64,000 bases of DNA from Nitzschia sp. DOCU1 (taxonomy: Eukaryota; Bacillariophyta; Bacillariophyceae; Bacillariales; Bacillariaceae): NCBI GenBank assembly GCA_951394045.1, contig OX595998.1, positions 992,001 through 1,056,000 of the forward strand, given 5' to 3'. Below the pieces are notes generated by a model. That model ran no database searches. It was given only the letters and a program-made list of their open reading frames with translations, and was not told where the DNA came from. Both the position numbers and the translations under genes were made by a program. Below are positions 1-64,000 of this stretch, one piece after another (the stretch's first letter is position 1; the number at the start of each line of letters is the position of its first letter).

Positions 1-81
1 CCACGCACATCGAACCATCACCATAGGGGTGTGTCAAAGACGCGCCCTACACACAATCCAACATCAAACATTACAACTATC

Positions 82-1386
82 ATGCCCCCACCCTTTTCAG
101 AACGATCCAATAGTTCTCTTGTGCAGCAGCAGCAACAACAACAACACCATAGAACACATGGTGCCTTGATTTTGGCCAATTTCTTTTTTGGTGTGGGAGC
201 CGTCTTGGGCGCATTAGGCTTGCCTGCCACTCATCCCTTGGTGTTTGCCTTGCTTCGCGAGATTGGAGCGGGCGCCATTCTATTGGGAATTTCCTCGTGT
301 TGGTATCGTCGGCCAATAGGTTCCGCATTGCGAGATTCCGCCAATGACAATGATGATGATGATGATGATGAAAAGCCAGCATCCCTCACGTATGCATGGC
401 GTGCCTGGACGGTCCATTGGAAGCATTTTGCATTGCTCGGGCTGGTGGTATTTGGAAATCAAGCTGGGTTTATTGTCGGTATCAAAATGGCGGGACCCAT
501 CACCGCCAGTATCTGGCAACCCACCCAGCCCATCTTTACGGCTGCTATTTGCATGGCGCTGGGCTGGGAACCCCCACAGAGACGACGTCTCGTGGGTATC
601 CTAGTAGCTACGATTGGCTGTATCATGATGGTGTTACTCAAAGCATCGACCAAAGTGGAAGAACTCGCCATGCAAGAAGAACCAGTCGCGGTTGCGTACA
701 AGAAGGAGGACAATGGTACAAGCAACAATTATGGCTTGAGTAGTACTACAGCTCGCTATGTCATTGGCAATACGCTCTTCTTTTGCAATTGCCTGTGTAC
801 TTCACTGTACGTGATTCTTTCCAAACGCATGCTGGCTATCTATCCTGCCGTTTGGGTGACGGCCTGGTCCTACAATGCAGCTTCTGTATACATGTTTTTC
901 GCGACTTTACTTGCCATGTCTACACCCGGCTCCGAAGCTTTTTTCTGTCCCGAATGTCCAGTGCTGAAAGATCCTCTACAAAGACTGCTTCACATTCCGT
1001 CCGGCGCCATCCCAGCACTACTCTACTACATTGTATTTGCTTCTGTAGGCTCCTATGGTCTAATCACTTGGGCGAATCAACATGCGACGGGAACGCTAGT
1101 CATGAGCTACAGTGTGCTACAGCCCGTGACATCGGCATTATTAACGACCGTCTTGTTGCTGCTGGGTATTGTGGCCAGTTGTCAGCGCCAGGACACGTCT
1201 GGGAAAGCATCCGCGTGCTTGGATTTTCCAAGCCTGGGAACCTTTTGTGGAATGGTGGGAGTCTTTGCGGGGCTATCTTTGATTATCACGACGGAACCAG
1301 CATCGACTCGTGCGGACGACAAAGACAATGCGGAGGATCCCGAAGTCATACCACTGACTCGCGCCAAAAAGGAAGAGGTATTGTAA
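82..1386 (+). CDS. DMT-superfamily (EamA/WAT1-like) membrane transporter
   Basis: This intronless frame encodes 434 aa from the first ATG at 82; the frame is open upstream only to a GTG. It has about ten hydrophobic segments. The first begins at the LANFFFGVGAVLGALGL stretch, and the last pair near the C-terminus (TSALLTTVLLLLGIV and GTFCGMVGVFAGLSLII) closes a second EamA-like repeat. EamA proteins move small metabolites across membranes; the substrate cannot be read from sequence. A glutamine run (residues 15-21, mixed CAG/CAA codons) precedes the first helix, and an acidic run made by a GAT microsatellite (about 349-371) lies in a loop; both may vary in length between alleles. The tail is charged and probably cytosolic. 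The stop lies 4 bp from the stop of the convergent downstream gene, so their 3' UTRs must overlap. Confidence 0.8.
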   Translation: MPPPFSERSNSSLVQQQQQQQHHRTHGALILANFFFGVGAVLGALGLPATHPLVFALLREIGAGAILLGISSCWYRRPIGSALRDSANDNDDDDDDEKPASLTYAWRAWTVHWKHFALLGLVVFGNQAGFIVGIKMAGPITASIWQPTQPIFTAAICMALGWEPPQRRRLVGILVATIGCIMMVLLKASTKVEELAMQEEPVAVAYKKEDNGTSNNYGLSSTTARYVIGNTLFFCNCLCTSLYVILSKRMLAIYPAVWVTAWSYNAASVYMFFATLLAMSTPGSEAFFCPECPVLKDPLQRLLHIPSGAIPALLYYIVFASVGSYGLITWANQHATGTLVMSYSVLQPVTSALLTTVLLLLGIVASCQRQDTSGKASACLDFPSLGTFCGMVGVFAGLSLIITTEPASTRADDKDNAEDPEVIPLTRAKKEEVL

Positions 1387-1390
1387 CTTC

Positions 1391-3325
1391 TCAAAAATTG
1401 ATAAAGCGGCGGAGAAAGCCACCTCTTCCATGGTCGAGCCTGTGCTTGTCAATCATTTCCGAGGCCTTGGCCAACGCCTCTCTCAACGACCAGGCACGGG
1501 CCCAGAGAGCTTGCTCGCCATCCATACATCCTTCATGTTCTTCAAATGCAGCCGTCAGTGTCTTGGTGATTTTGCCCGAGACTTGATCAATGTAGACAAA
1601 CGGCAAGCCTGAGAGATAGGAAAGAATGGCAGCGTGCAATCGATCGCAAACGACCACCTTCCCCAACGACAAGAGCTCGATCGAAGTATCGGTGAAAAAG
1701 GTATCTGTCGTCTCAAAAATGTCCAATCGATCGGACCATTCAACAATCTTAAAGGTCAAGTCGGATTTGGGAAGAATACGACGAATCGAATCTTCATTTC
1801 GCTCCGAATCTACCTTGGATTCATGATCTTTCCGCAAAAAGATGATAATGTCCACCAATTCCGTAGGACGTTTTCGAATGGGTGCATACGGTCCAAGTTG
1901 AAAGGCCATATCGGGTACAATCATGTTTGTGACAAACGGATACAGGACCGATGCTTCTTCCCAAGATTCCTTTTCGCGCCACATAAAGATAGTGCGCGAT
2001 TGGGCCAACTGGATTCCTTCGGGCGTATCCAAAGCGCTCGTATTGACTGGTTTGGCTGGAGCTGTGGTTCCCCAATTTCCCCAGCCTCCATTACCCCCCT
2101 CGTCCCACATGTACTCCTCCAAACGCCGACGTCGATCTTCTTGCGAGGCTAATTTCAATCCCAGCGCTACCTTTTCCTTAATGGACGTTGCATCCTTGGT
2201 CTTCAAGGATTTGTCCAAGTAAAATAGGGACTGCGGCATTCCAATCAATTTGTATCCATTCTCCAAAATGGTTTTCATGGAAGGAATCCGAATATCCTGA
2301 GCATCTGTGACACATAGTATTCAATCAGAAAATAAACAAAAGCACCAACAAAAGCCAGCCCACGCCCTAGACGTACCTCGCCACAAGTCTCCCCAATTAC
2401 CTCCAGCATGCCACAGGGCCACTTTGTTGGTCGCCGTGGCATCTGAATTTCGGATAATGTCGGTACAAACGTCGTAAAAGCCACCCGCTTGAATGTAGTG
2501 ACATTGTTTGGGCGCTTCAAGTTTCAAACTTGTCTGAACCAATTCTAGTTCCCCCACCGTTAACATGTGATCCCCCACATTGGAATGATAGGCTGGATCC
2601 ACCAACAAAATCTGGAGGGGATCTTGTCCCAGCACTTGCTGAAAAATCTTGGTCTGCCGTTGTCGAACTTGTTGAATGCAAGTGTGTCGGCGCTGGACGA
2701 AAGGATCACGGACACTCATAAAGGCAATGGGCTTGGGAGGTGTCGATTCCCATGGTTTTAAGCGTTGTGCTTCCAGTTCACTGTAAATGGGGTCTGACTT
2801 TCGATATCTGGCCACATTGTTATCTTCGATTTGTTTAAATTGTGGTTGCATCAGAGAAAGATTGTACAAATGAAGGAGAAACAGACAAAATATCGTAAAC
2901 ATAATCCGATCAGTCAGGCGATAATGTTGCGGGGGTGTTCGAAAATTTGGTGCTGACACCGGGTTGCATATTCGATTGACCACCATCTCGCAAAATGACT
3001 CATCACCATGACTTGTTTGATAGGGATTCACATGATGAGCTCCTCGTCGCACCAGACTTCCGAGCTCCAAGGCACGTTCTTCTTGCTGCCGATATCGCTC
3101 CCGTTCTAAATGACGAATCTCCACATCCTTTCGAAAGATCTCCGTCCTTTGCTGCTCAATTTGATTCCGAAGAAGTTCCAACTCACGATCTTTTTGCTGT
3201 AGGGCATCTTCCTGGTACCGTTGGATTCGCGCGAGTTGCTCCGAAATACTTTCCAAGCTCCCGCCAGCACTGTCCAATGAAGTGGCGGCGTTGCGGTAAC
3301 TACTACTGCCTTCTCGGTCGTTCAT
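1391..3325 (-). CDS. Polysaccharide pyruvyl transferase-like type II membrane protein
   Basis: Two exons (3325-2377 and 2304-1391) flank a 72-bp GT-AG intron and give 620 aa. The join restores the continuous reading NWGDLWRDAQDIRIPSM. Residues about 20-95 form a coiled coil rich in E, Q and R. One transmembrane helix follows (MFTIFCLFLLHLYNLSL, near residue 145), and the rest is probably lumenal. The catalytic part carries features of the pyruvyl transferase/GT-B-like family: NVGDHMLTVGE, a glycine-rich HAGGNWGDLW and LIGMPQSLFY. Family members add pyruvate ketals to, or otherwise modify, surface glycans, so a Golgi role is the best guess. The family call rests on motif recognition only. The C-terminus is convergent with the transporter gene. 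The 5' side faces a region with strong inverted repeats. Confidence 0.7.
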
Positions 3326-3475
3326 TCTTGTTGTAGTGTTCGATCATGTAATCTGTTGTATACGTCGTTGACAAAGATGTTGATAGCAACGGACCATAAA
3401 GTATTAGCAAGATGAGTGAGATGAGAGGTCATAAGCACTTCCGCGCAGAGGTGAGGCCTCATTTCCAAAAATCGG

Positions 3476-3514
3476 GCGCCGCGCGATAACTCGAGTCGAG
3501 TTATCGCGCGGCGC
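3476..3514. repeat. Near-perfect 39-bp palindrome
   Basis: Two 19-bp arms (3476-3494 and 3496-3514) are exact reverse complements around a single central G. The outer part is GC-rich (GCGCCGCGCG) and the inner part reads ATAACTCGA. It could extrude as a cruciform or bind a dimeric factor about 150 bp upstream of the pyruvyl-transferase-like start codon. Confidence 0.85.
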
Positions 3515-3535
3515 ACCTGCGAGTTCTTGCGCGCC

Positions 3536-3579
3536 CCAGGGGTCAATTGTTCGCATCGTTCCCCACAATTGACCCCTGG
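3536..3579. repeat. Inverted repeat with 15-bp arms
   Basis: The arms CCAGGGGTCAATTGT (3536-3550) and ACAATTGACCCCTGG (3565-3579) are exact reverse complements separated by 14 bp. GCGCGCC-like sequence flanks both sides and nearly extends the pairing. It sits 21 bp from the preceding palindrome. Confidence 0.85.
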
Positions 3580-4002
3580 CGCGCCCGAGAAAGTCCAACG
3601 CGGTTGAAAAACTGCAGAGAATGAAGAAGAAAGGGCTGGTGAACGACTCGATCGACCACAAGGGATTGACCCTTTCGACTTCTGATGCGAGGCTGCAGGG
3701 CCACGAAACGACGCCCTTCTTCCCTCTCTCTTAAAAAAAACTATTTCAAAGCAGTAAGTTTCCCCGGCTGATACGAGACTTTTCGACACAACCACAGCAC
3801 TACCGTCGATGCAATGCTTTGCTATGGGTCTTGAGAGTGATTGAGTGGCTATAATGGTGGCCTAGTAAGTTGTTGGGGCTGGGGCAAAACGAGCGCAGTA
3901 ATCCTCGAAGATGGTATTCTTGCACTATTAGTAAACGACATTCATGACGCGACTTGAGGTTCTACTTTCAACTTGTAACTTCTAGAGTAGGGCTTCTTGT
4001 CA

Positions 4003-5709
4003 TTACAATAAGAGGTCTGCAGGCCAGGTTGCCACTAAGCTGGGGTCGCCTCTCAGCAGCATGTAGATGGTACTAAGCTCGCAGCCACATGCGATGGCCA
4101 TTTCCAGAGGAAGTTTGTCTGTGAACATTGGATCCAAAACGTCGCAAAACTCAACACCCGAATAAGGATTGGATTCCAGCAAGGCTTTCACTAGCTTGGA
4201 ATCAACACAATTCTTGAGAGCATAATGCAGAGGCAACCGACCAAGGAAGTCTCGGTGAGAGCATGCCTCTTGATAGGGCTTCCAAATTCGTTCCAAGACA
4301 ATATCCATCAATTGAGCCTTATTTACAGAAGAGGATTCCAAGGCAACGTGGAGAGGCATTCGACCCAGTTCATCAATTGTGTCAAGTTGACTTCCGCCAT
4401 GTCGATCCAAGACAAAGTTCAAGACGGGAGCCGACGCCCCGCACTCTAGGGCCGCATGTACTTCGTGAAAAGTACGCAGCTCGGATGTCTCTCGCCATTC
4501 GGATAGAAGGTCCGCCGAGCCCAGACATGTTCGTTTTCTGCTAGACCCTTCGCCATCGGCGTGGGGACGTTTCTTTGAACTCGGTTGACTGTCGTCAAGT
4601 ATAGGTGACTTTGATCGCGGTAAATTGATCTCCAACTCCTGCGATCTAGGCGTGGAGTTCCCATCCACATAAGTACCATTGTCTTCGGAGTTCAGAGGGA
4701 GCTTAATCGAGTTTGCATCAGCAGAAGTGTCTTTTTCTTCCTCGTCCTCAGTAGCTTGATCATCTCCGCTTGTTGGCTTACTAGAAACTTCCTCGCTGGC
4801 TAAGATATCCACAGCACCACGGAGACAAATCTCCAACATGCCAGGGTCCCACCCAGCCACATTGTCATCTTCCCTAACACCTTGCAAAACGTGCCTTCCT
4901 CCACGCGGCCAGGCACGAATCATAAATTTCACAAGCTCCAGGTTACCACTTCGAACAGCCGGGAATAAAGGAGTTTCACCTCGAAGATTTTCGTTCTTCA
5001 GCCCTTCTGGAAATCTTTGTACGAGAAATTTCATCATTTCAGTTTGACCCTCTCTTGCGGCATCGTGCAGAGCGGACGAGCCTTCATAGTCCACCACAGA
5101 GATCGTCTCTGGGGCAACAGCGAGAAGATCGCTAGCAATCTGAAGGTGTCCCCATCGAGCAGCAAAATGAATCGCCACCTTGCCTTTCTTCGACTGCAAG
5201 GATGCACCCCTGGGATGAGCTTTCAACAAGGCTCGCACCACGCCCACATGGCCTTCGCCAGCCGCAAAGTGCAGGGCTAGCTTGTCCTTCTTGGATCGGA
5301 TGGCAGCTGTTTCAGGAACAGCGGACATGAAGAATTCGACAATTTCCGTACGTCCCTCACGAGCTGCATAATGAAGGGGGATTTTCCCTTTCTGATTTGG
5401 TGCTACAGCTGCTTTCGGGTTCGAACTGAGAATGAGTCGGAGCAGGGGAATGTTTCCGATCGAGGCGGCGAAATGCAATGGAAGCGATCCATCATGCTTA
5501 CTCGGAACAAATGCCCACTCTGGTTTGTGAATCAGCAGCGATGTTACTACCCGTTCCAACGCCAAACCCGAGGATAAAACAAGTAGTGAATCCTCTACAG
5601 GAACCAGTACATCTGATTCTTTGATTCGCGTCATGGCTTGCCGCGTCTTGACTTCATCTTGAGACAAGACGCCGTCCAGCAGCGTCAAAAGAGGAGTGCT
5701 AATCGTCAT
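4003..5709 (-). CDS. Ankyrin-repeat protein
   Basis: A single exon encodes 568 aa from ATG at 5709. About seven ankyrin repeats fill residues 50-280, with typical text such as GSLPLHFAASIGNIPLLRLIL, GKIPLHYAAREGRTEIVEFFM and KLALHFAAGEGHVGVVRALL. A polar acidic linker (about 300-400) includes a basic cluster KKRPHADGEGSSRKR that could serve as a nuclear signal. A second, weaker ankyrin block covers about 430-560. No catalytic domain is visible, so it is probably a scaffold for protein contacts. Such proteins are numerous in diatoms and partners cannot be predicted. Confidence 0.8.
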   Translation of the reverse strand: MTISTPLLTLLDGVLSQDEVKTRQAMTRIKESDVLVPVEDSLLVLSSGLALERVVTSLLIHKPEWAFVPSKHDGSLPLHFAASIGNIPLLRLILSSNPKAAVAPNQKGKIPLHYAAREGRTEIVEFFMSAVPETAAIRSKKDKLALHFAAGEGHVGVVRALLKAHPRGASLQSKKGKVAIHFAARWGHLQIASDLLAVAPETISVVDYEGSSALHDAAREGQTEMMKFLVQRFPEGLKNENLRGETPLFPAVRSGNLELVKFMIRAWPRGGRHVLQGVREDDNVAGWDPGMLEICLRGAVDILASEEVSSKPTSGDDQATEDEEEKDTSADANSIKLPLNSEDNGTYVDGNSTPRSQELEINLPRSKSPILDDSQPSSKKRPHADGEGSSRKRTCLGSADLLSEWRETSELRTFHEVHAALECGASAPVLNFVLDRHGGSQLDTIDELGRMPLHVALESSSVNKAQLMDIVLERIWKPYQEACSHRDFLGRLPLHYALKNCVDSKLVKALLESNPYSGVEFCDVLDPMFTDKLPLEMAIACGCELSTIYMLLRGDPSLVATWPADLLL

Positions 5710-6931
5710 TTTGTATCCTCAGAATAGACTATCGTCGTCTTGGTGTTTGCCACTTTGAAGTCAAAGAAATGAAAAGAGAGTGCAAAGGAAAGGAAACGTG
5801 GAGAAAATAGAAAGAGAAGACAGTAGCGCTTCGCAAGTATTCCATTGAGAGGCGTGCCGACCAAAGCAATGGCCAATGTCAATGTCGAGTTGAGGGCGCT
5901 GGCTCACATCTTCGACGAACCAAAGCACATGTTTTCGCTTGGTCCTCTTCGCAATACAACGCCGAACTTTTGCGACGAGACCCGTTGGACGCGTGCTAAG
6001 TAGGAAATCCGCATCCCCACCGCACGTGCCATCATAGGTATGCATTCATGCTTTCTTTCGCCATGCACGTGTGAGGCATATCGAAATCTCATTAGACTGG
6101 ACTGGGCTTAGAATCGCTCGTATTTCTTGACTGCTATGTAGCTTATGTACCATACCACACCTATTAAGAGGTGATGGTTTCTCGCTGGGCACGTTAACCT
6201 TCACTCGGCAATAAGTAAGAGGTTGCGTGTCGGCGAGAGCCAGCACAACAATTGACGTGCCCACCCCCCTCCGGAAAGGCATTTGGCAGGAAGGCAAGCA
6301 CATGCTCGCAGTCAACTCTGCAGAAACGATGACGTGCATATGAGGGACTGGTGATGCTCATTTAACATTCGCTGCATCCCACAATTCACAGCAAAGACCC
6401 TACCTCTTGGCAACGAGGATAGCCGGGGTAGTGATATCCTCTATCTCTATCGTAGGACAGGCGGCGCGGCGGCTTACAAACCATTAGACTCGTTTGACTA
6501 CCGGTATGTCACCGTAGGGAGCAAACGGGTTACTAACCAAACGCAGGATTTACTACTTAATAGGCTACCTGGTACCTTTCGTGGCGCCAGTAGTCGCCCA
6601 TATAGGCTTTACAGTCGCTCAGGGGCTCCCACACTAACGTCAGGTGGGCGAGCTTGAAACGACTTGGGAAGACTCAAAGGAGTGTGCTGAGAGGACCAAG
6701 AAGTAGCATGGACATCTATAGTATAAGAGCAGAGACCCTCGTTGAGGCTGCTTTACTACCTAGTAAAAAATGCCCGGTCCCCCGGCCTTCTCATCCCGAT
6801 TGAGACGGCATCAGTACTATCACCTACTCCCTATTCGAGTTCCATTTTGAAACAAGGCTCATCCATAGTCAAACCTCCCACCATTAGCCTCGTCACGTCC
6901 CAAGAAATGAAAGAACTTAAGCATCACGGTC
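5710..6931. other. 1.2-kb intergenic region, no gene seen
   Basis: Only short, unrelated frames occur on either strand. None shows domain text, repeats or intron signals. It presumably holds the ankyrin gene promoter and the 3' UTR of the lectin-GH99 gene. Confidence 0.5.
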
Positions 6932-8875
6932 TCACGGGCACCACGAGTAGCCTTCTTCCGAAACGTTGACTTTAAATGATGCAAGGGCATCCAAAAAGTC
7001 GAAGCCGTAGCGATCCGCCTCGTCTGGCTCAACTTGAGTCCCCTCCCACCATTCGTTGAAAGAAGTCACAAACACCATCTTTGGGATATCCTTGGCCACC
7101 CATTCGGGCCGAGGCAGGCAAGCCACTGCGTAGAGCTGTCGCAAAAAATCATCGGCATCACCTAGCAATGGTTCCTTCCCCCGAAAGTCGTGATACATAG
7201 GTATAACATTGGGAAAGAAGAGCGTTTCTTCAGACCAGGCTTGAAAGATAGGCATAGCTTCACGCAACATGTAATCCGACGCAGTCTCATTCGGTATCAC
7301 TCGGTCGTTTTCGAACATATTGTAAGTAGTATAAGCGTCAAACACGGTAGTCCCGTCCGAGGTCAACCCGTTGTGCGACGTGGCCGGATCATCGTTGCCG
7401 TTTCCAAAGAAAGGCTCATCACCAATGAAGAAAATTTCTTCATCAATTGCGGCTCGAAGGTCATCCAATACACTCTTATTAAAATATTCATCGAACATGG
7501 CCCTCCAGCGAGTAATGTACACAGCCACAACGGGGCGGCCGTTCAAACGAAGATACGAGGGATGATCAAAGTATTCCTTCTTCATTTCCTGCAGATCCTT
7601 TAACAGCCTCGCTTGTGCTGTGCCATTTTGAAAGCCTGTTCCCTTCAAAGCCTTGGATTCAAAAAACATACAAAATTTGATCTTATCAATGTTGCTGGCA
7701 CTTAGCATTCCTTGATCAAAATGCCGTTTTGACAGGGTGTCCGTTCCGCCCCAAGACACCACCCAGGAGGAAATGTTGCCCCGAAGTGCCCATTCAATGT
7801 GTTGCTCGGCCACTTGTGGTAAGTCGGTTCCATAGTATCCCAAAAGAGGAATGTCTTGAGTCTCGTGGCGAGACCAATCACCATCTAAATACCAAGGATA
7901 GTAGTATGCCAAATACATTAGGCGATCGGCTGACGTGTCGTTTTTGCCGGTTTCAATCGTAGTTGCATTGCCTTTCCCCGTCGGACTGATCTCTTGATCA
8001 TGCCAATGCAAAAACCAACTCATGGACCCCTTTCGGGTTTCTTTGAGGTTCCGTGATGATCGCTTATCAATGTCCAGCAAGCTGCAAGTCACCTGGGAGC
8101 CGCTAGCAGCATCGTTGAGTACCAACGTCCCGTCCCTTTCAAGAAACCAATGCGTTGCCACCAGTTTGCTCTCATCATCAACAGGAACTGGCGCCCACTG
8201 CAATTTGGAACCGTGAAAGAACCCAAAGGATCCGTTTGAGTCCAGCCCAAAGTGCCGATCATTGTCCAAGCAATGGGACTCTCCGCGAAAATAGACTTGT
8301 TCCGTGTCAATCATAATGGTATCAAGATTGTACGATATACAACTCCACTGTGAAGGCGCCAAGGAAACGTCAACTTTCCAAAGGATCGATTCGTCGGGAC
8401 CCTCGGTATGAATGGTAATACCCGCATAGTTGAGAGTCAACTGCGCCTTCTTGGTGCTGACAGGCGCCGCACCTTGAGCTTCTTCTTCAGTCGACGACCA
8501 CAAGCAATTTCCATCTTGGTCCAATAAAAATAAAACACCGTGCCTGTCGAATATCCAATATTCGGGCTGCCTAGTCTGTCCGGAATCGTCGTATTCAGGC
8601 TGCCACACCAATTGATCGCCTCTCCAGTATCCAAACTGCCCTTCGGTAAGGCCCAATCGAAAAGTGCCGTCTTCGTCAAGGCATGCAAACTCTCCTTGTG
8701 GATATGTATAATCGACAGGTACCACCACCGATGTTCCGTTCTTTTTCAGTGTGGTACATGCTATGTTCCTCGTTTGTGCCGAAGCCTCAAACCCCAAAAC
8801 TACCGCTAAAATGACCAGGCTGAAAATCGCCTTGGAGGGAGGCCCGAAGATGAATCTTTTCCGTCTTCGTCCCAT
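6932..8875 (-). CDS. Secreted lectin-GH99 (endo-alpha-mannosidase-like) protein
   Basis: A single exon encodes 647 aa from ATG at 8875. A signal peptide or anchor follows a basic MGRRRKR start (AIFSLVILAVVLGFEASA). Residues about 45-130 and 205-265 look like two bulb-type (B-lectin) units: CLDEDGTFRLG...GYWRGDQLVW, repeated as CLDNDRHFGLDSNGSFGFFHG...LQW. The C-terminal 330 residues match the GH99/GH71-like TIM barrel, with LAYYYPWYLDGDW, SSWVVSWGG, RPVVAVYITRW and the diagnostic SFNEWWEGTQVEP. GH99 enzymes cleave alpha-mannosides, either in the Golgi during N-glycan trimming or outside the cell on polysaccharides. The lectin units suggest mannan binding. Several N-x-S/T sites agree with the secretory route. 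Catalytic residues were not verified by alignment. Confidence 0.8.
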   Translation of the reverse strand: MGRRRKRFIFGPPSKAIFSLVILAVVLGFEASAQTRNIACTTLKKNGTSVVVPVDYTYPQGEFACLDEDGTFRLGLTEGQFGYWRGDQLVWQPEYDDSGQTRQPEYWIFDRHGVLFLLDQDGNCLWSSTEEEAQGAAPVSTKKAQLTLNYAGITIHTEGPDESILWKVDVSLAPSQWSCISYNLDTIMIDTEQVYFRGESHCLDNDRHFGLDSNGSFGFFHGSKLQWAPVPVDDESKLVATHWFLERDGTLVLNDAASGSQVTCSLLDIDKRSSRNLKETRKGSMSWFLHWHDQEISPTGKGNATTIETGKNDTSADRLMYLAYYYPWYLDGDWSRHETQDIPLLGYYGTDLPQVAEQHIEWALRGNISSWVVSWGGTDTLSKRHFDQGMLSASNIDKIKFCMFFESKALKGTGFQNGTAQARLLKDLQEMKKEYFDHPSYLRLNGRPVVAVYITRWRAMFDEYFNKSVLDDLRAAIDEEIFFIGDEPFFGNGNDDPATSHNGLTSDGTTVFDAYTTYNMFENDRVIPNETASDYMLREAMPIFQAWSEETLFFPNVIPMYHDFRGKEPLLGDADDFLRQLYAVACLPRPEWVAKDIPKMVFVTSFNEWWEGTQVEPDEADRYGFDFLDALASFKVNVSEEGYSWCP

Positions 8876-9694
8876 GCTATCGTCCTGTCGTTCTTCCAGA
8901 CTTCATCTTCCGTCCCGGCGGTAGGCCGATCACAAGGTTATTGCTGACAACTGTCTCTGCTAGAGGGAGGCCAATGTGGTTTTGGCTGCCCCGTCGGCGA
9001 AAGATACGATGCCAAAGTCTTTGATCAAATCGATTAAATCCCCTTACGCCGTCCGCGGTCGATCCGATGCCGACAACATTGATGAGAACGTTCGAAAGGG
9101 ATGAGATCGTCACAGACAGTCACGAATGAGGAGAACAACTCGACGAAATGACCCGTCGTGCTGTCATTATTATGCCATTTGTCCAGAGCTTAAATGAACT
9201 TACCAGGTATGCCCATTCACTCTGCCTGGCAATACCAGTGCTTTGAGACCGTTCAAATCCATTGTTCAATAAATACTGGTAAGTCCCTCATTGCATTTCA
9301 AGACAGAAGTGAATGGGACAAGATCACCAAATGTCGCGCGCAAGACTCCGTGCTTTTTGAAAACCGCGGCAACCGATGGCGTGTGCAATATTCGGAAGGC
9401 GAGAAAACCAAGCAGTTCGAAGACGAAAAACCGAAGCACACGCGACTTTGCGAACGATCCCGCCTGTGATACAACACGAACGCGGATAATAGAAGGCGAT
9501 CCGGCCATTCACACTCTTGCATCATTTCCAACTCTTGATCGGAATAGACAACGATTCATTCATTGGCTGTTTGTCCTTGAACCCAGAAAACTCAGTGATC
9601 GACCATTGAAGAAGGCCGAGAAGCAATCGCACAACATTCCAAGAGAAAGTCACCAAACCCGTTTTGTCATTAGAAATAATCCATAAAGGTTCTC
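8876..9694. other. Divergent promoter region, no gene seen
   Basis: This 819-bp gap separates the minus-strand lectin-GH99 gene from the plus-strand coiled-coil gene. Small frames at 9194-9531 on both strands lack recognisable content. Confidence 0.5.
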
Positions 9695-11374
9695 ATGATG
9701 GTGAGCCATATGTCGCCCCGTCGTGAAGATAACCTGCCCACGGTGGTGTACACTTCACCCGTATCTTCGCCAAAGAGAAGTTCTAGTAACAGGCGTATCG
9801 TTGCGAAAGAGGCACCAACCACCATTCCATTTAAGTCTCCTCGATCAAAAGACGATGCTTCAACGGTTTCGACCTCCCCATCGTCAACGTCAGGGTCGGT
9901 TTCCGAAGGAAGGGGAGAAGAAGAACAAAGCCTTAGCTCTTCCAGTAGTCGAGCTCGCCAACGAACTTCCTTGAAAGTTTCATTGACCCGACAGCAGAGC
10001 TCGGCCAATGTCCGACCTTTGATTGAATCCTTTGAAGCGACATCCGCCGAAAACTCTGCCAGATCCAAGAGCACGAGACGAAGCAGTGCTCATATCAGCT
10101 CTAGAACGAGCAACGGTTCCATGCCTGTTGACCCCGAGTATCAAGCCCGGCGAAATAGACGGTTACAGGCCATTCGGTCGAGAAGAAATGACAACAAGAA
10201 TGTCGACGAAAAGGAAGAAGAACAAGAACAACCTGCCGAGGAACCTACAAATACCATCCATAATCCGATTGAAGAAGAAAGCAGCGTTGCCATGGAAGAG
10301 ACCCCCTCGGTGGAAGAGGACAAGAAAATTATTGGTGGTGCTTCACCCCTTCCCGCTGTTCAACATGAAGAGCCGACGGCAGCCCCGGTAACACCTCCAT
10401 CGGATGCGACTGTCAGTACTGAGGCCAGCGAATGTTCTAAACTTCAGGAGTTACGAGCCTGTAAGACCAAACGAGAAAGCCAACTTCGTAACCTGATGAA
10501 AGACTGTTCGGGCCACATGGCGGAAATGGTGACGCCTTCGTCGAATTCTTCTATAGCATCGTCAATGGAACAAAAATCCACTTCCAACCATTCGTCTCTG
10601 ACACAGGGCAGCGATCACTCTCAATCACGAAATCGGCAGGTAGCCTTGATCGAGCCTGTAGTTTACGATGATATGCGGGAAGAGCTGATGAGAGCCTATG
10701 AGATCATTGAGATTCAGAAGAAGCAATTGAAGCAGCAGAACGAGGTGCAATCGTCTTGCGCTTCCAAGGAATCCGACAACGATTTGGTGGCCGATTTGCA
10801 GCGTAAACTGTTAGAGCTTCAGCGCGAACGGGCCAGCAGTGAACTATCCTTACTGCATCGTATGTCAAATGAGAGCATGGAGTACAAGAAGACAATTGAA
10901 CACTGGAAGCGCGAGGCGAATCTGTGGAAGGATCGGTTCGACTCTTCCTGGGACGACCATGAAGCCATCATTGCTCGACTTAAGAACGAAAAGGAAAAGT
11001 GGCGACAGCGTGCTCGTGAAGCGGAACAAGACATGGCTAGTTTCAAAAAAGGCACTGCAGATACAATGCTGGAGATAGTGCGCGCCAAGGAACGAATCCA
11101 TATTCTCGAAGAAAAGCTGGAACGCCCCAGGGAAGGGGAACCACTCATGTTGAACCTAGGTGATTCTAGTCCTCAGGCATTGGCGTGTACAAGCGCTTCT
11201 ACACCTGTGCCATTCAAAGAGGAATCAAGTAGTCCTCCGGCCAGTGAAAGCCTTGGCAAGCAGAAGAACCAAGAAAGTCCTACTATCGTACCTGACGATC
11301 ATACGAGCCAGGGGAATACTCCTACAACCTTGAATCGCCCAAGATTTGGTCGATTCACCGGATGGGGTAAGTAG
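9695..11374 (+). CDS. Coiled-coil protein A (tandem paralogue of next gene)
   Basis: A single exon encodes 559 aa from ATG at 9695. The first half is low-complexity, rich in S, T, E and R, with an SP-rich basic start (SPRREDN, SPKRSSSNRR). A short module EYQARRNRRLQAIRSRR lies near residue 150. After about residue 325 there is a long coiled coil: MREELMRAYEIIEIQKKQLKQQ, then DLQRKLLELQRERASSELSLLHRM and KKTIEHWKREANLWKDRF. The tail is disordered. The protein is not in a family I recognise. It shares three ordered modules with the next gene on the same strand, so the two arose by tandem duplication. A structural or cytoskeletal role is only a guess from the coiled coil. Confidence 0.75.
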   Translation: MMVSHMSPRREDNLPTVVYTSPVSSPKRSSSNRRIVAKEAPTTIPFKSPRSKDDASTVSTSPSSTSGSVSEGRGEEEQSLSSSSSRARQRTSLKVSLTRQQSSANVRPLIESFEATSAENSARSKSTRRSSAHISSRTSNGSMPVDPEYQARRNRRLQAIRSRRNDNKNVDEKEEEQEQPAEEPTNTIHNPIEEESSVAMEETPSVEEDKKIIGGASPLPAVQHEEPTAAPVTPPSDATVSTEASECSKLQELRACKTKRESQLRNLMKDCSGHMAEMVTPSSNSSIASSMEQKSTSNHSSLTQGSDHSQSRNRQVALIEPVVYDDMREELMRAYEIIEIQKKQLKQQNEVQSSCASKESDNDLVADLQRKLLELQRERASSELSLLHRMSNESMEYKKTIEHWKREANLWKDRFDSSWDDHEAIIARLKNEKEKWRQRAREAEQDMASFKKGTADTMLEIVRAKERIHILEEKLERPREGEPLMLNLGDSSPQALACTSASTPVPFKEESSSPPASESLGKQKNQESPTIVPDDHTSQGNTPTTLNRPRFGRFTGWGK

Positions 11375-12001
11375 GGGCGTGGTGAATTAACTGGTTCTGG
11401 GGTTGGTACCATGTTGGAGAACGTAAAGTAGTAAAAATAGTTCCAAGGTTGATGTTGCACGCTCGTCGTCGTAATCGTTTGACTGTCGCGTTAGTCTGCA
11501 CTTCGCCCGTGCGTCCTCAAAGGCAGACCAAAAGGGAATTCTGTGTGAGGCTGTATCGACTGCACTACGTCTATTACTCCCAGCGGGTCATCATCGTCGA
11601 GGTATGGTAGAAGGCGATAGAAAAAGGTGGGCACATGTTTGATTGCAGGTACTTAAGGAGATTGATTCCGTTCATCCCGTCAGTTGATAGCCTTCTGCCA
11701 GTCATATCTAAGCCTTATGACAGAAATAGGTTATACAGCGTTGAATAACTCATTTCGAAATGTCCTTGATTTTTCGTCGTGTTGCTGGCCATTTTTGCAA
11801 ATCTCTGGCCTATTTGGATGGCGCCCTCATTTTACAAAATACGACCACCCCCCTACTACCAAAAGCAAAGAGACAGAAATCCAACCATCCAAGGATTGGA
11901 ACTGTGATCCCGAATTGAGAATCGCGATCATAATCCAGGAAAGCCAGGTTCTGACTCGAAAGTAGGAGTCCTTTTGCCTTCCATTGAACGTCGGACAAGG
12001 A
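11375..12001 (+). other. Intergenic region between tandem paralogues
   Basis: 627 bp without a supported gene. The frame upstream of the next gene opens from a TTG at 11984 and has no earlier ATG in phase. Confidence 0.5.
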
Positions 12002-13396
12002 ATGCCGAGTGAGATCAAGGTTTGTGCAACTCATGCGAAGGAGTCTGCTGGCGATGGCGAAAAAATATTGTCCTCGTCGTACTCGAGTACAAGTGAAACA
12101 TGTGACGATTCCGTCTCGTCCGACATCTCCGATGATGGCATGTCCTCCATCAGTTCTAACAGCCGAAAGGACAGGTTTCCCAGAACAGGCTCCAGCGTCG
12201 TGGAAGAATATTTGAGCCGGAGGAATCGGCGACTCGAAGAATTGAAGGCCCACCGTCTTCATCGTCTTGAGCAGCTTCAATGTAGTGTCTCGGCTCAAGT
12301 TGGTAGTAAGACCCTCATTTCGATCGACGACCACCCCTACTACTTGGCGCAACAAGAAAGAAAATTTCAAGCGCTCAAGTCAAGCAGTCAACACAAGAAA
12401 ACTACCCCAGATCATTCGACAAAAGCTGAAACGAAAAATCACACTACCGGAACACGGACTTTGTCTTCTTCGCATTCGCCGACAATTGAAGATGCCATGC
12501 GAGATGAACTTGTGGCGGCCTATCAACTGATCCACCGACAACGGCTTCGAATCCAGCAGCTTGAGAAAAGGCCCGGAGACGAGATGCTTCCCCTGGATAC
12601 GGACGAATCACTGAATAATGATTCGTTGATTCGCAAACTTCAAGCGCTGGTAGTTCAGTTAGAGCACGACAAAGCGCAGCTCCAGTTTCATTTCACCAAT
12701 CGAATAACTCATGATGCTATGCGATATGACGAACGTATCTCGTTCTTCAAGACTAAGGCAGCGTACTGGCAAACTCGTGGACAAAATACAGCTGAAGTTC
12801 ATGAGCGCGAAATGAAAGAGGCAAAGCTTCGAATTGCAGAATTGGAAAAGTCGCTGGCAGAGGCCAAAGTAAATGCTCTTGAGCGGTCGGCATCGAACGA
12901 CAAGGATGACCTTTTCGGGAATACTAATCTGCAATCGACTCGCAAAGAATCATCGGTGACTGTTCCTTTACCGTGCTTGTCCACGCAATCCGCTGGTTCA
13001 TACTGCAAAGAGCAAGAAACCAGAATGTCTCAAACTTCATCTAGTGTATCTGGAACGCAAACTCCAGGTCCAAGTATGCCGAGGTGCCCCTGGACCCAGA
13101 TAGACATGCCGACGGAAGATGACTACTCGTATTCTTCTACCGCCGTAGGTCCGGCATGTCCTTGGTCCCAAGCACCTGTCAGCGACCTGATGTCCAGCAA
13201 TCACGCTAAGACGTCTTCTCCTAAGACCAGCGCGTTCGCAAATTCACCCGGGAGAAATGACATGGAGGGCACTCAAGCAGACCTGTTGAAAAATGCAATG
13301 AAGAAAAAGATGGGGTCATTCTCTTTCTTCAACAATACTACCGGTAGTTTATTATGGGAAAAGGCGGGAAGTTTCCGTGGAGTCGCCAAGGACTGA
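12002..13396 (+). CDS. Coiled-coil protein B (tandem paralogue of previous gene)
   Basis: A single exon encodes 464 aa from ATG at 12002. It begins with a Ser-rich acidic region and then EYLSRRNRRLEELKAHRLHR, matching EYQARRNRRLQAIRSRR of the preceding protein. Its coiled coil opens MRDELVAAYQLIHRQRLRIQQL and continues DSLIRKLQALVVQLEHDKAQL, the same module order as in the neighbour. The rest has diverged, including loss of the basic SP-rich start. The C-terminal third is Ser/Pro-rich with two CPWxQ motifs (RCPWTQIDMP and ACPWSQAPVS). Function is unknown. Same strand and a 627-bp gap support an old tandem duplication. Confidence 0.75.
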   Translation: MPSEIKVCATHAKESAGDGEKILSSSYSSTSETCDDSVSSDISDDGMSSISSNSRKDRFPRTGSSVVEEYLSRRNRRLEELKAHRLHRLEQLQCSVSAQVGSKTLISIDDHPYYLAQQERKFQALKSSSQHKKTTPDHSTKAETKNHTTGTRTLSSSHSPTIEDAMRDELVAAYQLIHRQRLRIQQLEKRPGDEMLPLDTDESLNNDSLIRKLQALVVQLEHDKAQLQFHFTNRITHDAMRYDERISFFKTKAAYWQTRGQNTAEVHEREMKEAKLRIAELEKSLAEAKVNALERSASNDKDDLFGNTNLQSTRKESSVTVPLPCLSTQSAGSYCKEQETRMSQTSSSVSGTQTPGPSMPRCPWTQIDMPTEDDYSYSSTAVGPACPWSQAPVSDLMSSNHAKTSSPKTSAFANSPGRNDMEGTQADLLKNAMKKKMGSFSFFNNTTGSLLWEKAGSFRGVAKD

Positions 13397-14080
13397 AACG
13401 AAATCACGCACCGCCAGTTGGGCGATATCATCCTTGACATTACCAGCATTTGAGGGTGGACGCGAAATCTTGAACAATTCAACCGAAAATTCAGATCATT
13501 ATCATCGCCTCGGCTCACGAATTCCTGGGAAAGGTTTCATGAAAGGCAAGCAACGTGCCATGTCGTGCATCTGAAAGATGGAGTGTACGCCTTGCGGGAA
13601 AAATAACAGAGAGGGACGAGGCCCCTTCGGTGAGCTCGAGAATTTCTTCTTTTGCGTAGTAAAGTTCGCGTAGCTTGTCAGTTATTGAAAGTATGTGGAG
13701 AATCCAGTCCGCGCATCAACCGACACGATCGTGCCTTCCAATTTGCTGTAAATTTCCGGTGATAACTCAGCACCTCGGAATTAGAACGTCTAGAACGATA
13801 TGAAATATGCAAGCAAATGGACGTCGTTTAATATTTTTGTTGAACTTGGAAGCTTTGAAAATGAAGGCCGTCAGAGGAGCGAGAGGGGTAGTGAATGGGG
13901 CGTTTTTGTTGTTTGGGGTATGCTCCGGATATGCATGAAAATGGGGAAGACTGCGGGATCGTCCTGAAACCCCAGTTTTGGGTCGAAACAGTGGCAGATG
14001 ATCAGCTCTTTTGTATAACGCAGTACAGTGCATTGTTGCCCCATCGTCGCCTGCACCTGCATGATGACGACAGTCGTTCC
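13397..14080. other. Intergenic region, no gene seen
   Basis: 684 bp between the end of the coiled-coil gene and the end of a convergent small gene. Short frames on both strands show nothing recognisable. Confidence 0.5.
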
Positions 14081-14353
14081 CTATTCTTCTCCGTGGCTAC
14101 CTTCCAAAGCCGCTTGGTCACGGACGGATGCATCAAGGCGGTCACGAACCTTTACCACTGCCTCCTTGATCTTTTTCTTGGAAGCTTTACTTGGAGCATC
14201 GACCAATCGTTGGAGTTCTTCACGGGCGATTTCATTCCTAAAGACAATACGTCTAATAGAGTACTCTTGAACGGTGTGGGATAGAGCAAGTTCTTTGAAG
14301 CCACAGTCGCCAAGGCGGCTCTTGATCTCGTCGAGGACGTTTTGGACGCTCAT
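14081..14353 (-). CDS. Small charged hypothetical protein
   Basis: 90 aa from ATG at 14353. It is helical and charged, with LDEIKSRLGDCGFKELALSHTVQEYSIRRIVFRNEIAREELQRLVD followed by a lysine-rich SKASKKKIKEAVVKVRDRL. The frame stays open for about 70 bp upstream of this ATG and encodes a basic stretch (RRKKEELRLKKVQESVTKRR) with no further ATG. This may therefore be the last exon of a longer gene whose 5' exon I could not place. No family recognised. Confidence 0.4.
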   Translation of the reverse strand: MSVQNVLDEIKSRLGDCGFKELALSHTVQEYSIRRIVFRNEIAREELQRLVDAPSKASKKKIKEAVVKVRDRLDASVRDQAALEGSHGEE

Positions 14354-14497
14354 GCGTCTCTTGGTGACGCTTTCCTGAACCTTCTTGAGCCTTAGTTCTT
14401 CTTTCTTTCGGCGAAAAGTGTTGTAATCTTTTTATAAACCACGAACGAGAAGCTGTATCAAAGGTGGTCGTGGCGGATGCACAAGAATGGCAAATTG

Positions 14498-15126
14498 CTA
14501 TCCCATCAACATAGGGAAGTATAAACTTTTCATGTTGCTTTTCGGCCGTGTTATCTTCAGAGTTGAAATTAACGCAGTGCCCGTGCCGCTCGCATCGAAT
14601 GGAACAAGCGACACGGAGGAGGCGGACAGGGCATGGAACATGGATCGTGTCATCTCGTAAATAAGTAGCAAGGTATTCAAGTCTGGCTCTGCGGTCGTGA
14701 TGTTGACATGTGTAAGAGCGAGTGTCAAGAGGGTAAACGGGAGTGACAAATCATCACGACTTTTGGAATGCTTACCGAGCCTTTTCGCCTTGAAAATAGG
14801 CAAATCCGACCACGATTTGCGGTTTCGTCATGAATTTGTAAAGATAATTGCTGCACATTGCAAGGCTTAGAAAATCTTTTGCTGAGTCCAAGAAGCCAAA
14901 GATATTCGGTAGAACGTCGTCGGGAACGCGAATTCTCGACAGGGCGAAGAATCTGAGAGCGAAGAAGCGGCACTAGCTCAAGCGATGGTGCGTCCTCTTC
15001 CATTGCAGTGATTTCAATTTCATTCACAATTGGAAAGAATGAAGCCACTGCTTGTGCTGGAAGCGATGGATCGAGGCGACGCCTCTTGGGTTCTCGCCTT
15101 GCTATCATGAATCGCGTTAAAATCAT
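14498..15126 (-). CDS. Hypothetical two-exon protein
   Basis: Tentative model with exons 15126-14776 and 14686-14498. The 89-bp intron starts GTAAGC and ends AGAG; the join keeps phase and gives 179 aa. The N-terminal half is basic (ARREPKRRRLDPS) with a short hydrophobic patch. The second exon reads LNTLLLIYEMTRSMFHALSASSVSLVPF. No domain recognised. The splice is supported by reading frame only, and an unspliced 133-aa reading of the first exon is the alternative. Confidence 0.35.
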
Positions 15127-15597
15127 TGTGAAAATGTTTATTTCGTGATTATTATGGCCAATGGGAATGTCCCCTCGAGAAGAGTTACCAAAGAACTGCT
15201 TCTGAGGGACACCCGCGGGAATAGATTCATTATTAGGGAATGAGGCCGTTGTCCATGCGGCGGCTGTATCTGTGCCGTCGACACAAGATCTCTGGAATGG
15301 GAGGCTGTCGGTGGGTCTCGGATATCCATTTTTGATGTTTCCAAAGGAGAATACGGCTCGGCCGGCACGCGTGAGAGGATACTTTTTTGCTCGCCCGCCC
15401 CGCGCATGGAACGGTTGTCGACTACTTTGACCAGAAAATTCCCTCCACTAAACCAAAAACACGACGATGACCGACGAGAGCACGTTTGCCATTCTGGGAG
15501 CGATTGCAACCCTCGACAAATCGAAGTGTTTCACTGATTGCTACAGGTCTACTACTCTCTACAACGCGATGGTGGTGCGATAATACCGGTAACAGCG
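15127..15597. other. Divergent intergenic region
   Basis: 471 bp between two weakly supported small genes. An ATG at 15467 opens a short plus-strand frame (MTDESTFAILGAIATLDKSKC), which might be a first exon. I could not find a splice joining it in phase to the next frame. Confidence 0.4.
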
Positions 15598-16014
15598 ATG
15601 GAGCCTGAAGAAAGTATAGGAGCAGGCGGCAAGCGAGGGCAGGTGAAGGAACAAGACGTGACGAAACGCCAACGTGGCAACGACTCGTTGCAAACCAAGC
15701 AAGTGCTGGAGGAGGAAATCATCAACCCCTCTCGGTGGATACTGCGTCGGGAGATAGGTTCGATTGACAATGGTTCGGGAAAAGGAGGTAGTAGTACCAT
15801 GATTTTGATGGAACGTCTTGGAGATACCTCCAATATGGTCGAGTCTCTGACTCATCAACTGGATTCCTGGAGTCTCATTTCCAGTAGGCAGGGCGCCCCG
15901 AAAAGCAAGAATTCCAGAGTTCAAAAAAATAGAGTCAAAGAATCGAAACGAGCCGTCACGAAAGCTCTACTATGGCGCGACGTCTCCAGCGAGGCCAACC
16001 TCGAGGAAATTTGA
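15598..16014 (+). CDS. Small hydrophilic hypothetical protein
   Basis: 138 aa from ATG at 15598; the frame continues upstream only to a TTG. It is polar, with basic patches near both ends (VTKRQRG; SRVQKNRVKESKRAVTKALLWRD) and a central NPSRWILRREIGSID. There is no signal peptide, membrane segment or known domain. Composition is gene-like but support is limited to the open frame. Confidence 0.35.
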   Translation: MEPEESIGAGGKRGQVKEQDVTKRQRGNDSLQTKQVLEEEIINPSRWILRREIGSIDNGSGKGGSSTMILMERLGDTSNMVESLTHQLDSWSLISSRQGAPKSKNSRVQKNRVKESKRAVTKALLWRDVSSEANLEEI

Positions 16015-16358
16015 CCCCGTGGAGGAGATCATGAGCATTGCGACTTCAAGGACACAGTCAGGTATCCAACACTCGAATGGAATCCCTACTTCTAAAGCGC
16101 CACTTCAACATGTTTCGACATTATTCTTGTCCAAAGCAAGTCGGTACGAAGGAAGTGGCCCGTTGCTATGCTCACTGCGGGAGAGTAACAATCGCAATGA
16201 CATCCATCTAGCACTGAAAAAATCAAAGGCAACAGTACAAAAGAAAATAGTTTGGTCGGATAACCTACAATATGAATTAATTCAATACATTGGAATCTAC
16301 ATTATTATGGAACTTCTGAATATTAGTTGTCATTGTCCCCTTTTTCAACGCTCATACA
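16015..16358. other. 3' intergenic region, no gene seen
   Basis: 344 bp, AT-rich towards the end, between convergent genes. It probably contains both 3' UTRs. Confidence 0.5.
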
Positions 16359-17435
16359 TTAGTTGGCCTTGGACGAATCATCACACACCGCATCCGGTGG
16401 AAAACTCTCGACTCCCCCCGTCAAAGCAAATCGTCCCTTTTCTGCCGGAAAGACCATGTCCTCACGCGGCCAAGGCCATCCTCCAAATTGTGTGCTTTGA
16501 TAATCGGAAAAGGCTTGCATAATTTCCTGTCGCGTATTCATGACAAAGGGCCCATATTGTGCCACTGGTTCTTCAATCGGTTTGCCTTGCATCCACAGGA
16601 ATTCGCCCGCTTCTGTAGCATCAATGGGCAATTCCAAGACGGCTTCTTCGGTCGGGTCCATTTCGAGGGACTGCTTGGATTGGATGGTCTTCCCATCCAC
16701 CATCATACCGGCCGGGCCTTCAATGTAGAACAAGGATCGGTTGACAGTTGGTTCGTGAGCCTTGGGCAAGGTAAATTTGGCACCAGGTTGGAGCGTCAAA
16801 TGGACCAAAGCGACATCATTGGAATCATCACTGGCCCACGAGTCGGGTGGAGGTGAATTGTTCTTTTCTACTCCCAAATAACGACCGACCCAGATGGTGG
16901 CTTTCGAAAGGCTGTCTTCCGATTTCCACTTGGGAACATCAGCGGCCCAAAACATGGCAAAACTCGGAGGTACCATTTTGGATCTGGCAGGGAGATTGAT
17001 CCAGATTTGAAAGAAGCGAGTGTTGTTTGGACCCTCTGTGTTGATCAGTGGAAACATTTCGGAGTGGACCACGCCTCGACCAGCAGTCATCCATTGCAAG
17101 TCACCTTGCCCATAACGACCTCCATTTCCTTCGCTATCGGCGTGGTCAATCAACCCTTCGATAGTGGCGGTAATGGTCTCAAAGCCACGGTGGGGGTGTT
17201 GAGGAAAGCCAGGTATCTTGTTTCCATGATACATACGGTATGGCTGGTTGGGATTGAAATCACTGCCGTTTCCACGGTGAGGCGCTTCCATCTTGCCATT
17301 ACCCTGCGGGTATTCGTCTTTGTGATAGACGCAAAACAAGTAGGGATCTCCGGTCGGGTAGGGACCCGCCGTGGGCAAGGGTTTGGCACTTAAAAGGGCG
17401 CTACCGACAGCTCGAGTCATTTTGCCAAGTTGCAT
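16359..17435 (-). CDS. Pirin family protein (bicupin)
   Basis: A single exon encodes 358 aa from ATG at 17435. The N-terminal cupin has the pirin metal-site text GFPQHPHRGFETIT (two His) followed about 40 residues later by MTAGRGVVHSEMF (third His and Glu). The C-terminal cupin has GAKFTLPKAHE and a terminal region ending MNTRQEIMQAFSDYQSTQFGGWPW, typical of pirins. Pirins bind iron; members act as nuclear redox cofactors or quercetin 2,3-dioxygenases, and which applies here cannot be told. No convincing targeting peptide is visible. It is transcribed divergently from the dehydrogenase gene, with 500 bp between the starts. Confidence 0.9.
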   Translation of the reverse strand: MQLGKMTRAVGSALLSAKPLPTAGPYPTGDPYLFCVYHKDEYPQGNGKMEAPHRGNGSDFNPNQPYRMYHGNKIPGFPQHPHRGFETITATIEGLIDHADSEGNGGRYGQGDLQWMTAGRGVVHSEMFPLINTEGPNNTRFFQIWINLPARSKMVPPSFAMFWAADVPKWKSEDSLSKATIWVGRYLGVEKNNSPPPDSWASDDSNDVALVHLTLQPGAKFTLPKAHEPTVNRSLFYIEGPAGMMVDGKTIQSKQSLEMDPTEEAVLELPIDATEAGEFLWMQGKPIEEPVAQYGPFVMNTRQEIMQAFSDYQSTQFGGWPWPREDMVFPAEKGRFALTGGVESFPPDAVCDDSSKAN

Positions 17436-17935
17436 CAATAGAGTAGTTGTAGTTGTAGTTGTTTCGGTGTGTTGTAGCTGTTGTTCTTCTGCAGTTCTCG
17501 CAAGTGATGCAGGTTTTGCGGATCAGAAATTTATGAGAGAAGGTTTGAGACGGCGATGACCGCCATCGTCAGATCCTTTTGCTTTTTCGAGACGGTCGTC
17601 ATCGAACAATTTCGAAGAAACTCGTGATCGATTTAGTCAAATCGCGCCAAAATGACGTCATATATCGATCCGCGGTTTTCAAAGCCGTTCCAGATTCACA
17701 GAAAAAATTTGGAAGACGATTTGGCATCGAATCGTTCTTCCAAAAGAACGTTTTAAAGAAGTTTATTTCAAAATTTGTGAGACAGTGGCTGGACGGACAG
17801 ACGTTGGAAGCAAGAAACCCTCCGTCCAAGAAAATATCAAGGCCACGCGAGGTAGCATGTGCATCTACCATGACAGGACATGACTATTGAAGGGAAGCAG
17901 AAGAGAAAGTTCCTTTACCTTTACTGTTAACTGTT
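17436..17935. promoter_or_regulatory. Divergent promoter region, pirin / dehydrogenase
   Basis: 500 bp between two start codons facing away from each other. It contains a GTAGTT run (about 17443-17461), and no recognised motif beyond that. Small frames here are not supported as genes. Confidence 0.45.
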
Positions 17936-19279
17936 ATGCCGATGTTGCTAAAGCGAGAATTTGTATCGCTGACCTGGATCACCGCCACTGCTACTGCTTT
18001 TCGCTGTCCGAAGCAACTTTCTCGTTCGGCTCCCCTATTCGACGCATCCGTTTCCCTCCAATTTTCGTCCGCCTCGTCTGGACTTGTGAAACGAGCCATG
18101 GCGACTTCATCGGCGCAGTACTGGAACCGCGAAGACACCAAACCTTCTACCTTTGACGGTCCCATTGTCCAACACGCCAAGATTCTGTCTCTGTCCAACC
18201 CGGACGATCCAAACAATGCTCCACTACACAAGGGCACTTTGCCAAAAGGTGCCGAGCTCTTGGCGATTGGCACATCGCTGGATCAATTTGATGTGGAAAT
18301 GTTAAAAGCCGCCGAACCCAATGTGCTCTTTGTGAGTCATACCAAAGCTAGAGAACCCTTGGCGGCCTTGTTAAACACCTTTCCATCGTTAAAGTGGGTG
18401 CACACTCGGTCGGCTGGCATTGACTTTTGCACCTCGGATACCTTGTCGGAATTTTCAAAGTCGGGCAAAATTCATGTCACCAACGCTAAGGGATGTTTTA
18501 GTTCAACCTTGGCGGAATACTCCATGATGGCATGTAGTTACTTTGCCAAGGATTTGCCGCGCTTGCTAAAGCAAAAGAACGCGGCGAATTGGCAACAATA
18601 TCCCATTTTGGAATTGCGGGGAGCCACCTTGGGAGTAGTCGGGTTTGGAGATATTGGTAGAGCTGCAGCCAAATTGGCCAAGGCGTATGGAATGAAGGTT
18701 GTGGCCTTGCGACGGAACCCAGAAAAAGCCAAGGACGATCCCCTCGTTGATACAGTCTACGGCAGCGACCCAGCATCGCTCAATCGACTCTTTCAAGAAT
18801 CTGATTATATTTTATGTGCGGCTCCCTTGACTCCAGAAACGGAAAAGATGATTGGAAAAGAACAATTTGATAATGCCAAAAAGGGGGCCGTGTTTATCAA
18901 TGTTGGTCGGGGACCCATTGTGGATGAACCGGCTCTCATTGAAGCCTTGCAAGACGGACGACTGAAAGGTGCCGGATTGGACGTGACGGCCATTGAGCCA
19001 TTACCCAAAGAGAGCCCCTTGTGGAAACTTGACAACGTACTGTTGAGTCCACACAACATGGACATGACAGAAACCTTTGTAAGTTGACGAATGTGTGGGC
19101 GAGGATTCTTGGTACTTTGACAACAGCGCCTGATTTATTGGATCTAACTTTTGTCTATCTGCTTTCTCCAACAATATTAGATGAAAGAGTCCACCGAGTT
19201 CTTTGTCAATGTTAATCTACCACGGTATCTATACGGGCAAGAGTTGTTGAATCCTGTCGATCCGTCGGCGGGATATTGA
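17936..19279 (+). CDS. D-isomer-specific 2-hydroxyacid dehydrogenase
   Basis: Exons 17936-19078 and 19181-19279 flank a 102-bp intron and give 413 aa. The second exon supplies the conserved C-terminus (MKESTEFFVNVNLPRYL...NPVDPSAGY). The NAD-binding fold shows GVVGFGDIGRAAAKLAKAYG. Catalytic residues sit in VNVGRGPIVDE (Arg), AIEPLP (Glu) and LLSPHN (His). Family enzymes reduce 2-oxoacids to D-2-hydroxyacids, or the reverse, with NAD(P)H. The first 55 residues are basic and Ser/Ala-rich with a short hydrophobic stretch, fitting an organellar presequence. An internal ATG (MATSS, near residue 55) could start a cytosolic form. Confidence 0.9.
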
Positions 19280-19772
19280 TCAAGGACATGGGCCATAGAA
19301 CCACAAAATGATATTCTATCGTTCCGGTGCGCGGCCAGATCGTTCCTTTGATTGTCAAGGTAGCCGCTAACTGGATAGCGCTTACTCTTCGCTGCTTTAG
19401 CACTACTTTTCGCTGCTTTAATAGTAGTTCAAAGCTAGTTTCACAGTCGGGTGAGGCCCCGCCATGGAATCGGCAGACTAAACGTTTGCACTTTTTTCGC
19501 TTTAGTAGGGCAATCCCCCGCTCGCTACATGACTAATTGCATATCTATGACAGTGAGTGTGTACGTGTCCTTATTATCGTCCTGTTACGGGTCACCATTG
19601 TGCCCAATCTCCATGTATCAACGCCCCTCCCACGATTTTGAGGGGCTGTCAAAGAAAGAATGGCCCGAAACTTGCCTGAACGCCAAGCAACCAGCCACCA
19701 ATGTCATGATTTGGTCCATTTTACTTTTCAGGTCGACAGACAGCTATTGGATCCATGATTAGCAAAAATAAT
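19280..19772. other. Convergent intergenic region, no gene seen
   Basis: 493 bp between the stops of the dehydrogenase and eRF1 genes. No supported gene or repeat. Confidence 0.5.
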
Positions 19773-21164
19773 TTAGAATCCATAATCACCGTCATCGAAT
19801 CCGTACTCTGACCCGTCATCGTCATCTTCTTCCTCCTCTTCCTCTTCCGCTTCTTCCCTGTCCAATTTGGCAGCCTTTTCATAATGCGCCATTTCCGCAA
19901 AGTCGACCTTCCAACGGAGAATACCTCCAATTCCACCAAATCCCTTGACAAACTGAGTGCCTTCCGACGATCGGTCCGTGACAAATTCCAAATTACAACC
20001 AAAACTCTTGTAGTTATTAGCAAACCACTCGACCAACGCCTCCTTCTCTATCACTTCCAACTCGACTCCTGTTTCGGGGTCTCGAAAGTTGCGATCTTCC
20101 TTTTCTTGATGCTGGTTCAAATGCTTGACGATTTCCACTCCCGTCGACGTATTTCGCAGCACATAGCGGTTTGTTTCCAAATTGTCCCACACAATCAAGT
20201 CTTCCACCGCACCAAGATCCAAGGCATGCAGTGTATCATCCACCATGAAGCAGTACCGTCCCGTATCTTGCGAAATTTCGTCCATGTACTTCTGCAACAA
20301 CTTCTTTTCCTTCATCAACTTGACATTTGCCAGTGCGTCAGCACTCAATTCAATCGCTTGATTGAATCCATTCTCTCCTCCATAACTAACATCTACCATT
20401 TTGATAACAATCTTTTGCAATCGCGGATCAAAGAGATCCGAACGCATTAGTTCGGACTTGAAGTCAGCACTTCCCGCCAACACAAGTCCTTGTACATTCG
20501 GCCTTTGTCCGTCGGGGACAAAGAGTTGCGTCGCCAACTCGGCCACCTTGCGGACATAGTTGTGGCGCTTTTCCAAACGCAAACGAGCAAAACGCAAGGC
20601 GGATTGACCACCACGCCCGTGCTTCTTTGGCAAGTCGACGCTGAACTTGTGCAACATTTCGCGGTTGGATCCCTGGACTGTTCCATAGAGACAGCCGTTA
20701 CCGTCCATGACGATAAATCCAAAGGCTTCATCGTCCATCAAGAGATCATTCAGGTCCTCCGTGTGGAACTTGTTGTCACACAAGTACAAGGAAGTATTAA
20801 TGGGCTTGAATGGCTCAAAGTCAATGTTCACTTTGCGCTCCTTGCCGTCTTCTGTAATGACAGTCCCGCAGTAAATCACCAGGCCGTTGGGCGGGCACTT
20901 GTTGTAGAGTTTGAGGCGTTGTTGAGTGGAGGTGATGGCACTCAGCACGGACAGACGATTCACTCGCGATTTAATGTTGGAGGCGGTTCCGTACTCATCA
21001 CTCAACATTTTGTTGACTCGACTGATTTGATCTCCGGGAGGAATGATCAAGGAAATCATGGACGTTCCGTTACCGCGGGCAGCCTCGAGATTCTTGATGA
21101 GCTTTTTCACCTTGAACATTTCGATCTGCTTGTCGAGCTCTTCATCTGTCTGTTGTTGACCCAT
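19773..21164 (-). CDS. ERF1: Eukaryotic peptide chain release factor 1 (eRF1)
   Basis: A single exon encodes 463 aa, near the usual size of about 440 plus an acidic tail. Domain 1 has the stop-decoding motifs GTS, TASNIKS and YLCDNKF. Domain 2 has [11 protein letters not shown], whose GGQ loop triggers peptidyl-tRNA hydrolysis. Domain 3 binds eRF3 and ends in a Glu/Asp run before the aromatic [15 protein letters not shown] tail. The protein works in the cytosol and reads all three stop codons. The canonical NIKS and YxCxxxF motifs argue against stop-codon reassignment, so in-frame stops in the nearby retroelement are probably real. It is transcribed divergently from the SNF4-like gene. Confidence 0.97.
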
Positions 21165-21732
21165 TGTGACTGGCTGGTGCTGCTTTTAGAAGCGTGGCTT
21201 CGTCTCGTGGTGGAAGAAGAGGAAATAGGGTAGTTGCCTTGTGGAGCGGCCTTGCTGGGTTTGAGAACAAAAACCCTTGCGGAGGAATTGGACGATAGAG
21301 TCGTATTTTGTCTTTGCTTTTCATTTGTTTCGCCTCCATCCGCGGGCGGGGTTGTTGGTGGTAAACTGCAAGGTCGCCGGTCGCCTCGCGACCGCACATG
21401 AGACCGGGTTATGAGCTGCCATACGGTACTGCGTTGATGGGGCACACGTGGAAGAACACATTCGAATGAGTCGAAATTTCGAGTCACGTATTAATCACTA
21501 GCATCTGACGCCAGCCGAGCGCCCCTTGCCGGGTGCTTGGATTTGGGGGACGATCGATAGAGGAGGTGGTGGCAAGCGCAATCCATCAAGCAGTAGACGA
21601 TGTCCTTCAAATTTTGGTGAAGAGAGGCATACCTTGCTACTTCCGCTGACTTCACCTACTACCGTTAAACACTTTCCCTCTCTTCAGTCTCCACTATTGC
21701 TTCTTTCTGCTCCTCAAAGATAACAAGAAACC
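21165..21732. promoter_or_regulatory. Divergent promoter region, eRF1 / SNF4-like gene
   Basis: 568 bp between two start codons. A CT-rich stretch (about 21640-21715) precedes the SNF4-like start. No other motif is recognised. Confidence 0.45.
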
Positions 21733-22902
21733 ATGGATGTGCATAGCAGAAGTTTGGGCGCGGATAATCTGCCCACAGGAGGCATGATTTCTCTGGTCAA
21801 CGAACAAGAAGTCGTTCGGCGGGCGGGGCGGCAGGCAATCAGTGCCTTTCTAGACTCGCACAACTGCTTTAGCGTGCTACGAGCTAGTGGAAAAGTTGTC
21901 GTATTTGATACCCGCATCCCGATTCAGTTAGCCTTTTATGCCTTGGTAGAACATGGTGCGTGCTTTGCCTGCGGATGATTTTGTGGATCCTTCGCTGGAG
22001 GCTAGAGTTGCCGGCATCAGCAGTCACCATCCATTCATCTCACCATTTTCTTGCCTCTCCCTTCCACCACTTCACACACGCTATTAGATATGCAAGCCGC
22101 CCCATTATGGGATCCCGCTATTTGTCAATTCGTCGGACTCCTCAAAGTCACAGATTTTATTGACATTTTGAGGTATTATCGCGCCACGAATTCCAACGTT
22201 GCCTCCCTGGCAACTCGATCCATTGCCGAAATGTTCCAAGACGATACCATGAAACAGGCCGTCGGTATTCAGCTAGGCTTTGGCTGTGCTGACTCCTCCA
22301 CGACTCTCAAACAAGCCTGCCAGCTCCTTTTGGGGAGCGCCGGAGACTTTTTGCCCATTGTCATGCCCGAGGATATGCGGGTCTTGGCCTGTATTAACTA
22401 TACAAATATTCTCGAGCACTTGGTCACGCACTTTCGTGAACAACGACGTCTTTTTGACGATTCTATTTACGATTTGAAAATCGGAACGTACCATGATCAA
22501 TTGGTCACTGTCACTCCTCAACAAACGTTGGCACAAGCCTTGGAGTTGATGCATCGGCATCAATTAGGGGCTCTGCCCGTGGTGGAATCGCCCACGAGTC
22601 GAAAACTCGTGGGTGTCTATAGTCGAAGTGATATTACCTTTTTGACCAAGGCTACGGATGCCGAAGATGCGGTTGCCAATTTGGATTTGACATTGGCTGA
22701 AGTCTTGGAACAGCAACGGACAGATGTCACCACACCGGATGCCATGCACACGTGCAGTACGACTCATACTTTGCAATCCATTTTTGAATACTTTGCTCAA
22801 TTGAGATTCAATCGGCTCTTTGTAGTGGATGCCGAAACGGGTGAAGGATTGGTGGGAGTGGTGTCCGCGAAGGATTTGGTCGCCTATTTTATGAATGATT
22901 AG
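21733..22902 (+). CDS. AMPK/SnRK1 gamma subunit (SNF4-like, four CBS domains)
   Basis: Exons 21733-21955 and 22088-22902 flank a 132-bp intron with a GTGCGT donor. The join restores ALVEHDMQAAPLWD, a hallmark of AMPK gamma subunits. The protein has 345 aa. CBS motifs begin at residues about 25-90 (SHNCFSVLRASGKVVVFDTRIPIQLAFYALVEH), 125-190, 215-285 (QLGALPVVESPTSRKLVGVYSRSDI) and 290-345 (LRFNRLFVVDAETGEGLVGVVSAKDLVAYFM). In the heterotrimer this subunit binds AMP, ADP or ATP and tells the kinase the cell's energy state. A length near 340 aa is normal for the core subunit. Confidence 0.93.
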
Positions 22903-23827
22903 CAAGGCGGTGCAACTAGGTAATAGCCTCCTCACAGTAGTAAATGGATTGTTTTAGTAATATGAATGAAATGAATATTAATTTGAGTGAATGCGTGCTT
23001 CGAGTGACTTGTTGTAGATCTAATTTTTGGTTGTTTCCTTGTCGACGTGCCAGCTAGGAGAAGTAGTACTTCTAGCACTTTACCAGTATGGTCTGGAAGC
23101 GAAGACGGGGCGACGAGGGATTAAAGCTTGTCTGAGGATGAAGGATCAGTTGCCTGATCCATCCGCATGCAAACGTCCAGAACCGGCATACAGTTTTGGA
23201 TCTTCCGCCTCTCGCACCTATTTTCAAGTGCCGCCATCCAGGACGAGAAGGGGACACACTCGTCTTTTTAATGCGGGATTCCAAGAAAGTTTCTAGTAGG
23301 GAGACCACCTGCTAGACACTGTATTCGTTGTACTATGCTACTCTTGATTTGATCATGTGGCTGAAAATGCGCAAGATGCCATGGGTGGGGTTGGATTTGT
23401 CTCTTTATTACAATGAAAACTACCGGTAGTCAACCCTCGCTATCAGGTACAATAAGCGCTACTAGGAATGGCGATTTCCCCCCGCTGCGGGCTCCTCTAA
23501 TTCGAAACTGAAACAGCTTCCACAATGCAGCAACTGTCACAACATGGATTCTAATTTGAGAGAAAGTTAACGTTAATAGCGAAACATTGCCCACGATCAA
23601 ACAAAGATGAAGGTCACAAGCTTTGATCTACTACCCGACCCTCCGTCGGCCACCACCCAAGCTATTCCTCCCCCACAGACCACGCCAATCACCAAAGCAA
23701 TTCTTTCAACAGAGAAAAGATACAAAGCTTCAGCTCCAACCATCCATTTGCGCTTCCATTTCGCCATCAACGCCTGCCTGAGCAAACGAAGCCACTATCG
23801 ATAAATAACTTTGGTGTGAATTCTACT
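22903..23827. other. Convergent intergenic region, no gene seen
   Basis: 925 bp between the SNF4-like stop and the HPt gene stop. A 65-aa plus-strand frame from ATG at 23607 has no recognisable features and is left out. Confidence 0.5.
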
Positions 23828-24313
23828 CTAGATGCCCACAGACTCCAAGTATTCGTGGTAGTTCTTGACTGCAACTTTCAGTTCCTCGTACTTCGCCTGA
23901 ACATCTTTCAAAACCTGTGGATTGTTTTGACCTGCTGGATCGTTGGCTGCTGACGACGCAGCCGTCTCCAGTTGCATGGCGCACTGCCTCAGTTGCGCAC
24001 ACATGAGATTCGATGCCGCTCCCTTGATGACATGAGAAGCTCTCATAATTTGCACAAATGGCGAGTCCACAGGGTTCTGGTGGAAGAAAGAAGAAAGAAA
24101 CAAGGTTGGATTGCCGACAGGTACGTGAGGGCAAACGACGCTTCATTCCACCGAGTCACGAACCTCACGAACTCCACGTACCCTAATGGTCTCTTGGATT
24201 TTCGACATTTGGGTGTCTGTTTCTGATCGTAAATCGTCCAGCAGCTCTCGCAGGAATTCTTCATCATCCCCACATTGTTGCATGGCCTCGTCCCAGTCGA
24301 TAACGTCAGACAT
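23828..24313 (-). CDS. Stand-alone histidine phosphotransfer (HPt) protein
   Basis: Exons 24313-24182 and 24076-23828 flank a 105-bp GTACGT...CAG intron and encode 126 aa. The N-terminus is acidic and helical (MSDVIDWDEAMQQCGDDEEFLRELLDDL). The second exon carries the HPt signature ASHVIKGAASNLMC, with the phospho-accepting His at about residue 59. It then forms the rest of a four-helix bundle (LRQCAMQLETAA, LKDVQAKYEELKVAVKNYHEYL). Such proteins, like yeast Ypd1, pass phosphate from hybrid histidine kinases to response regulators. No kinase or receiver domain is fused to it. It starts divergently from the PPR gene. Confidence 0.9.
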
Positions 24314-25537
24314 ATTAATAGTATAAACAGGGATCTAACGTACGATGACCGCAATTTAAGAACGCCCCTTCCAACAAATTCCGCACGGCCCAAGAAACGT
24401 TTACACTTCCGCTGAATTGCCAGGAGTCTCTGGAGCTATGTCGGACGCAACGAAACAACGTTTGGTGAAGAGTTGAGAAGATACACCGTTCAGCAGAGTT
24501 GAATGATGTGCTGCTCAATGAGCGCAGAACGCCGGCGAGGAAAGCTGCGCGTCTTGAAAAAGCGTTGTTGTTATCGTCATCGCCGCCGGCGCAAACGAAG
24601 CCGAAGGATAGAGAGAGGACGGCGCGAGATGCGGAGCGGGTCTTTCCTGCGCTCCAGCCACAAACGCACACCCACTACTGGCTGGCGCGTCCTTTGTTGT
24701 CGTGCACGGGTCATCAATTAAGTCCAGGGTCGTAGTACTGAATCCACGTACCTGGTACTATGAGCAATATTTTCGCTGTGTATGGCATTCTCGAGTCGGT
24801 CATAACACTGCATTTTCGCTTTCTGATGTTTAAGCCTTATTAAATAGCCCCTACACACGAGGCTCATAATGTTAATAAAAAATGATATTTTTGCTTCAAG
24901 TTGTATTAATAAGAAAGGGCTCATTCTCCCCTTGCTGGTTCAAGCAAGAGAATTCTTCGCTTATGGGGTGCGAGAATGATGGAATTCCCAGTATCATACA
25001 TCGTATCATACATACCATCATGGACATTTGAAGCCATTTTTGTTCCGAAAGCCCCCAGCCAAAGGCCATTCGCAACCATGTACCATCTTATGCTGTAGAA
25101 TAGACCTATGATCATACCATTGTATCTTTTGCCATTTCCGCTTACGCACGCGGCACCACCCTTTATTTTTTCATTCCAACACTACAAACGAACGTCCGTG
25201 TCGGCGGGGGTGTCGCCCTTCGCGGTGATCATCAGCGAAAAAAGTTCTCGTACTCCTTGCTTGTCGTCGACGCCAAACTCATTGTTCGTCGGTTAGAACA
25301 AGGATTCGTTCTTCATCAAAACCATATTCACGGAGAGTTCTGTTTTGGAGTTGAATATCCATCGACTGACTACTAGCAACAACCCATCACTGGTTGGAAG
25401 TGGTTGATGCTCGGTACCAGTTGTGACGGCTCGGTGTGACGTGCGCGTTTCTCTGTTCCAGTTTTGCTTCTGTCAACCCCGCCGCATCGATTTGGCGAGT
25501 ATTATCTTGGCTGCAATTGAGTCTGATTTTCTCATTG
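24314..25537. promoter_or_regulatory. Divergent intergenic region, HPt / PPR genes
   Basis: 1.2 kb between start codons. A basic frame at 24503-24721 (MMCCSMSAERRRGK...) looks like a compositional accident. Nothing else is supported. Confidence 0.45.
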
Positions 25538-27540
25538 ATGCTACCTTCCACAATGTCAGTGAAAAAGCACCGGCGCCGTCTCCTCCTAGCCGAACTGCTT
25601 CTATTAATCCACCATGCCACGGCCTTCTGTGGCGCCAGCAACAACGCCAATCTGGCCACAATACAGAATCACCCGCTTCTTCGGTTGAACAGACTCGTCA
25701 CTACTTGTAATCGGTCTCTCAAAAGTCATTTTTATGTGACACTCGACTCTTCTTCGACTGCAGAGTCCGGCGAGACGACTGACGAACATGATCGTCCTGG
25801 GGCTATGGATAATAGGAGAAATCAAGAATTGCACAACCCGGCTTTCAACAACGGCAGAAAGCCCAAGAAGAACAATGAGGCCATGGGGGACACTGCTTTT
25901 CTGAGAAAACGGACAGCCGATTTACTGCGGATCACGTCCGATGAGTTCCTTGCGAATCCAGGAGAAAATGAAGCTACATCTTTGGGCAGGAACATGAAGG
26001 TTGGCAGAAAGACGTTTAACTTTCTGATTGACGCATGGGCGTTTTCGGGGGAGCCAGATGCTGCCGAAAATGCTGTACGCTTATTAGAACGAATGGAAAA
26101 TCTACAACTGCTGCCAGAGTTTGCGTCATGCTCACCCGATGTGCGAAGTTATACCAAAGTCATCAATGCCATATCTCGGGCAGCTCGACCCGATTCTGGG
26201 GTTGTTGCCGAGGCAATTCTGGACAAAATGGAAAGTTTGTATGTTGGTGGTGCCAACCCACTTGCAAAACCGAATTCCTTCTCCTACACTGCAGTGATTG
26301 AGGCATACGCGAATAGCGGCGGGGAGGGTAGTGCGCAGAAAGCGGAAGAAATTCTCGACCGGATGATTGCAAAATTCCGAACTGGAGACCCAGACGTTAC
26401 GCCAACGACACGATGCTTCAATGCGGCCATTACAGCCTACGGAAAGAGTGGAATGCCTGGAGCAGCACGACGGGCCGAAGAGATTTTCATCCGTATGGAG
26501 GGAATTTACATGTCTGGAGTGGCGGAGGCGAAACCCACCACCTACAATTACAATTCCTTGATTACGGCACTTGCCAACAGTGGAGAGGAAGGATCGGCCC
26601 AACGCGCTGCTGAAGTCCTACAGCGCATGGAGCAGTGCTATGCAGCTGGCGATGTGGACTGCAGGCCAACCACGGTGTCGTTCAATGCGGTCATTGATGC
26701 TTATGCTAAAAGTGGGGACGAATTCGGTGCTTCTCGCGCAGAGCAAGTCGTTCGGCACATGGAAGATCTGTATGAGTCAGGCGAGGAAGTGAGACCTAAC
26801 ACCAGGTCGTTCAACTCTATCCTGAATGCTTATGCCAAAAGTGGAGAAGAAGATGCCGCTTTGAAAGCACAAGACCTGCTCGATTTCATGTCAAGCCTGT
26901 ACGAGAGAGGGAACGACGCCGTTCAGCCTGACGTGCATAGTTATTGCACAGTTATAAATGGTAAGCATGTAGTGGCAAGGGAGTAGCGGTCATGATTATG
27001 CTTAAACTGACATCACCTTTCAAATCAGCTTGGGCTCGCAGTCAGCAGCCGGGAAAAGCGGAACGAGCCAATAACTTATTTCGATCGATGGTGGCAGCAT
27101 ACCAGAGCGGAAATACGAACCTGAGGCCGAATGTAGTAGCCGTAAACGCGGTTATGAATGCATGCGCGTACACTTCAGGGGATGTCATGGCCCAAAACAG
27201 GGCGATGGAAATCGCTCACAAGCGATTACGAGAGCTTGAAACTTCCGACTACGGCTCCCCAGACCAAATCACCTATGGAACATTCCTCAAAGTATGTGCC
27301 AACCAAATGCCTGATTGCAGCACTCGACAGCAAATAATGGAGGTGGTATTTAAGAAGTGCGTACGAGATGGTCAGGTTGGAAACCTTGTGCTTCAACAGA
27401 TGAAAGCTATGGGCCCTCCCGACTTGTTTTACAGGCTCGTTGGCCGAGGTATCGATGACGACATACGAATGGAAGATCTACCAGAAGAGTATTGGCGTAA
27501 TGTTGTGGAAGGCAAATGGAGGCGACGGCGTCAATTCTGA
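25538..27540 (+). CDS. Large pentatricopeptide-repeat (PPR) protein, probably organellar
   Basis: Exons 25538-26960 and 27029-27540 flank a 68-bp intron and give 644 aa. The join restores TVINAWARSQQPGKAERANNLF. The start is basic, then hydrophobic (KKHRRRLLLAELLLLIHHATAF), and ends in an ATAF motif close to the diatom plastid signal. From about residue 150 there are eight or nine long PPR units of about 40-45 aa, for example FSYTAVIEAYANSGGEGSAQKAEEILDRM, CFNAAITAYGKSGMPGAARRAEEIFIRM and SFNAVIDAYAKSGDEFGASRAEQVVRHM. PPR proteins bind organellar RNA and guide its processing or stability. A second ATG at 25553 is also possible. The target RNA cannot be inferred. Confidence 0.88.
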
Positions 27541-27798
27541 AAAGCTAGCGTGTAGCGCACTCTACAGAATGACGAGGACCCACCTTGCGTAAATTTTCAA
27601 ATTCTTATTTTGCCATCACTACAGTATGATTTGCTCCAGCGATCCACGGAGTACGCTTGGAAAAATGATTACATATACGGTTGCAGTAGAGTAACTGCTT
27701 TGGACGCCCGAAATCCAACCTGTCACACAAGTCTGTGGCTCTTTGCGTACGGCTGCTAGTCAGCGAGCTCAGTGGTCTTTCGCCATGGGTACTCAATC

Positions 27799-29839
27799 TC
27801 AAACAATTTCGTGTCTTTGACTCGCTGCCAGATCGTCCGGCTCCTTTATCGGCGGTGTCACTTCCGACGCCATCGAATCCGTAGGTGTCGCGTCCTCAGT
27901 AGACGCGACATATGGCGTGCATGGTTCGGCAAGACCGCCTGATGGGACAGGATCATTCATGAGGCTGGGTGCACCTAAACGCGTCATCTCCCGTTCGACG
28001 TTGATATCTTGATGGAGCTCAATCTCGGGCATTGGATGCCTGCCACCATGTCCAAAATTTAGATCCGTCATGCGCGATGACAGATCCTCCATCTCTTCCT
28101 CGGTGGAACGTTCTCTCACTGCTGTCTTGTACATGTATTTGTACTCTGTTGGATAGGATAAGGAAGAGTGGGGTCCATAGTTAGTGGTGTTGGTGCTCCT
28201 TGACTCATTGTAAACACTTCGGAAGAGACTTACCAAACTCATGATAGAAACCCTTCAGCTTGCGGCGACGTCTCCATGCCTTCATGTATTCCTTCTCGTC
28301 CACATTCATAGTGATCTGCAGGTAGTCCAACAGAGGTTCCGTGCATCCTCCCATGACTACAATTGTGATAAATACAATCACCATGGTAGCGGCCGTGAAC
28401 TCGTCTTTATTGCCATACAAATTCGGAAATTCACGCGCACAAGAGTAGGCGACGGCTCCACGAAGGCCAGCGAACCATAAAATGTGCATAAAGGAAGTGG
28501 GAATTTGCTTGTCCTTTCGTTTCTCTGGAGTCGTTCGGCGTTTTTGCTTCTTTCGCCCAGACGACCAAGAGGAATGAGTCGAATACGAGGACATGCTTCC
28601 TACCGACTGGTCGTCTTCTTCAAGCAAAGGATCTTTTACTACTTCCTTGAGTGAAACGTTGAAGATCCAGGAGATGGGATAAACACTCATAGCGCGGCCA
28701 AACAGAGCAGCCGCAAAGGCGGAGGAAATAAAGTCCCAGCGGAAGCTTCCGGAGAGACCAAAGGTACTTAATCCCAGCTCCAGAAAGATGCAAGTCTCCG
28801 CCAAATAGGCTGTGAGATGAAAGATGACCTCTGCATTTCGCTTTGTCTCTTCCGAAACGTTTGGTTCAATGTACCGTCTGGCAGACAAACCAGCAAAGAA
28901 GATTGAAACGATTCCACTTAAATGAATTTCTTCTGCCAGCACGAATGGGAAGTACATGAGAAGAATAAACAAGCTCAGTTCCAGAATCTTGGTATCTCGC
29001 AGATCCACCTTCTTAAACAAAAGGGCAATCAAGAATGCGAAAACGATACCCAGAATAGGAGAGCCGACCGCCTGATAGATAAAGTCTACCAAGATTTCTC
29101 CCACGGAATCGAGGAGCCCCTTTTCATCGCCAACACCATCAATCATCATGGTAGCAAAGGCTCGAAAAAGTACAATGGCCACTGCGTCGTTGAGTGCACT
29201 CTCTCCAAACACCAAGCTGAACAAGTGGGGGTCCACTCGTTTGGCTTGCAGCACTCCAAGCACGCTCACTGTATCCGTCGCGGCAATGAGAGCTCCAAAC
29301 GTAATGAGTTCCAAATAGGTGGGACCAAAGTCGCCCAACCACCCCAAGTATTTGACTCCATACAAAGTCGAGCCTGTCACCAGCCCCGAGATTGTCGTTC
29401 CCAGAGCAGCAAACAGAGCAATGGGTTTAATGTGTCGGTAAAAAAGCTCTCTCTGGAGCTGATAACCCGAGTTGAACAAAATCGGAGGCAGCAAGGCCAT
29501 AAAGAAAATCTTGTTGGGAAACGACAAGATAGTCTCTGTCAAATCCGCTTCTCCTTTTTGATAGTAAGAATAGCTGCTCTGGTCATCGGTTAATTCCAAT
29601 TCCAGCTTTTCTTCCATCATAAAGAAGAAGCTCACTAGAAAACTGAAAAACATGCCCACCAGCAGAACCATGGCTGGTTCCGATAGGACGGCATTTACCC
29701 GCGGACGCCCATGCAAAATCTTGGACAGCAGCAATACCAAGGCTAGCACAGTGGCGAAGAAGAGGAAATACAGCGAGACCGTATCTTGTCCTTCCGACAT
29801 GGCTTTTAATTGCGCTTCGAGAGTATTGTTGTGATACAT
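27799..29839 (-). CDS. Na+/H+ exchanger, CPA1/NHE family
   Basis: Exons 29839-28234 and 28145-27799 flank an 88-bp intron and encode 650 aa. About twelve membrane segments follow a short N-terminus. Family motifs include FFMALLPPILFNSGYQL (amiloride-site region), ALIAATDTVSVLGVLQ, FGESALNDAVAIVLF (the ion-binding ND pair) and GLRGAVAYS. A Ser-rich, basic cytosolic loop (SVGSMSSYSTHSSWSSGRKKQKRR) splits the last helices. The second exon encodes only the cytosolic tail. The exchanger swaps Na+ or K+ for protons in plasma-membrane or endosomal compartments; which one is not evident. It is the last host gene before the mobile block. Confidence 0.93.
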
Positions 29840-30619
29840 CAATTGCTCCCGTGCGGGTTGCTTGAAAATGTCACGTTGAGATTAGAAATTTCCTTTTCGC
29901 TCCATTCGATAGAGACAGCTACTATCTTGCAATCAACAACAAGAATTGCTTTCACTTTTCCTGACGACGGAAAGCTCCTCCTTCTCGGTTCGATATTTCA
30001 GAGAAACGGCACGATCGCAGTGATGGTTACAATAGACGGACAAGACAAAGGACACGCGCCAAGAACTTGGAGAGTTTGCGGTTTCTCATGAGGCAGCGCT
30101 GCCTCATTATGGAGGGAGCGTGGCGTTGGAAGCAAGCCGACCGTTGAATTTGATTCCTTCGGTACCTGGTACGTTGAAAATGGTTAGATAGGTGCATGCC
30201 AATGCCGACGTATGCGAGGAAAACGAGGTTGGCGATCGCGGCGCCAAAATCCATTCCAAATATCACGCAGGCGAGCCACATGATTGCGCATCCTTCCACG
30301 CTCCACCATAACGCCGACGGTTGAGTGGATTTGATTCGGGTCTGCCAGGGCTTACTTAAGATGGTGGCGCCGAGATACTTCCGCGCAGGCGATCATTCTC
30401 GGTGGGAACCGAGCCTGGCGAGCCAGCGTCGTGGAATTGCGACGCTCCGTCTTACTTTGCGTGCTGACTCGACTCATTTCTTGCCACTGGTCCAAGGGGG
30501 TCGAACTATATATTCCGGTGGAAAGGTATTCTCTGACCCCGATAGGCATACCATTACCATTGGCGGCGACCGGAGGACAAGGATCTTCTTCGATAGAATC
30601 CCCCTTCCTCCATGTGTGT
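29840..30619. other. Host flank between exchanger gene and retroelement
   Basis: 780 bp. It should contain the exchanger promoter. A minus-strand frame near 30027-30281 with a hydrophobic start (MWLACVIFGMDFGAAIANLVFLAYVG) could be a remnant or first exon of a gene, but it lacks a supported continuation. Confidence 0.4.
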
Positions 30620-30624
30620 GTTAC

Positions 30625-30935
30625 TAAGAAACCGGATGGACTCATATGATTCTTTCGATCCGATGGACTCGATTACGTCACGAGGAAACTACGGTTTGTT
30701 ATGGGACTACAGTTGACTACTACCTATGGTAGATTACGACGTCAGCTATTGGGAAGATGACAGTCATTAGACGGGGAGACAACGTCATCGCAGGACTCAT
30801 CGGGATGACTTCGTGGGGTATTCGGGGCAATGGGACGGGTGGGGACCGGAGTGTGGTTACAATATCTCTTAACAGTATAGTGAAACTACTACTACGGGAG
30901 ATTGCCTCTTGACCGAGGCCTACAATAATTCATTA
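30625..30935 (+). repeat. 5' LTR of copia element
   Basis: 311 bp, apparently identical to 36707-37017. It is followed at 30936 by GATTAACAGTCGCAG, the likely primer-binding region; I cannot assign the tRNA. Preceded by target duplication GTTAC. Confidence 0.93.
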
Positions 30936-30977
30936 GATTAACAGTCGCAGTAGCGTCTGTTGTGAAAGTTTCTGGCG

Positions 30978-31736
30978 ATGGCACCAGCGTCCGGAGGAGG
31001 AGATCCGTTGCCGACGCCGACGACTCGTTCGATGGCCAGAAAGGCGATTTTGGACCGCATCCTCAAGGAAGTCATCGGGTATGATGATGATGACCCTATG
31101 ATGAAGGCCCTCGATGATGCAGGAATCAAAGAGATGCCTGATCTTTTGGCTCTAACCGAGGCACAAGTTGAGTCGTTGAGTTACTCCGACGCGGCTGGTG
31201 CGCAGAGACCGCTTCCCCTCCCGCAACGCAACGTGATTAAAATTCTGAAGGCATGGAATGCTTATTTGCTCCAGGAATTAAGTCTACGCAAGGTGGATTG
31301 GTCTGATGAAATTGAAATCAACGCGGATACTTGGGATGAATATCGTGTCGGAGTTTTCGACCCCGACAGTCCTACCAAGAGGCAGCCGCCCGCCTCGAAC
31401 CCGAGTAATACCAACCCCCCGCCTGGTGCGCCGCCTGCGACCAACTCTGCGTCCACACGAGGAACGACACCCGCTCAAGATTTCAAGAAAGGTATTAAAC
31501 GCGATAAGTCTCATTATTCGGAGTTGAAAGACGAAGCACTCTGGGACGAATGGAAGCGAGCAACGCTTGCTACCGCAGCGTCTCATGGCGTCGATGAGAT
31601 TTTCAACCCCAGTTACAAGCCGAAGACTGCCGATGAATTTTACCTTTTTATGGAAAAACAAAAGTTTGTCTACGATGTTCTGAACTCAAAGTTACTGACT
31701 TCCCAAGGTCAGTTTCTCATCAAGCAAGAAACATGA
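30978..31736 (+). pseudogene. gag, N-terminal part (copia)
   Basis: 252 aa from ATG at 30978. The text is typical of diatom copia gag: a polar MAPASGGGDPLPTPTTRSMARKA start, a helical middle and a Pro/Ala/Thr-rich linker (RQPPASNPSNTNPPPGAPPA). The frame ends at a TGA at 31734. Gag-like coding continues in another frame directly downstream, so a single indel near 31735 truncates it. Confidence 0.8.
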
Positions 31737-32454
31737 AGGAACGCGCGATGCTCAATCTGTGTGGACAGAATATTTGGCCCACGTTGAGTCATCCACTAAG
31801 GCTCTTATGGACAGGCGACAGATCATGCAAAAGATTACCACCACTCGACTTCCGTCGGATTATAAAGGAAGTTACCTCAGCTTCCTGAATAATTGGTTGG
31901 ATCTATTGCGCCGCTTCGAGACTCTTTCTCCGATTTCAGCTCATATGAGCGACGATTAGAAGAAGGATGCCTTGCAAGCTATGTTGTTCTTTCACAGCAA
32001 GTTTTCCCATGTTGATGATTTTGATTTCTATCAACAAGGATCTGGGATGTCCGCGAGTACTTACGATCAATATCTTACTTCCGTGCAACGAGTAGCCATG
32101 AAGTTGGATCAACAACGGTCAGTCCGTAAGGAAGTGGCCCGAAGTCGTTCTATCAACTTCGCAGGAGTGGAAGATGCGATCGTTAGTGACGTCTACGGTG
32201 ATACTTCAAACGATTACCCAGACGATGACGAGGACTACGAGTATTCAGTTTATTTGACGAAGACCGGTACGAGAAACCGTTTCCAACCACGTCGTCCAGC
32301 GATGCCAAAGGACGTGTGGTACAAATTGAAGACTGAGGACCAGACAGCGTGGGATCAAATTTCCGACGAGGGAAAACGTGCCATATTGTTCGCCTACAAG
32401 AGTCGATGGCTGAGAACAAGAAGCCGCCTCCGAAAGCAACTCCACGCCGCGTGA
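31737..32454 (+). pseudogene. gag, C-terminal part, shifted frame with in-frame TAG (copia)
   Basis: Coding resumes in the +1 frame (VWTEYLAHVESSTKALMDRRQIM) and is interrupted by TAG at 31957-31959 between MSDD and KKDALQAM. It then continues to 32454. The preceding gag part and the following protease part share one frame and this middle part uses another, so two opposite indels could explain the pattern. Confidence 0.75.
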
Positions 32455-34427
32455 GTGTAGCTGAACAAGAGGAAGAGCAAGTGGATACCCAAGATGGAAA
32501 TGAAGACAACGGGCGTGCTCCAGACGAACCGTCTCACGACGTTTCGGAAGATGATCTTGAGCGTTGGATTACGATGTCTACTACCAGGAAGAATGCCAAC
32601 CCGCTGGACGTGGCCAACGTTCTATCCAGTAGCAAGTCCAAGACCCCGAAGAAAAAGCCCAATTTGAAGATCGATACCAAGGTGAACATGCATGTCATTA
32701 CGTACAAGGTTACACGAGCACATCGTGACCACAATTCGACTTCGCTAGTTGATCGTGGAGCAAACGGTGGAATCGCCGGCGATAACTCCCGAGTTATTGC
32801 TGTTACGGATCGGAGAGTCAACGTCTCTGGGCTTGATAACCACGAGCTCACGGACCTGAAGATCGTGACTGCAGGCGGCGTATCACCTACCAAACGTGGC
32901 GATGTGATCCTGATCATGCATCAATACGCACTGATCCCGGGGAGTGGGACCATTCACTCCTCTCATCAGCTTGAACATTTTGGGCAAAGGGTTGACGATA
33001 AAGCAATTTCTTGTGGAGGAAAGCAGGAGTTAGAAACACTCGAAGGACACGTTCTCCCGATCGATTTCAAGAACGGTTTGCCGTACCTTTCGATGAGGCC
33101 GTTTACCGACCACGAATGGGAAATGCTTCCTCATGTTGTTTTGACTTCGGATGCAGACTGGGATCCAAGTCTATCCAATTTTGCCAACTCGACGAACGAT
33201 GCTTGGTACCAAGGCCCTGCTCCACGCGTACTAGGGTATGACGATGAGATTCCTTTGGAGCCGATTGCTGTCTCTGTAAATTGGCACTTAATGGCCGACT
33301 TATCCTTCCTCGAGACCGAAATGATTTCTCCGTCCGAATATGAAGATGCATTACAAGTCGACCCGACTATCTCGGAGTTACAGGTAGCTTTAAGGCGCAT
33401 CCGACCTGCCGATCGAGACTACTCTCGGTATCGTCGTTATTTTCTAAATGCACCAGCTGAGACGGTCGCTCGTACTTTTGAGGCGTCCACTCAATATGCC
33501 CGCGCTGGGATAATTGAGGGCCCCATTACAAATACGTTACGAGCTGCATTTCCGGCTCTAAATGTTAAACGCCGAAATGAGCCCGTGGCTACCGATACAG
33601 TCTACACTGATGTGCCCTCTATCCATGGAGGTTACCGTGCAGCGCAGTTCTTCTGCGGCGTGGACACGAAATTTTCGGATATCTATGGGGTTCAGACGGA
33701 TGGAGATTTTATAAAGGTCCTCCAAGACAACATTCGACGTCGAGGCGCGATGGACACTCTAGTGAGTGACCGTGCCAAGGCGGAGATCAGCAAGAGGGTC
33801 AAAGACCTGTTGCGGCACCTCTGCATCGATGAATGGCAGAGTGAGCCACATCAACATCAACAGAATCCTGCTGAAAGGCAGTATCGTCTAATCAAGAGAG
33901 CTACGAATTATGTCCTAAATACCACAAATGCTCCGGCGTATTGTTGGTTATTGGCAATGGAATATGTCTGCTATATCAATAACAGACTCGCTCGCGGTTC
34001 GTTGGATTGGCGCACGCCTTTCGAACGTTTGTTTGGCTATACCCCTGATATTAGTATGATCATCAGGTATTCTTTCTGGGATCGCGTATACGTCAAACGC
34101 GTCGAAGTGCGGGGAGGAAATTTTCCGTCTGTTGGTGACGAAGTAGAAGGTCGCTTCGTCGGGTTTGCCGAAACTGTGGGGCACCCGATGACGTATAAAG
34201 TCCTAACTACCGATACCAAGCAGTTGCTAATTCGTTCTCGCCTGCGACTCGCTTCTGCCGGACCTAACCGCAGAGCCACCGCCGATGCCCAAGCCGCCGT
34301 CGATGCCCGTGATGGTGATGAGGTGCCGGAAGACGGGGAGCAAGCTGACGATGACGATCCGAATGTCACCTTCGACCCTGGTGGAGACCTGACCGAAGAC
34401 GATCATGTCCCTAATCTAATTCAATGA
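32406..34427 (+). pseudogene. pol: aspartic protease and integrase (copia)
   Basis: Read from ATG at 32406; the frame is open from 32349 and overlaps the gag end. The protease active site is SLVDRGANGGIAGD. The integrase core follows, with Asp in YTDVPSIHGG, Asp in LVSDRAKAE and Glu in NPAERQYRLIK, the DDE triad, then the copia-type GYTPDISMI region. A TGA at 34425-34427 stops the frame. Reverse transcriptase begins 12 bp later in the same frame, so this is either a lesion or a leaky stop. Confidence 0.85.
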
Positions 34428-34439
34428 CGGGAACGTCCG

Positions 34440-36674
34440 ATGGCGATCATTGATCCCGAAGATATCATTGGCCGGACCTACCTATCTGTTCCTGCCGAGG
34501 ATGGAACTCGTCTCCGTCTGCGCATCACTGAAGCCCTTGAACGGATCGACCGCGACATAGAGTCGGCGGAAGAGGTAGTTCAGTTCCGCGCTACGAGTTC
34601 TGATGGCTCCTACGAAGAGATCCAGTCTTATAATCAGATACTGGATAAGCTGGAACAAGCCGACGGAACGGATGAGGTGTGGAAGTTTCGTTCTATCGAT
34701 GGACATCAAGGCCCGCTCACCAAGGCAGATCCTAATTATAAGGGATCCAAATGGAATGTCCGGGTAAACTGGGAGAACGGGGAGGTTACTTATGAGCCCC
34801 TCTCCATTATCGGCAAGAGCGATCCTGTCTCGTGCGCTATCTATGCGAGCAGCAACAATCTTCTTCATCTCAAAGGTTGGAAACAGTTTGCTCGGCTCGC
34901 GCGACGACAAAAGAAATTGTTACGCCTCGTCAACCAGGCGAAACTACAGTCTTTCCGGACAGCGCCTAATTACAAGTTTGGAGTTGAAGTCCCGCGCAAT
35001 CACCAACATGCGATGGAACTCGACCGACGTAACGGGAACAACGCTTGGAGAGAAGCCGAGTTGAAAGAACTCGGGCAAATAGACGAGTACCAAACGTTCA
35101 CAGACTGTGGCGTGGGAACTGCTCCCCGCGGCTACAAGCGTATACGATACCATATCGTGTACGATGTCAAGCATGACCTACGACGGAAGGCAAGGTTGGT
35201 AGCCAATGGCAACCAAGCTCCGACTCCTATCTCAAGTGTGTACTCGAGCGTGGTATCGTTGAGAGGCCTACGGATTTGTCTGTTTCTTGCAGAATTGAAC
35301 GAGCTTGAAACATGGACGACGGATATCGGTAACGCCTATCTAGAGGCAACTACTGACGAAAAGGTCTATGTAGTAGCTGGTCCTGAGTTTGGCGATCGAG
35401 AAGGCCACTCATTGATCATCTCCAAGGCACTCTATGGGTTGTACTCTAGCGGAAAAATGTGGTGGCAGAGGCTCAGCAAAGTTTTGACCGAAATGGGGTT
35501 TGTTCCGTCGAAAGCGGAGAACGATATTTGGATGAGACGGAACGGCGACCACTATGAGTACATCGCGAGGTATGTGGATGACTTGGCGATATCTTCGAAG
35601 CGGAATCAAGAGATCATCAACGAGCTAGTCAACAAGTTCAAGTTTAAGTTGAAAGGGACAGGCCCTATTGCTTATCACCTCGGAGCAGATTTCTTTCGAG
35701 ACGGAGATGGCGTTTTGTGTATGGCGTCGAAGCGCTACATCGAGCGGATGTGTGAGACATACAAGCGAATCTTTGGTGAAGGGCCAAAGCACAAGTACCA
35801 CTCACCACTCGAAAAGGGAGATCATCCTGAATTGGACAATTCTGAGGAGTTGGGCGCCGAAGGGATCAAGATCTATCAGTCTCTGATCGGAGCCGCACAA
35901 TGGGTAATTTCCCTCGGTCGCTTCGATATCGCGACGGCGATTATGACGCTATCGAGTTTTCGGGCCGCCCCGCGCGCCGGTCATTTAGACCGTCTGAAAC
36001 GAGTTTATGGCTATATCTCGAAAATGAGATCGGGCGCTATTCGGTTTCGCACGGAGATTCCGGACTATTCCGGTGTTACCGTTCCTGAGTACGACTGGGC
36101 CACAACTGTGTATGGAAACGTCGAGGAGCTGATTCCGGAAGACGCGCCGGAACCGCTAGGTAAACCTGTTGTTACTACGACATGGTTTGATGCAAACCTA
36201 TGCCACGATCTGAGCACCGGGAAATCAGTGACTGGGATTCTGCATTTACTTAACAAGACTCCTATCGACTACTTCTCGAAGAAGCAGCCGTTAGTTGAGA
36301 CTGCGACGTTCGGTAGCGAATTCATGTCAGCCAGGCAAGCTACGGAGCAAGTCATGGATCTTCGAAACACTCTTCGCTACCTAGGAGTGCCGATTCGAGG
36401 AAAGTCCTGGATGTTTGGCGACAACAAGACCGTTTGTGACAGCGCGTCGAAACCTGCAGCCAAACTCACCAAACGACACGTGATCTTATCGTATCATCGC
36501 GTGCGGGAAGCTATCGCTGCTGGCATCATTGCGCTACTGCACGTACCCGGCAAGCACAACCCCGCCGACATTCTCTCCAAGGCGTGGGGATATACGGATA
36601 TCTGGCGGATGCTGAAAGTCGTGTTGTTCTGGGAAGGAGACACTAGCCCCCTGGCGGAAGAGGCTGAAGCCTAG
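34440..36674 (+). CDS. pol: reverse transcriptase and RNase H (copia)
   Basis: 744 aa from ATG at 34440, in phase with the upstream protease-integrase frame. Reverse transcriptase shows the catalytic YVDD in EYIARYVDDLAISSK, preceded by WTTDIGNAYLEA and YGLYSSGKMWWQRL. RNase H shows WFDANLCHDL, ATFGSEFMSARQA and FGDNKTVCDSASK. This part is intact. It could copy RNA if produced, but it depends on the damaged upstream frames. Confidence 0.93.
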   Translation: MAIIDPEDIIGRTYLSVPAEDGTRLRLRITEALERIDRDIESAEEVVQFRATSSDGSYEEIQSYNQILDKLEQADGTDEVWKFRSIDGHQGPLTKADPNYKGSKWNVRVNWENGEVTYEPLSIIGKSDPVSCAIYASSNNLLHLKGWKQFARLARRQKKLLRLVNQAKLQSFRTAPNYKFGVEVPRNHQHAMELDRRNGNNAWREAELKELGQIDEYQTFTDCGVGTAPRGYKRIRYHIVYDVKHDLRRKARLVANGNQAPTPISSVYSSVVSLRGLRICLFLAELNELETWTTDIGNAYLEATTDEKVYVVAGPEFGDREGHSLIISKALYGLYSSGKMWWQRLSKVLTEMGFVPSKAENDIWMRRNGDHYEYIARYVDDLAISSKRNQEIINELVNKFKFKLKGTGPIAYHLGADFFRDGDGVLCMASKRYIERMCETYKRIFGEGPKHKYHSPLEKGDHPELDNSEELGAEGIKIYQSLIGAAQWVISLGRFDIATAIMTLSSFRAAPRAGHLDRLKRVYGYISKMRSGAIRFRTEIPDYSGVTVPEYDWATTVYGNVEELIPEDAPEPLGKPVVTTTWFDANLCHDLSTGKSVTGILHLLNKTPIDYFSKKQPLVETATFGSEFMSARQATEQVMDLRNTLRYLGVPIRGKSWMFGDNKTVCDSASKPAAKLTKRHVILSYHRVREAIAAGIIALLHVPGKHNPADILSKAWGYTDIWRMLKVVLFWEGDTSPLAEEAEA

Positions 36675-36706
36675 TTTCCCACCGGATCGTGCAGGATCAC
36701 GGGGAG

Positions 36707-37017
36707 TAAGAAACCGGATGGACTCATATGATTCTTTCGATCCGATGGACTCGATTACGTCACGAGGAAACTACGGTTTGTTATGGGACTACAGTTGACT
36801 ACTACCTATGGTAGATTACGACGTCAGCTATTGGGAAGATGACAGTCATTAGACGGGGAGACAACGTCATCGCAGGACTCATCGGGATGACTTCGTGGGG
36901 TATTCGGGGCAATGGGACGGGTGGGGACCGGAGTGTGGTTACAATATCTCTTAACAGTATAGTGAAACTACTACTACGGGAGATTGCCTCTTGACCGAGG
37001 CCTACAATAATTCATTA
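36707..37017 (+). repeat. 3' LTR of copia element
   Basis: 311 bp, apparently identical to the 5' LTR. A short purine tract (GGGGAG) immediately precedes it as the likely polypurine tract. Followed by target duplication GTTAC. Confidence 0.93.
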
Positions 37018-37022
37018 GTTAC

Positions 37023-37354
37023 CGCAACTGTTCAACAAAATGTACGCCGAAATGTGTGCGTGCTGGCATGGAATGAAATCCCCGAGGAATCACGCAACCG
37101 AGCATGCAGCTTCCCCCAGATGCCTGCAAGGTTTGGAGTAAACGTTGTCACAGGCATTCGACCAAGCGTAGTGAGGAACGGTGTGACGAGCCCAACCATT
37201 GCAGGTAGTAGATTAACGGGGGGCCTTGCTGGGTTTTTCCTCGTCCCCCAAGTCACGAGCCATTGTTGAAATGCACCACAAGTAATCACAAAAGAGCAAG
37301 ATACATGAGTTCGAATCAGGCAGCACATACCACAACAATCAACCAGTTCAGAAC
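37023..37354. other. Sequence between the two mobile elements
   Basis: 332 bp of apparently host DNA between the copia target duplication and the left end of the DNA transposon. No gene is supported. Confidence 0.5.
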
Positions 37355-37389
37355 TACATCAGGAAAGGGAAAATAATGGGGTACCCATA
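37355..37389 (+). repeat. Left terminal inverted repeat
   Basis: 35 bp starting TACATCAGGAAAGGG and ending GGGGTACCCATA. It is the reverse complement of 51770-51804 with one mismatch (position 22). The next 250 bp inward are C-rich on this strand with recurring CATTTTCCCC, mirrored by G-rich sequence at the right end. Confidence 0.9.
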
Positions 37390-37934
37390 AGTATTCCCCA
37401 ATTTTCCCATACATATAGTCATTTTCCCCCATATCTATAGCCATTTTCCCCCTCCCTATTGCCCTCGTTCCCCAAAGTATGGAGGATCCCATTCATCATT
37501 GCTCTCATCTCATTCAGAAATGCCCATTTTTGCCTTCACGATAGCCCCACCCCCTCTTTGACCTCCACATTTGCCATTTTCCATCCAGCCGACATCCAAC
37601 AACTAACCAACCCCTAATTGTTAACCCTTACTACTCCCTTTTGAATCTCGGATCCCACCATTCCCCACTGTCACCCCGTCCCTCTACAATTACTTGCGAC
37701 TCCATCTAAACTTACAACGCATGAAGGTGCCCCACTCATCCTACCCCAATGCTCCATGCACCCCAATCCTCCTGGCATCCTTGCCATTCACGACGGATAC
37801 ATTTGGCGTCACCTTTTTTTCCATTACCAACACCAAATTCCAACGTCATTTTGATTGCAGCACCAACGCCCAAATATTTGAATTTTTGCCTTGCCCAACA
37901 AGCCCCCTCCTCATTATTTGAAACATCCACCAAA
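37390..37934. other. Left subterminal region of the DNA transposon
   Basis: 545 bp, strongly C-rich over G on this strand, with several short ATTTTCCCC-like direct repeats near the end. This is the usual place for transposase binding sites. It also serves as promoter of the PIP-box gene. Confidence 0.55.
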
Positions 37935-38222
37935 ATGAAGACCAAAAAGCGGAGTTCAACTTGGTCGCCACCTCCCATCCCCAAGCTACGCCCCATCAAT
38001 CTTTGCGAACCTCGACGAGCCGAATGCCGTAACAAAGTTCACTGCGACTGTATCGTATGCTGGCGCGAAGTGCGCAAACTACCACCTAAGCTAACAGATG
38101 ACGAACTCAAAGCCAAAGAAATTCTAGAGATCACTGAACGTCTCAACAAGAAGGCCAAGAGAGACGCCAAACGGGCTGTCAAGAAGGGCACCCAATCCTC
38201 AATCCTGTCCTTTTTTGGTTAA
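37935..38222 (+). CDS. Small Cys-rich protein with C-terminal PCNA-interacting (PIP) box
   Basis: 95 aa from ATG at 37935 (context CAAAATGA). An in-frame ATG at 37749 would add 62 unremarkable residues. The basic start (MKTKKRSS) fits nuclear import. A cysteine cluster C-x6-C-x5-C-x-C-x2-C (residues about 25-43) may bind zinc. A helical, Lys-rich segment follows (DDELKAKEILEITERLNKKAKRDAKRAVKK). The last residues are TQSSILSFFG, an exact match to the PIP-box rule Q-x-x-I-x-x-F-F, placed at the extreme C-terminus as in many replication and repair proteins. It may tether the element's machinery to replicating DNA. Its stop lies 42 bp from the stop of the convergent dioxygenase-like gene. Confidence 0.65.
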   Translation: MKTKKRSSTWSPPPIPKLRPINLCEPRRAECRNKVHCDCIVCWREVRKLPPKLTDDELKAKEILEITERLNKKAKRDAKRAVKKGTQSSILSFFG

Positions 38223-38264
38223 CTTATATTACCAATAATCAACTATAGCACATCACTAGAAATT

Positions 38265-39272
38265 TTATTCTTCACTATTAGTATATCTCAATTCTTCATC
38301 GCCGTGAAAAAGCAGCACCAGGCGTTTTGCTGGCATCTCGTCCCCTTCCCATGCCGCCGTCCCATGTTCCAATTCAACTGCATCAAGCAGAAGAACAGAC
38401 CCTACATCCACGGAACATTCCCTCTCCTTTGGCATGTTCCCCCTTTTTCCTCTCGGTGGCTTCAACCTTATTGATGCACAGCTCTTCCCTCTGTCGTACA
38501 ACATTGGTATCCAAAATACCACGGGATATTTGCCGCCAGGACCCACTTCCTTCTTGTTGTATCCCAGCACATCGTTGTGGAGAGCTCCAGCACTTTTATT
38601 CCTTGGACCGGAATTCACTACTGTGACATCCACGAAACGTTTTTCCTTCCAGCCCATACCAGCCAACAACCCTTCACAGAACGCACCCAAGACCGGACAC
38701 TCTTGTCCCAACTTTTCCACTTCCACTCCCTCAAACATCAGATATGTAACGATCCTATCGTCGAATTTCCAGGTCGTGTGAATCGGCTTACGTCCCCTTA
38801 TCAACTCCATGCTCAAATTCTTCATGAAAACAAGGTCTAACACCTTGTGAAGATGGATGTACCTTCGCACTCTCCATTCCTCCTCCCAATCACTCCAATG
38901 GCGCCATTTTCTGTTCTTGCCTGTCCCCACAGGTGTGGTACATCGAATCTTTTGCCGAAACTTCAACACCGACGCCAGATAATTGCCGGCAAGATACCCC
39001 ATCTCTGTCTTTGCCTTACTTTTTTCCTCCTCCTTTTTCGACACTTCCAAAGTCTTCACTCTCTTTGCATTTTCACGGTTCCATCTGACTCGCCGGCTCT
39101 TATCTGTGATTGTGGACAATTCCACGAACTCCACCACATCTTTTCGAGCAAACGGCATTACCTTTAAAGTTTCCAAACTTTTACTCCGAATTTTTGTTGC
39201 CATCCAACCTTTCAATGCCGTCGCACACCTCTTCGAGTTTTGCACGTACTTCAGCACAGTACCCTTCATCAT
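38265..39272 (-). CDS. Putative 2-oxoglutarate/Fe(II) dioxygenase, TET/JBP-like
   Basis: 335 aa from ATG at 39272; the frame runs 12 codons further to a GTG, inside array sequence. The C-terminal half has the expected double-stranded beta-helix signature. An HxD motif in ALHNDVLGYN (His232, Asp234) is followed by hydrophobic strands (YPVVFWIPML), a distal His in VELEHGTAAW (His303) and an Arg 14 residues later in AKRLVLLFHGDEE (Arg317). TET enzymes have a similar His-to-Arg spacing and a comparable end strand. TET/JBP enzymes oxidise methylated or thymine bases in DNA. The N-terminal half is basic and may bind nucleic acid. The fold is a motif-based inference; AlkB-like or prolyl hydroxylase-like families remain possible. 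Confidence 0.6.
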   Translation of the reverse strand: MMKGTVLKYVQNSKRCATALKGWMATKIRSKSLETLKVMPFARKDVVEFVELSTITDKSRRVRWNRENAKRVKTLEVSKKEEEKSKAKTEMGYLAGNYLASVLKFRQKIRCTTPVGTGKNRKWRHWSDWEEEWRVRRYIHLHKVLDLVFMKNLSMELIRGRKPIHTTWKFDDRIVTYLMFEGVEVEKLGQECPVLGAFCEGLLAGMGWKEKRFVDVTVVNSGPRNKSAGALHNDVLGYNKKEVGPGGKYPVVFWIPMLYDRGKSCASIRLKPPRGKRGNMPKERECSVDVGSVLLLDAVELEHGTAAWEGDEMPAKRLVLLFHGDEELRYTNSEE

Positions 39273-39277
39273 AGCCA

Positions 39278-39674
39278 CACTGTACCCTCCATTCCGCCTT
39301 TTTAACACGCCTGCATAGCCGCACTGTATCCTTCATTCCGCCTTTTTAACCGTTCGTTTTGTTAAGAAAACGCCTCGATTTGCCTTCATACCCGCACTGT
39401 ATCCTTCATTCCGCCTTTTTAACCGTTCGTTTTGTTAAGAAAACGCCTCGATTTGCCTGCATACCCGCACTGTATCCTTCATTCCGCCTTTTTAACCGTT
39501 CGTTTTGTTAAGAAAACGCCTCGATTTGCCTGCATACCCGCACTGTATCCTTCATTCCGCCTTTTTAACCGTTCGTTTTGTTAAGAAAACGCCTCGATTC
39601 GCCTGCATACCCGCACTGTACCCTTCATTCCGCCTTTTTAACCGTTCGTTTTGTTAAGAAAACGCCTCGATTTC
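39278..39674 (+). repeat. Left 73-bp tandem array in a divergent promoter
   Basis: Four full 73-bp units start at 39330, 39403, 39476 and 39549. A fifth, partial unit starts at 39622 and ends near 39674, where the sequence diverges. A shortened unit lacking its middle precedes them (39278-39329). Each unit contains TTAAC-N10-GTTAA, followed by AAAACGCCTCGATT. Units are near-identical. The array lies between the start codons of the dioxygenase-like gene and the 1565-aa gene and is the inverted homologue of the array at 48842-49755. Confidence 0.95.
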
Positions 39675-39801
39675 GGCAGCCAGTCATTCCAGACATCGTC
39701 AGTGACCCAAAACAAAATCATCCCCTCTCTCCTGCTTTTTATTGTTGTTTCCTTCATTCGTCCTTTTTCATCCAACGCAGTCGGTCCTTTCCCGTTCAAT
39801 C

Positions 39802-42800
39802 ATGGAATCAGGGCGGCCATGTTTAACCAGCCGCAACAAACTTTTATTTCCCTGCTCCATTAATGGTCCAAATTTCGTCCAATTTTCGTCGCCCCTCTAC
39901 CAGGCAATCGCGGCCTTCTCCTGGTCCGACGATGAGATATGCAAGGCCCTCACTCATCTACTGGGAGTGGGTATAGTGATTCGAGTCCGCTATCACTTCG
40001 TTGCCTCCGTCGAAGGTGGATTGTTGTTTGATGTCGGACTATCTGACAATATTCCACAAGAATCCATTGATTCGATCCCAGATGAGAAATGGTTTCCCAT
40101 TTTCTTGGATAATTACAATCACCAATTGCAGCAGTTAAACCCACCAGGAGAAAGGAAAAAAAAGAGACGGCGTCGGAAAATCGCGCCCAAATCCCAGTCC
40201 GAATCTGACTACGTATCAAACTTGCTGCTCTCTGGCTCTTTGGTGACACTACAACCCACTTTGCTCCCGCCCCTTGTTACACCACCCTCGATCGTTCCTC
40301 CCCCCCTTTACCATGACGGGCCAGAGGCGCACTTACCCTCCATAACGAAACTACTGGAATCTGTCGAAGACGAGTTCGACGACCCAACAATTTACTCCCC
40401 GGACAATGATTGCACCATCGATAACAACATCGCCGAGGTGCAGCCACCTACTCTTGCGGCGATGCTGGAATCTGTGGACAGCGAGTTCTACCAATGCCGG
40501 GAGGAAAACGTGGTCGGCGACGCTAGCATCGATGGCGACGCTCACGTTGACCATGACAGCATCGAGGAGAAAGGCGACGACTACCACTCAGGGGATGATG
40601 ACCCAACAATTTACTCCTCGGACGATGATTGCGCCATCGATAACAACATCGCCGAGGTGCAGCCACCTACTCTTGCTGCGATGCTGGAATCTGTGGACAG
40701 CGAGTTCTACCAACGCCGGGAGGAAAACGTGGTCGACAGCGAGTTCTACCAACGCCGGGAGGAAAACGTGGTCGGCGACGCTAGCATCGATGGCGACGCT
40801 CACATTGACCACGACAGCATGGAGGAGAAAGGCGACGACTACCACTCAGGGGATGGCGACCCAACAATTTACTCCCCGGACGATGATTGCGCCATCGATA
40901 ACAACATCACCGAGGTGCAGCCACCTACTCTTGCGGCGATGCTGGAATCTGTGGACAGCGAGTTCTACCAACGCCGGGACGAAAACGTGGTCGGCGACGC
41001 TAGCATCGATGGCGACGCTGACCATGACAGCATGGGGGAGAAAGGCGGCGACTACCACTCAGGCGATGACGGGGGTGTGTGCAACAAATGCGATGACGAT
41101 GACATCTTTGGGGACTGCGAGGACAACGAGGAGGCAACAACGACGTCCCTGTTCAAATTGAACTACCTAATGCAGCGCATCAAGTCCAATGCTTCGAGTA
41201 AAAGACTCCTCTTTCTCTTCATGCGCCAAGAAGAGAAGATGTCTTCCCATACCCCGGCAGAGATTGTCGCGACGGCCTGCAAAAAGTCACCTTCCCTGCT
41301 ATCGTTGCACAGGGACATGGCCCGTGTCAACTGCGCCAAATCGTTCGGTTTCGAAGTGCATACGCTAAGCAGGCAGTCTACTGACCACTCGGACCACGTT
41401 TCTTTTGATGTTGGATTGTCGGTGGAGCACTCGGCCTCCAGAAAACTGCCAGCCGCCTTCACTGGCTACTTCCAAGTCTGCTGTGATGTCATCTGGATGC
41501 CAGCTAGCTACGAGGACCAGATCTACAGCTCCTCATTCTTCAATCGCTTCCTGCCCAGCCTCCTACCGCGCCTTTCGCCGGGAGGTTCGATCCACTTGCC
41601 GGCAACGCCACACGTCTTTTTGGGCCTGATTCGAAGCGGATTGGTCAAAGAGGGTGCTGGCTGTCTTGTCCAGTTTCTTACACCAGACTTGGTGGCGGCC
41701 GAAAATATCTTGGCAATCGTTGGAGAGGCCTATGTCACAAAAGGAAACTTGGGAAAGCACCCGCCCAGTGCCTACTACTTGCAGCCCCACTACGGATTGT
41801 CTTTCCAGCAATGTCGGAACATTTGTGGCGGATCGGCAGATATCCTTGCCTTCCACCCCGGGAACTATAGGCGAGATCCAGATCAAGGGGAGCCCAGGGT
41901 GGTCGCCTTGGTGATCAAGCGACGACTACCAGAGAAGCGCCTTCCTGGGCTTCGTCCAAGGGAGTGGGTCCGACTTACGCAGGATAATTTCGACGAAGAA
42001 AGTCAGCAGGAGACCGCAGAGAATGATGACGATGATTGGATAGAGGGAGTGGATGGAAGAGGGTTGCCGTCGAGACGGGTGTCCAACCTTGCCCGCGAGA
42101 AAGCCTCAAGTCGACAAGTATTTATGAAGCTGATGAGTCTCGATCAGGTGGGTCCGTGCCCCGACAATTGGACCCACACCGTCATCATTTTTCCGCGTGA
42201 AATCTCATCACAACTTTCAAGCCCGTCGGTGTATTCCAAGCTGCGTCTTCATCAACCATTGTCCATGAAGTCATTTTTCCGTGAAGAAATGGTCGCCGTG
42301 CAGAAGGGGCCATGTCAGCTCGTGATGAGCTTTGGACTGCGGGTTGCTCCGCATGGTGTGCTTGGTACGGCAGGTCTTCGTGCATTGGCCCAAAAACTCA
42401 AGTTCGAGATTAAGTTTCTCTCGAATGTGGTCGATCATCGGTATGATCCGGCGTTGCCCTACCAACCAGTTGTTGTCAATACAACCGAAGGGGCCGCCGG
42501 TTATGATCGTTCTTTGCCCCTGGTCGAAATTGGCTTCCCCAGGGAGTGTTTTGGGCTCGACCTGCTGTCGACCTTCCGACGAATTTGCGAGATGGGATAC
42601 GAAAAGGGCTTCCTCGACCTCATCGTCGAGTATGGAACAAAGGACAGTCGTGGGCCCTTCGTCACCTGCCACATGGGCCCAGCAGTTCAAGACGCGAATG
42701 GATGGATACGCAACAACGATGTTTCGGTCGCGATTCCAGGTTTGTACGCGTCGACCGCCCGGGCACCGAGGGCGTTTCGTGAGTGGAAAAGGCTGTTGAA

Positions 42801-44499
42801 CCTTGTCTTGACAGATGGCATGATCCGTCGTTTATTGAGTGGAACCGACCGTGAGTCTCAGGGTAAATTGACGGTGGAGGAAAAACAGGTAGCGAGCGAG
42901 TTCTTCTACAACTACTTGATGCTGGATCCAACGACATTGGATAAATTCATCTTCTCTCCTGGAATGACCGATGGGATCGGGGATTCTGGTGTTCATCTGG
43001 ACACAATGAATGCCGTGGAGACTCTTCACGACCACAACAACTGGGGGATCTATTACCACGAGGACCTGGGACACTGTTTAACGGATGACTCAATAAAAAA
43101 ACTACGGTCTATTCAGATGAACACGACAAACAAGTTTTCTATCCATCTTTGTTACAGTCGCTTCATTATCATGAGCCAAGCGAGGAAGTTGATGAACAAG
43201 GACGCCAACGTCTACACTTTGGCAATGATGGAAGCTGGGGATCAAGACCATGAGTTGTCCTTGGGGTGGCTGGGGACTGCAAGGCATGAACGTTTCCTTC
43301 GGTACTTGAGAGACCCGCTCAATAGATACGACTTCAAAACGTGTTGTGGAATTGCAAGGGCGACTGTTGTCAAGGAAGGTTCGAACCGTGATCTATTTCT
43401 GGGAACAGCAGCTTATTGCTGGTTCCGCCTATTAGATCGTTACCCGACCCTGAAGTGGAGGCACTACGACGAGTACTGTGCCGTGGTCGCAAGAGAAGTC
43501 AACGGAATCATTTTGCTGGTGCAGGTGACGGAATTCTTCCTAGAGTCCGATGTGGGTCAACGAATGTTTCGGGAAGAGTTGGTTGAGAATGACCAAGCCG
43601 GGCGTCTATTTCGGGTATTCAGGGTCGCCATGATGCGGCATGACGACAAAAGGCGGAGCTTGGAAAAGCCGCGGGGCTCGGAGCAAAACCGGTGGGTCGT
43701 TTCGGGTTCAACGATATACAGGGGGGACCACGACATGGAGAAGGTGGTTGCCTTTGTTAGCTTCGTGACCGAACAGTTCAAAATTATTCGGCACTCCACT
43801 GACTTGGCCCAACAGGTTGGTGTCTGTGAAACTATCGTTGACAAGAGATTGCGGAAGGGATTGGTGGCGGACGGAATCTTCGACATGTCGGACGTTCGGG
43901 GAACTTTCCTTGTGCACCTGGCAGCTTTCATCCAGGCCATTCCTCCAACTTTTGCTTCTTGGGCTTCGATCAAGAAACCGGACGGAAAAATTTCGAGGAC
44001 TAAAGGAGCTGGCTGCTACCGCTTTGTTAATAACATCATGCGGGACGCCTATCCGTCACGGTATGCCGAGAATTTGAGCACCGAGCAAGTGCGGTCGGTG
44101 GTTGACGGGACTATTGGGGAGTTGATCAAATCGGGGCGGCAAGTGGATTATGCCTTCATTGACCAGAACGGTTGTCTGAATGCAAGGAGGATGTTTTCGA
44201 CAGATGGAACGGACAAACGGAAGAATGACCTGGTATTTTTCCACCCCGACGGGACAATGTTCCTGCCGATTCAATCGCACGTGTTATCCTGCATGAAGGA
44301 AAGTGGCCTTTCGCGACGAGCACTAAGATTCTTTGTCAAGGATAGGTGGTTCCCGTTGACAGACTACCGCGCTCCAGTGCCGCTTACTGGCCTCGATGAC
44401 TGCGCAACTCGTAGCAAGTCTTGGAGGTACGGCACTATGAGTGAATTCCGCCGAGAACTTTTGCTAGGGCAAGATGGAGAACTGAGCTCAGTTGTTTGA
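39802..44499 (+). CDS. 1565-aa transposon protein with acidic repeats and possible methyltransferase-like region
   Basis: Read from ATG at 39802; the frame opens at a TTG at 39742. A basic patch (ERKKKRRRRK) lies near residue 120. Residues about 194-425 are three copies of an acidic 73-aa repeat (PTIYSPDDDCAIDNN..., LAAMLESVDSEFYQRR...). Residues about 530-705 read like the late strands of a Rossmann methyltransferase: DVIWMPASYED, then FFNRFLPSLLPRLSPGGSIHLPATPHVFLGLIRSGLV. The SAM-binding loop is not evident, so this is weak. The remaining 860 residues are globular (for example YYHEDLGHCLTDD and GWLGTARHERFLRYLRDP) and unrecognised. Size and conservation of the open frame imply a needed function, perhaps a second large subunit of the transposition or modification machinery. 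Confidence 0.75.
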   Translation: MESGRPCLTSRNKLLFPCSINGPNFVQFSSPLYQAIAAFSWSDDEICKALTHLLGVGIVIRVRYHFVASVEGGLLFDVGLSDNIPQESIDSIPDEKWFPIFLDNYNHQLQQLNPPGERKKKRRRRKIAPKSQSESDYVSNLLLSGSLVTLQPTLLPPLVTPPSIVPPPLYHDGPEAHLPSITKLLESVEDEFDDPTIYSPDNDCTIDNNIAEVQPPTLAAMLESVDSEFYQCREENVVGDASIDGDAHVDHDSIEEKGDDYHSGDDDPTIYSSDDDCAIDNNIAEVQPPTLAAMLESVDSEFYQRREENVVDSEFYQRREENVVGDASIDGDAHIDHDSMEEKGDDYHSGDGDPTIYSPDDDCAIDNNITEVQPPTLAAMLESVDSEFYQRRDENVVGDASIDGDADHDSMGEKGGDYHSGDDGGVCNKCDDDDIFGDCEDNEEATTTSLFKLNYLMQRIKSNASSKRLLFLFMRQEEKMSSHTPAEIVATACKKSPSLLSLHRDMARVNCAKSFGFEVHTLSRQSTDHSDHVSFDVGLSVEHSASRKLPAAFTGYFQVCCDVIWMPASYEDQIYSSSFFNRFLPSLLPRLSPGGSIHLPATPHVFLGLIRSGLVKEGAGCLVQFLTPDLVAAENILAIVGEAYVTKGNLGKHPPSAYYLQPHYGLSFQQCRNICGGSADILAFHPGNYRRDPDQGEPRVVALVIKRRLPEKRLPGLRPREWVRLTQDNFDEESQQETAENDDDDWIEGVDGRGLPSRRVSNLAREKASSRQVFMKLMSLDQVGPCPDNWTHTVIIFPREISSQLSSPSVYSKLRLHQPLSMKSFFREEMVAVQKGPCQLVMSFGLRVAPHGVLGTAGLRALAQKLKFEIKFLSNVVDHRYDPALPYQPVVVNTTEGAAGYDRSLPLVEIGFPRECFGLDLLSTFRRICEMGYEKGFLDLIVEYGTKDSRGPFVTCHMGPAVQDANGWIRNNDVSVAIPGLYASTARAPRAFREWKRLLNLVLTDGMIRRLLSGTDRESQGKLTVEEKQVASEFFYNYLMLDPTTLDKFIFSPGMTDGIGDSGVHLDTMNAVETLHDHNNWGIYYHEDLGHCLTDDSIKKLRSIQMNTTNKFSIHLCYSRFIIMSQARKLMNKDANVYTLAMMEAGDQDHELSLGWLGTARHERFLRYLRDPLNRYDFKTCCGIARATVVKEGSNRDLFLGTAAYCWFRLLDRYPTLKWRHYDEYCAVVAREVNGIILLVQVTEFFLESDVGQRMFREELVENDQAGRLFRVFRVAMMRHDDKRRSLEKPRGSEQNRWVVSGSTIYRGDHDMEKVVAFVSFVTEQFKIIRHSTDLAQQVGVCETIVDKRLRKGLVADGIFDMSDVRGTFLVHLAAFIQAIPPTFASWASIKKPDGKISRTKGAGCYRFVNNIMRDAYPSRYAENLSTEQVRSVVDGTIGELIKSGRQVDYAFIDQNGCLNARRMFSTDGTDKRKNDLVFFHPDGTMFLPIQSHVLSCMKESGLSRRALRFFVKDRWFPLTDYRAPVPLTGLDDCATRSKSWRYGTMSEFRRELLLGQDGELSSVV
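40381..41070 (+). repeat. In-frame coding repeat, 219-bp period
   Basis: Units begin at 40381, 40600 and 40858 with GACCCAACAATTTACTC. The first period is 219 bp (73 codons). The second unit carries an extra 39-bp internal duplication (DSEFYQRREENVV), giving 258 bp. The frame is kept throughout. Confidence 0.9.
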
Positions 44500-44559
44500 T
44501 GATGCATCGATGTTTGTGAACACAGAATAACTCTAGGAAAGTTCATGTAGAAACAAAAG

Positions 44560-45062
44560 TTGTCTTACAGGCGAAAGGCGGACTAGAGGATACAACGCAA
44601 GACCTCACCCAAAAAGGACGACCTAGAGCTACAGGGGCCATATCGCTGTCCCAGCGAAAGGCGGACTAGAGGATACAACGCAACACCTCACCCAAAAAGG
44701 ACGATCTATAGCTACAGCGGGAGACCTCACGCAAAAAGACGGACTAGAAGATACAACGCAACACCTCACCCAAAAAGGACGATCTAAAGCTACAGCGGGA
44801 GACCCCACGCAAAAAGACGGACTAGACGATACAACGCCAGTTCCCACGCAAAAAGGACGATCTAAAGCTACAGCGGGAGCCCCCACGCAAAAAGGCGGAC
44901 TAGACGATACAACGCCAGTTCCCACGCAAAAAGGACGATCTAAAGCTACAGTTGCCTGTCACCGCTGTCCCAGCGCAAAAAGGACGACCTAGAGCTACAA
45001 CGACCTAGAGCTACAGCGGCCGTGTCGCTGTTTCACCAAAAGGCAGGCTGTAGGATACAACG
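44560..45062 (+). repeat. Central tandem array between convergent transposon genes
   Basis: About five units of 78 bp, each made of two related 39-bp halves: one with AAAAAGGCGGACTAGACGATACAAC-like and one with AAAAAGGACGATCTAAAGCTACAG-like text. Copies are less uniform than in the promoter arrays. The core AAAAAGGC...TAGAGG.TACA.CG resembles part of the right-array unit, so the arrays may share an origin. It sits between two stop codons (44499 and 45134), where a terminator or 3' UTR element would lie. Confidence 0.8.
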
Positions 45063-45133
45063 TGGCCCCTTACTTGGCTTAATAGTTGAGCTAGTAACTT
45101 GGAAAGGTACAATAGTTTTAGAGTAAAGAATCG

Positions 45134-48100
45134 CTACCACGGAGAGTCCATAGTACGGGAGTATGTGTGTGCCCAGTAGCTTTTGCGGTCTCTTACGTAT
45201 ACTATATTCTTGGATTGTGTAGATGTTTTGCCAGCTGAAAGGTCTATATATGACCGCAATTGAGAAAACTCTTGCACAACCAAAATTCGTCGTTTAATCT
45301 GAGATGGGTGGCAAAGCCTGATCACAGGTCGCAGAATTTGCCTTGGCAAAGATTGGCCATCGTCACGAACATTTAGGTCGTCATCTAGCAGAGGCGGCTG
45401 TATAGTACACTGCCCGTATTCGAGATCCCAAGTTTCGGTCAAGGCAGTTTCAGTTGCTGAGTCTTCGACTGTTGAGTGAATGATACACTGTACCTTAGGA
45501 TTGTCGATTGTGTGTTCCTCTTTTAGGGGATCATACCCTGGATTGCAAATAATTCCAAGCAACCGAACAGGAAACCAACCGGCGGGCGTGGTTCCTTCGT
45601 ATTTTCCAGAAATGTTTTTGTGTGGGGGGAAAGGGTGACCCGGCTCGTTAAAATCCACCAGCACCCAGTCGTACCACTGTTTCCCCCGGTAGAATGGATG
45701 GCATCTGAGCCTACGGTACTCGCCATCTCTGTCGTCCACCACGTACAACTCTGTGTAGCCTTCAACCCATCCGTCGTCAAAGAAGGATAGTATACTTTCG
45801 ACCACGAGTTGAGGCATCTCCATTGAAACATTGCTTTTCTGTCGACCGCTCCAGATGCACTGCTTCAACTCGTTGTTGGACACCTCAAGCCCCCACTGCA
45901 CTTGGCTCTGGAATATCTTGAAGCCAAGTCCTTCCAGTGCAACTTGCGTGAGTTTTGGTAGCTCGGAGGTTGTGTCCTCCAACTCGCCCTCACTATCCTG
46001 TTCATCGGAAACATCGAGGTAATCAAGGAGAGTCGTTTCGTACACACGGTCAGCTATGGTCTCGCTGAAGTCATGACGATTGTCATGGGCAACCTGTGAA
46101 GTTTTGCTTGGATTTTTTCCATAAAATTTTAGCATCCTTTCCCCCCAATCGGCAATGTACTGATATGGGAACCCGAACATTGTCATGTTCCTGGGCATGT
46201 GCAGCAGCTCGTGAAACTTTTGAGTGGCCCACCCGCTACCGGCCCGGCGGGGAAACCTCTCTAGGATCATTTTCTGTAGATGCCCAATACGAAGCCGCAG
46301 TAGCATTTCTTTTGTTGAATCCCAGTTCAAAATGTTCCCAGGGTCCACTGCCAAACGCGGATTACGACCATTGGTGGCAAATGCATGAAGCATTAGTATC
46401 TCCTCAAATAGTTCTATCACCTGCTCAACTGTCACCTCCACCAGCGGCGGCAATTCGACCACATCTCCCCTGTTGTCTAACTTGGTCCGCTTGGCGGCAG
46501 CATCACCCTCTCTCGCGCGTTGTGCCAACTCCCTAGCACGGGAGCGGGTAAGACACTGCTCCATCAAAGAAGAGCCACGTTGCGTGCGAAGTAAAACAAC
46601 AGACATCAAAAGAGTCCCCACCCACTCCCTGGCAGATAACAAGGTGACAGATGTGATGCCATTGGAGAAGTAGATTCTTGGAAATGACTTCTTCTCCCCC
46701 GACGTTGTCGCACCGAATATATGAGATGCCTCTATGTCCAGTCGGGCGCACTCACTCGCAGAAAGGGGGGAAATCAGAAGGGAAAACATGGTCTTCATTA
46801 TCGTCATGAAGATATGCATCAAGTCATGTGGTAAGGGCAACGATGCCTGTCCCCCAATATCTACATCCCATAGACTACAATGACAAACGTGAGTGCAGAG
46901 ATGAGCCAACGTGTCTCTCGCTGCCGACACCTGCTCTCTTGTTGAATCCGGCGACAAAACTGCCTCCACGTGTGGCTTGACATCGTTGATTGTTACCTCA
47001 TGGCATTCTACGCCCGCCACTCCTGCGTTGGCCGAGGTAATGTCGCAGAAGCGTGATAATCTGGTTGAATGCTGATGCGAGGAATATCGACAAGCTTCAC
47101 AGTCCATTGCCTTGGCATCCCCACAGATGAAGGCAATTGGCATTCTAAGATAAACAAGACGAGCCTCATTTCCAATTAGAACAACTGTTGGTTCCTGGTG
47201 GAGCTCTTGTTGTACCTGCTGAATCTCTTCCAGGATCTTTGCCTGGCAAAGGTGGAAGTTTCTGACAGTGCGACCCTTTCCCTCTCGTGGGATGTTTTCT
47301 GCCCTCTTTTGTGCTTTGGTCCTTTTGTCGAAGTTGGGTATATAACCAATGGTCCGAATATACTTGCGACGATACCGCAGGTGGTGTTTCAAGATCCCAA
47401 AGGCAAGTAAGACTGGTGTCACGGATTGACGCTGGTTCAAGCTTGTGCCAATCTCGTCCCAGTAGATGATAATGGGGATGACCAGATCGAGTCCTGGGTG
47501 AAGAGATTCGCTCTGAATGTAGTCCTGCATGGCCTTCCCGGACAACACTTCGCCTGGCTGGGATTCAGCCAGGTTGACTTGGTTCCACCGATCAGCTGGG
47601 TTGACGACCAGGTTCCCTAGATTAGACATCGTTTTGAAATCCCGCAAAAGCAAGTTGACTGCATCCCTAACTGAGAACACTGTGATGTTGGTCGACTGTC
47701 GTGGGTGTCGGTTGTGTGACATGTCCTGTGGTCGGGACGACTCTATGGCGATTGGTACAGTCACAGGGTGCCTCATTGGGGACAGTTTGCAGAACTTGGA
47801 ATATAGAGATGTCGAGGAGTATGAAAGGAAAGCATCCGAGGAGAGGTCAACCCCTGCCGCGACCCCCTTCCTTAGCTCGCTCATCAATTGATCAAAGAAA
47901 TAGCGGGGTACACCAGGATGGCGGCATATACGGTACAACCGAAGTAGTAGTCTCTCTTCGGGAGTTCCCAAGTACGATATGTTGTTAGATTGTTCCCGCA
48001 GATCCTGTAAAGATAGTGTCGATGTAGGAGCGCTCAAAACCTGGAGTTCGGAGGTAGTCAACTGGCGTGAAACAAGGTTCAAAACGGATTGTCCAGGGGT

Positions 48101-48664
48101 CACTTGTGGGTGTGGTCGAACTACACACTCATCGTGCATCATGGGTGCAGATAACATTGGCTGCCCCCTTGTTGTAGAGAGGGGTGATGGGGAAGAGACT
48201 GGCGGTTGGTCGTTTGTCTGGAATATGACATACGAGCCCGACTCTAGAGCCGAGACGTCATCATCACGGATACCTAACAAATCAGCTTCTGGAGGTGCAG
48301 GAGGAGTGTGTAGAGAAAGTAGTTGTCGGGACGCTCTCGTCGACCTTCGAGTTTGGGAGGCATCCGCTGGGGCAGAATTAGAGGGTAGGTGCTGGTGTCG
48401 GTGGGTCCGTCGTACGGCCGCTGAGGCTGGAGAAGTTGGCGGTAAAGGTGATGTGCGTGGGTAGACATAAAGAATCGGGGGTGGGGCGTTTGTTGATCGG
48501 AGAACTCTCAAAGGACGACCGTTTGAGGAAGAGTCATCGTCCGAATTGGCGTGCAGAAAAGAAGGGGACTCATCCACACTTCCATCATCCTGCGGCGGTT
48601 GCGTGACAGAGGAAACACGGAGTCGTGTTCTATTCAAGGTTGCGTTGGACGGATTTCGGGGCAT
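45134..48664 (-). CDS. DDE transposase of CACTA/KDZ type
   Basis: A single exon encodes 1176 aa from ATG at 48664. The first 200 residues are disordered and rich in Ser, Pro and Arg. The catalytic core begins near residue 390 with LDLVIPIIIYWDEIGTS (Asp403). It continues with AFICGDAKAMDCEACRYSS (Asp516 and a Cys knuckle), LPLPHDLMHIF, and GWATQKFHELLHMPRNM...ADWGERMLKFYGKNPSKTSQ (Glu842). This layout (first Asp, GDAK with cysteines, HDLLH-like motif, late Glu) is that of the CACTA/Plavaka/KDZ transposases, seen in many unnamed diatom proteins. It would cut and rejoin the element's ends in the nucleus. The C-terminal 250 residues are unassigned. The gene is convergent with the 1565-aa gene. 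Confidence 0.82.
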   Translation of the reverse strand: MPRNPSNATLNRTRLRVSSVTQPPQDDGSVDESPSFLHANSDDDSSSNGRPLRVLRSTNAPPPILYVYPRTSPLPPTSPASAAVRRTHRHQHLPSNSAPADASQTRRSTRASRQLLSLHTPPAPPEADLLGIRDDDVSALESGSYVIFQTNDQPPVSSPSPLSTTRGQPMLSAPMMHDECVVRPHPQVTPGQSVLNLVSRQLTTSELQVLSAPTSTLSLQDLREQSNNISYLGTPEERLLLRLYRICRHPGVPRYFFDQLMSELRKGVAAGVDLSSDAFLSYSSTSLYSKFCKLSPMRHPVTVPIAIESSRPQDMSHNRHPRQSTNITVFSVRDAVNLLLRDFKTMSNLGNLVVNPADRWNQVNLAESQPGEVLSGKAMQDYIQSESLHPGLDLVIPIIIYWDEIGTSLNQRQSVTPVLLAFGILKHHLRYRRKYIRTIGYIPNFDKRTKAQKRAENIPREGKGRTVRNFHLCQAKILEEIQQVQQELHQEPTVVLIGNEARLVYLRMPIAFICGDAKAMDCEACRYSSHQHSTRLSRFCDITSANAGVAGVECHEVTINDVKPHVEAVLSPDSTREQVSAARDTLAHLCTHVCHCSLWDVDIGGQASLPLPHDLMHIFMTIMKTMFSLLISPLSASECARLDIEASHIFGATTSGEKKSFPRIYFSNGITSVTLLSAREWVGTLLMSVVLLRTQRGSSLMEQCLTRSRARELAQRAREGDAAAKRTKLDNRGDVVELPPLVEVTVEQVIELFEEILMLHAFATNGRNPRLAVDPGNILNWDSTKEMLLRLRIGHLQKMILERFPRRAGSGWATQKFHELLHMPRNMTMFGFPYQYIADWGERMLKFYGKNPSKTSQVAHDNRHDFSETIADRVYETTLLDYLDVSDEQDSEGELEDTTSELPKLTQVALEGLGFKIFQSQVQWGLEVSNNELKQCIWSGRQKSNVSMEMPQLVVESILSFFDDGWVEGYTELYVVDDRDGEYRRLRCHPFYRGKQWYDWVLVDFNEPGHPFPPHKNISGKYEGTTPAGWFPVRLLGIICNPGYDPLKEEHTIDNPKVQCIIHSTVEDSATETALTETWDLEYGQCTIQPPLLDDDLNVRDDGQSLPRQILRPVIRLCHPSQIKRRILVVQEFSQLRSYIDLSAGKTSTQSKNIVYVRDRKSYWAHTYSRTMDSPW

Positions 48665-48841
48665 TGATGAACTGGGAGTGCGGATGTAAGCAACGACTCG
48701 AAGATAAGGGATGGAAACAAAGTAAAAGAAAACAGAGGGGAGAATGTTTCTGAGCTGTGTGGCAGTGGTCGTTGGAGGTGGTAGGGCGGTTACCTTTTGT
48801 GAGACTTCTCTGAAGGGTGACTCGGCTGGCGTTTCCTTAAT

Positions 48842-49755
48842 GAAACGAACGGTTAAAAAGGCCGCATAGAGGGTACAGCGGGAGAATGCTGTACAATCGA
48901 GGCGTTTCCTTAACGAAACAAACGGTTAAAAAGGCCACATAGAGGGTACAGCGGGAGAATGCTGTACAATCGAGGCGTTTCCTTAACGAAACGAACGGTT
49001 AAAAAGGCCGCATAGAGGGTACAGCGGGAGAATGCTGTACAATCGAGGCGTTTCCTTAACGAAACGAACGGTTAAAAAGGCCGCATAGAGGGTACAGCGG
49101 GAGAATGCTGTACAATCGAGGCGTTTCCTTAACGAAACGAACGGTTAAAAAGGCCACATAGAGGGTACAGCGGGAGAATGCTGTACAATCGAGGCGTTTC
49201 CTTAACAAAACGAACGGTTAAAAAGGCCACATAGAGGGTACAGCGGGAGAATGCTGTACAATCGAGGCGTTTCCTTAACGAAACGAACGGTTAAAAAGGC
49301 CGCATAGAGGGTACAGCGGGAGAATGCTGTACAATCAAGGCGTTTCCTTAACGAAACGAACGGTTAAAAAGGCCACATAGAGGGTACAGCGGGAGAATGC
49401 TGTACAATCGAGGCGTTTCCTTAACGAAACGAACGGTTAAAAAGGCCGCATAGAGGGTACAGCGGGAGAATGCTGTACAATCGAGGCGTTTCCTTAACGA
49501 AACGAACGGTTAAAAAGGCCGCATAGAGGGTACAGCGGGAGAATGCTGTACAATCGAGGCGTTTCCTTAACGAAACGAACGGTTAAAAAGGCCACATAGA
49601 GGGTACAGCGGGAGAATGCTGTACAATCGAGGCGTTTCCTTAACGAAACGAACGGTTAAAAAGGCCGCATAGAGGGTACAGCGGGAGAATGCTGTACAAT
49701 CGGGGCGTTTCCTTAACGAAACGAACGGTTAAAAAGGCCGCATAGAGGGTACAGT
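48842..49755 (+). repeat. Right 73-bp tandem array in a divergent promoter
   Basis: Twelve full 73-bp units from 48842, plus the first part of a thirteenth (from 49718). Each unit has two dyads: GTACAGC-N8-GCTGTAC, and TTAAC-N10-GTTAA. Units are nearly identical, with a few single-base variants such as GGCCGCATAG versus GGCCACATAG. The reverse complement aligns to the left array over its whole unit length. The array separates the transposase start from the three-exon gene start. Confidence 0.97.
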
Positions 49756-49997
49756 GCGGTTATCGCCAGGATGAAAAGTTTGAAGAGGGAGCGGCGGCGG
49801 GTTGATTTTTGAACACAGGGAGCATTATCACCACACATAAAATGGGCGTGCCAGCGTCTGTAAGTGAGAGAGTTTGAACAGGAGACAAGAGAGGATGACG
49901 AGTGCGTGGTTTAAAAAGATTAGATGGTCGTCCTCGCAACAACCTCGGCGGTATCAAGAGTAGATGTTGCCACAAAGTAAGGCAAGGTATAGCGATC

Positions 49998-51314
49998 ATG
50001 ACAAGTGGGGCGGGTGCTGTACAGGAGAATGCTGTTGCAGCTGGGAGTGGCAGCAGCGGAGGAGCGTTCGATGTGGAAAGTTTCTTAGGCAGGTTGCCAC
50101 CTGAACAAAGAAGTCAATTAAGGAGAGCCTTAGCTGGAGGTATTGGAAATGCCACCAGCCAGGGGGGGGCGCCTGTGGGAGAAGTTGGCTTGGCGATGGG
50201 TGGTGTGGTTAGTACAACCTCGTCTATAACCGTATGTGAGAGGGACGACGCTAAACTCTTTACAGATCAGATGAAGAAGGTGTTCCGGCAGGTGAAGTTC
50301 ATTGATGATCGTGGTCTGCAACACGGCAAGTTGTTTTACGAGAAGGTGGTGGAGGCGATGGGGGGTGCGGTGGTAGGTACCGATGAGTGGTACAAGAAGA
50401 AGGGAGGTCTGAGAGCCAGGGCTTCTGCCAAGATAGTGGATCTGAGAGGAAATGTAACAAATCGACTAAAAGAGGCATTTTTAGGTAAGAGATGGCAAGT
50501 GGCCGAGTTGTGTTGCATTGGCCTTTGGAACTAACAAGCTTGGTGGAGGCAGCTCATTACCGTGTAAAAGAAGCAGAAGTTAGTAACGTTGATGCGGAAA
50601 ACAGTACAGAGGGGGATGTGGAGATGTTTGTGCCAAGTGAGTTGTGGGAGACTAGAAAGAATCCAACCCTGTTCAAGGTCATGTGCAGGCAGTATTTCCC
50701 TGCGGTGGTTTTTGGGAGAAAGGGCTCTTATGGCAGAAGAATGGCGAACGACCTGGTGAGCCAGGTATTGAACCCATCAGATGAGGCCTTTGTTTATCTC
50801 GTTTTGGAGAACAACTATGAGTACTGGAAGACCTTAGGGAGGGAAATGTAAGTTTGAATTGTGGATTGTGTCTGGTTGTAACTAAGAGAAGAATTGATGT
50901 AACTAACAACGTGACTGTGTTTTGTTAATTGGTAGGATTGATAGTGGAAAGGTTCAGTCTATGAGTATGAAGGAACGTGCCGTGCAGCCAAAATATACCC
51001 ATGCAAGGAATAGCAACAACATGAGTTGGAATCGTGCTGGAAAAGTGCGTTATGTGGAGTTTCTAAAAATGGTGATCAAGGATAGGAACAGGGCTGATGC
51101 CAAGGATTTGGAGTTAGAGGTTCGACAAGAGTGGCGGGATGCTAATGGAGGCAGGCGCAGGAGAGATAATCTGCAGGGGGAGCAGGAAGAAGAGATGTTA
51201 TCAATTCCAATAGTGGATGACGATGGGAATCCAGTAGACGTTGAGGTAATGGGGGAGCCATTGGTTGGAGCAGAGGAAGATGCATTGGAAAGGGCAGGCG
51301 TAATGGCTGTTTAG
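49998..51314 (+). CDS. Unknown 386-aa transposon protein, three exons
   Basis: Model: exons 49998-50484, 50553-50847 and 50936-51314, introns of 68 and 88 bp (donors GTAAGA and GTAAGT, CTAAC branch-like sites). The three exons add up to an exact reading frame. The start is low-complexity Gly/Ala/Ser. The middle is a folded domain (DAKLFTDQMKKVFRQVKFIDDRGLQHGKLFYEKVVEAMGG). A region with WETRKNPTLFKVMCRQYFP and NNYEYWKTLGREM follows, then SWNRAGKVRYVEFLKMVIKDR and an acidic tail. No family is recognised. Its position across the array from the transposase suggests a DNA-binding accessory or regulatory factor. The first intron acceptor was chosen to preserve frame. Confidence 0.6.
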
Positions 51315-51769
51315 AGTAACTGTTAGAAATGTTGAGGAAATTCATTAATGGACTGGGAATTTCTAATTGGGGTAGGGCGTAGTGAGTGACAGGGAGAGTA
51401 TAAAGAGGGAATGGCATTTGGTTGATGTGAACCCATTTGGAACTGGTAAGGGGATGGGGTAATGGTAGTGGGGGGCGGTAGTATGGGAGTAGAGTGCCAT
51501 TGAAAATGAAAAGTGTTGTGAGAAATGGTAAGGTAGTTCATAAGTTGTATTGTGGATTAGAGAGGGGTAAGGGTTGCCCAATGGAAGGACGGTATAAGAA
51601 TGGTTATTGCCATTTTTGAATGGTGTGCAAAATAGTGAATGGTGTGGCAGTTAGATAGGGGGGTGGGCCATAACTGCTGGTTAAGGGGTTAAGTAAGATT
51701 TGGGGGGATAATAATGGGTTCGGAGACCTCCCCACGGTGATGGCTATTTTGGGGGGTCCCGGGCATAGA
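51315..51769. other. Right subterminal region of the DNA transposon
   Basis: 455 bp, G-rich on this strand with repeated GGGG- and GAATGG-type words, mirroring the C-rich left subterminal region. No gene is seen. Probably contains transposase binding sites and the 3' UTR of the three-exon gene. Confidence 0.55.
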
Positions 51770-51804
51770 TATGGGTACCCCAATATTTTCCCTTTCCTGA
51801 TGTA
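51770..51804 (-). repeat. Right terminal inverted repeat
   Basis: The reverse complement matches 37355-37389 at 34 of 35 positions. Host sequence TTCCTAGTAATG follows. Only TA could be a target duplication. Confidence 0.9.
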
Positions 51805-52599
51805 TTCCTAGTAATGCACTCACCCACCAACAAAATCCTACTGCTGGTGCAAAATTACTGTTGCTATGGGCTCTACTACTACAGATCATGGATCTGGAAC
51901 AACATCTAGCCATTTGGTGTCGCATAGCACAGTGTCTTGAGTACAAGTCCTCAAAAGACAATGACCAGGGCCGCATTATGCCGTAATTGTTATGGTTAGC
52001 CGGGAGCATCGATTTTAATGCCAAACCAAAGCGCTGCTGCTAGAAAAGGACACAATCGTTACTTCCTCGCTGCTGGATGAGTGGATGGTAGTGTTTTTTG
52101 GAATAGGGAAGTCCCTATTGTCCGTTTTCACAATAAATAGTATCACCGCCATCAACTCTACTACTTTAGACGCAACATAAATCGCAGTTCTTTGTTGCTT
52201 TTGCAGAGACAAAGTGGCGGTACTCGTCGTAGACTAACAAATTACATCTTTGTCATGTTCTTGCAAGGGAACACACACAAGTGTAGAAACAAACAACAGC
52301 CAACGTGCTACTTTTTTCTACTAGCTAGCTATCTTTGCACACAAGCCCAGCAGCCATCAGTCACGAACGAAAACGCGCGTTCGTTGCGCACTGTGCGCAG
52401 TTTAATCGTGCGTGTCGACCGACCGTCATCGGCCACACAAATAAACCAATGACCTTCGCCTCCTCTTCGTTAGATAGTGTAGCTTATTGCTGTTTTGTCA
52501 CATCATCGTTGCATCCTTTTGTTGGTTAGCATTGACGTTTGCAGAGTGGTTCGTATTACAGTATTGTTCTTGTATCGATCGTTTCTATTTTTCGAGAAA
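51805..52599. promoter_or_regulatory. Host flank and probable PhoD promoter region
   Basis: 795 bp between the transposon end and the PhoD start codon. No gene or clear motif is seen. Confidence 0.45.
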
Positions 52600-53925
52600 A
52601 TGAAATCGACCTCTGCCACGACCTGGAAAAAGCCGTTGCTATCATGGTTCTTGGCCACTGTAGTGGCAACCTCCAACAGCAGCGAAACCTCCCAACAACG
52701 CTCAACAACCACAACCAGAATCGCCTTTGGATCGTGTCACAAGAATCATTTAGCAGCAAAGCCCTCCATCTGGGAACGTATTGCGAGTCACGGACCAGAT
52801 GCCTTTGTGTGGACAGGAGATGCCATGTATCCTTCGAGTCGGGATCCTGTGACCGGCCGCAAACGATATGGACCGGCATTGCCGGAGGAACTTCAACAAG
52901 GCCTAGAAGAGCTCAAAACCAATGAAACGATTGGATATACTCGGCTTTTAGCGAAGCAAATCCCCGTGTATGGAGTGTGGGATGATCATGATTATGGGGG
53001 CAATGACATGGGAAAATACATGCCCTCGAGGCAAGAACGACAAGACGTGTATTGGAACTTTTTGGGCTATCGAGCGCATTCTCATGATGGGCTCTATCAT
53101 TCGAGGGATATTATTCATGACAGTGGCCACATTAAATTGATTTTGTTGGATACACGATGGTTTCGTGACAATCATTGTATTCCTTCCGTGGCTCACACGT
53201 TGCCCATGGGAAATGCCATTGCGTGTGCGACACGATGGGCGACGGCAGGATTGTACCTGGGGAAACTTGGGGGCTGTGAAAGTGCCGAATTGTTGGGACA
53301 AGACCAATGGCAGTGGTTACGACAAGAACTTTTGACAAGCAAGGCCGATCTCAATATTATTGTGAGTAGTATTCAAGTATGGACGACAAATCCGGCCATG
53401 GAATCCTGGGGACAATTTCCCAACGAACAAACCAAACTCTGGAAATTATTGCAAGAATACTATTCTTCCAGTCAAGGTTCTGTCATGTTTTGGAGTGGCG
53501 ATGTTCATCATGCCGAACTATCAGGAAAACCCGGCTATTTGGAAGTGACGAGTAGTGGTTTGACACATCATTGTGGACAACCCAAACTATATGGACGTTT
53601 GTGTCGACCTATATTGGAAACCTTTCATCAACATCGCCATTCTCCTGATGAATTTTATATTGGTTTGAATTTTGGGTTGCTCGAGGTAGACTGGGAAACC
53701 CGGGTGGCTACCATGGAAATCAAAAACCATCGGGGAGAAACCGTATTATCGATTCAACAGCCACTGGATATTGCCAATGTGCGACTCCCACCCTATGAGG
53801 AGTTGCCACATACCTGGAATGGGCACTTGATTCCATTGCTTTGGCAATTACTCCTACCCCTTTTAGTCGTCATGGTCACGGCGCGGTGGTTTTTCAACAG
53901 AGAAAAAGCGGTTGCGGCTCGATAG
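52600..53925 (+). CDS. PhoD-like phosphatase, membrane-anchored
   Basis: A single exon encodes 441 aa from ATG at 52600; the longer frame begins at a TTG. A signal sequence is visible (WKKPLLSWFLATVVATSNSSE). Metal-site motifs of the PhoD/calcineurin-like fold are IAFGSCHK, VWTGDAMYP, VYGVWDDHDYGGND and FWSGDVHHAEL. A hydrophobic helix near the C-terminus (LIPLLWQLLLPLLVVMVTA) with a short basic tail suggests an anchor, with the enzyme outside the cell or in the lumen. PhoD enzymes release phosphate from mono- or diesters and often respond to phosphate starvation. The gene starts about 800 bp from the transposon end. Confidence 0.88.
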   Translation: MKSTSATTWKKPLLSWFLATVVATSNSSETSQQRSTTTTRIAFGSCHKNHLAAKPSIWERIASHGPDAFVWTGDAMYPSSRDPVTGRKRYGPALPEELQQGLEELKTNETIGYTRLLAKQIPVYGVWDDHDYGGNDMGKYMPSRQERQDVYWNFLGYRAHSHDGLYHSRDIIHDSGHIKLILLDTRWFRDNHCIPSVAHTLPMGNAIACATRWATAGLYLGKLGGCESAELLGQDQWQWLRQELLTSKADLNIIVSSIQVWTTNPAMESWGQFPNEQTKLWKLLQEYYSSSQGSVMFWSGDVHHAELSGKPGYLEVTSSGLTHHCGQPKLYGRLCRPILETFHQHRHSPDEFYIGLNFGLLEVDWETRVATMEIKNHRGETVLSIQQPLDIANVRLPPYEELPHTWNGHLIPLLWQLLLPLLVVMVTARWFFNREKAVAAR

Positions 53926-56008
<2,083 letters not shown>

Positions 56009-56293
56009 TTACGATTTTTAGATATTGTTTAGACTCATTTCTATTACCTTTCAATAATGACCTACCAGCTAGATTCACTTTGAATCCATCCAGCCCCCTA
56101 CATCTACAACAAGATAGGGTTCCACGAGTATAGAAACAGCGACGATCTCCTCATTTCTTCTTGCAAAATATGATGCGCCACACCTCTTTCCTGTCAACTA
56201 CTTTGACATGAAGCAAACAGGTGTAGTCATGGCGACAAAAAATCGAGTTGCATGAAGATAATCTATACAAGATGAATGGTAACCTAATGCTAC

Positions 56294-57174
56294 TTAAAAC
56301 CCACCAACGGGATCAAGAGCAATTCCCGCAACGACGGCGGCAACTCCCAGGACAACGATTGACACCGCAGCGATAACGGCACCCCGTTGCTCTTCTTGGG
56401 TCTGCACGTCGACAAGGGCCTGACAAATGTCATTCTCATTCCCGTTCTTTTCGCATTCTGTTACACGGTAGACCCAGCCACCAGGCGAGACACTGGTATC
56501 CAAATACCGGTAGGCTCCTCCTTCTGGTCCTTTGGAGGCGAGAGGACCCCAGTCCTCGTACGAAGCGATCACTTCGAATCCCTCTGTTCGTGCCGGACGG
56601 CGCTTGACGAGGAATCCCAAGGTATTCGCCTCCGAACTGGTTGCCCATTCCAATTCGACCTCTCCATCAATGATCTTTGTTCTCAAGCCACCACCACTCA
56701 ACTCTTGCGCCTGACTGTCCATGAGAAGGGCTCCGCTGACCGTTTGTTCTTGAATTTGGCGCTTGCGCCTTGCTTCTGCCTTCTCCTTCATGACTTGGCG
56801 GATCTTCGCCTCGTCTTCGGCACTAATATTCATCCATGGTGCATAATCGACACCGTTGGAATTTCTCAAGTTGGAAGCGCGTTTCATTTTCCTCACCTCT
56901 GCCTGAGTAAGCTCTTCCACTTCTTCCTCGAGTGATTGTTCTTTCTTAGCAGCTTTAGTTTCACCGGCAGCGTAGAAGGGAACCTTGTCTTCGGCCATGG
57001 CCAAGGCGACTGGAAGAAAACAAATGTTAGCTTGCGACCCCGTACTTGAAACCCCCAAAACAACTAGATTCGCCATTCAAAGCACTTGCCTTTTGGTTGG
57101 GCAGTGAACGCCCGGGGCGCAAAGGCGGACGACCCCGCAATAGCAGCAACAACGATAGTACTAGCAAGCTTCAT
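56294..57174 (-). CDS. Plastid-targeted FN3-like single-pass membrane protein
   Basis: Exons 57174-57090 and 57009-56294 encode 266 aa. The 80-bp intron has a GCAAGT donor and CAG acceptor (GC-AG class); only this join keeps the frame. The first exon is a classic diatom plastid presequence (MKLASTIVVAAIAGSSAFAPRA). The mature part begins acidic, then has a charged coiled region (AEVRKMKRASN; DEAKIRQVMKEKAEARRKRQIQ). A fibronectin-III-like sandwich follows (ELEWATSSEANTLGFLVKRR...YRYLDTSVSPGGWVYRVTEC). A hydrophobic C-terminal helix (AVIAAVSIVVLGVAAVVAGIAL) ends the protein. Function is unknown. A thylakoid or envelope location is inferred. Confidence 0.8.
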
Positions 57175-57691
57175 CTTCAAATTCGAAATGTAATCGGTCT
57201 TCTTCCTCAGCAAGAAATAAATGTAATTGACGAACTTTGGTGTGTTGGTGAGTTTTGGTTTCCGACGACCATTCGTGTCAGCATGGTCGTCGTGTTGGCG
57301 GGTTGTTTTGAGAAAGCTGACGGTCATTGAATGACGTGTGTTCATCCTCAATGCGAGCGCGCGCGAACGCAAAAATCGACCAATTGGACTTCTTAGTCGG
57401 AGCTCGTACCAGAAAAGCAAAAATCGACCATGGTAATTCCTGGCTTTTGCTCTTTGTTGGTTATAACTCTATCTCTAGCTACTAGATGAGCTGGGAATTA
57501 TGCCTGTACTTTTTAGGATATGGATAGTTTTATAATTTACACTAGAGGGTTTACATTGAGATATCATCCCAGGCCTTGGTGTTGACCCGAGGCTATGAAT
57601 GGGGGAGGAAGTCGTCTTGCAGGCCAACAGAATGGTGCAGTGTTCAAGTCGGCGCTAACCACTTATCTCGTGGGGGCAGGCTTCAGAGAAT
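57175..57691. promoter_or_regulatory. Intergenic region upstream of the FN3-like gene
   Basis: 517 bp holding the promoter of the FN3-like gene and the 3' end of the TPR gene. No other gene is seen. Confidence 0.45.
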
Positions 57692-59449
57692 TTAAGCGTA
57701 TGTCATCCTGTGACCAGACATCTTGCTCCCATTGGCTGGCTTTTTTGGAAACCAGGGGTCGATATCGATGCCGTCCCGGTCATCCGCGCAGAGACCACAG
57801 CCTACGGCTCGGGTAGTATACTCAGCGATGGACGGGAACTTGAAAATTTGATAGTTGACTTCCCCCATAAGCTCGTGTGCTTTCTCAAGGTCTTGAGCGG
57901 CATTCTTTGTTTTCTGACCTTTCGTACTCAAGTAATCCTCGAGGAGTCGAAGATTGTCGAATGCTGGCTCGAATTCGTACAGACGGATTTGACAATAGAT
58001 AAGTTTCTTCAAAGATGCTGCCCATCCTTTTTGAGCCACCTCCCCATAGGATTCCTGCTGCAACGATACCAACTCTTCGTAGATCTATGAGAAAGGATCG
58101 GTAAGAATTTCGGGAATGCCTTCAGCGAACGGAAGATGATCATCGTGGCATGCGTACCTGTTTTGCCTTTTCAAGGTCTTGTAACATACAGTACGCAAAT
58201 CCGATATTGTCAAGCGTACTTAAAATCAGTTTGTTGTTGGCCTCCAAGAGACTTTTCTGGATCTAACGTTTGCGCAGAGTTAGCAAAGGAAAGTCAAATC
58301 GCATGGATAAGGACTCAACGAAGCGACATACCTTAAGTGATTCATAAAAGATAGAAATGGCTTCTGTATATCTTGCTTGTTCCAGTGCGATGTAGCCTTT
58401 GAGACGAGAAAGATTTTCGTGAGGTGAAGTACTCCCATTCACTTTGCCGCGAGCGCACATGACATACCTTTGTTGCACATCGTCGAAGCCATCGTGAGAA
58501 ATCCAGGTTTTGTAGTATCAGTCATAATCATGAATGGCGTTGACCATGTCCCAAAAGCGGATTTTTGCTGCGCGATCGCCTCCGTGTAATTCTCGTCGGC
58601 CTCATCTAGGTCCCCCACCTCGAAATTGACGCATCCAATGTTGTGCCGAATCTTGGCGATTTTCAGCTTTGCATCTTGCTCTGCATCACTGGTTCTCGCT
58701 AACTTAACTTCTTTCTCACGGAGCCGTAAGGCCTTCTTAAACACCTTCAAGGACTCATCGTAATTCTTCATCGACAAAAGGATGATGCCGTGTTCCACCA
58801 TAGAGTCCTGACACGGAAAGGGGATATGTTAGTCAAAAGGACACGCCAAGAGCACACCACACGTCTATTTAGGTACGTACTGCAACTTTTGAATGCTTTT
58901 CTCCAAGCGTAATTTCACGGATTCGTACAGCCTCTTCGATGGCGTCCCGCGCGTCATTAAGTTGACCTGCTCTAAGGTTAGCGACCGCGACATTGTGGAG
59001 GGCAGCTCCAACTCTGTGATGTTCCTCTCCGTAGCGATCTAACAAATCCGCCAAGATCGTTTCAAAAGCTTTGATTGCTTTTCCATATTTGCCATTCTGA
59101 GAAGTAGATAATGAGTAAGAACTGCCGAGATGTCACAGGCTCAAGGTCAAGAAATCTGACGTACCATCATGTTCTTTGAAGCTCCTCGGTGCTTCGCACG
59201 GAGCTCGCGGTCAAAACGCTGGTCACTACGTGAACTACAGGAGCTGTCATCCGATCCTTCTGTTGAACCCGACAACGTGGATACGCGCGAACGTGATTCT
59301 GTGCTTCTTTCATCGTCGGAGGCAGAAGAAACCGAAGTATCTGCACTTTGCGGGGCAAACAGCCTTTGGAACATGGATTCTTTTCCTGTTTCCTTGTCAG
59401 TAGTCTCGACTGATGCGGTGGAGACGTTATCACTGCTTGACCTCACCAT
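57692..59449 (-). CDS. TPR (kinesin-light-chain-like) repeat protein, six exons
   Basis: Exons 59449-59165, 59096-58881, 58807-58468, 58396-58332, 58262-58158 and 58084-57692 give 467 aa. All introns are GT-AG, 63-73 bp, and the total is in frame. The first exon is a Ser-rich disordered region. The rest is tetratricopeptide helices of the KLC type: YGKAIKAFETILADLLDRYGEEHHRVGAALHNVAVANLRAGQLNDARDA, MVEHGIILLSMKNYDESLKVFKKAL, IRHNIGCVNFEVGDLDEADENYTEAI and GYIALEQARYTEAISIFYESL. TPR stacks bind partner proteins. No enzyme domain is present. Such genes are common in diatoms and their roles are mostly unknown. Confidence 0.88.
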
Positions 59450-60007
59450 TGTAAGTTTGGTTTTGCTTCACTACGACAACTTTGTGGTGGAGGCAAGTCC
59501 AATAATGATGAATTTGAATGCCAGCTAATTTTGATGGTGCGACAATCCATTCCGCATCCCGTGCACCCCGTAGCTCGAGAAAATTATGCATGTGATTCCC
59601 ATAGTATTCGTTTAGTTCCCGGAGAGAGCGAGCTAAGTGATTCTCCCATCAGCAACCACCTGTATAAGCCTCGGACAGTTGGGCACATCTTTAATTAGCG
59701 ACGGCAGGCGGATGTGCGCACAACGAAGTTTTTATGAAGATTATTCCCTATGTTCAGGATATACTTATGATTGTATCCGTTTATGAATATGAACTCTACG
59801 GTTAATATGGGGCGGGTGTTGGGTTTCACTTAGTTTCGCCTTCGCTCAAATCGCTCACACGCTGTTTGGAGATACGCCGCCTCGACAAAATCCCATTCAG
59901 CGACGGCACGGTCACAACATGAAAGTCAGTTGATCGTCTCACAAAATACGAGTGCGCGCCAAAAGCATCCTGTTTCTATTTCATACTATCACGACACACT
60001 AGACATC
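59450..60007. promoter_or_regulatory. Divergent promoter region, TPR / acidic protein genes
   Basis: 558 bp between start codons facing away from each other. No motif is assigned. Confidence 0.45.
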
Positions 60008-60505
60008 ATGAAGTGAGTATCAGAGATCTGGGGGAAGCATTGATAAACACAACAATACGGAAACCAATCTAATCTGACCATGTTCGTTCCATCGTTTTGT
60101 AGGCTCTTGAGCAAGTCGAAAAAGACCGAAGAGACTGTCGATACCACTCTCGTCAAGCGCCGAGGTCTCCTCGGAAAGATTGGCTTGAAGAAGAAGGTCA
60201 AAAACAACTCGGAAGAGGAAAAGCCCGCTGAAGAAGCCCCTGTTGAAGAGACCTCTCCTGTTGAGAATAAGCCTGCTGAGGAATCCCCCGCCCCTCTTGA
60301 ACCCGAGGAGGCAATCAAGGAAGAGTCTCCCAAGGAGGAAGAGCGAGAAGAGCCCAAGGAAGAAGAGACCGAGGAGGAGCACAAGGACGTTGCTGCTTTA
60401 TCTGCTGACCCAGCTGATGAGACCGAAGATGTGCGAGAGGAACCTGAGGACGAGGCCGCCACACCACGAGATACGAGCACAGGATTCTTGTGCGGATGCA
60501 TTTAA
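60008..60505 (+). CDS. Small acidic protein with 5-nt first coding exon and CaaX-like end
   Basis: Model: coding exon 1 is ATGAA (60008-60012), then a 90-bp intron (GTGAGT...TAG), then 60103-60505, giving 135 aa that start MKLLSKSKKTEETVD. The unspliced alternative starts at ATG 60080 with MFVPSFC. The start is basic (LVKRRGLLGKIGLKKKVK); the rest is dominated by Glu, Pro and Ala repeats (KPAEEAPVEETSPVENKPAEES). It ends GFLCGCI, which could be a prenylation or palmitoylation site and would tether an otherwise disordered protein to membranes. No family recognised. Confidence 0.5.
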
Positions 60506-61599
60506 ATTGTTCAATTCGTGGTGAAAGATAGATGATGCTTATGGATGGACTTGGGTCTCGTGTCGAGGTTTGTCTCCGCGTCCCTCTGCTTGTGTTTTAG
60601 TCAAGTCAAAAGAGCGCTTCGCTCTATTGTAAATTTAAACCTCTATATCAATATTCACGTTCCGGTTTGCCAGAACATCTTTATTTCCCATTCCAATGGA
60701 ATCTAATTGTTGAATTTATAGTCAGGTATGGTTGAATTTCACTGGGTCTAATTCAACGGAATATATATCGTCCATATCTTCCTGGCCAAACCAAGTAGGG
60801 CTCTGGAGCAACGGCACGCCTCCTTCTTCGAGACGAAGAACAATAACAGTTTTGTGCGAAGCTCCAGAGTAAAAGGCCGGCATTGCATAAGTTTCTAGTG
60901 CAGAAAGCAATAGTAATATGTGCTCGTGCTTTCGACAAAGTCGAAAGTCGTGTGCTAATCTAGCGGCCTTTGCTGATCGACTACTACTGACAGCAGCACC
61001 AGGAGTTAGAAACTGAGCATCAACAAGCCCGCACTTTCTTGAATAACATGCATGAGCTCTTAGTATCTGCGCCGCTGCTTGAACTATACTCTATCTATAG
61101 CTAGCTGAAGAGTAGAGGGAGAATAATAACAGATCTGCACACACAGCTTCTATTGAAAGTCCAAGACATGATGTGCCACAGCTGCGAAGCCCCACGCTCG
61201 ACGGAGATGACATGCACAGACAGTACAGTCAGTAAAATGTGAGATGTCACCAGCCGGAGTATTGCACATGGATGATTTATTGGCGAGGAGTATTCCACGC
61301 ACAAACAATACTATACCGCGGCGCGCAGGCAAAGCATCAATTTCTTATAGCACATGAAGAAGTCAGTCTTATTACGATACTTGGAGGTGTGCCATAAATA
61401 TATAAATCTATCGGAGGCACTGTTCTTTGACGCGTCCGATAAATCCGCAGGACTGGATCGCATCTTTCGCCGAAGAATCCTTCGCAAGCACGAAAAACGA
61501 AACAACCAAGGTCAACACAATTCGAGGAAGCTCAGAGTCACTTCTCATTTTTTCAATTGCAACCCAACTATAATAAGATACAAGCAAGAAAATTCCATT
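60506..61599. other. 1.1-kb intergenic region, no gene seen
   Basis: Between the acidic protein and the Spondin_N gene. The frame upstream of the Spondin_N start is open from ATG 61354, but that extension (MKKSVLLRYLEVCHKY...) would bury the signal peptide, so I treat it as 5' UTR. Confidence 0.5.
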
Positions 61600-62643
61600 A
61601 TGCCGATGCAGGAAAGATCCAAACTTCCACGCTCTACGCTAGTGGCGACATTTTTGGCACTGGCTAGTTCCGGCTTGGCCGAGGCGCAGCAAAGGTATGA
61701 CATCGTTTCAACCAGCACCTCTGACGTCCCCAACACCCAGTCTGTCGAGTATTCGTGTACTTTTCGTAACAGCTGGAGCGCCGAAAATCATCCACGACTT
61801 TACCCAGACGATGCGCACTGGAGCCCTCCTGTTGTAGTTTCTCACGACATGTCATACAAGATGTGGAGTCCGGGGGAGTTTTCAACGGCGGGTGTCGAGC
61901 TGGTGGCAGAAACAGGAAGCCCGCGCACTCTCCTAGATGAGTTCGCCGCCGCGAACTCAAGCGTAGGGAGCTATGTAGTGGGCTCCTTGACGTTTAATAG
62001 CAACCAACAAGAGCAAACGTTTGATAATCTTGTTGTTGATTCAAACCATCCTATGTTATCGACCATTACGATGATTGCCCCTTCCCCTGATTGGTTTTCA
62101 GGATTCTACGATTTTGAGCTATTTGATGCCACTACAAGCAATTGGTTTTCCAACTTTGTTCTCGATACCTATCCATTCGATGCCGGCACCGAAACTGGGG
62201 GAAACTATTCGCTTGCCAATACTGCTGAAGATCCCACTTTACCAATCGATGAGTTTACCGCCTCCAATCCATTGAGTACGGGGGTTTTCTTAACGCTTGA
62301 CGAGTCCACCGTTCTTCCGGTGGCACAATGGGAGTGTACCTTGATAGCTGATGAACCAGGTACACCCGTCTCTTCTCCCGTGCCATCGCCAACACCGAAC
62401 ACATGCAAGGCCATATTTCAGCCCTGCACTGCGAGCGCCGAGTGTTGTTCTGGAATGTGCGATACCAGGGCACTTCTTCTTGGCCGTAGTACTACTTCAA
62501 CATGCAGGTCGGCTCCTAAAGCCTTGCGGGAAAAACTAAGCGGAGAACAACGTGGAGGAGCAGCGGGTCGCACAGGGGCAAGTGTTGCTGTGGGGCAGAC
62601 TGGGTTCGGCGGTGGGCGACGGGGTCTGATCCGTGGTGGTTAG
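61600..62643 (+). CDS. Secreted Spondin_N-domain protein with Cys-rich module
   Basis: 347 aa from ATG at 61600, chosen because it places a clean signal peptide first (SKLPRSTLVATFLALASSGLAEA). Residues about 40-225 match Spondin_N: YSCTFRNSWSAENHPRLYPDDAHWSPPVVVSHDMSYKMWSPGE, GVELVAETGS and APSPDWFSGFYDFELF, the last being the divalent-ion site region. A Pro/Ser linker (TPVSSPVPSPTPN) leads to a Cys-rich knot (CKAIFQPCTASAECCSGMCD). The C-terminus is Gly/Arg-rich. In animals the domain occurs in matrix adhesion proteins; microbial and algal homologues are secreted and of unknown role. A cell-wall or matrix function is inferred. Confidence 0.85.
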   Translation: MPMQERSKLPRSTLVATFLALASSGLAEAQQRYDIVSTSTSDVPNTQSVEYSCTFRNSWSAENHPRLYPDDAHWSPPVVVSHDMSYKMWSPGEFSTAGVELVAETGSPRTLLDEFAAANSSVGSYVVGSLTFNSNQQEQTFDNLVVDSNHPMLSTITMIAPSPDWFSGFYDFELFDATTSNWFSNFVLDTYPFDAGTETGGNYSLANTAEDPTLPIDEFTASNPLSTGVFLTLDESTVLPVAQWECTLIADEPGTPVSSPVPSPTPNTCKAIFQPCTASAECCSGMCDTRALLLGRSTTSTCRSAPKALREKLSGEQRGGAAGRTGASVAVGQTGFGGGRRGLIRGG

Positions 62644-62963
62644 TAGGAAATGTCCCTGCTGTTGCCATGGGTGCTTGTGTGTTTGAGTGTTGAATGAGCC
62701 TTCGGTGCTTTTCTTGCAACCTTTTGGTTGAGCGGGGCAATGGCGGCGCTGTTGCGCTTAGCCCTTCGCTCAACCATGGCAAAGTAACCGGTAACCACTA
62801 ATAACTAAATATAAAAGACATTTCTCACAGAGTTCCATCGACGCGGCCCTTCAATCCATCCTTTTCGAATGACGCCACTAGCGATTGAAAATCAGCGATT
62901 CAACTTGAAACGCAGAGGTGCAATTTGGATTCCTAAATCATTCGTCCCGAACATGTTTTCGAA
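62644..62963. other. Convergent intergenic region, no gene seen
   Basis: 320 bp between the Spondin_N stop and the ABCF stop. No features are seen. Confidence 0.5.
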
Positions 62964-64000
62964 TTACTTCTTGAGTTTCTTGGTAAGACGTGCCAGCTTT
63001 TCTGCCTTCGCCTTGGCCGCCACCTCCAGCTTCTCGCGTCTAACCTTTGCTTCACGTTCGACTTCTTCTTCCAGCTGCCTCAAGATAGACTGCTTATAAT
63101 CGTCGAATCCGGCTTCCCAAGGTGTCACTCCCTGCTTTTCGACAACCCACAGGGTGCAATCACATTCTTCAATGAGACGCTGGTCGTGAGTGACAACTAC
63201 AATACCTCCGTTGAACTCGTTGATAGCATCGCAGAGAGCATCAATAGTTTCGATATCAAGATTGTTGGTAGGTTCGTCGCTACGAGACATGCGATAAAGA
63301 AACGTAAGCACAGAGAAAACAATATCAGCCGTGCGCTAGGCCATCAGCAAAACAATTGGTAGTTGTGAGCGGCGGGCACTTACAGGAGAAGAATATGCGG
63401 CATCTGAAGACTTAGGTCGACAAAGACGACACGGGCCTTCTGCCCTCCACTCAAATCCCGCATGACAACTTCGTGGGCGTGACCCTCCAAGCCGTACTTC
63501 CCAAGGCGATTTCGGCAAGATTGGTAGTCCAAGTCGTTGAATTGTGATCGCAAGTATTCGACGGGCGTCTTATTCATGGGTAGTCGATCCACAAAATGCT
63601 GGTTGTAAATACCCATTCGCAATCGAGGATTTCGACGGACCTCTCCCGTCGTCGGTTCGATCTCCCCGGTCAAAAGCTTCAGCAGCGTTGTTTTTCCTAC
63701 ACAAAAGGCATCATCATGTCAGGACGAGATCAAAATCGAGCAGTATCGACGCGCAATTACCAACCTGCTCCGTTTGGCCCAACCACACAAATGCGACTGT
63801 CCATGTCGATACCGAAGTCAATCTTCTCAAAGATAATCGGATGCTTGGGTGAATATCGAAAGTGTACATTGTTGACTTCCATAACAGGCCTCGTTAGCTC
63901 GGGAACCTCTGCAAACTCGAGCTTAACTGTATATTCACGCGGCCTCTTGATAAGTTCTGCCATTTCTGCAGTCTCCGAGCCCGCGGCAATCGCTTGGTTC
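62964..64000 (-). CDS. ABCF-type ATPase (GCN20/EF3-like), 3' part
   Basis: Partial: the 5' end lies beyond the window. Exons are 64000-63765 (open at the edge), 63696-63384 and 63279-62964, with introns of 68 and 104 bp. The joins rebuild [19 protein letters not shown] (Walker A), the ABC signature [35 protein letters not shown] (Walker B) and [10 protein letters not shown] (switch His). This is the second ATPase module of a twin-cassette ABCF protein; it lacks membrane segments and ends in a charged Lys-rich helix ([15 protein letters not shown]). ABCF proteins act on ribosomes in translation or its control. The ATG at 63963 is internal, since the frame continues upstream. Confidence 0.92.

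Follow-up and report, generated by a model that had tools for sequence, protein, structure and literature searches.

Gene content and organisation of the element

The window, that is, the whole stretch of 64,000 nucleotides analysed, contains a 14.4-kb element which is a real, multi-copy Plavaka-type transposon (Table 1). An earlier note on this DNA had described 35-bp inverted ends and an extent of 37355 to 51804; the matching pair of ends stands, but the repeats are 33 bp long, because the outer TA is the target duplication and lies outside the element. The five genes are open as had been claimed, except that gene 5 is not uninterrupted: two introns were inferred (50485-50552 and 50848-50935), both of which are needed for a single reading frame. 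A copia-like ORF neighbours the element in the window.

Three related repeat arrays had also been announced. The core of the left array (CCTTTTTAAC) occurs six times in the gap between genes 2 and 3 and that of the right array (GTTAAAAAGG) 13 times in the gap between genes 4 and 5, and these two arrays are inverted relatives of each other, about 80% complementary. The middle array, which proper spans 44574-44951 before its 16-bp pair, has only short words in common with them, so that the kinship holds for the left and right arrays and not for the middle one. The array core is retained in one copy with a different unit (117 versus 73 bp).

Table 1. Coordinates of the element and its features in the window
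Feature	Position	Strand	Description	Evidence
Left target-site duplication	37355..37356	.	TA	Paired copies
Whole element	37357..51802	.	14,446 bp, CATCAGG..CCTGATG	End loci, paired copies, terminal alignment
Left terminal inverted repeat	37357..37389	+	33 bp, 1 mismatch versus right	
Gene 1	37749..38222	+	Up to 157 aa, C-terminal canonical PIP-box QSSILSFF	ORF, family-A relatives
Gene 2	38265..39275	-	Dioxygenase-like, 336 aa, H233-x-D235, H304, R318	
Left array	39309..39673	.	73-bp unit x5.0, divergent gap of genes 2/3	
Gene 3	39802..44499	+	Giant protein, 1565 aa	ORF, family-B homologue
Middle array	44574..45015	.	78/39-bp units and 16-bp pair (44984-45015), convergent ends of genes 3/4	
Gene 4	45134..48664	-	Plavaka-type transposase, 1176 aa	Profile, homologue and motif evidence
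Right array	48828..49754	.	73-bp unit x12.7, divergent gap of genes 4/5	
Gene 5	49998..51314	+	386 aa once the two inferred introns are removed	
Right terminal inverted repeat	51770..51802	-		
Right target-site duplication	51803..51804	.	TA	Paired copies

Copies, families and classification

The left 221 bp of the element match at least 31 places in the genome, its own two ends in the window included, which excludes that no second copy exists. All the 20 short end loci that were fetched, as well as the other listed ends, have CATCAGG; these loci were sought by the word CAGGAAAGGGAAAATA, and ends without CAGGAAAGGGAAAATA escape the search. In the family of the window element (family A), a perfect 2-bp duplication was observed in all 12 copies with both ends paired and an 8-bp duplication in none of them. 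Comparison of family-A copies shows purifying selection on each of the five genes, with dN/dS values of 0.12-0.30 and upper bootstrap bounds of 0.14-0.46.

A second family (family B) of 15.6 kb is present in the same genome, with proteins 20-31% identical to those of family A. An agreement of both families in the order of all five genes was considered and had to be reduced to three clear homologues (the dioxygenase, the giant protein and the transposase, with order and orientation conserved), a gene 5 with a weak match (E 0.004) and a gene 1 whose position alone agrees, homology between the families being undetectable for this gene (E 0.60). The PIP-like sequence of family B (QSTISQWL) is internal and non-canonical, and its transposase reads GN in the alignment where family A has GD, the second catalytic Asp. 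Family B has the ends CATCAGAG..CTCTGATG; its left end shows a single exact boundary in 7 different flanks, in the single copy with both ends read, the bordering dinucleotides differ (GA and TA), and a family-B empty site, sought by pattern, gave 0 matches. The copies, the defined ends, the duplications and the core order kept in a second family bear out the earlier claim that the element is a mobile DNA transposon whose gene set is expanded. The core gene set is kept in the distant family B, which suggests that the extra genes help the element to survive.

Gene 4 had been called a DDE transposase, and the corresponding residues are indeed present (D403, D516 and E680), with C522/C525 and H613/H617 between the second D and E. 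Such a D/D/E arrangement with C(2)C and H(3-4)H motifs is the definition given for Plavaka in the available text of PMC12730594. Gene 4 scores 21.6 bits (E 1.4e-4) against the Pfam Plavaka profile PF18759, below the cut-off of 26.3. Two transposases encoded elsewhere in this genome pass that cut-off with 31.9 and 31.4 bits, and gene 4 is homologous to them (E 1.3e-18 and 7.1e-12). The PlavakaB termini (5'-CATCA..TGATG-3') are matched by the ends of both families and the PlavakaB target duplication of 2 or 3 bp by the 2 bp of family A. Judged from sequence, ends, duplication length and transposase motifs thus agree with Plavaka and with the "PlavakaB" type described by Kojima 2025 (PMC12730594), Plavaka being grouped there, as far as the available text goes, with CACTA-like elements and separately from KDZ.

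The earlier note had assigned the element to the KDZ theme, with which it shares the state of a DNA transposon carrying an oxygenase-type gene. TET/JBP dioxygenases were reportedly found on KDZ transposons by Iyer in 2014. KDZ membership is nevertheless rejected, because the duplications are of 2 bp and the ends and transposase are of Plavaka type. According to the available text of PMC12730594, KDZ (Kyakuja, Dileera, Zisupton) transposons with TET/JBP genes exist, their transposases have no sequence similarity to Plavaka, and Zisupton duplications are of 8 bp, unlike the 2 bp found here.

Gene 2 and the other accessory proteins

The HxD..H..R signature noted in gene 2 is present and conserved between the families: H233, D235, H304 and R318 are invariant in four sequences of the two families, which are 31% identical for this protein, and the only two invariant histidines across these sequences are both metal-ligand positions. 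Column shuffles gave such a pattern in 63 of 20000 trials, with spacing limits set after the pattern was known. This motif is common to 2OG/Fe oxygenases in general and is not specific to TET/JBP. The Pfam profile Tet_JBP (PF12851) has no match in the whole genome at E<=10 and none with the element proteins; oxygenase families, AlkB included, have no match with the element proteins in the Pfam searches, and searches with gene 2 gave no oxygenase in PDB profiles and no oxygenase profile match in NCBIfam or PHROGs. A single-sequence structure model of gene 2 has a mean pLDDT of 35, too poor for reading the fold. The TET/JBP type that had been proposed was consequently rejected as an established call. 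The conserved motif makes gene 2 a probable iron-dependent oxygenase. Since neither profiles nor structure models gave confirmation of TET/JBP, or of an oxygenase of any kind, we infer only from the motif and from the analogy with fungal elements that it might oxidise bases and allow an escape from silencing.

Canonical PIP-boxes follow the consensus Q-x-x-[ILM]-x-x-[FY]-[FY]. The PIP-box reported in gene 1 agrees with it (QSSILSFF, residues 149-156, also found in the C11 copy L099), and this gene may therefore, by motif, encode a PCNA-binding protein; in 7 further family-A copies it has relatives, some of which are broken or partial, with 73-94% identity. Gene 3 has acidic repeats in its N-terminal third, a methyltransferase-like middle (about 41140-42006) and a conserved HxDxMN at residue 1065. 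The glycine-rich motif I of class I SAM methyltransferases is absent by eye from this middle part, where its position reads FLFMRQEE in the window, YIGMERPG in family B and LLGISYPC in a C9 gene; the middle part has no Pfam match, and its single-sequence structure model (mean pLDDT 41) is too poor for fold reading. Relatives of the giant protein were sought in the genome with the family-B giant protein as query. For the non-transposase genes, Pfam, NCBIfam, PHROGs and PDB searches returned weak, unlikely matches only, and scans of viral_contigs (three alignments) and genome_contigs (one alignment) returned no relatives.

Proposed function and relation to known transposons

The closest parallel is given by the TET+ PlavakaB transposons of Agaricomycetes (Agaricus bisporus, Gymnopus confluens; Kojima 2025, PMC12730594, from the available text). 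In these elements, as here, the transposase is of Plavaka type and bears C(2)C and H(3-4)H motifs, the ends read CATCA..TGATG, the target duplication is of 2 bp and an oxygenase-like gene lies within the element; all fungal TET+ Plavaka elements described in that text have PlavakaB ends. They differ in that their oxygenase is a TET/JBP protein of PE type with HxE, whereas gene 2 is a candidate known by its HxD..H..R motif, and in that TET+ transposons, according to the available text, encode no further modification proteins, whereas three more genes are under selection here; a third protein is present in TET+ Harbinger elements (PMC12730594, same text). The words diatom and stramenopile are absent from the text of PMC12730594, and diatom appears in no title among the matches listed for Plavaka and transposon. 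Outside fungi, the Plavaka-flanked giant repeats of Amoebidium are likewise large and multi-gene with a Plavaka transposase, but reach 50 kb and carry many tyrosine recombinases, with no oxygenase mentioned in the available text of PMC11244446. The EnSpm-Plavaka elements of the green alga Auxenochlorella are also of Plavaka-type cut-and-paste in an algal host, but without mention of accessory genes in the available text of PMC12633428.

We consider that there is about an even chance that the element is an autonomous cut-and-paste Plavaka-type transposon (CACTA-like, with PlavakaB-like ends) in which the gene-2 oxygenase, the PIP-box protein and the arrays have the following roles. (i) The transposase would cut at the CATCAGG ends and insert with a 2-bp stagger. 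(ii) The gene-2 protein would be a Fe(II)/2-oxoglutarate oxygenase acting on methylated bases, or on a protein involved in silencing, and this oxidation would keep the element expressed. (iii) Through PCNA, the PIP-box protein could link either the accessory proteins or transposition as such to replication forks. (iv) The two inverted arrays might control the divergent gene pairs 2/3 and 4/5 as shared regulatory regions, and the gene-3 protein could be the partner of the gene-2 protein, both being expressed from the same divergent gap. By analogy with the fungal elements, the conserved accessory module probably counters silencing. A more elaborate version appears unlikely: a deep-diverged non-fungal Plavaka lineage would keep a replication-coupled DNA modification module, in which the dioxygenase and its methyltransferase-like giant partner, divergently encoded from a common array control region, would be brought to forks by the PIP-box protein, new copies being rewritten before maintenance methylation.

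Other readings keep the same transposon and change the role of gene 2. A possible though doubtful one is that this oxygenase acts as a prolyl-hydroxylase- or JmjC-like enzyme on a protein, a histone or RNA and not on DNA bases, in keeping with a motif common to all 2OG/Fe oxygenases and with the TET/JBP profile finding no match. It is opposed by the sole close parallel found, since the fungal transposons with PlavakaB ends have TET/JBP proteins (PMC12730594, available text). It is rather improbable that gene 2 is a DNA-binding or architectural transposition protein with a coincidental motif: the four profile collections searched gave no oxygenase, but the sole two histidines that are invariant between such divergent families fall on the metal-ligand positions, D and R being present as well. 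An AlkB-like protein, recruited by the PIP-box protein of the same element to repair alkylated or single-stranded DNA from excision or forks, would also carry the general oxygenase motif and is very unlikely, no AlkB-family match being found among the Pfam hits. Finally, a decayed, immobile composite of unrelated genes caught between chance inverted repeats can be dismissed almost entirely: many relatives are broken or shortened and a stop occurs in 4 of the 8 family-A gene-2 places, but the 31 or more end matches, the 2-bp duplication in every two-ended copy, the purifying selection on all five genes and seven near-identical family-B insertions with differing flanks contradict it.

Complete oxygenase-bearing DNA transposons are characterised in three fungal lineages in the available text of PMC12730594. 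Should gene 2 be a base oxidase, as in the preferred reading, PlavakaB-type ends and an oxygenase would also be associated outside fungi, with more genes, and either common descent or separate capture would lie behind this non-fungal combination.

The CpG observed/expected ratios of the element (0.88) and of family B (0.64) lie below those of the other tested parts of the window (1.00) and of the copia-like ORF beside the element (1.20), so that there is no sign of an escape of these elements from methylation-linked decay. C5-methyltransferase matches occur at about 6 places of the host genome, and methylation-based silencing is therefore possible. With two diverged families and copies with and without the genes, the effect of the accessory genes on the methylation and activity of copies is directly testable.

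Structure, mobility and selection

The element is a mobile transposon, and its copies, ends, duplications, gene order and the selection on its genes were all demonstrated. The five genes announced by an earlier note were found within it in + - + - + orientation (see table); of its two 73-bp arrays, the left lies in the divergent gap of genes 2 and 3 and the right in that of genes 4 and 5, while a middle array occupies the convergence of genes 3 and 4. Its inverted ends are 33 bp long and differ at one position, and a duplicated TA flanks them, so that the matching inverted ends of that note hold but not their 35-bp length, which included this repeated dinucleotide.

Genome-wide searches covered the 52.08 Mb and 63 contigs of the source genome, G000. 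The left 221 bp matched at least 31 places (a count that takes in left and right ends as well as those of the window), and CATCAGG stood at the border in 20 of 20 short end loci retrieved. The further copies with the same ends that the earlier note proposed to look for are thus present: the flanking dinucleotides were identical at both ends in all 12 paired family-A copies (both ends matched up, 1.5 kb to about 16.5 kb, single-ended copies left out), namely TA, CA, TT, TT, TT, TC, AA, TG, TG, CC, TC and TC, and the flank match reached 3 bp in one and 8 bp in none. Among eight family-A gene-2 places, four were free of internal stops. Five shorter copies of 4-6 kb share these ends; since matches at four of them retain the first 87-96 transposase residues, they are probably non-autonomous. 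Six places, all away from the identified dioxygenase and transposase loci, encode 35-42% relatives of the PIP-box gene and possibly represent further element families.

Compared with diverged family-A copies (C11 for gene 1, C5:1432639 for the others), genes 1 to 5 gave dN/dS values of 0.25 (96 codons), 0.30, 0.23, 0.12 and 0.19 (exon 1 and a few codons past the later inferred donor), with bootstrap upper bounds of 0.46, 0.44, 0.26, 0.14 and 0.30. The block-wise minimum in gene 3 (0.06-0.10) fell in its last ~600 aligned codons. Since dS is uneven along this gene (0.29 to 1.29), the sequences hint at exchange between element copies.

Coordinates and orientation of the features discussed
Feature	Location	Orientation	Remark
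Element	window 37357-51802 (the window being G000:C14:992001-1056000)
Gene 1, PIP-box		+	first
Gene 2, dioxygenase-like		-	second
Gene 3, 1565 aa		+	third
Gene 4, transposase		-	fourth
Gene 5		+	fifth
Copia-like open frame	window 34440-36674		directly upstream of element; reverse transcriptase judged by eye
Gene 3 repeat	window 40477-40993		258-bp, in frame, encodes acidic residues
Shorter copies, 87-96 residues	C11:1994349-1998967; C2:1460146-1466361; C13:785235-790386; C3:3066023-3071755
Shorter copy	C11:2196841-2201026
Remnant, further diverged lineage	C8:66263-67750	pieces opposed	gene-5 (53%) and dioxygenase (36-49%) pieces
PIP-box gene relatives	C1:2687579; C3:2882041; C7:2036617; C8:926761; C1:2744768; C5:2805563
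Gene 3 middle, unlinked relative	C9:1303594-1305200		34% over 89 residues, E 5.9e-4
Family B, position 1	C6 copy	as gene 1	131-aa gene
Family B, position 2	C6 copy	as gene 2	dioxygenase homologue, 31% identical
Family B, position 3	C6 copy	as gene 3	1240-aa homologue, 27%; E about 1e-32 between families
Family B, position 4	C6 copy	as gene 4	transposase homologue, 24%
Family B, gene-5 position	C6 copy	as gene 5	E 0.004 to gene 5
C6 copy, left flank	L094:1-720 (G000:C6:479500-480219)		end of a tandem repeat
Third dioxygenase lineage	C11:2276277-2277094; C42:13602-14419		47-50% identity with family B
Family-E Plavaka transposase	C11:2255258-2258254		about 18 kb from the C11 third-lineage dioxygenase

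Plavaka placement and the putative oxygenase

The DDE transposase call was borne out by alignment of D403, D516 and E680 in gene 4, with C522/C525 and H613/H617 between. Its match to Pfam Plavaka (E 1.4e-4) lies under the curated cut-off; two related transposases of the genome (E 1.3e-18 and 7.1e-12 to gene 4) exceed it. Kojima 2025 (PMC12730594) describes, for Plavaka and other CACTA-like groups, a second D followed by C(2)C and H(3-4)H and then the last E, gives PlavakaB CATCA..TGATG termini and 2- or 3-bp duplications, and considers the earlier placement of Plavaka near KDZ (Kyakuja, Dileera, Zisupton) wrong. On these sequence features, the element is classified as Plavaka-type with PlavakaB features.

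The HxD..H..R signature claimed for gene 2 stood: H233 (in HxD) and H304 are the two invariant histidines of the four aligned sequences, with R318 behind them; such a pattern arose in 63 of 20000 column shuffles (spacing limits chosen post hoc). These residues support a 2OG/Fe oxygenase and say nothing of its substrate; no profile or PDB search backed the assignment, and the structure model was useless. The gene 2 product would act as an oxygenase on DNA bases and could thereby counter silencing of the element, while the PIP-box protein may bind PCNA. Should gene 2 prove to be the oxygenase that its motif points to, the element would work like the TET-bearing PlavakaB transposons of fungi; it differs from them by HxD and by three more genes under selection. 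Methylation is a plausible target in the host, since C5-methyltransferase matches occur at about 6 places. CpG ratios do not show elements freed from methylation-linked decay: they are 0.88 for the element and 0.64 for family B, against 1.00 for the two other stretches of the window and 1.20 for the copia-like frame.

Gene 3 and the arrays

By eye, the middle of gene 3 is Rossmann methyltransferase-like (VxTxxR, DxIWMP, GGxxxLP) with a poor glycine loop, and an unlinked gene on C9 has this region too; profile searches including Pfam gave no family match for it. A second conserved block bears HxDxMN at residue 1065. Where gene 3 has its acidic repeat, the C5 copy carries another, unlike one of 93 bp that is also acidic.

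The left array unit measures 117 bp in C5:1432639 versus 73 bp in the window; despite this difference both left arrays keep CTGTAYCC..CGCCTTTTTAAC, the inverse of which occurs in the right array of both copies. These words are absent from the two family-B gaps examined. The conservation in the two copies is consistent with a bound control element spreading by local exchange.

A second family

Family B was discovered through its dioxygenase (32% identity, E 8.9e-14, 7 places) and is described from its C6 copy, read over the full 15.6 kb. Homology of its 131-aa gene to gene 1 was not detectable (E 0.60), and the QSTISQWL of this gene is internal. An extra reading frame of leucine-rich look, under Pfam cut-offs, lies between the transposase and gene 5. 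Because complete identical gene copies occur (dioxygenase at 7 places, gene 3 at 6) and the left end was found in 7 different flanks, family B must have moved recently. The C6 copy has unlike end dinucleotides, GA versus TA, and a pattern search found no empty site for it. The tandem repeat at its left flank, spaced about 1531 bp, recurs on C2, C4, C6, C9, C10, C15 and elsewhere. Despite many identical copies, the family-B transposase (loci L095/L094) has Asn at the aligned second catalytic Asp (GN versus GD), which may reflect misalignment or dependence of the family on another transposase.
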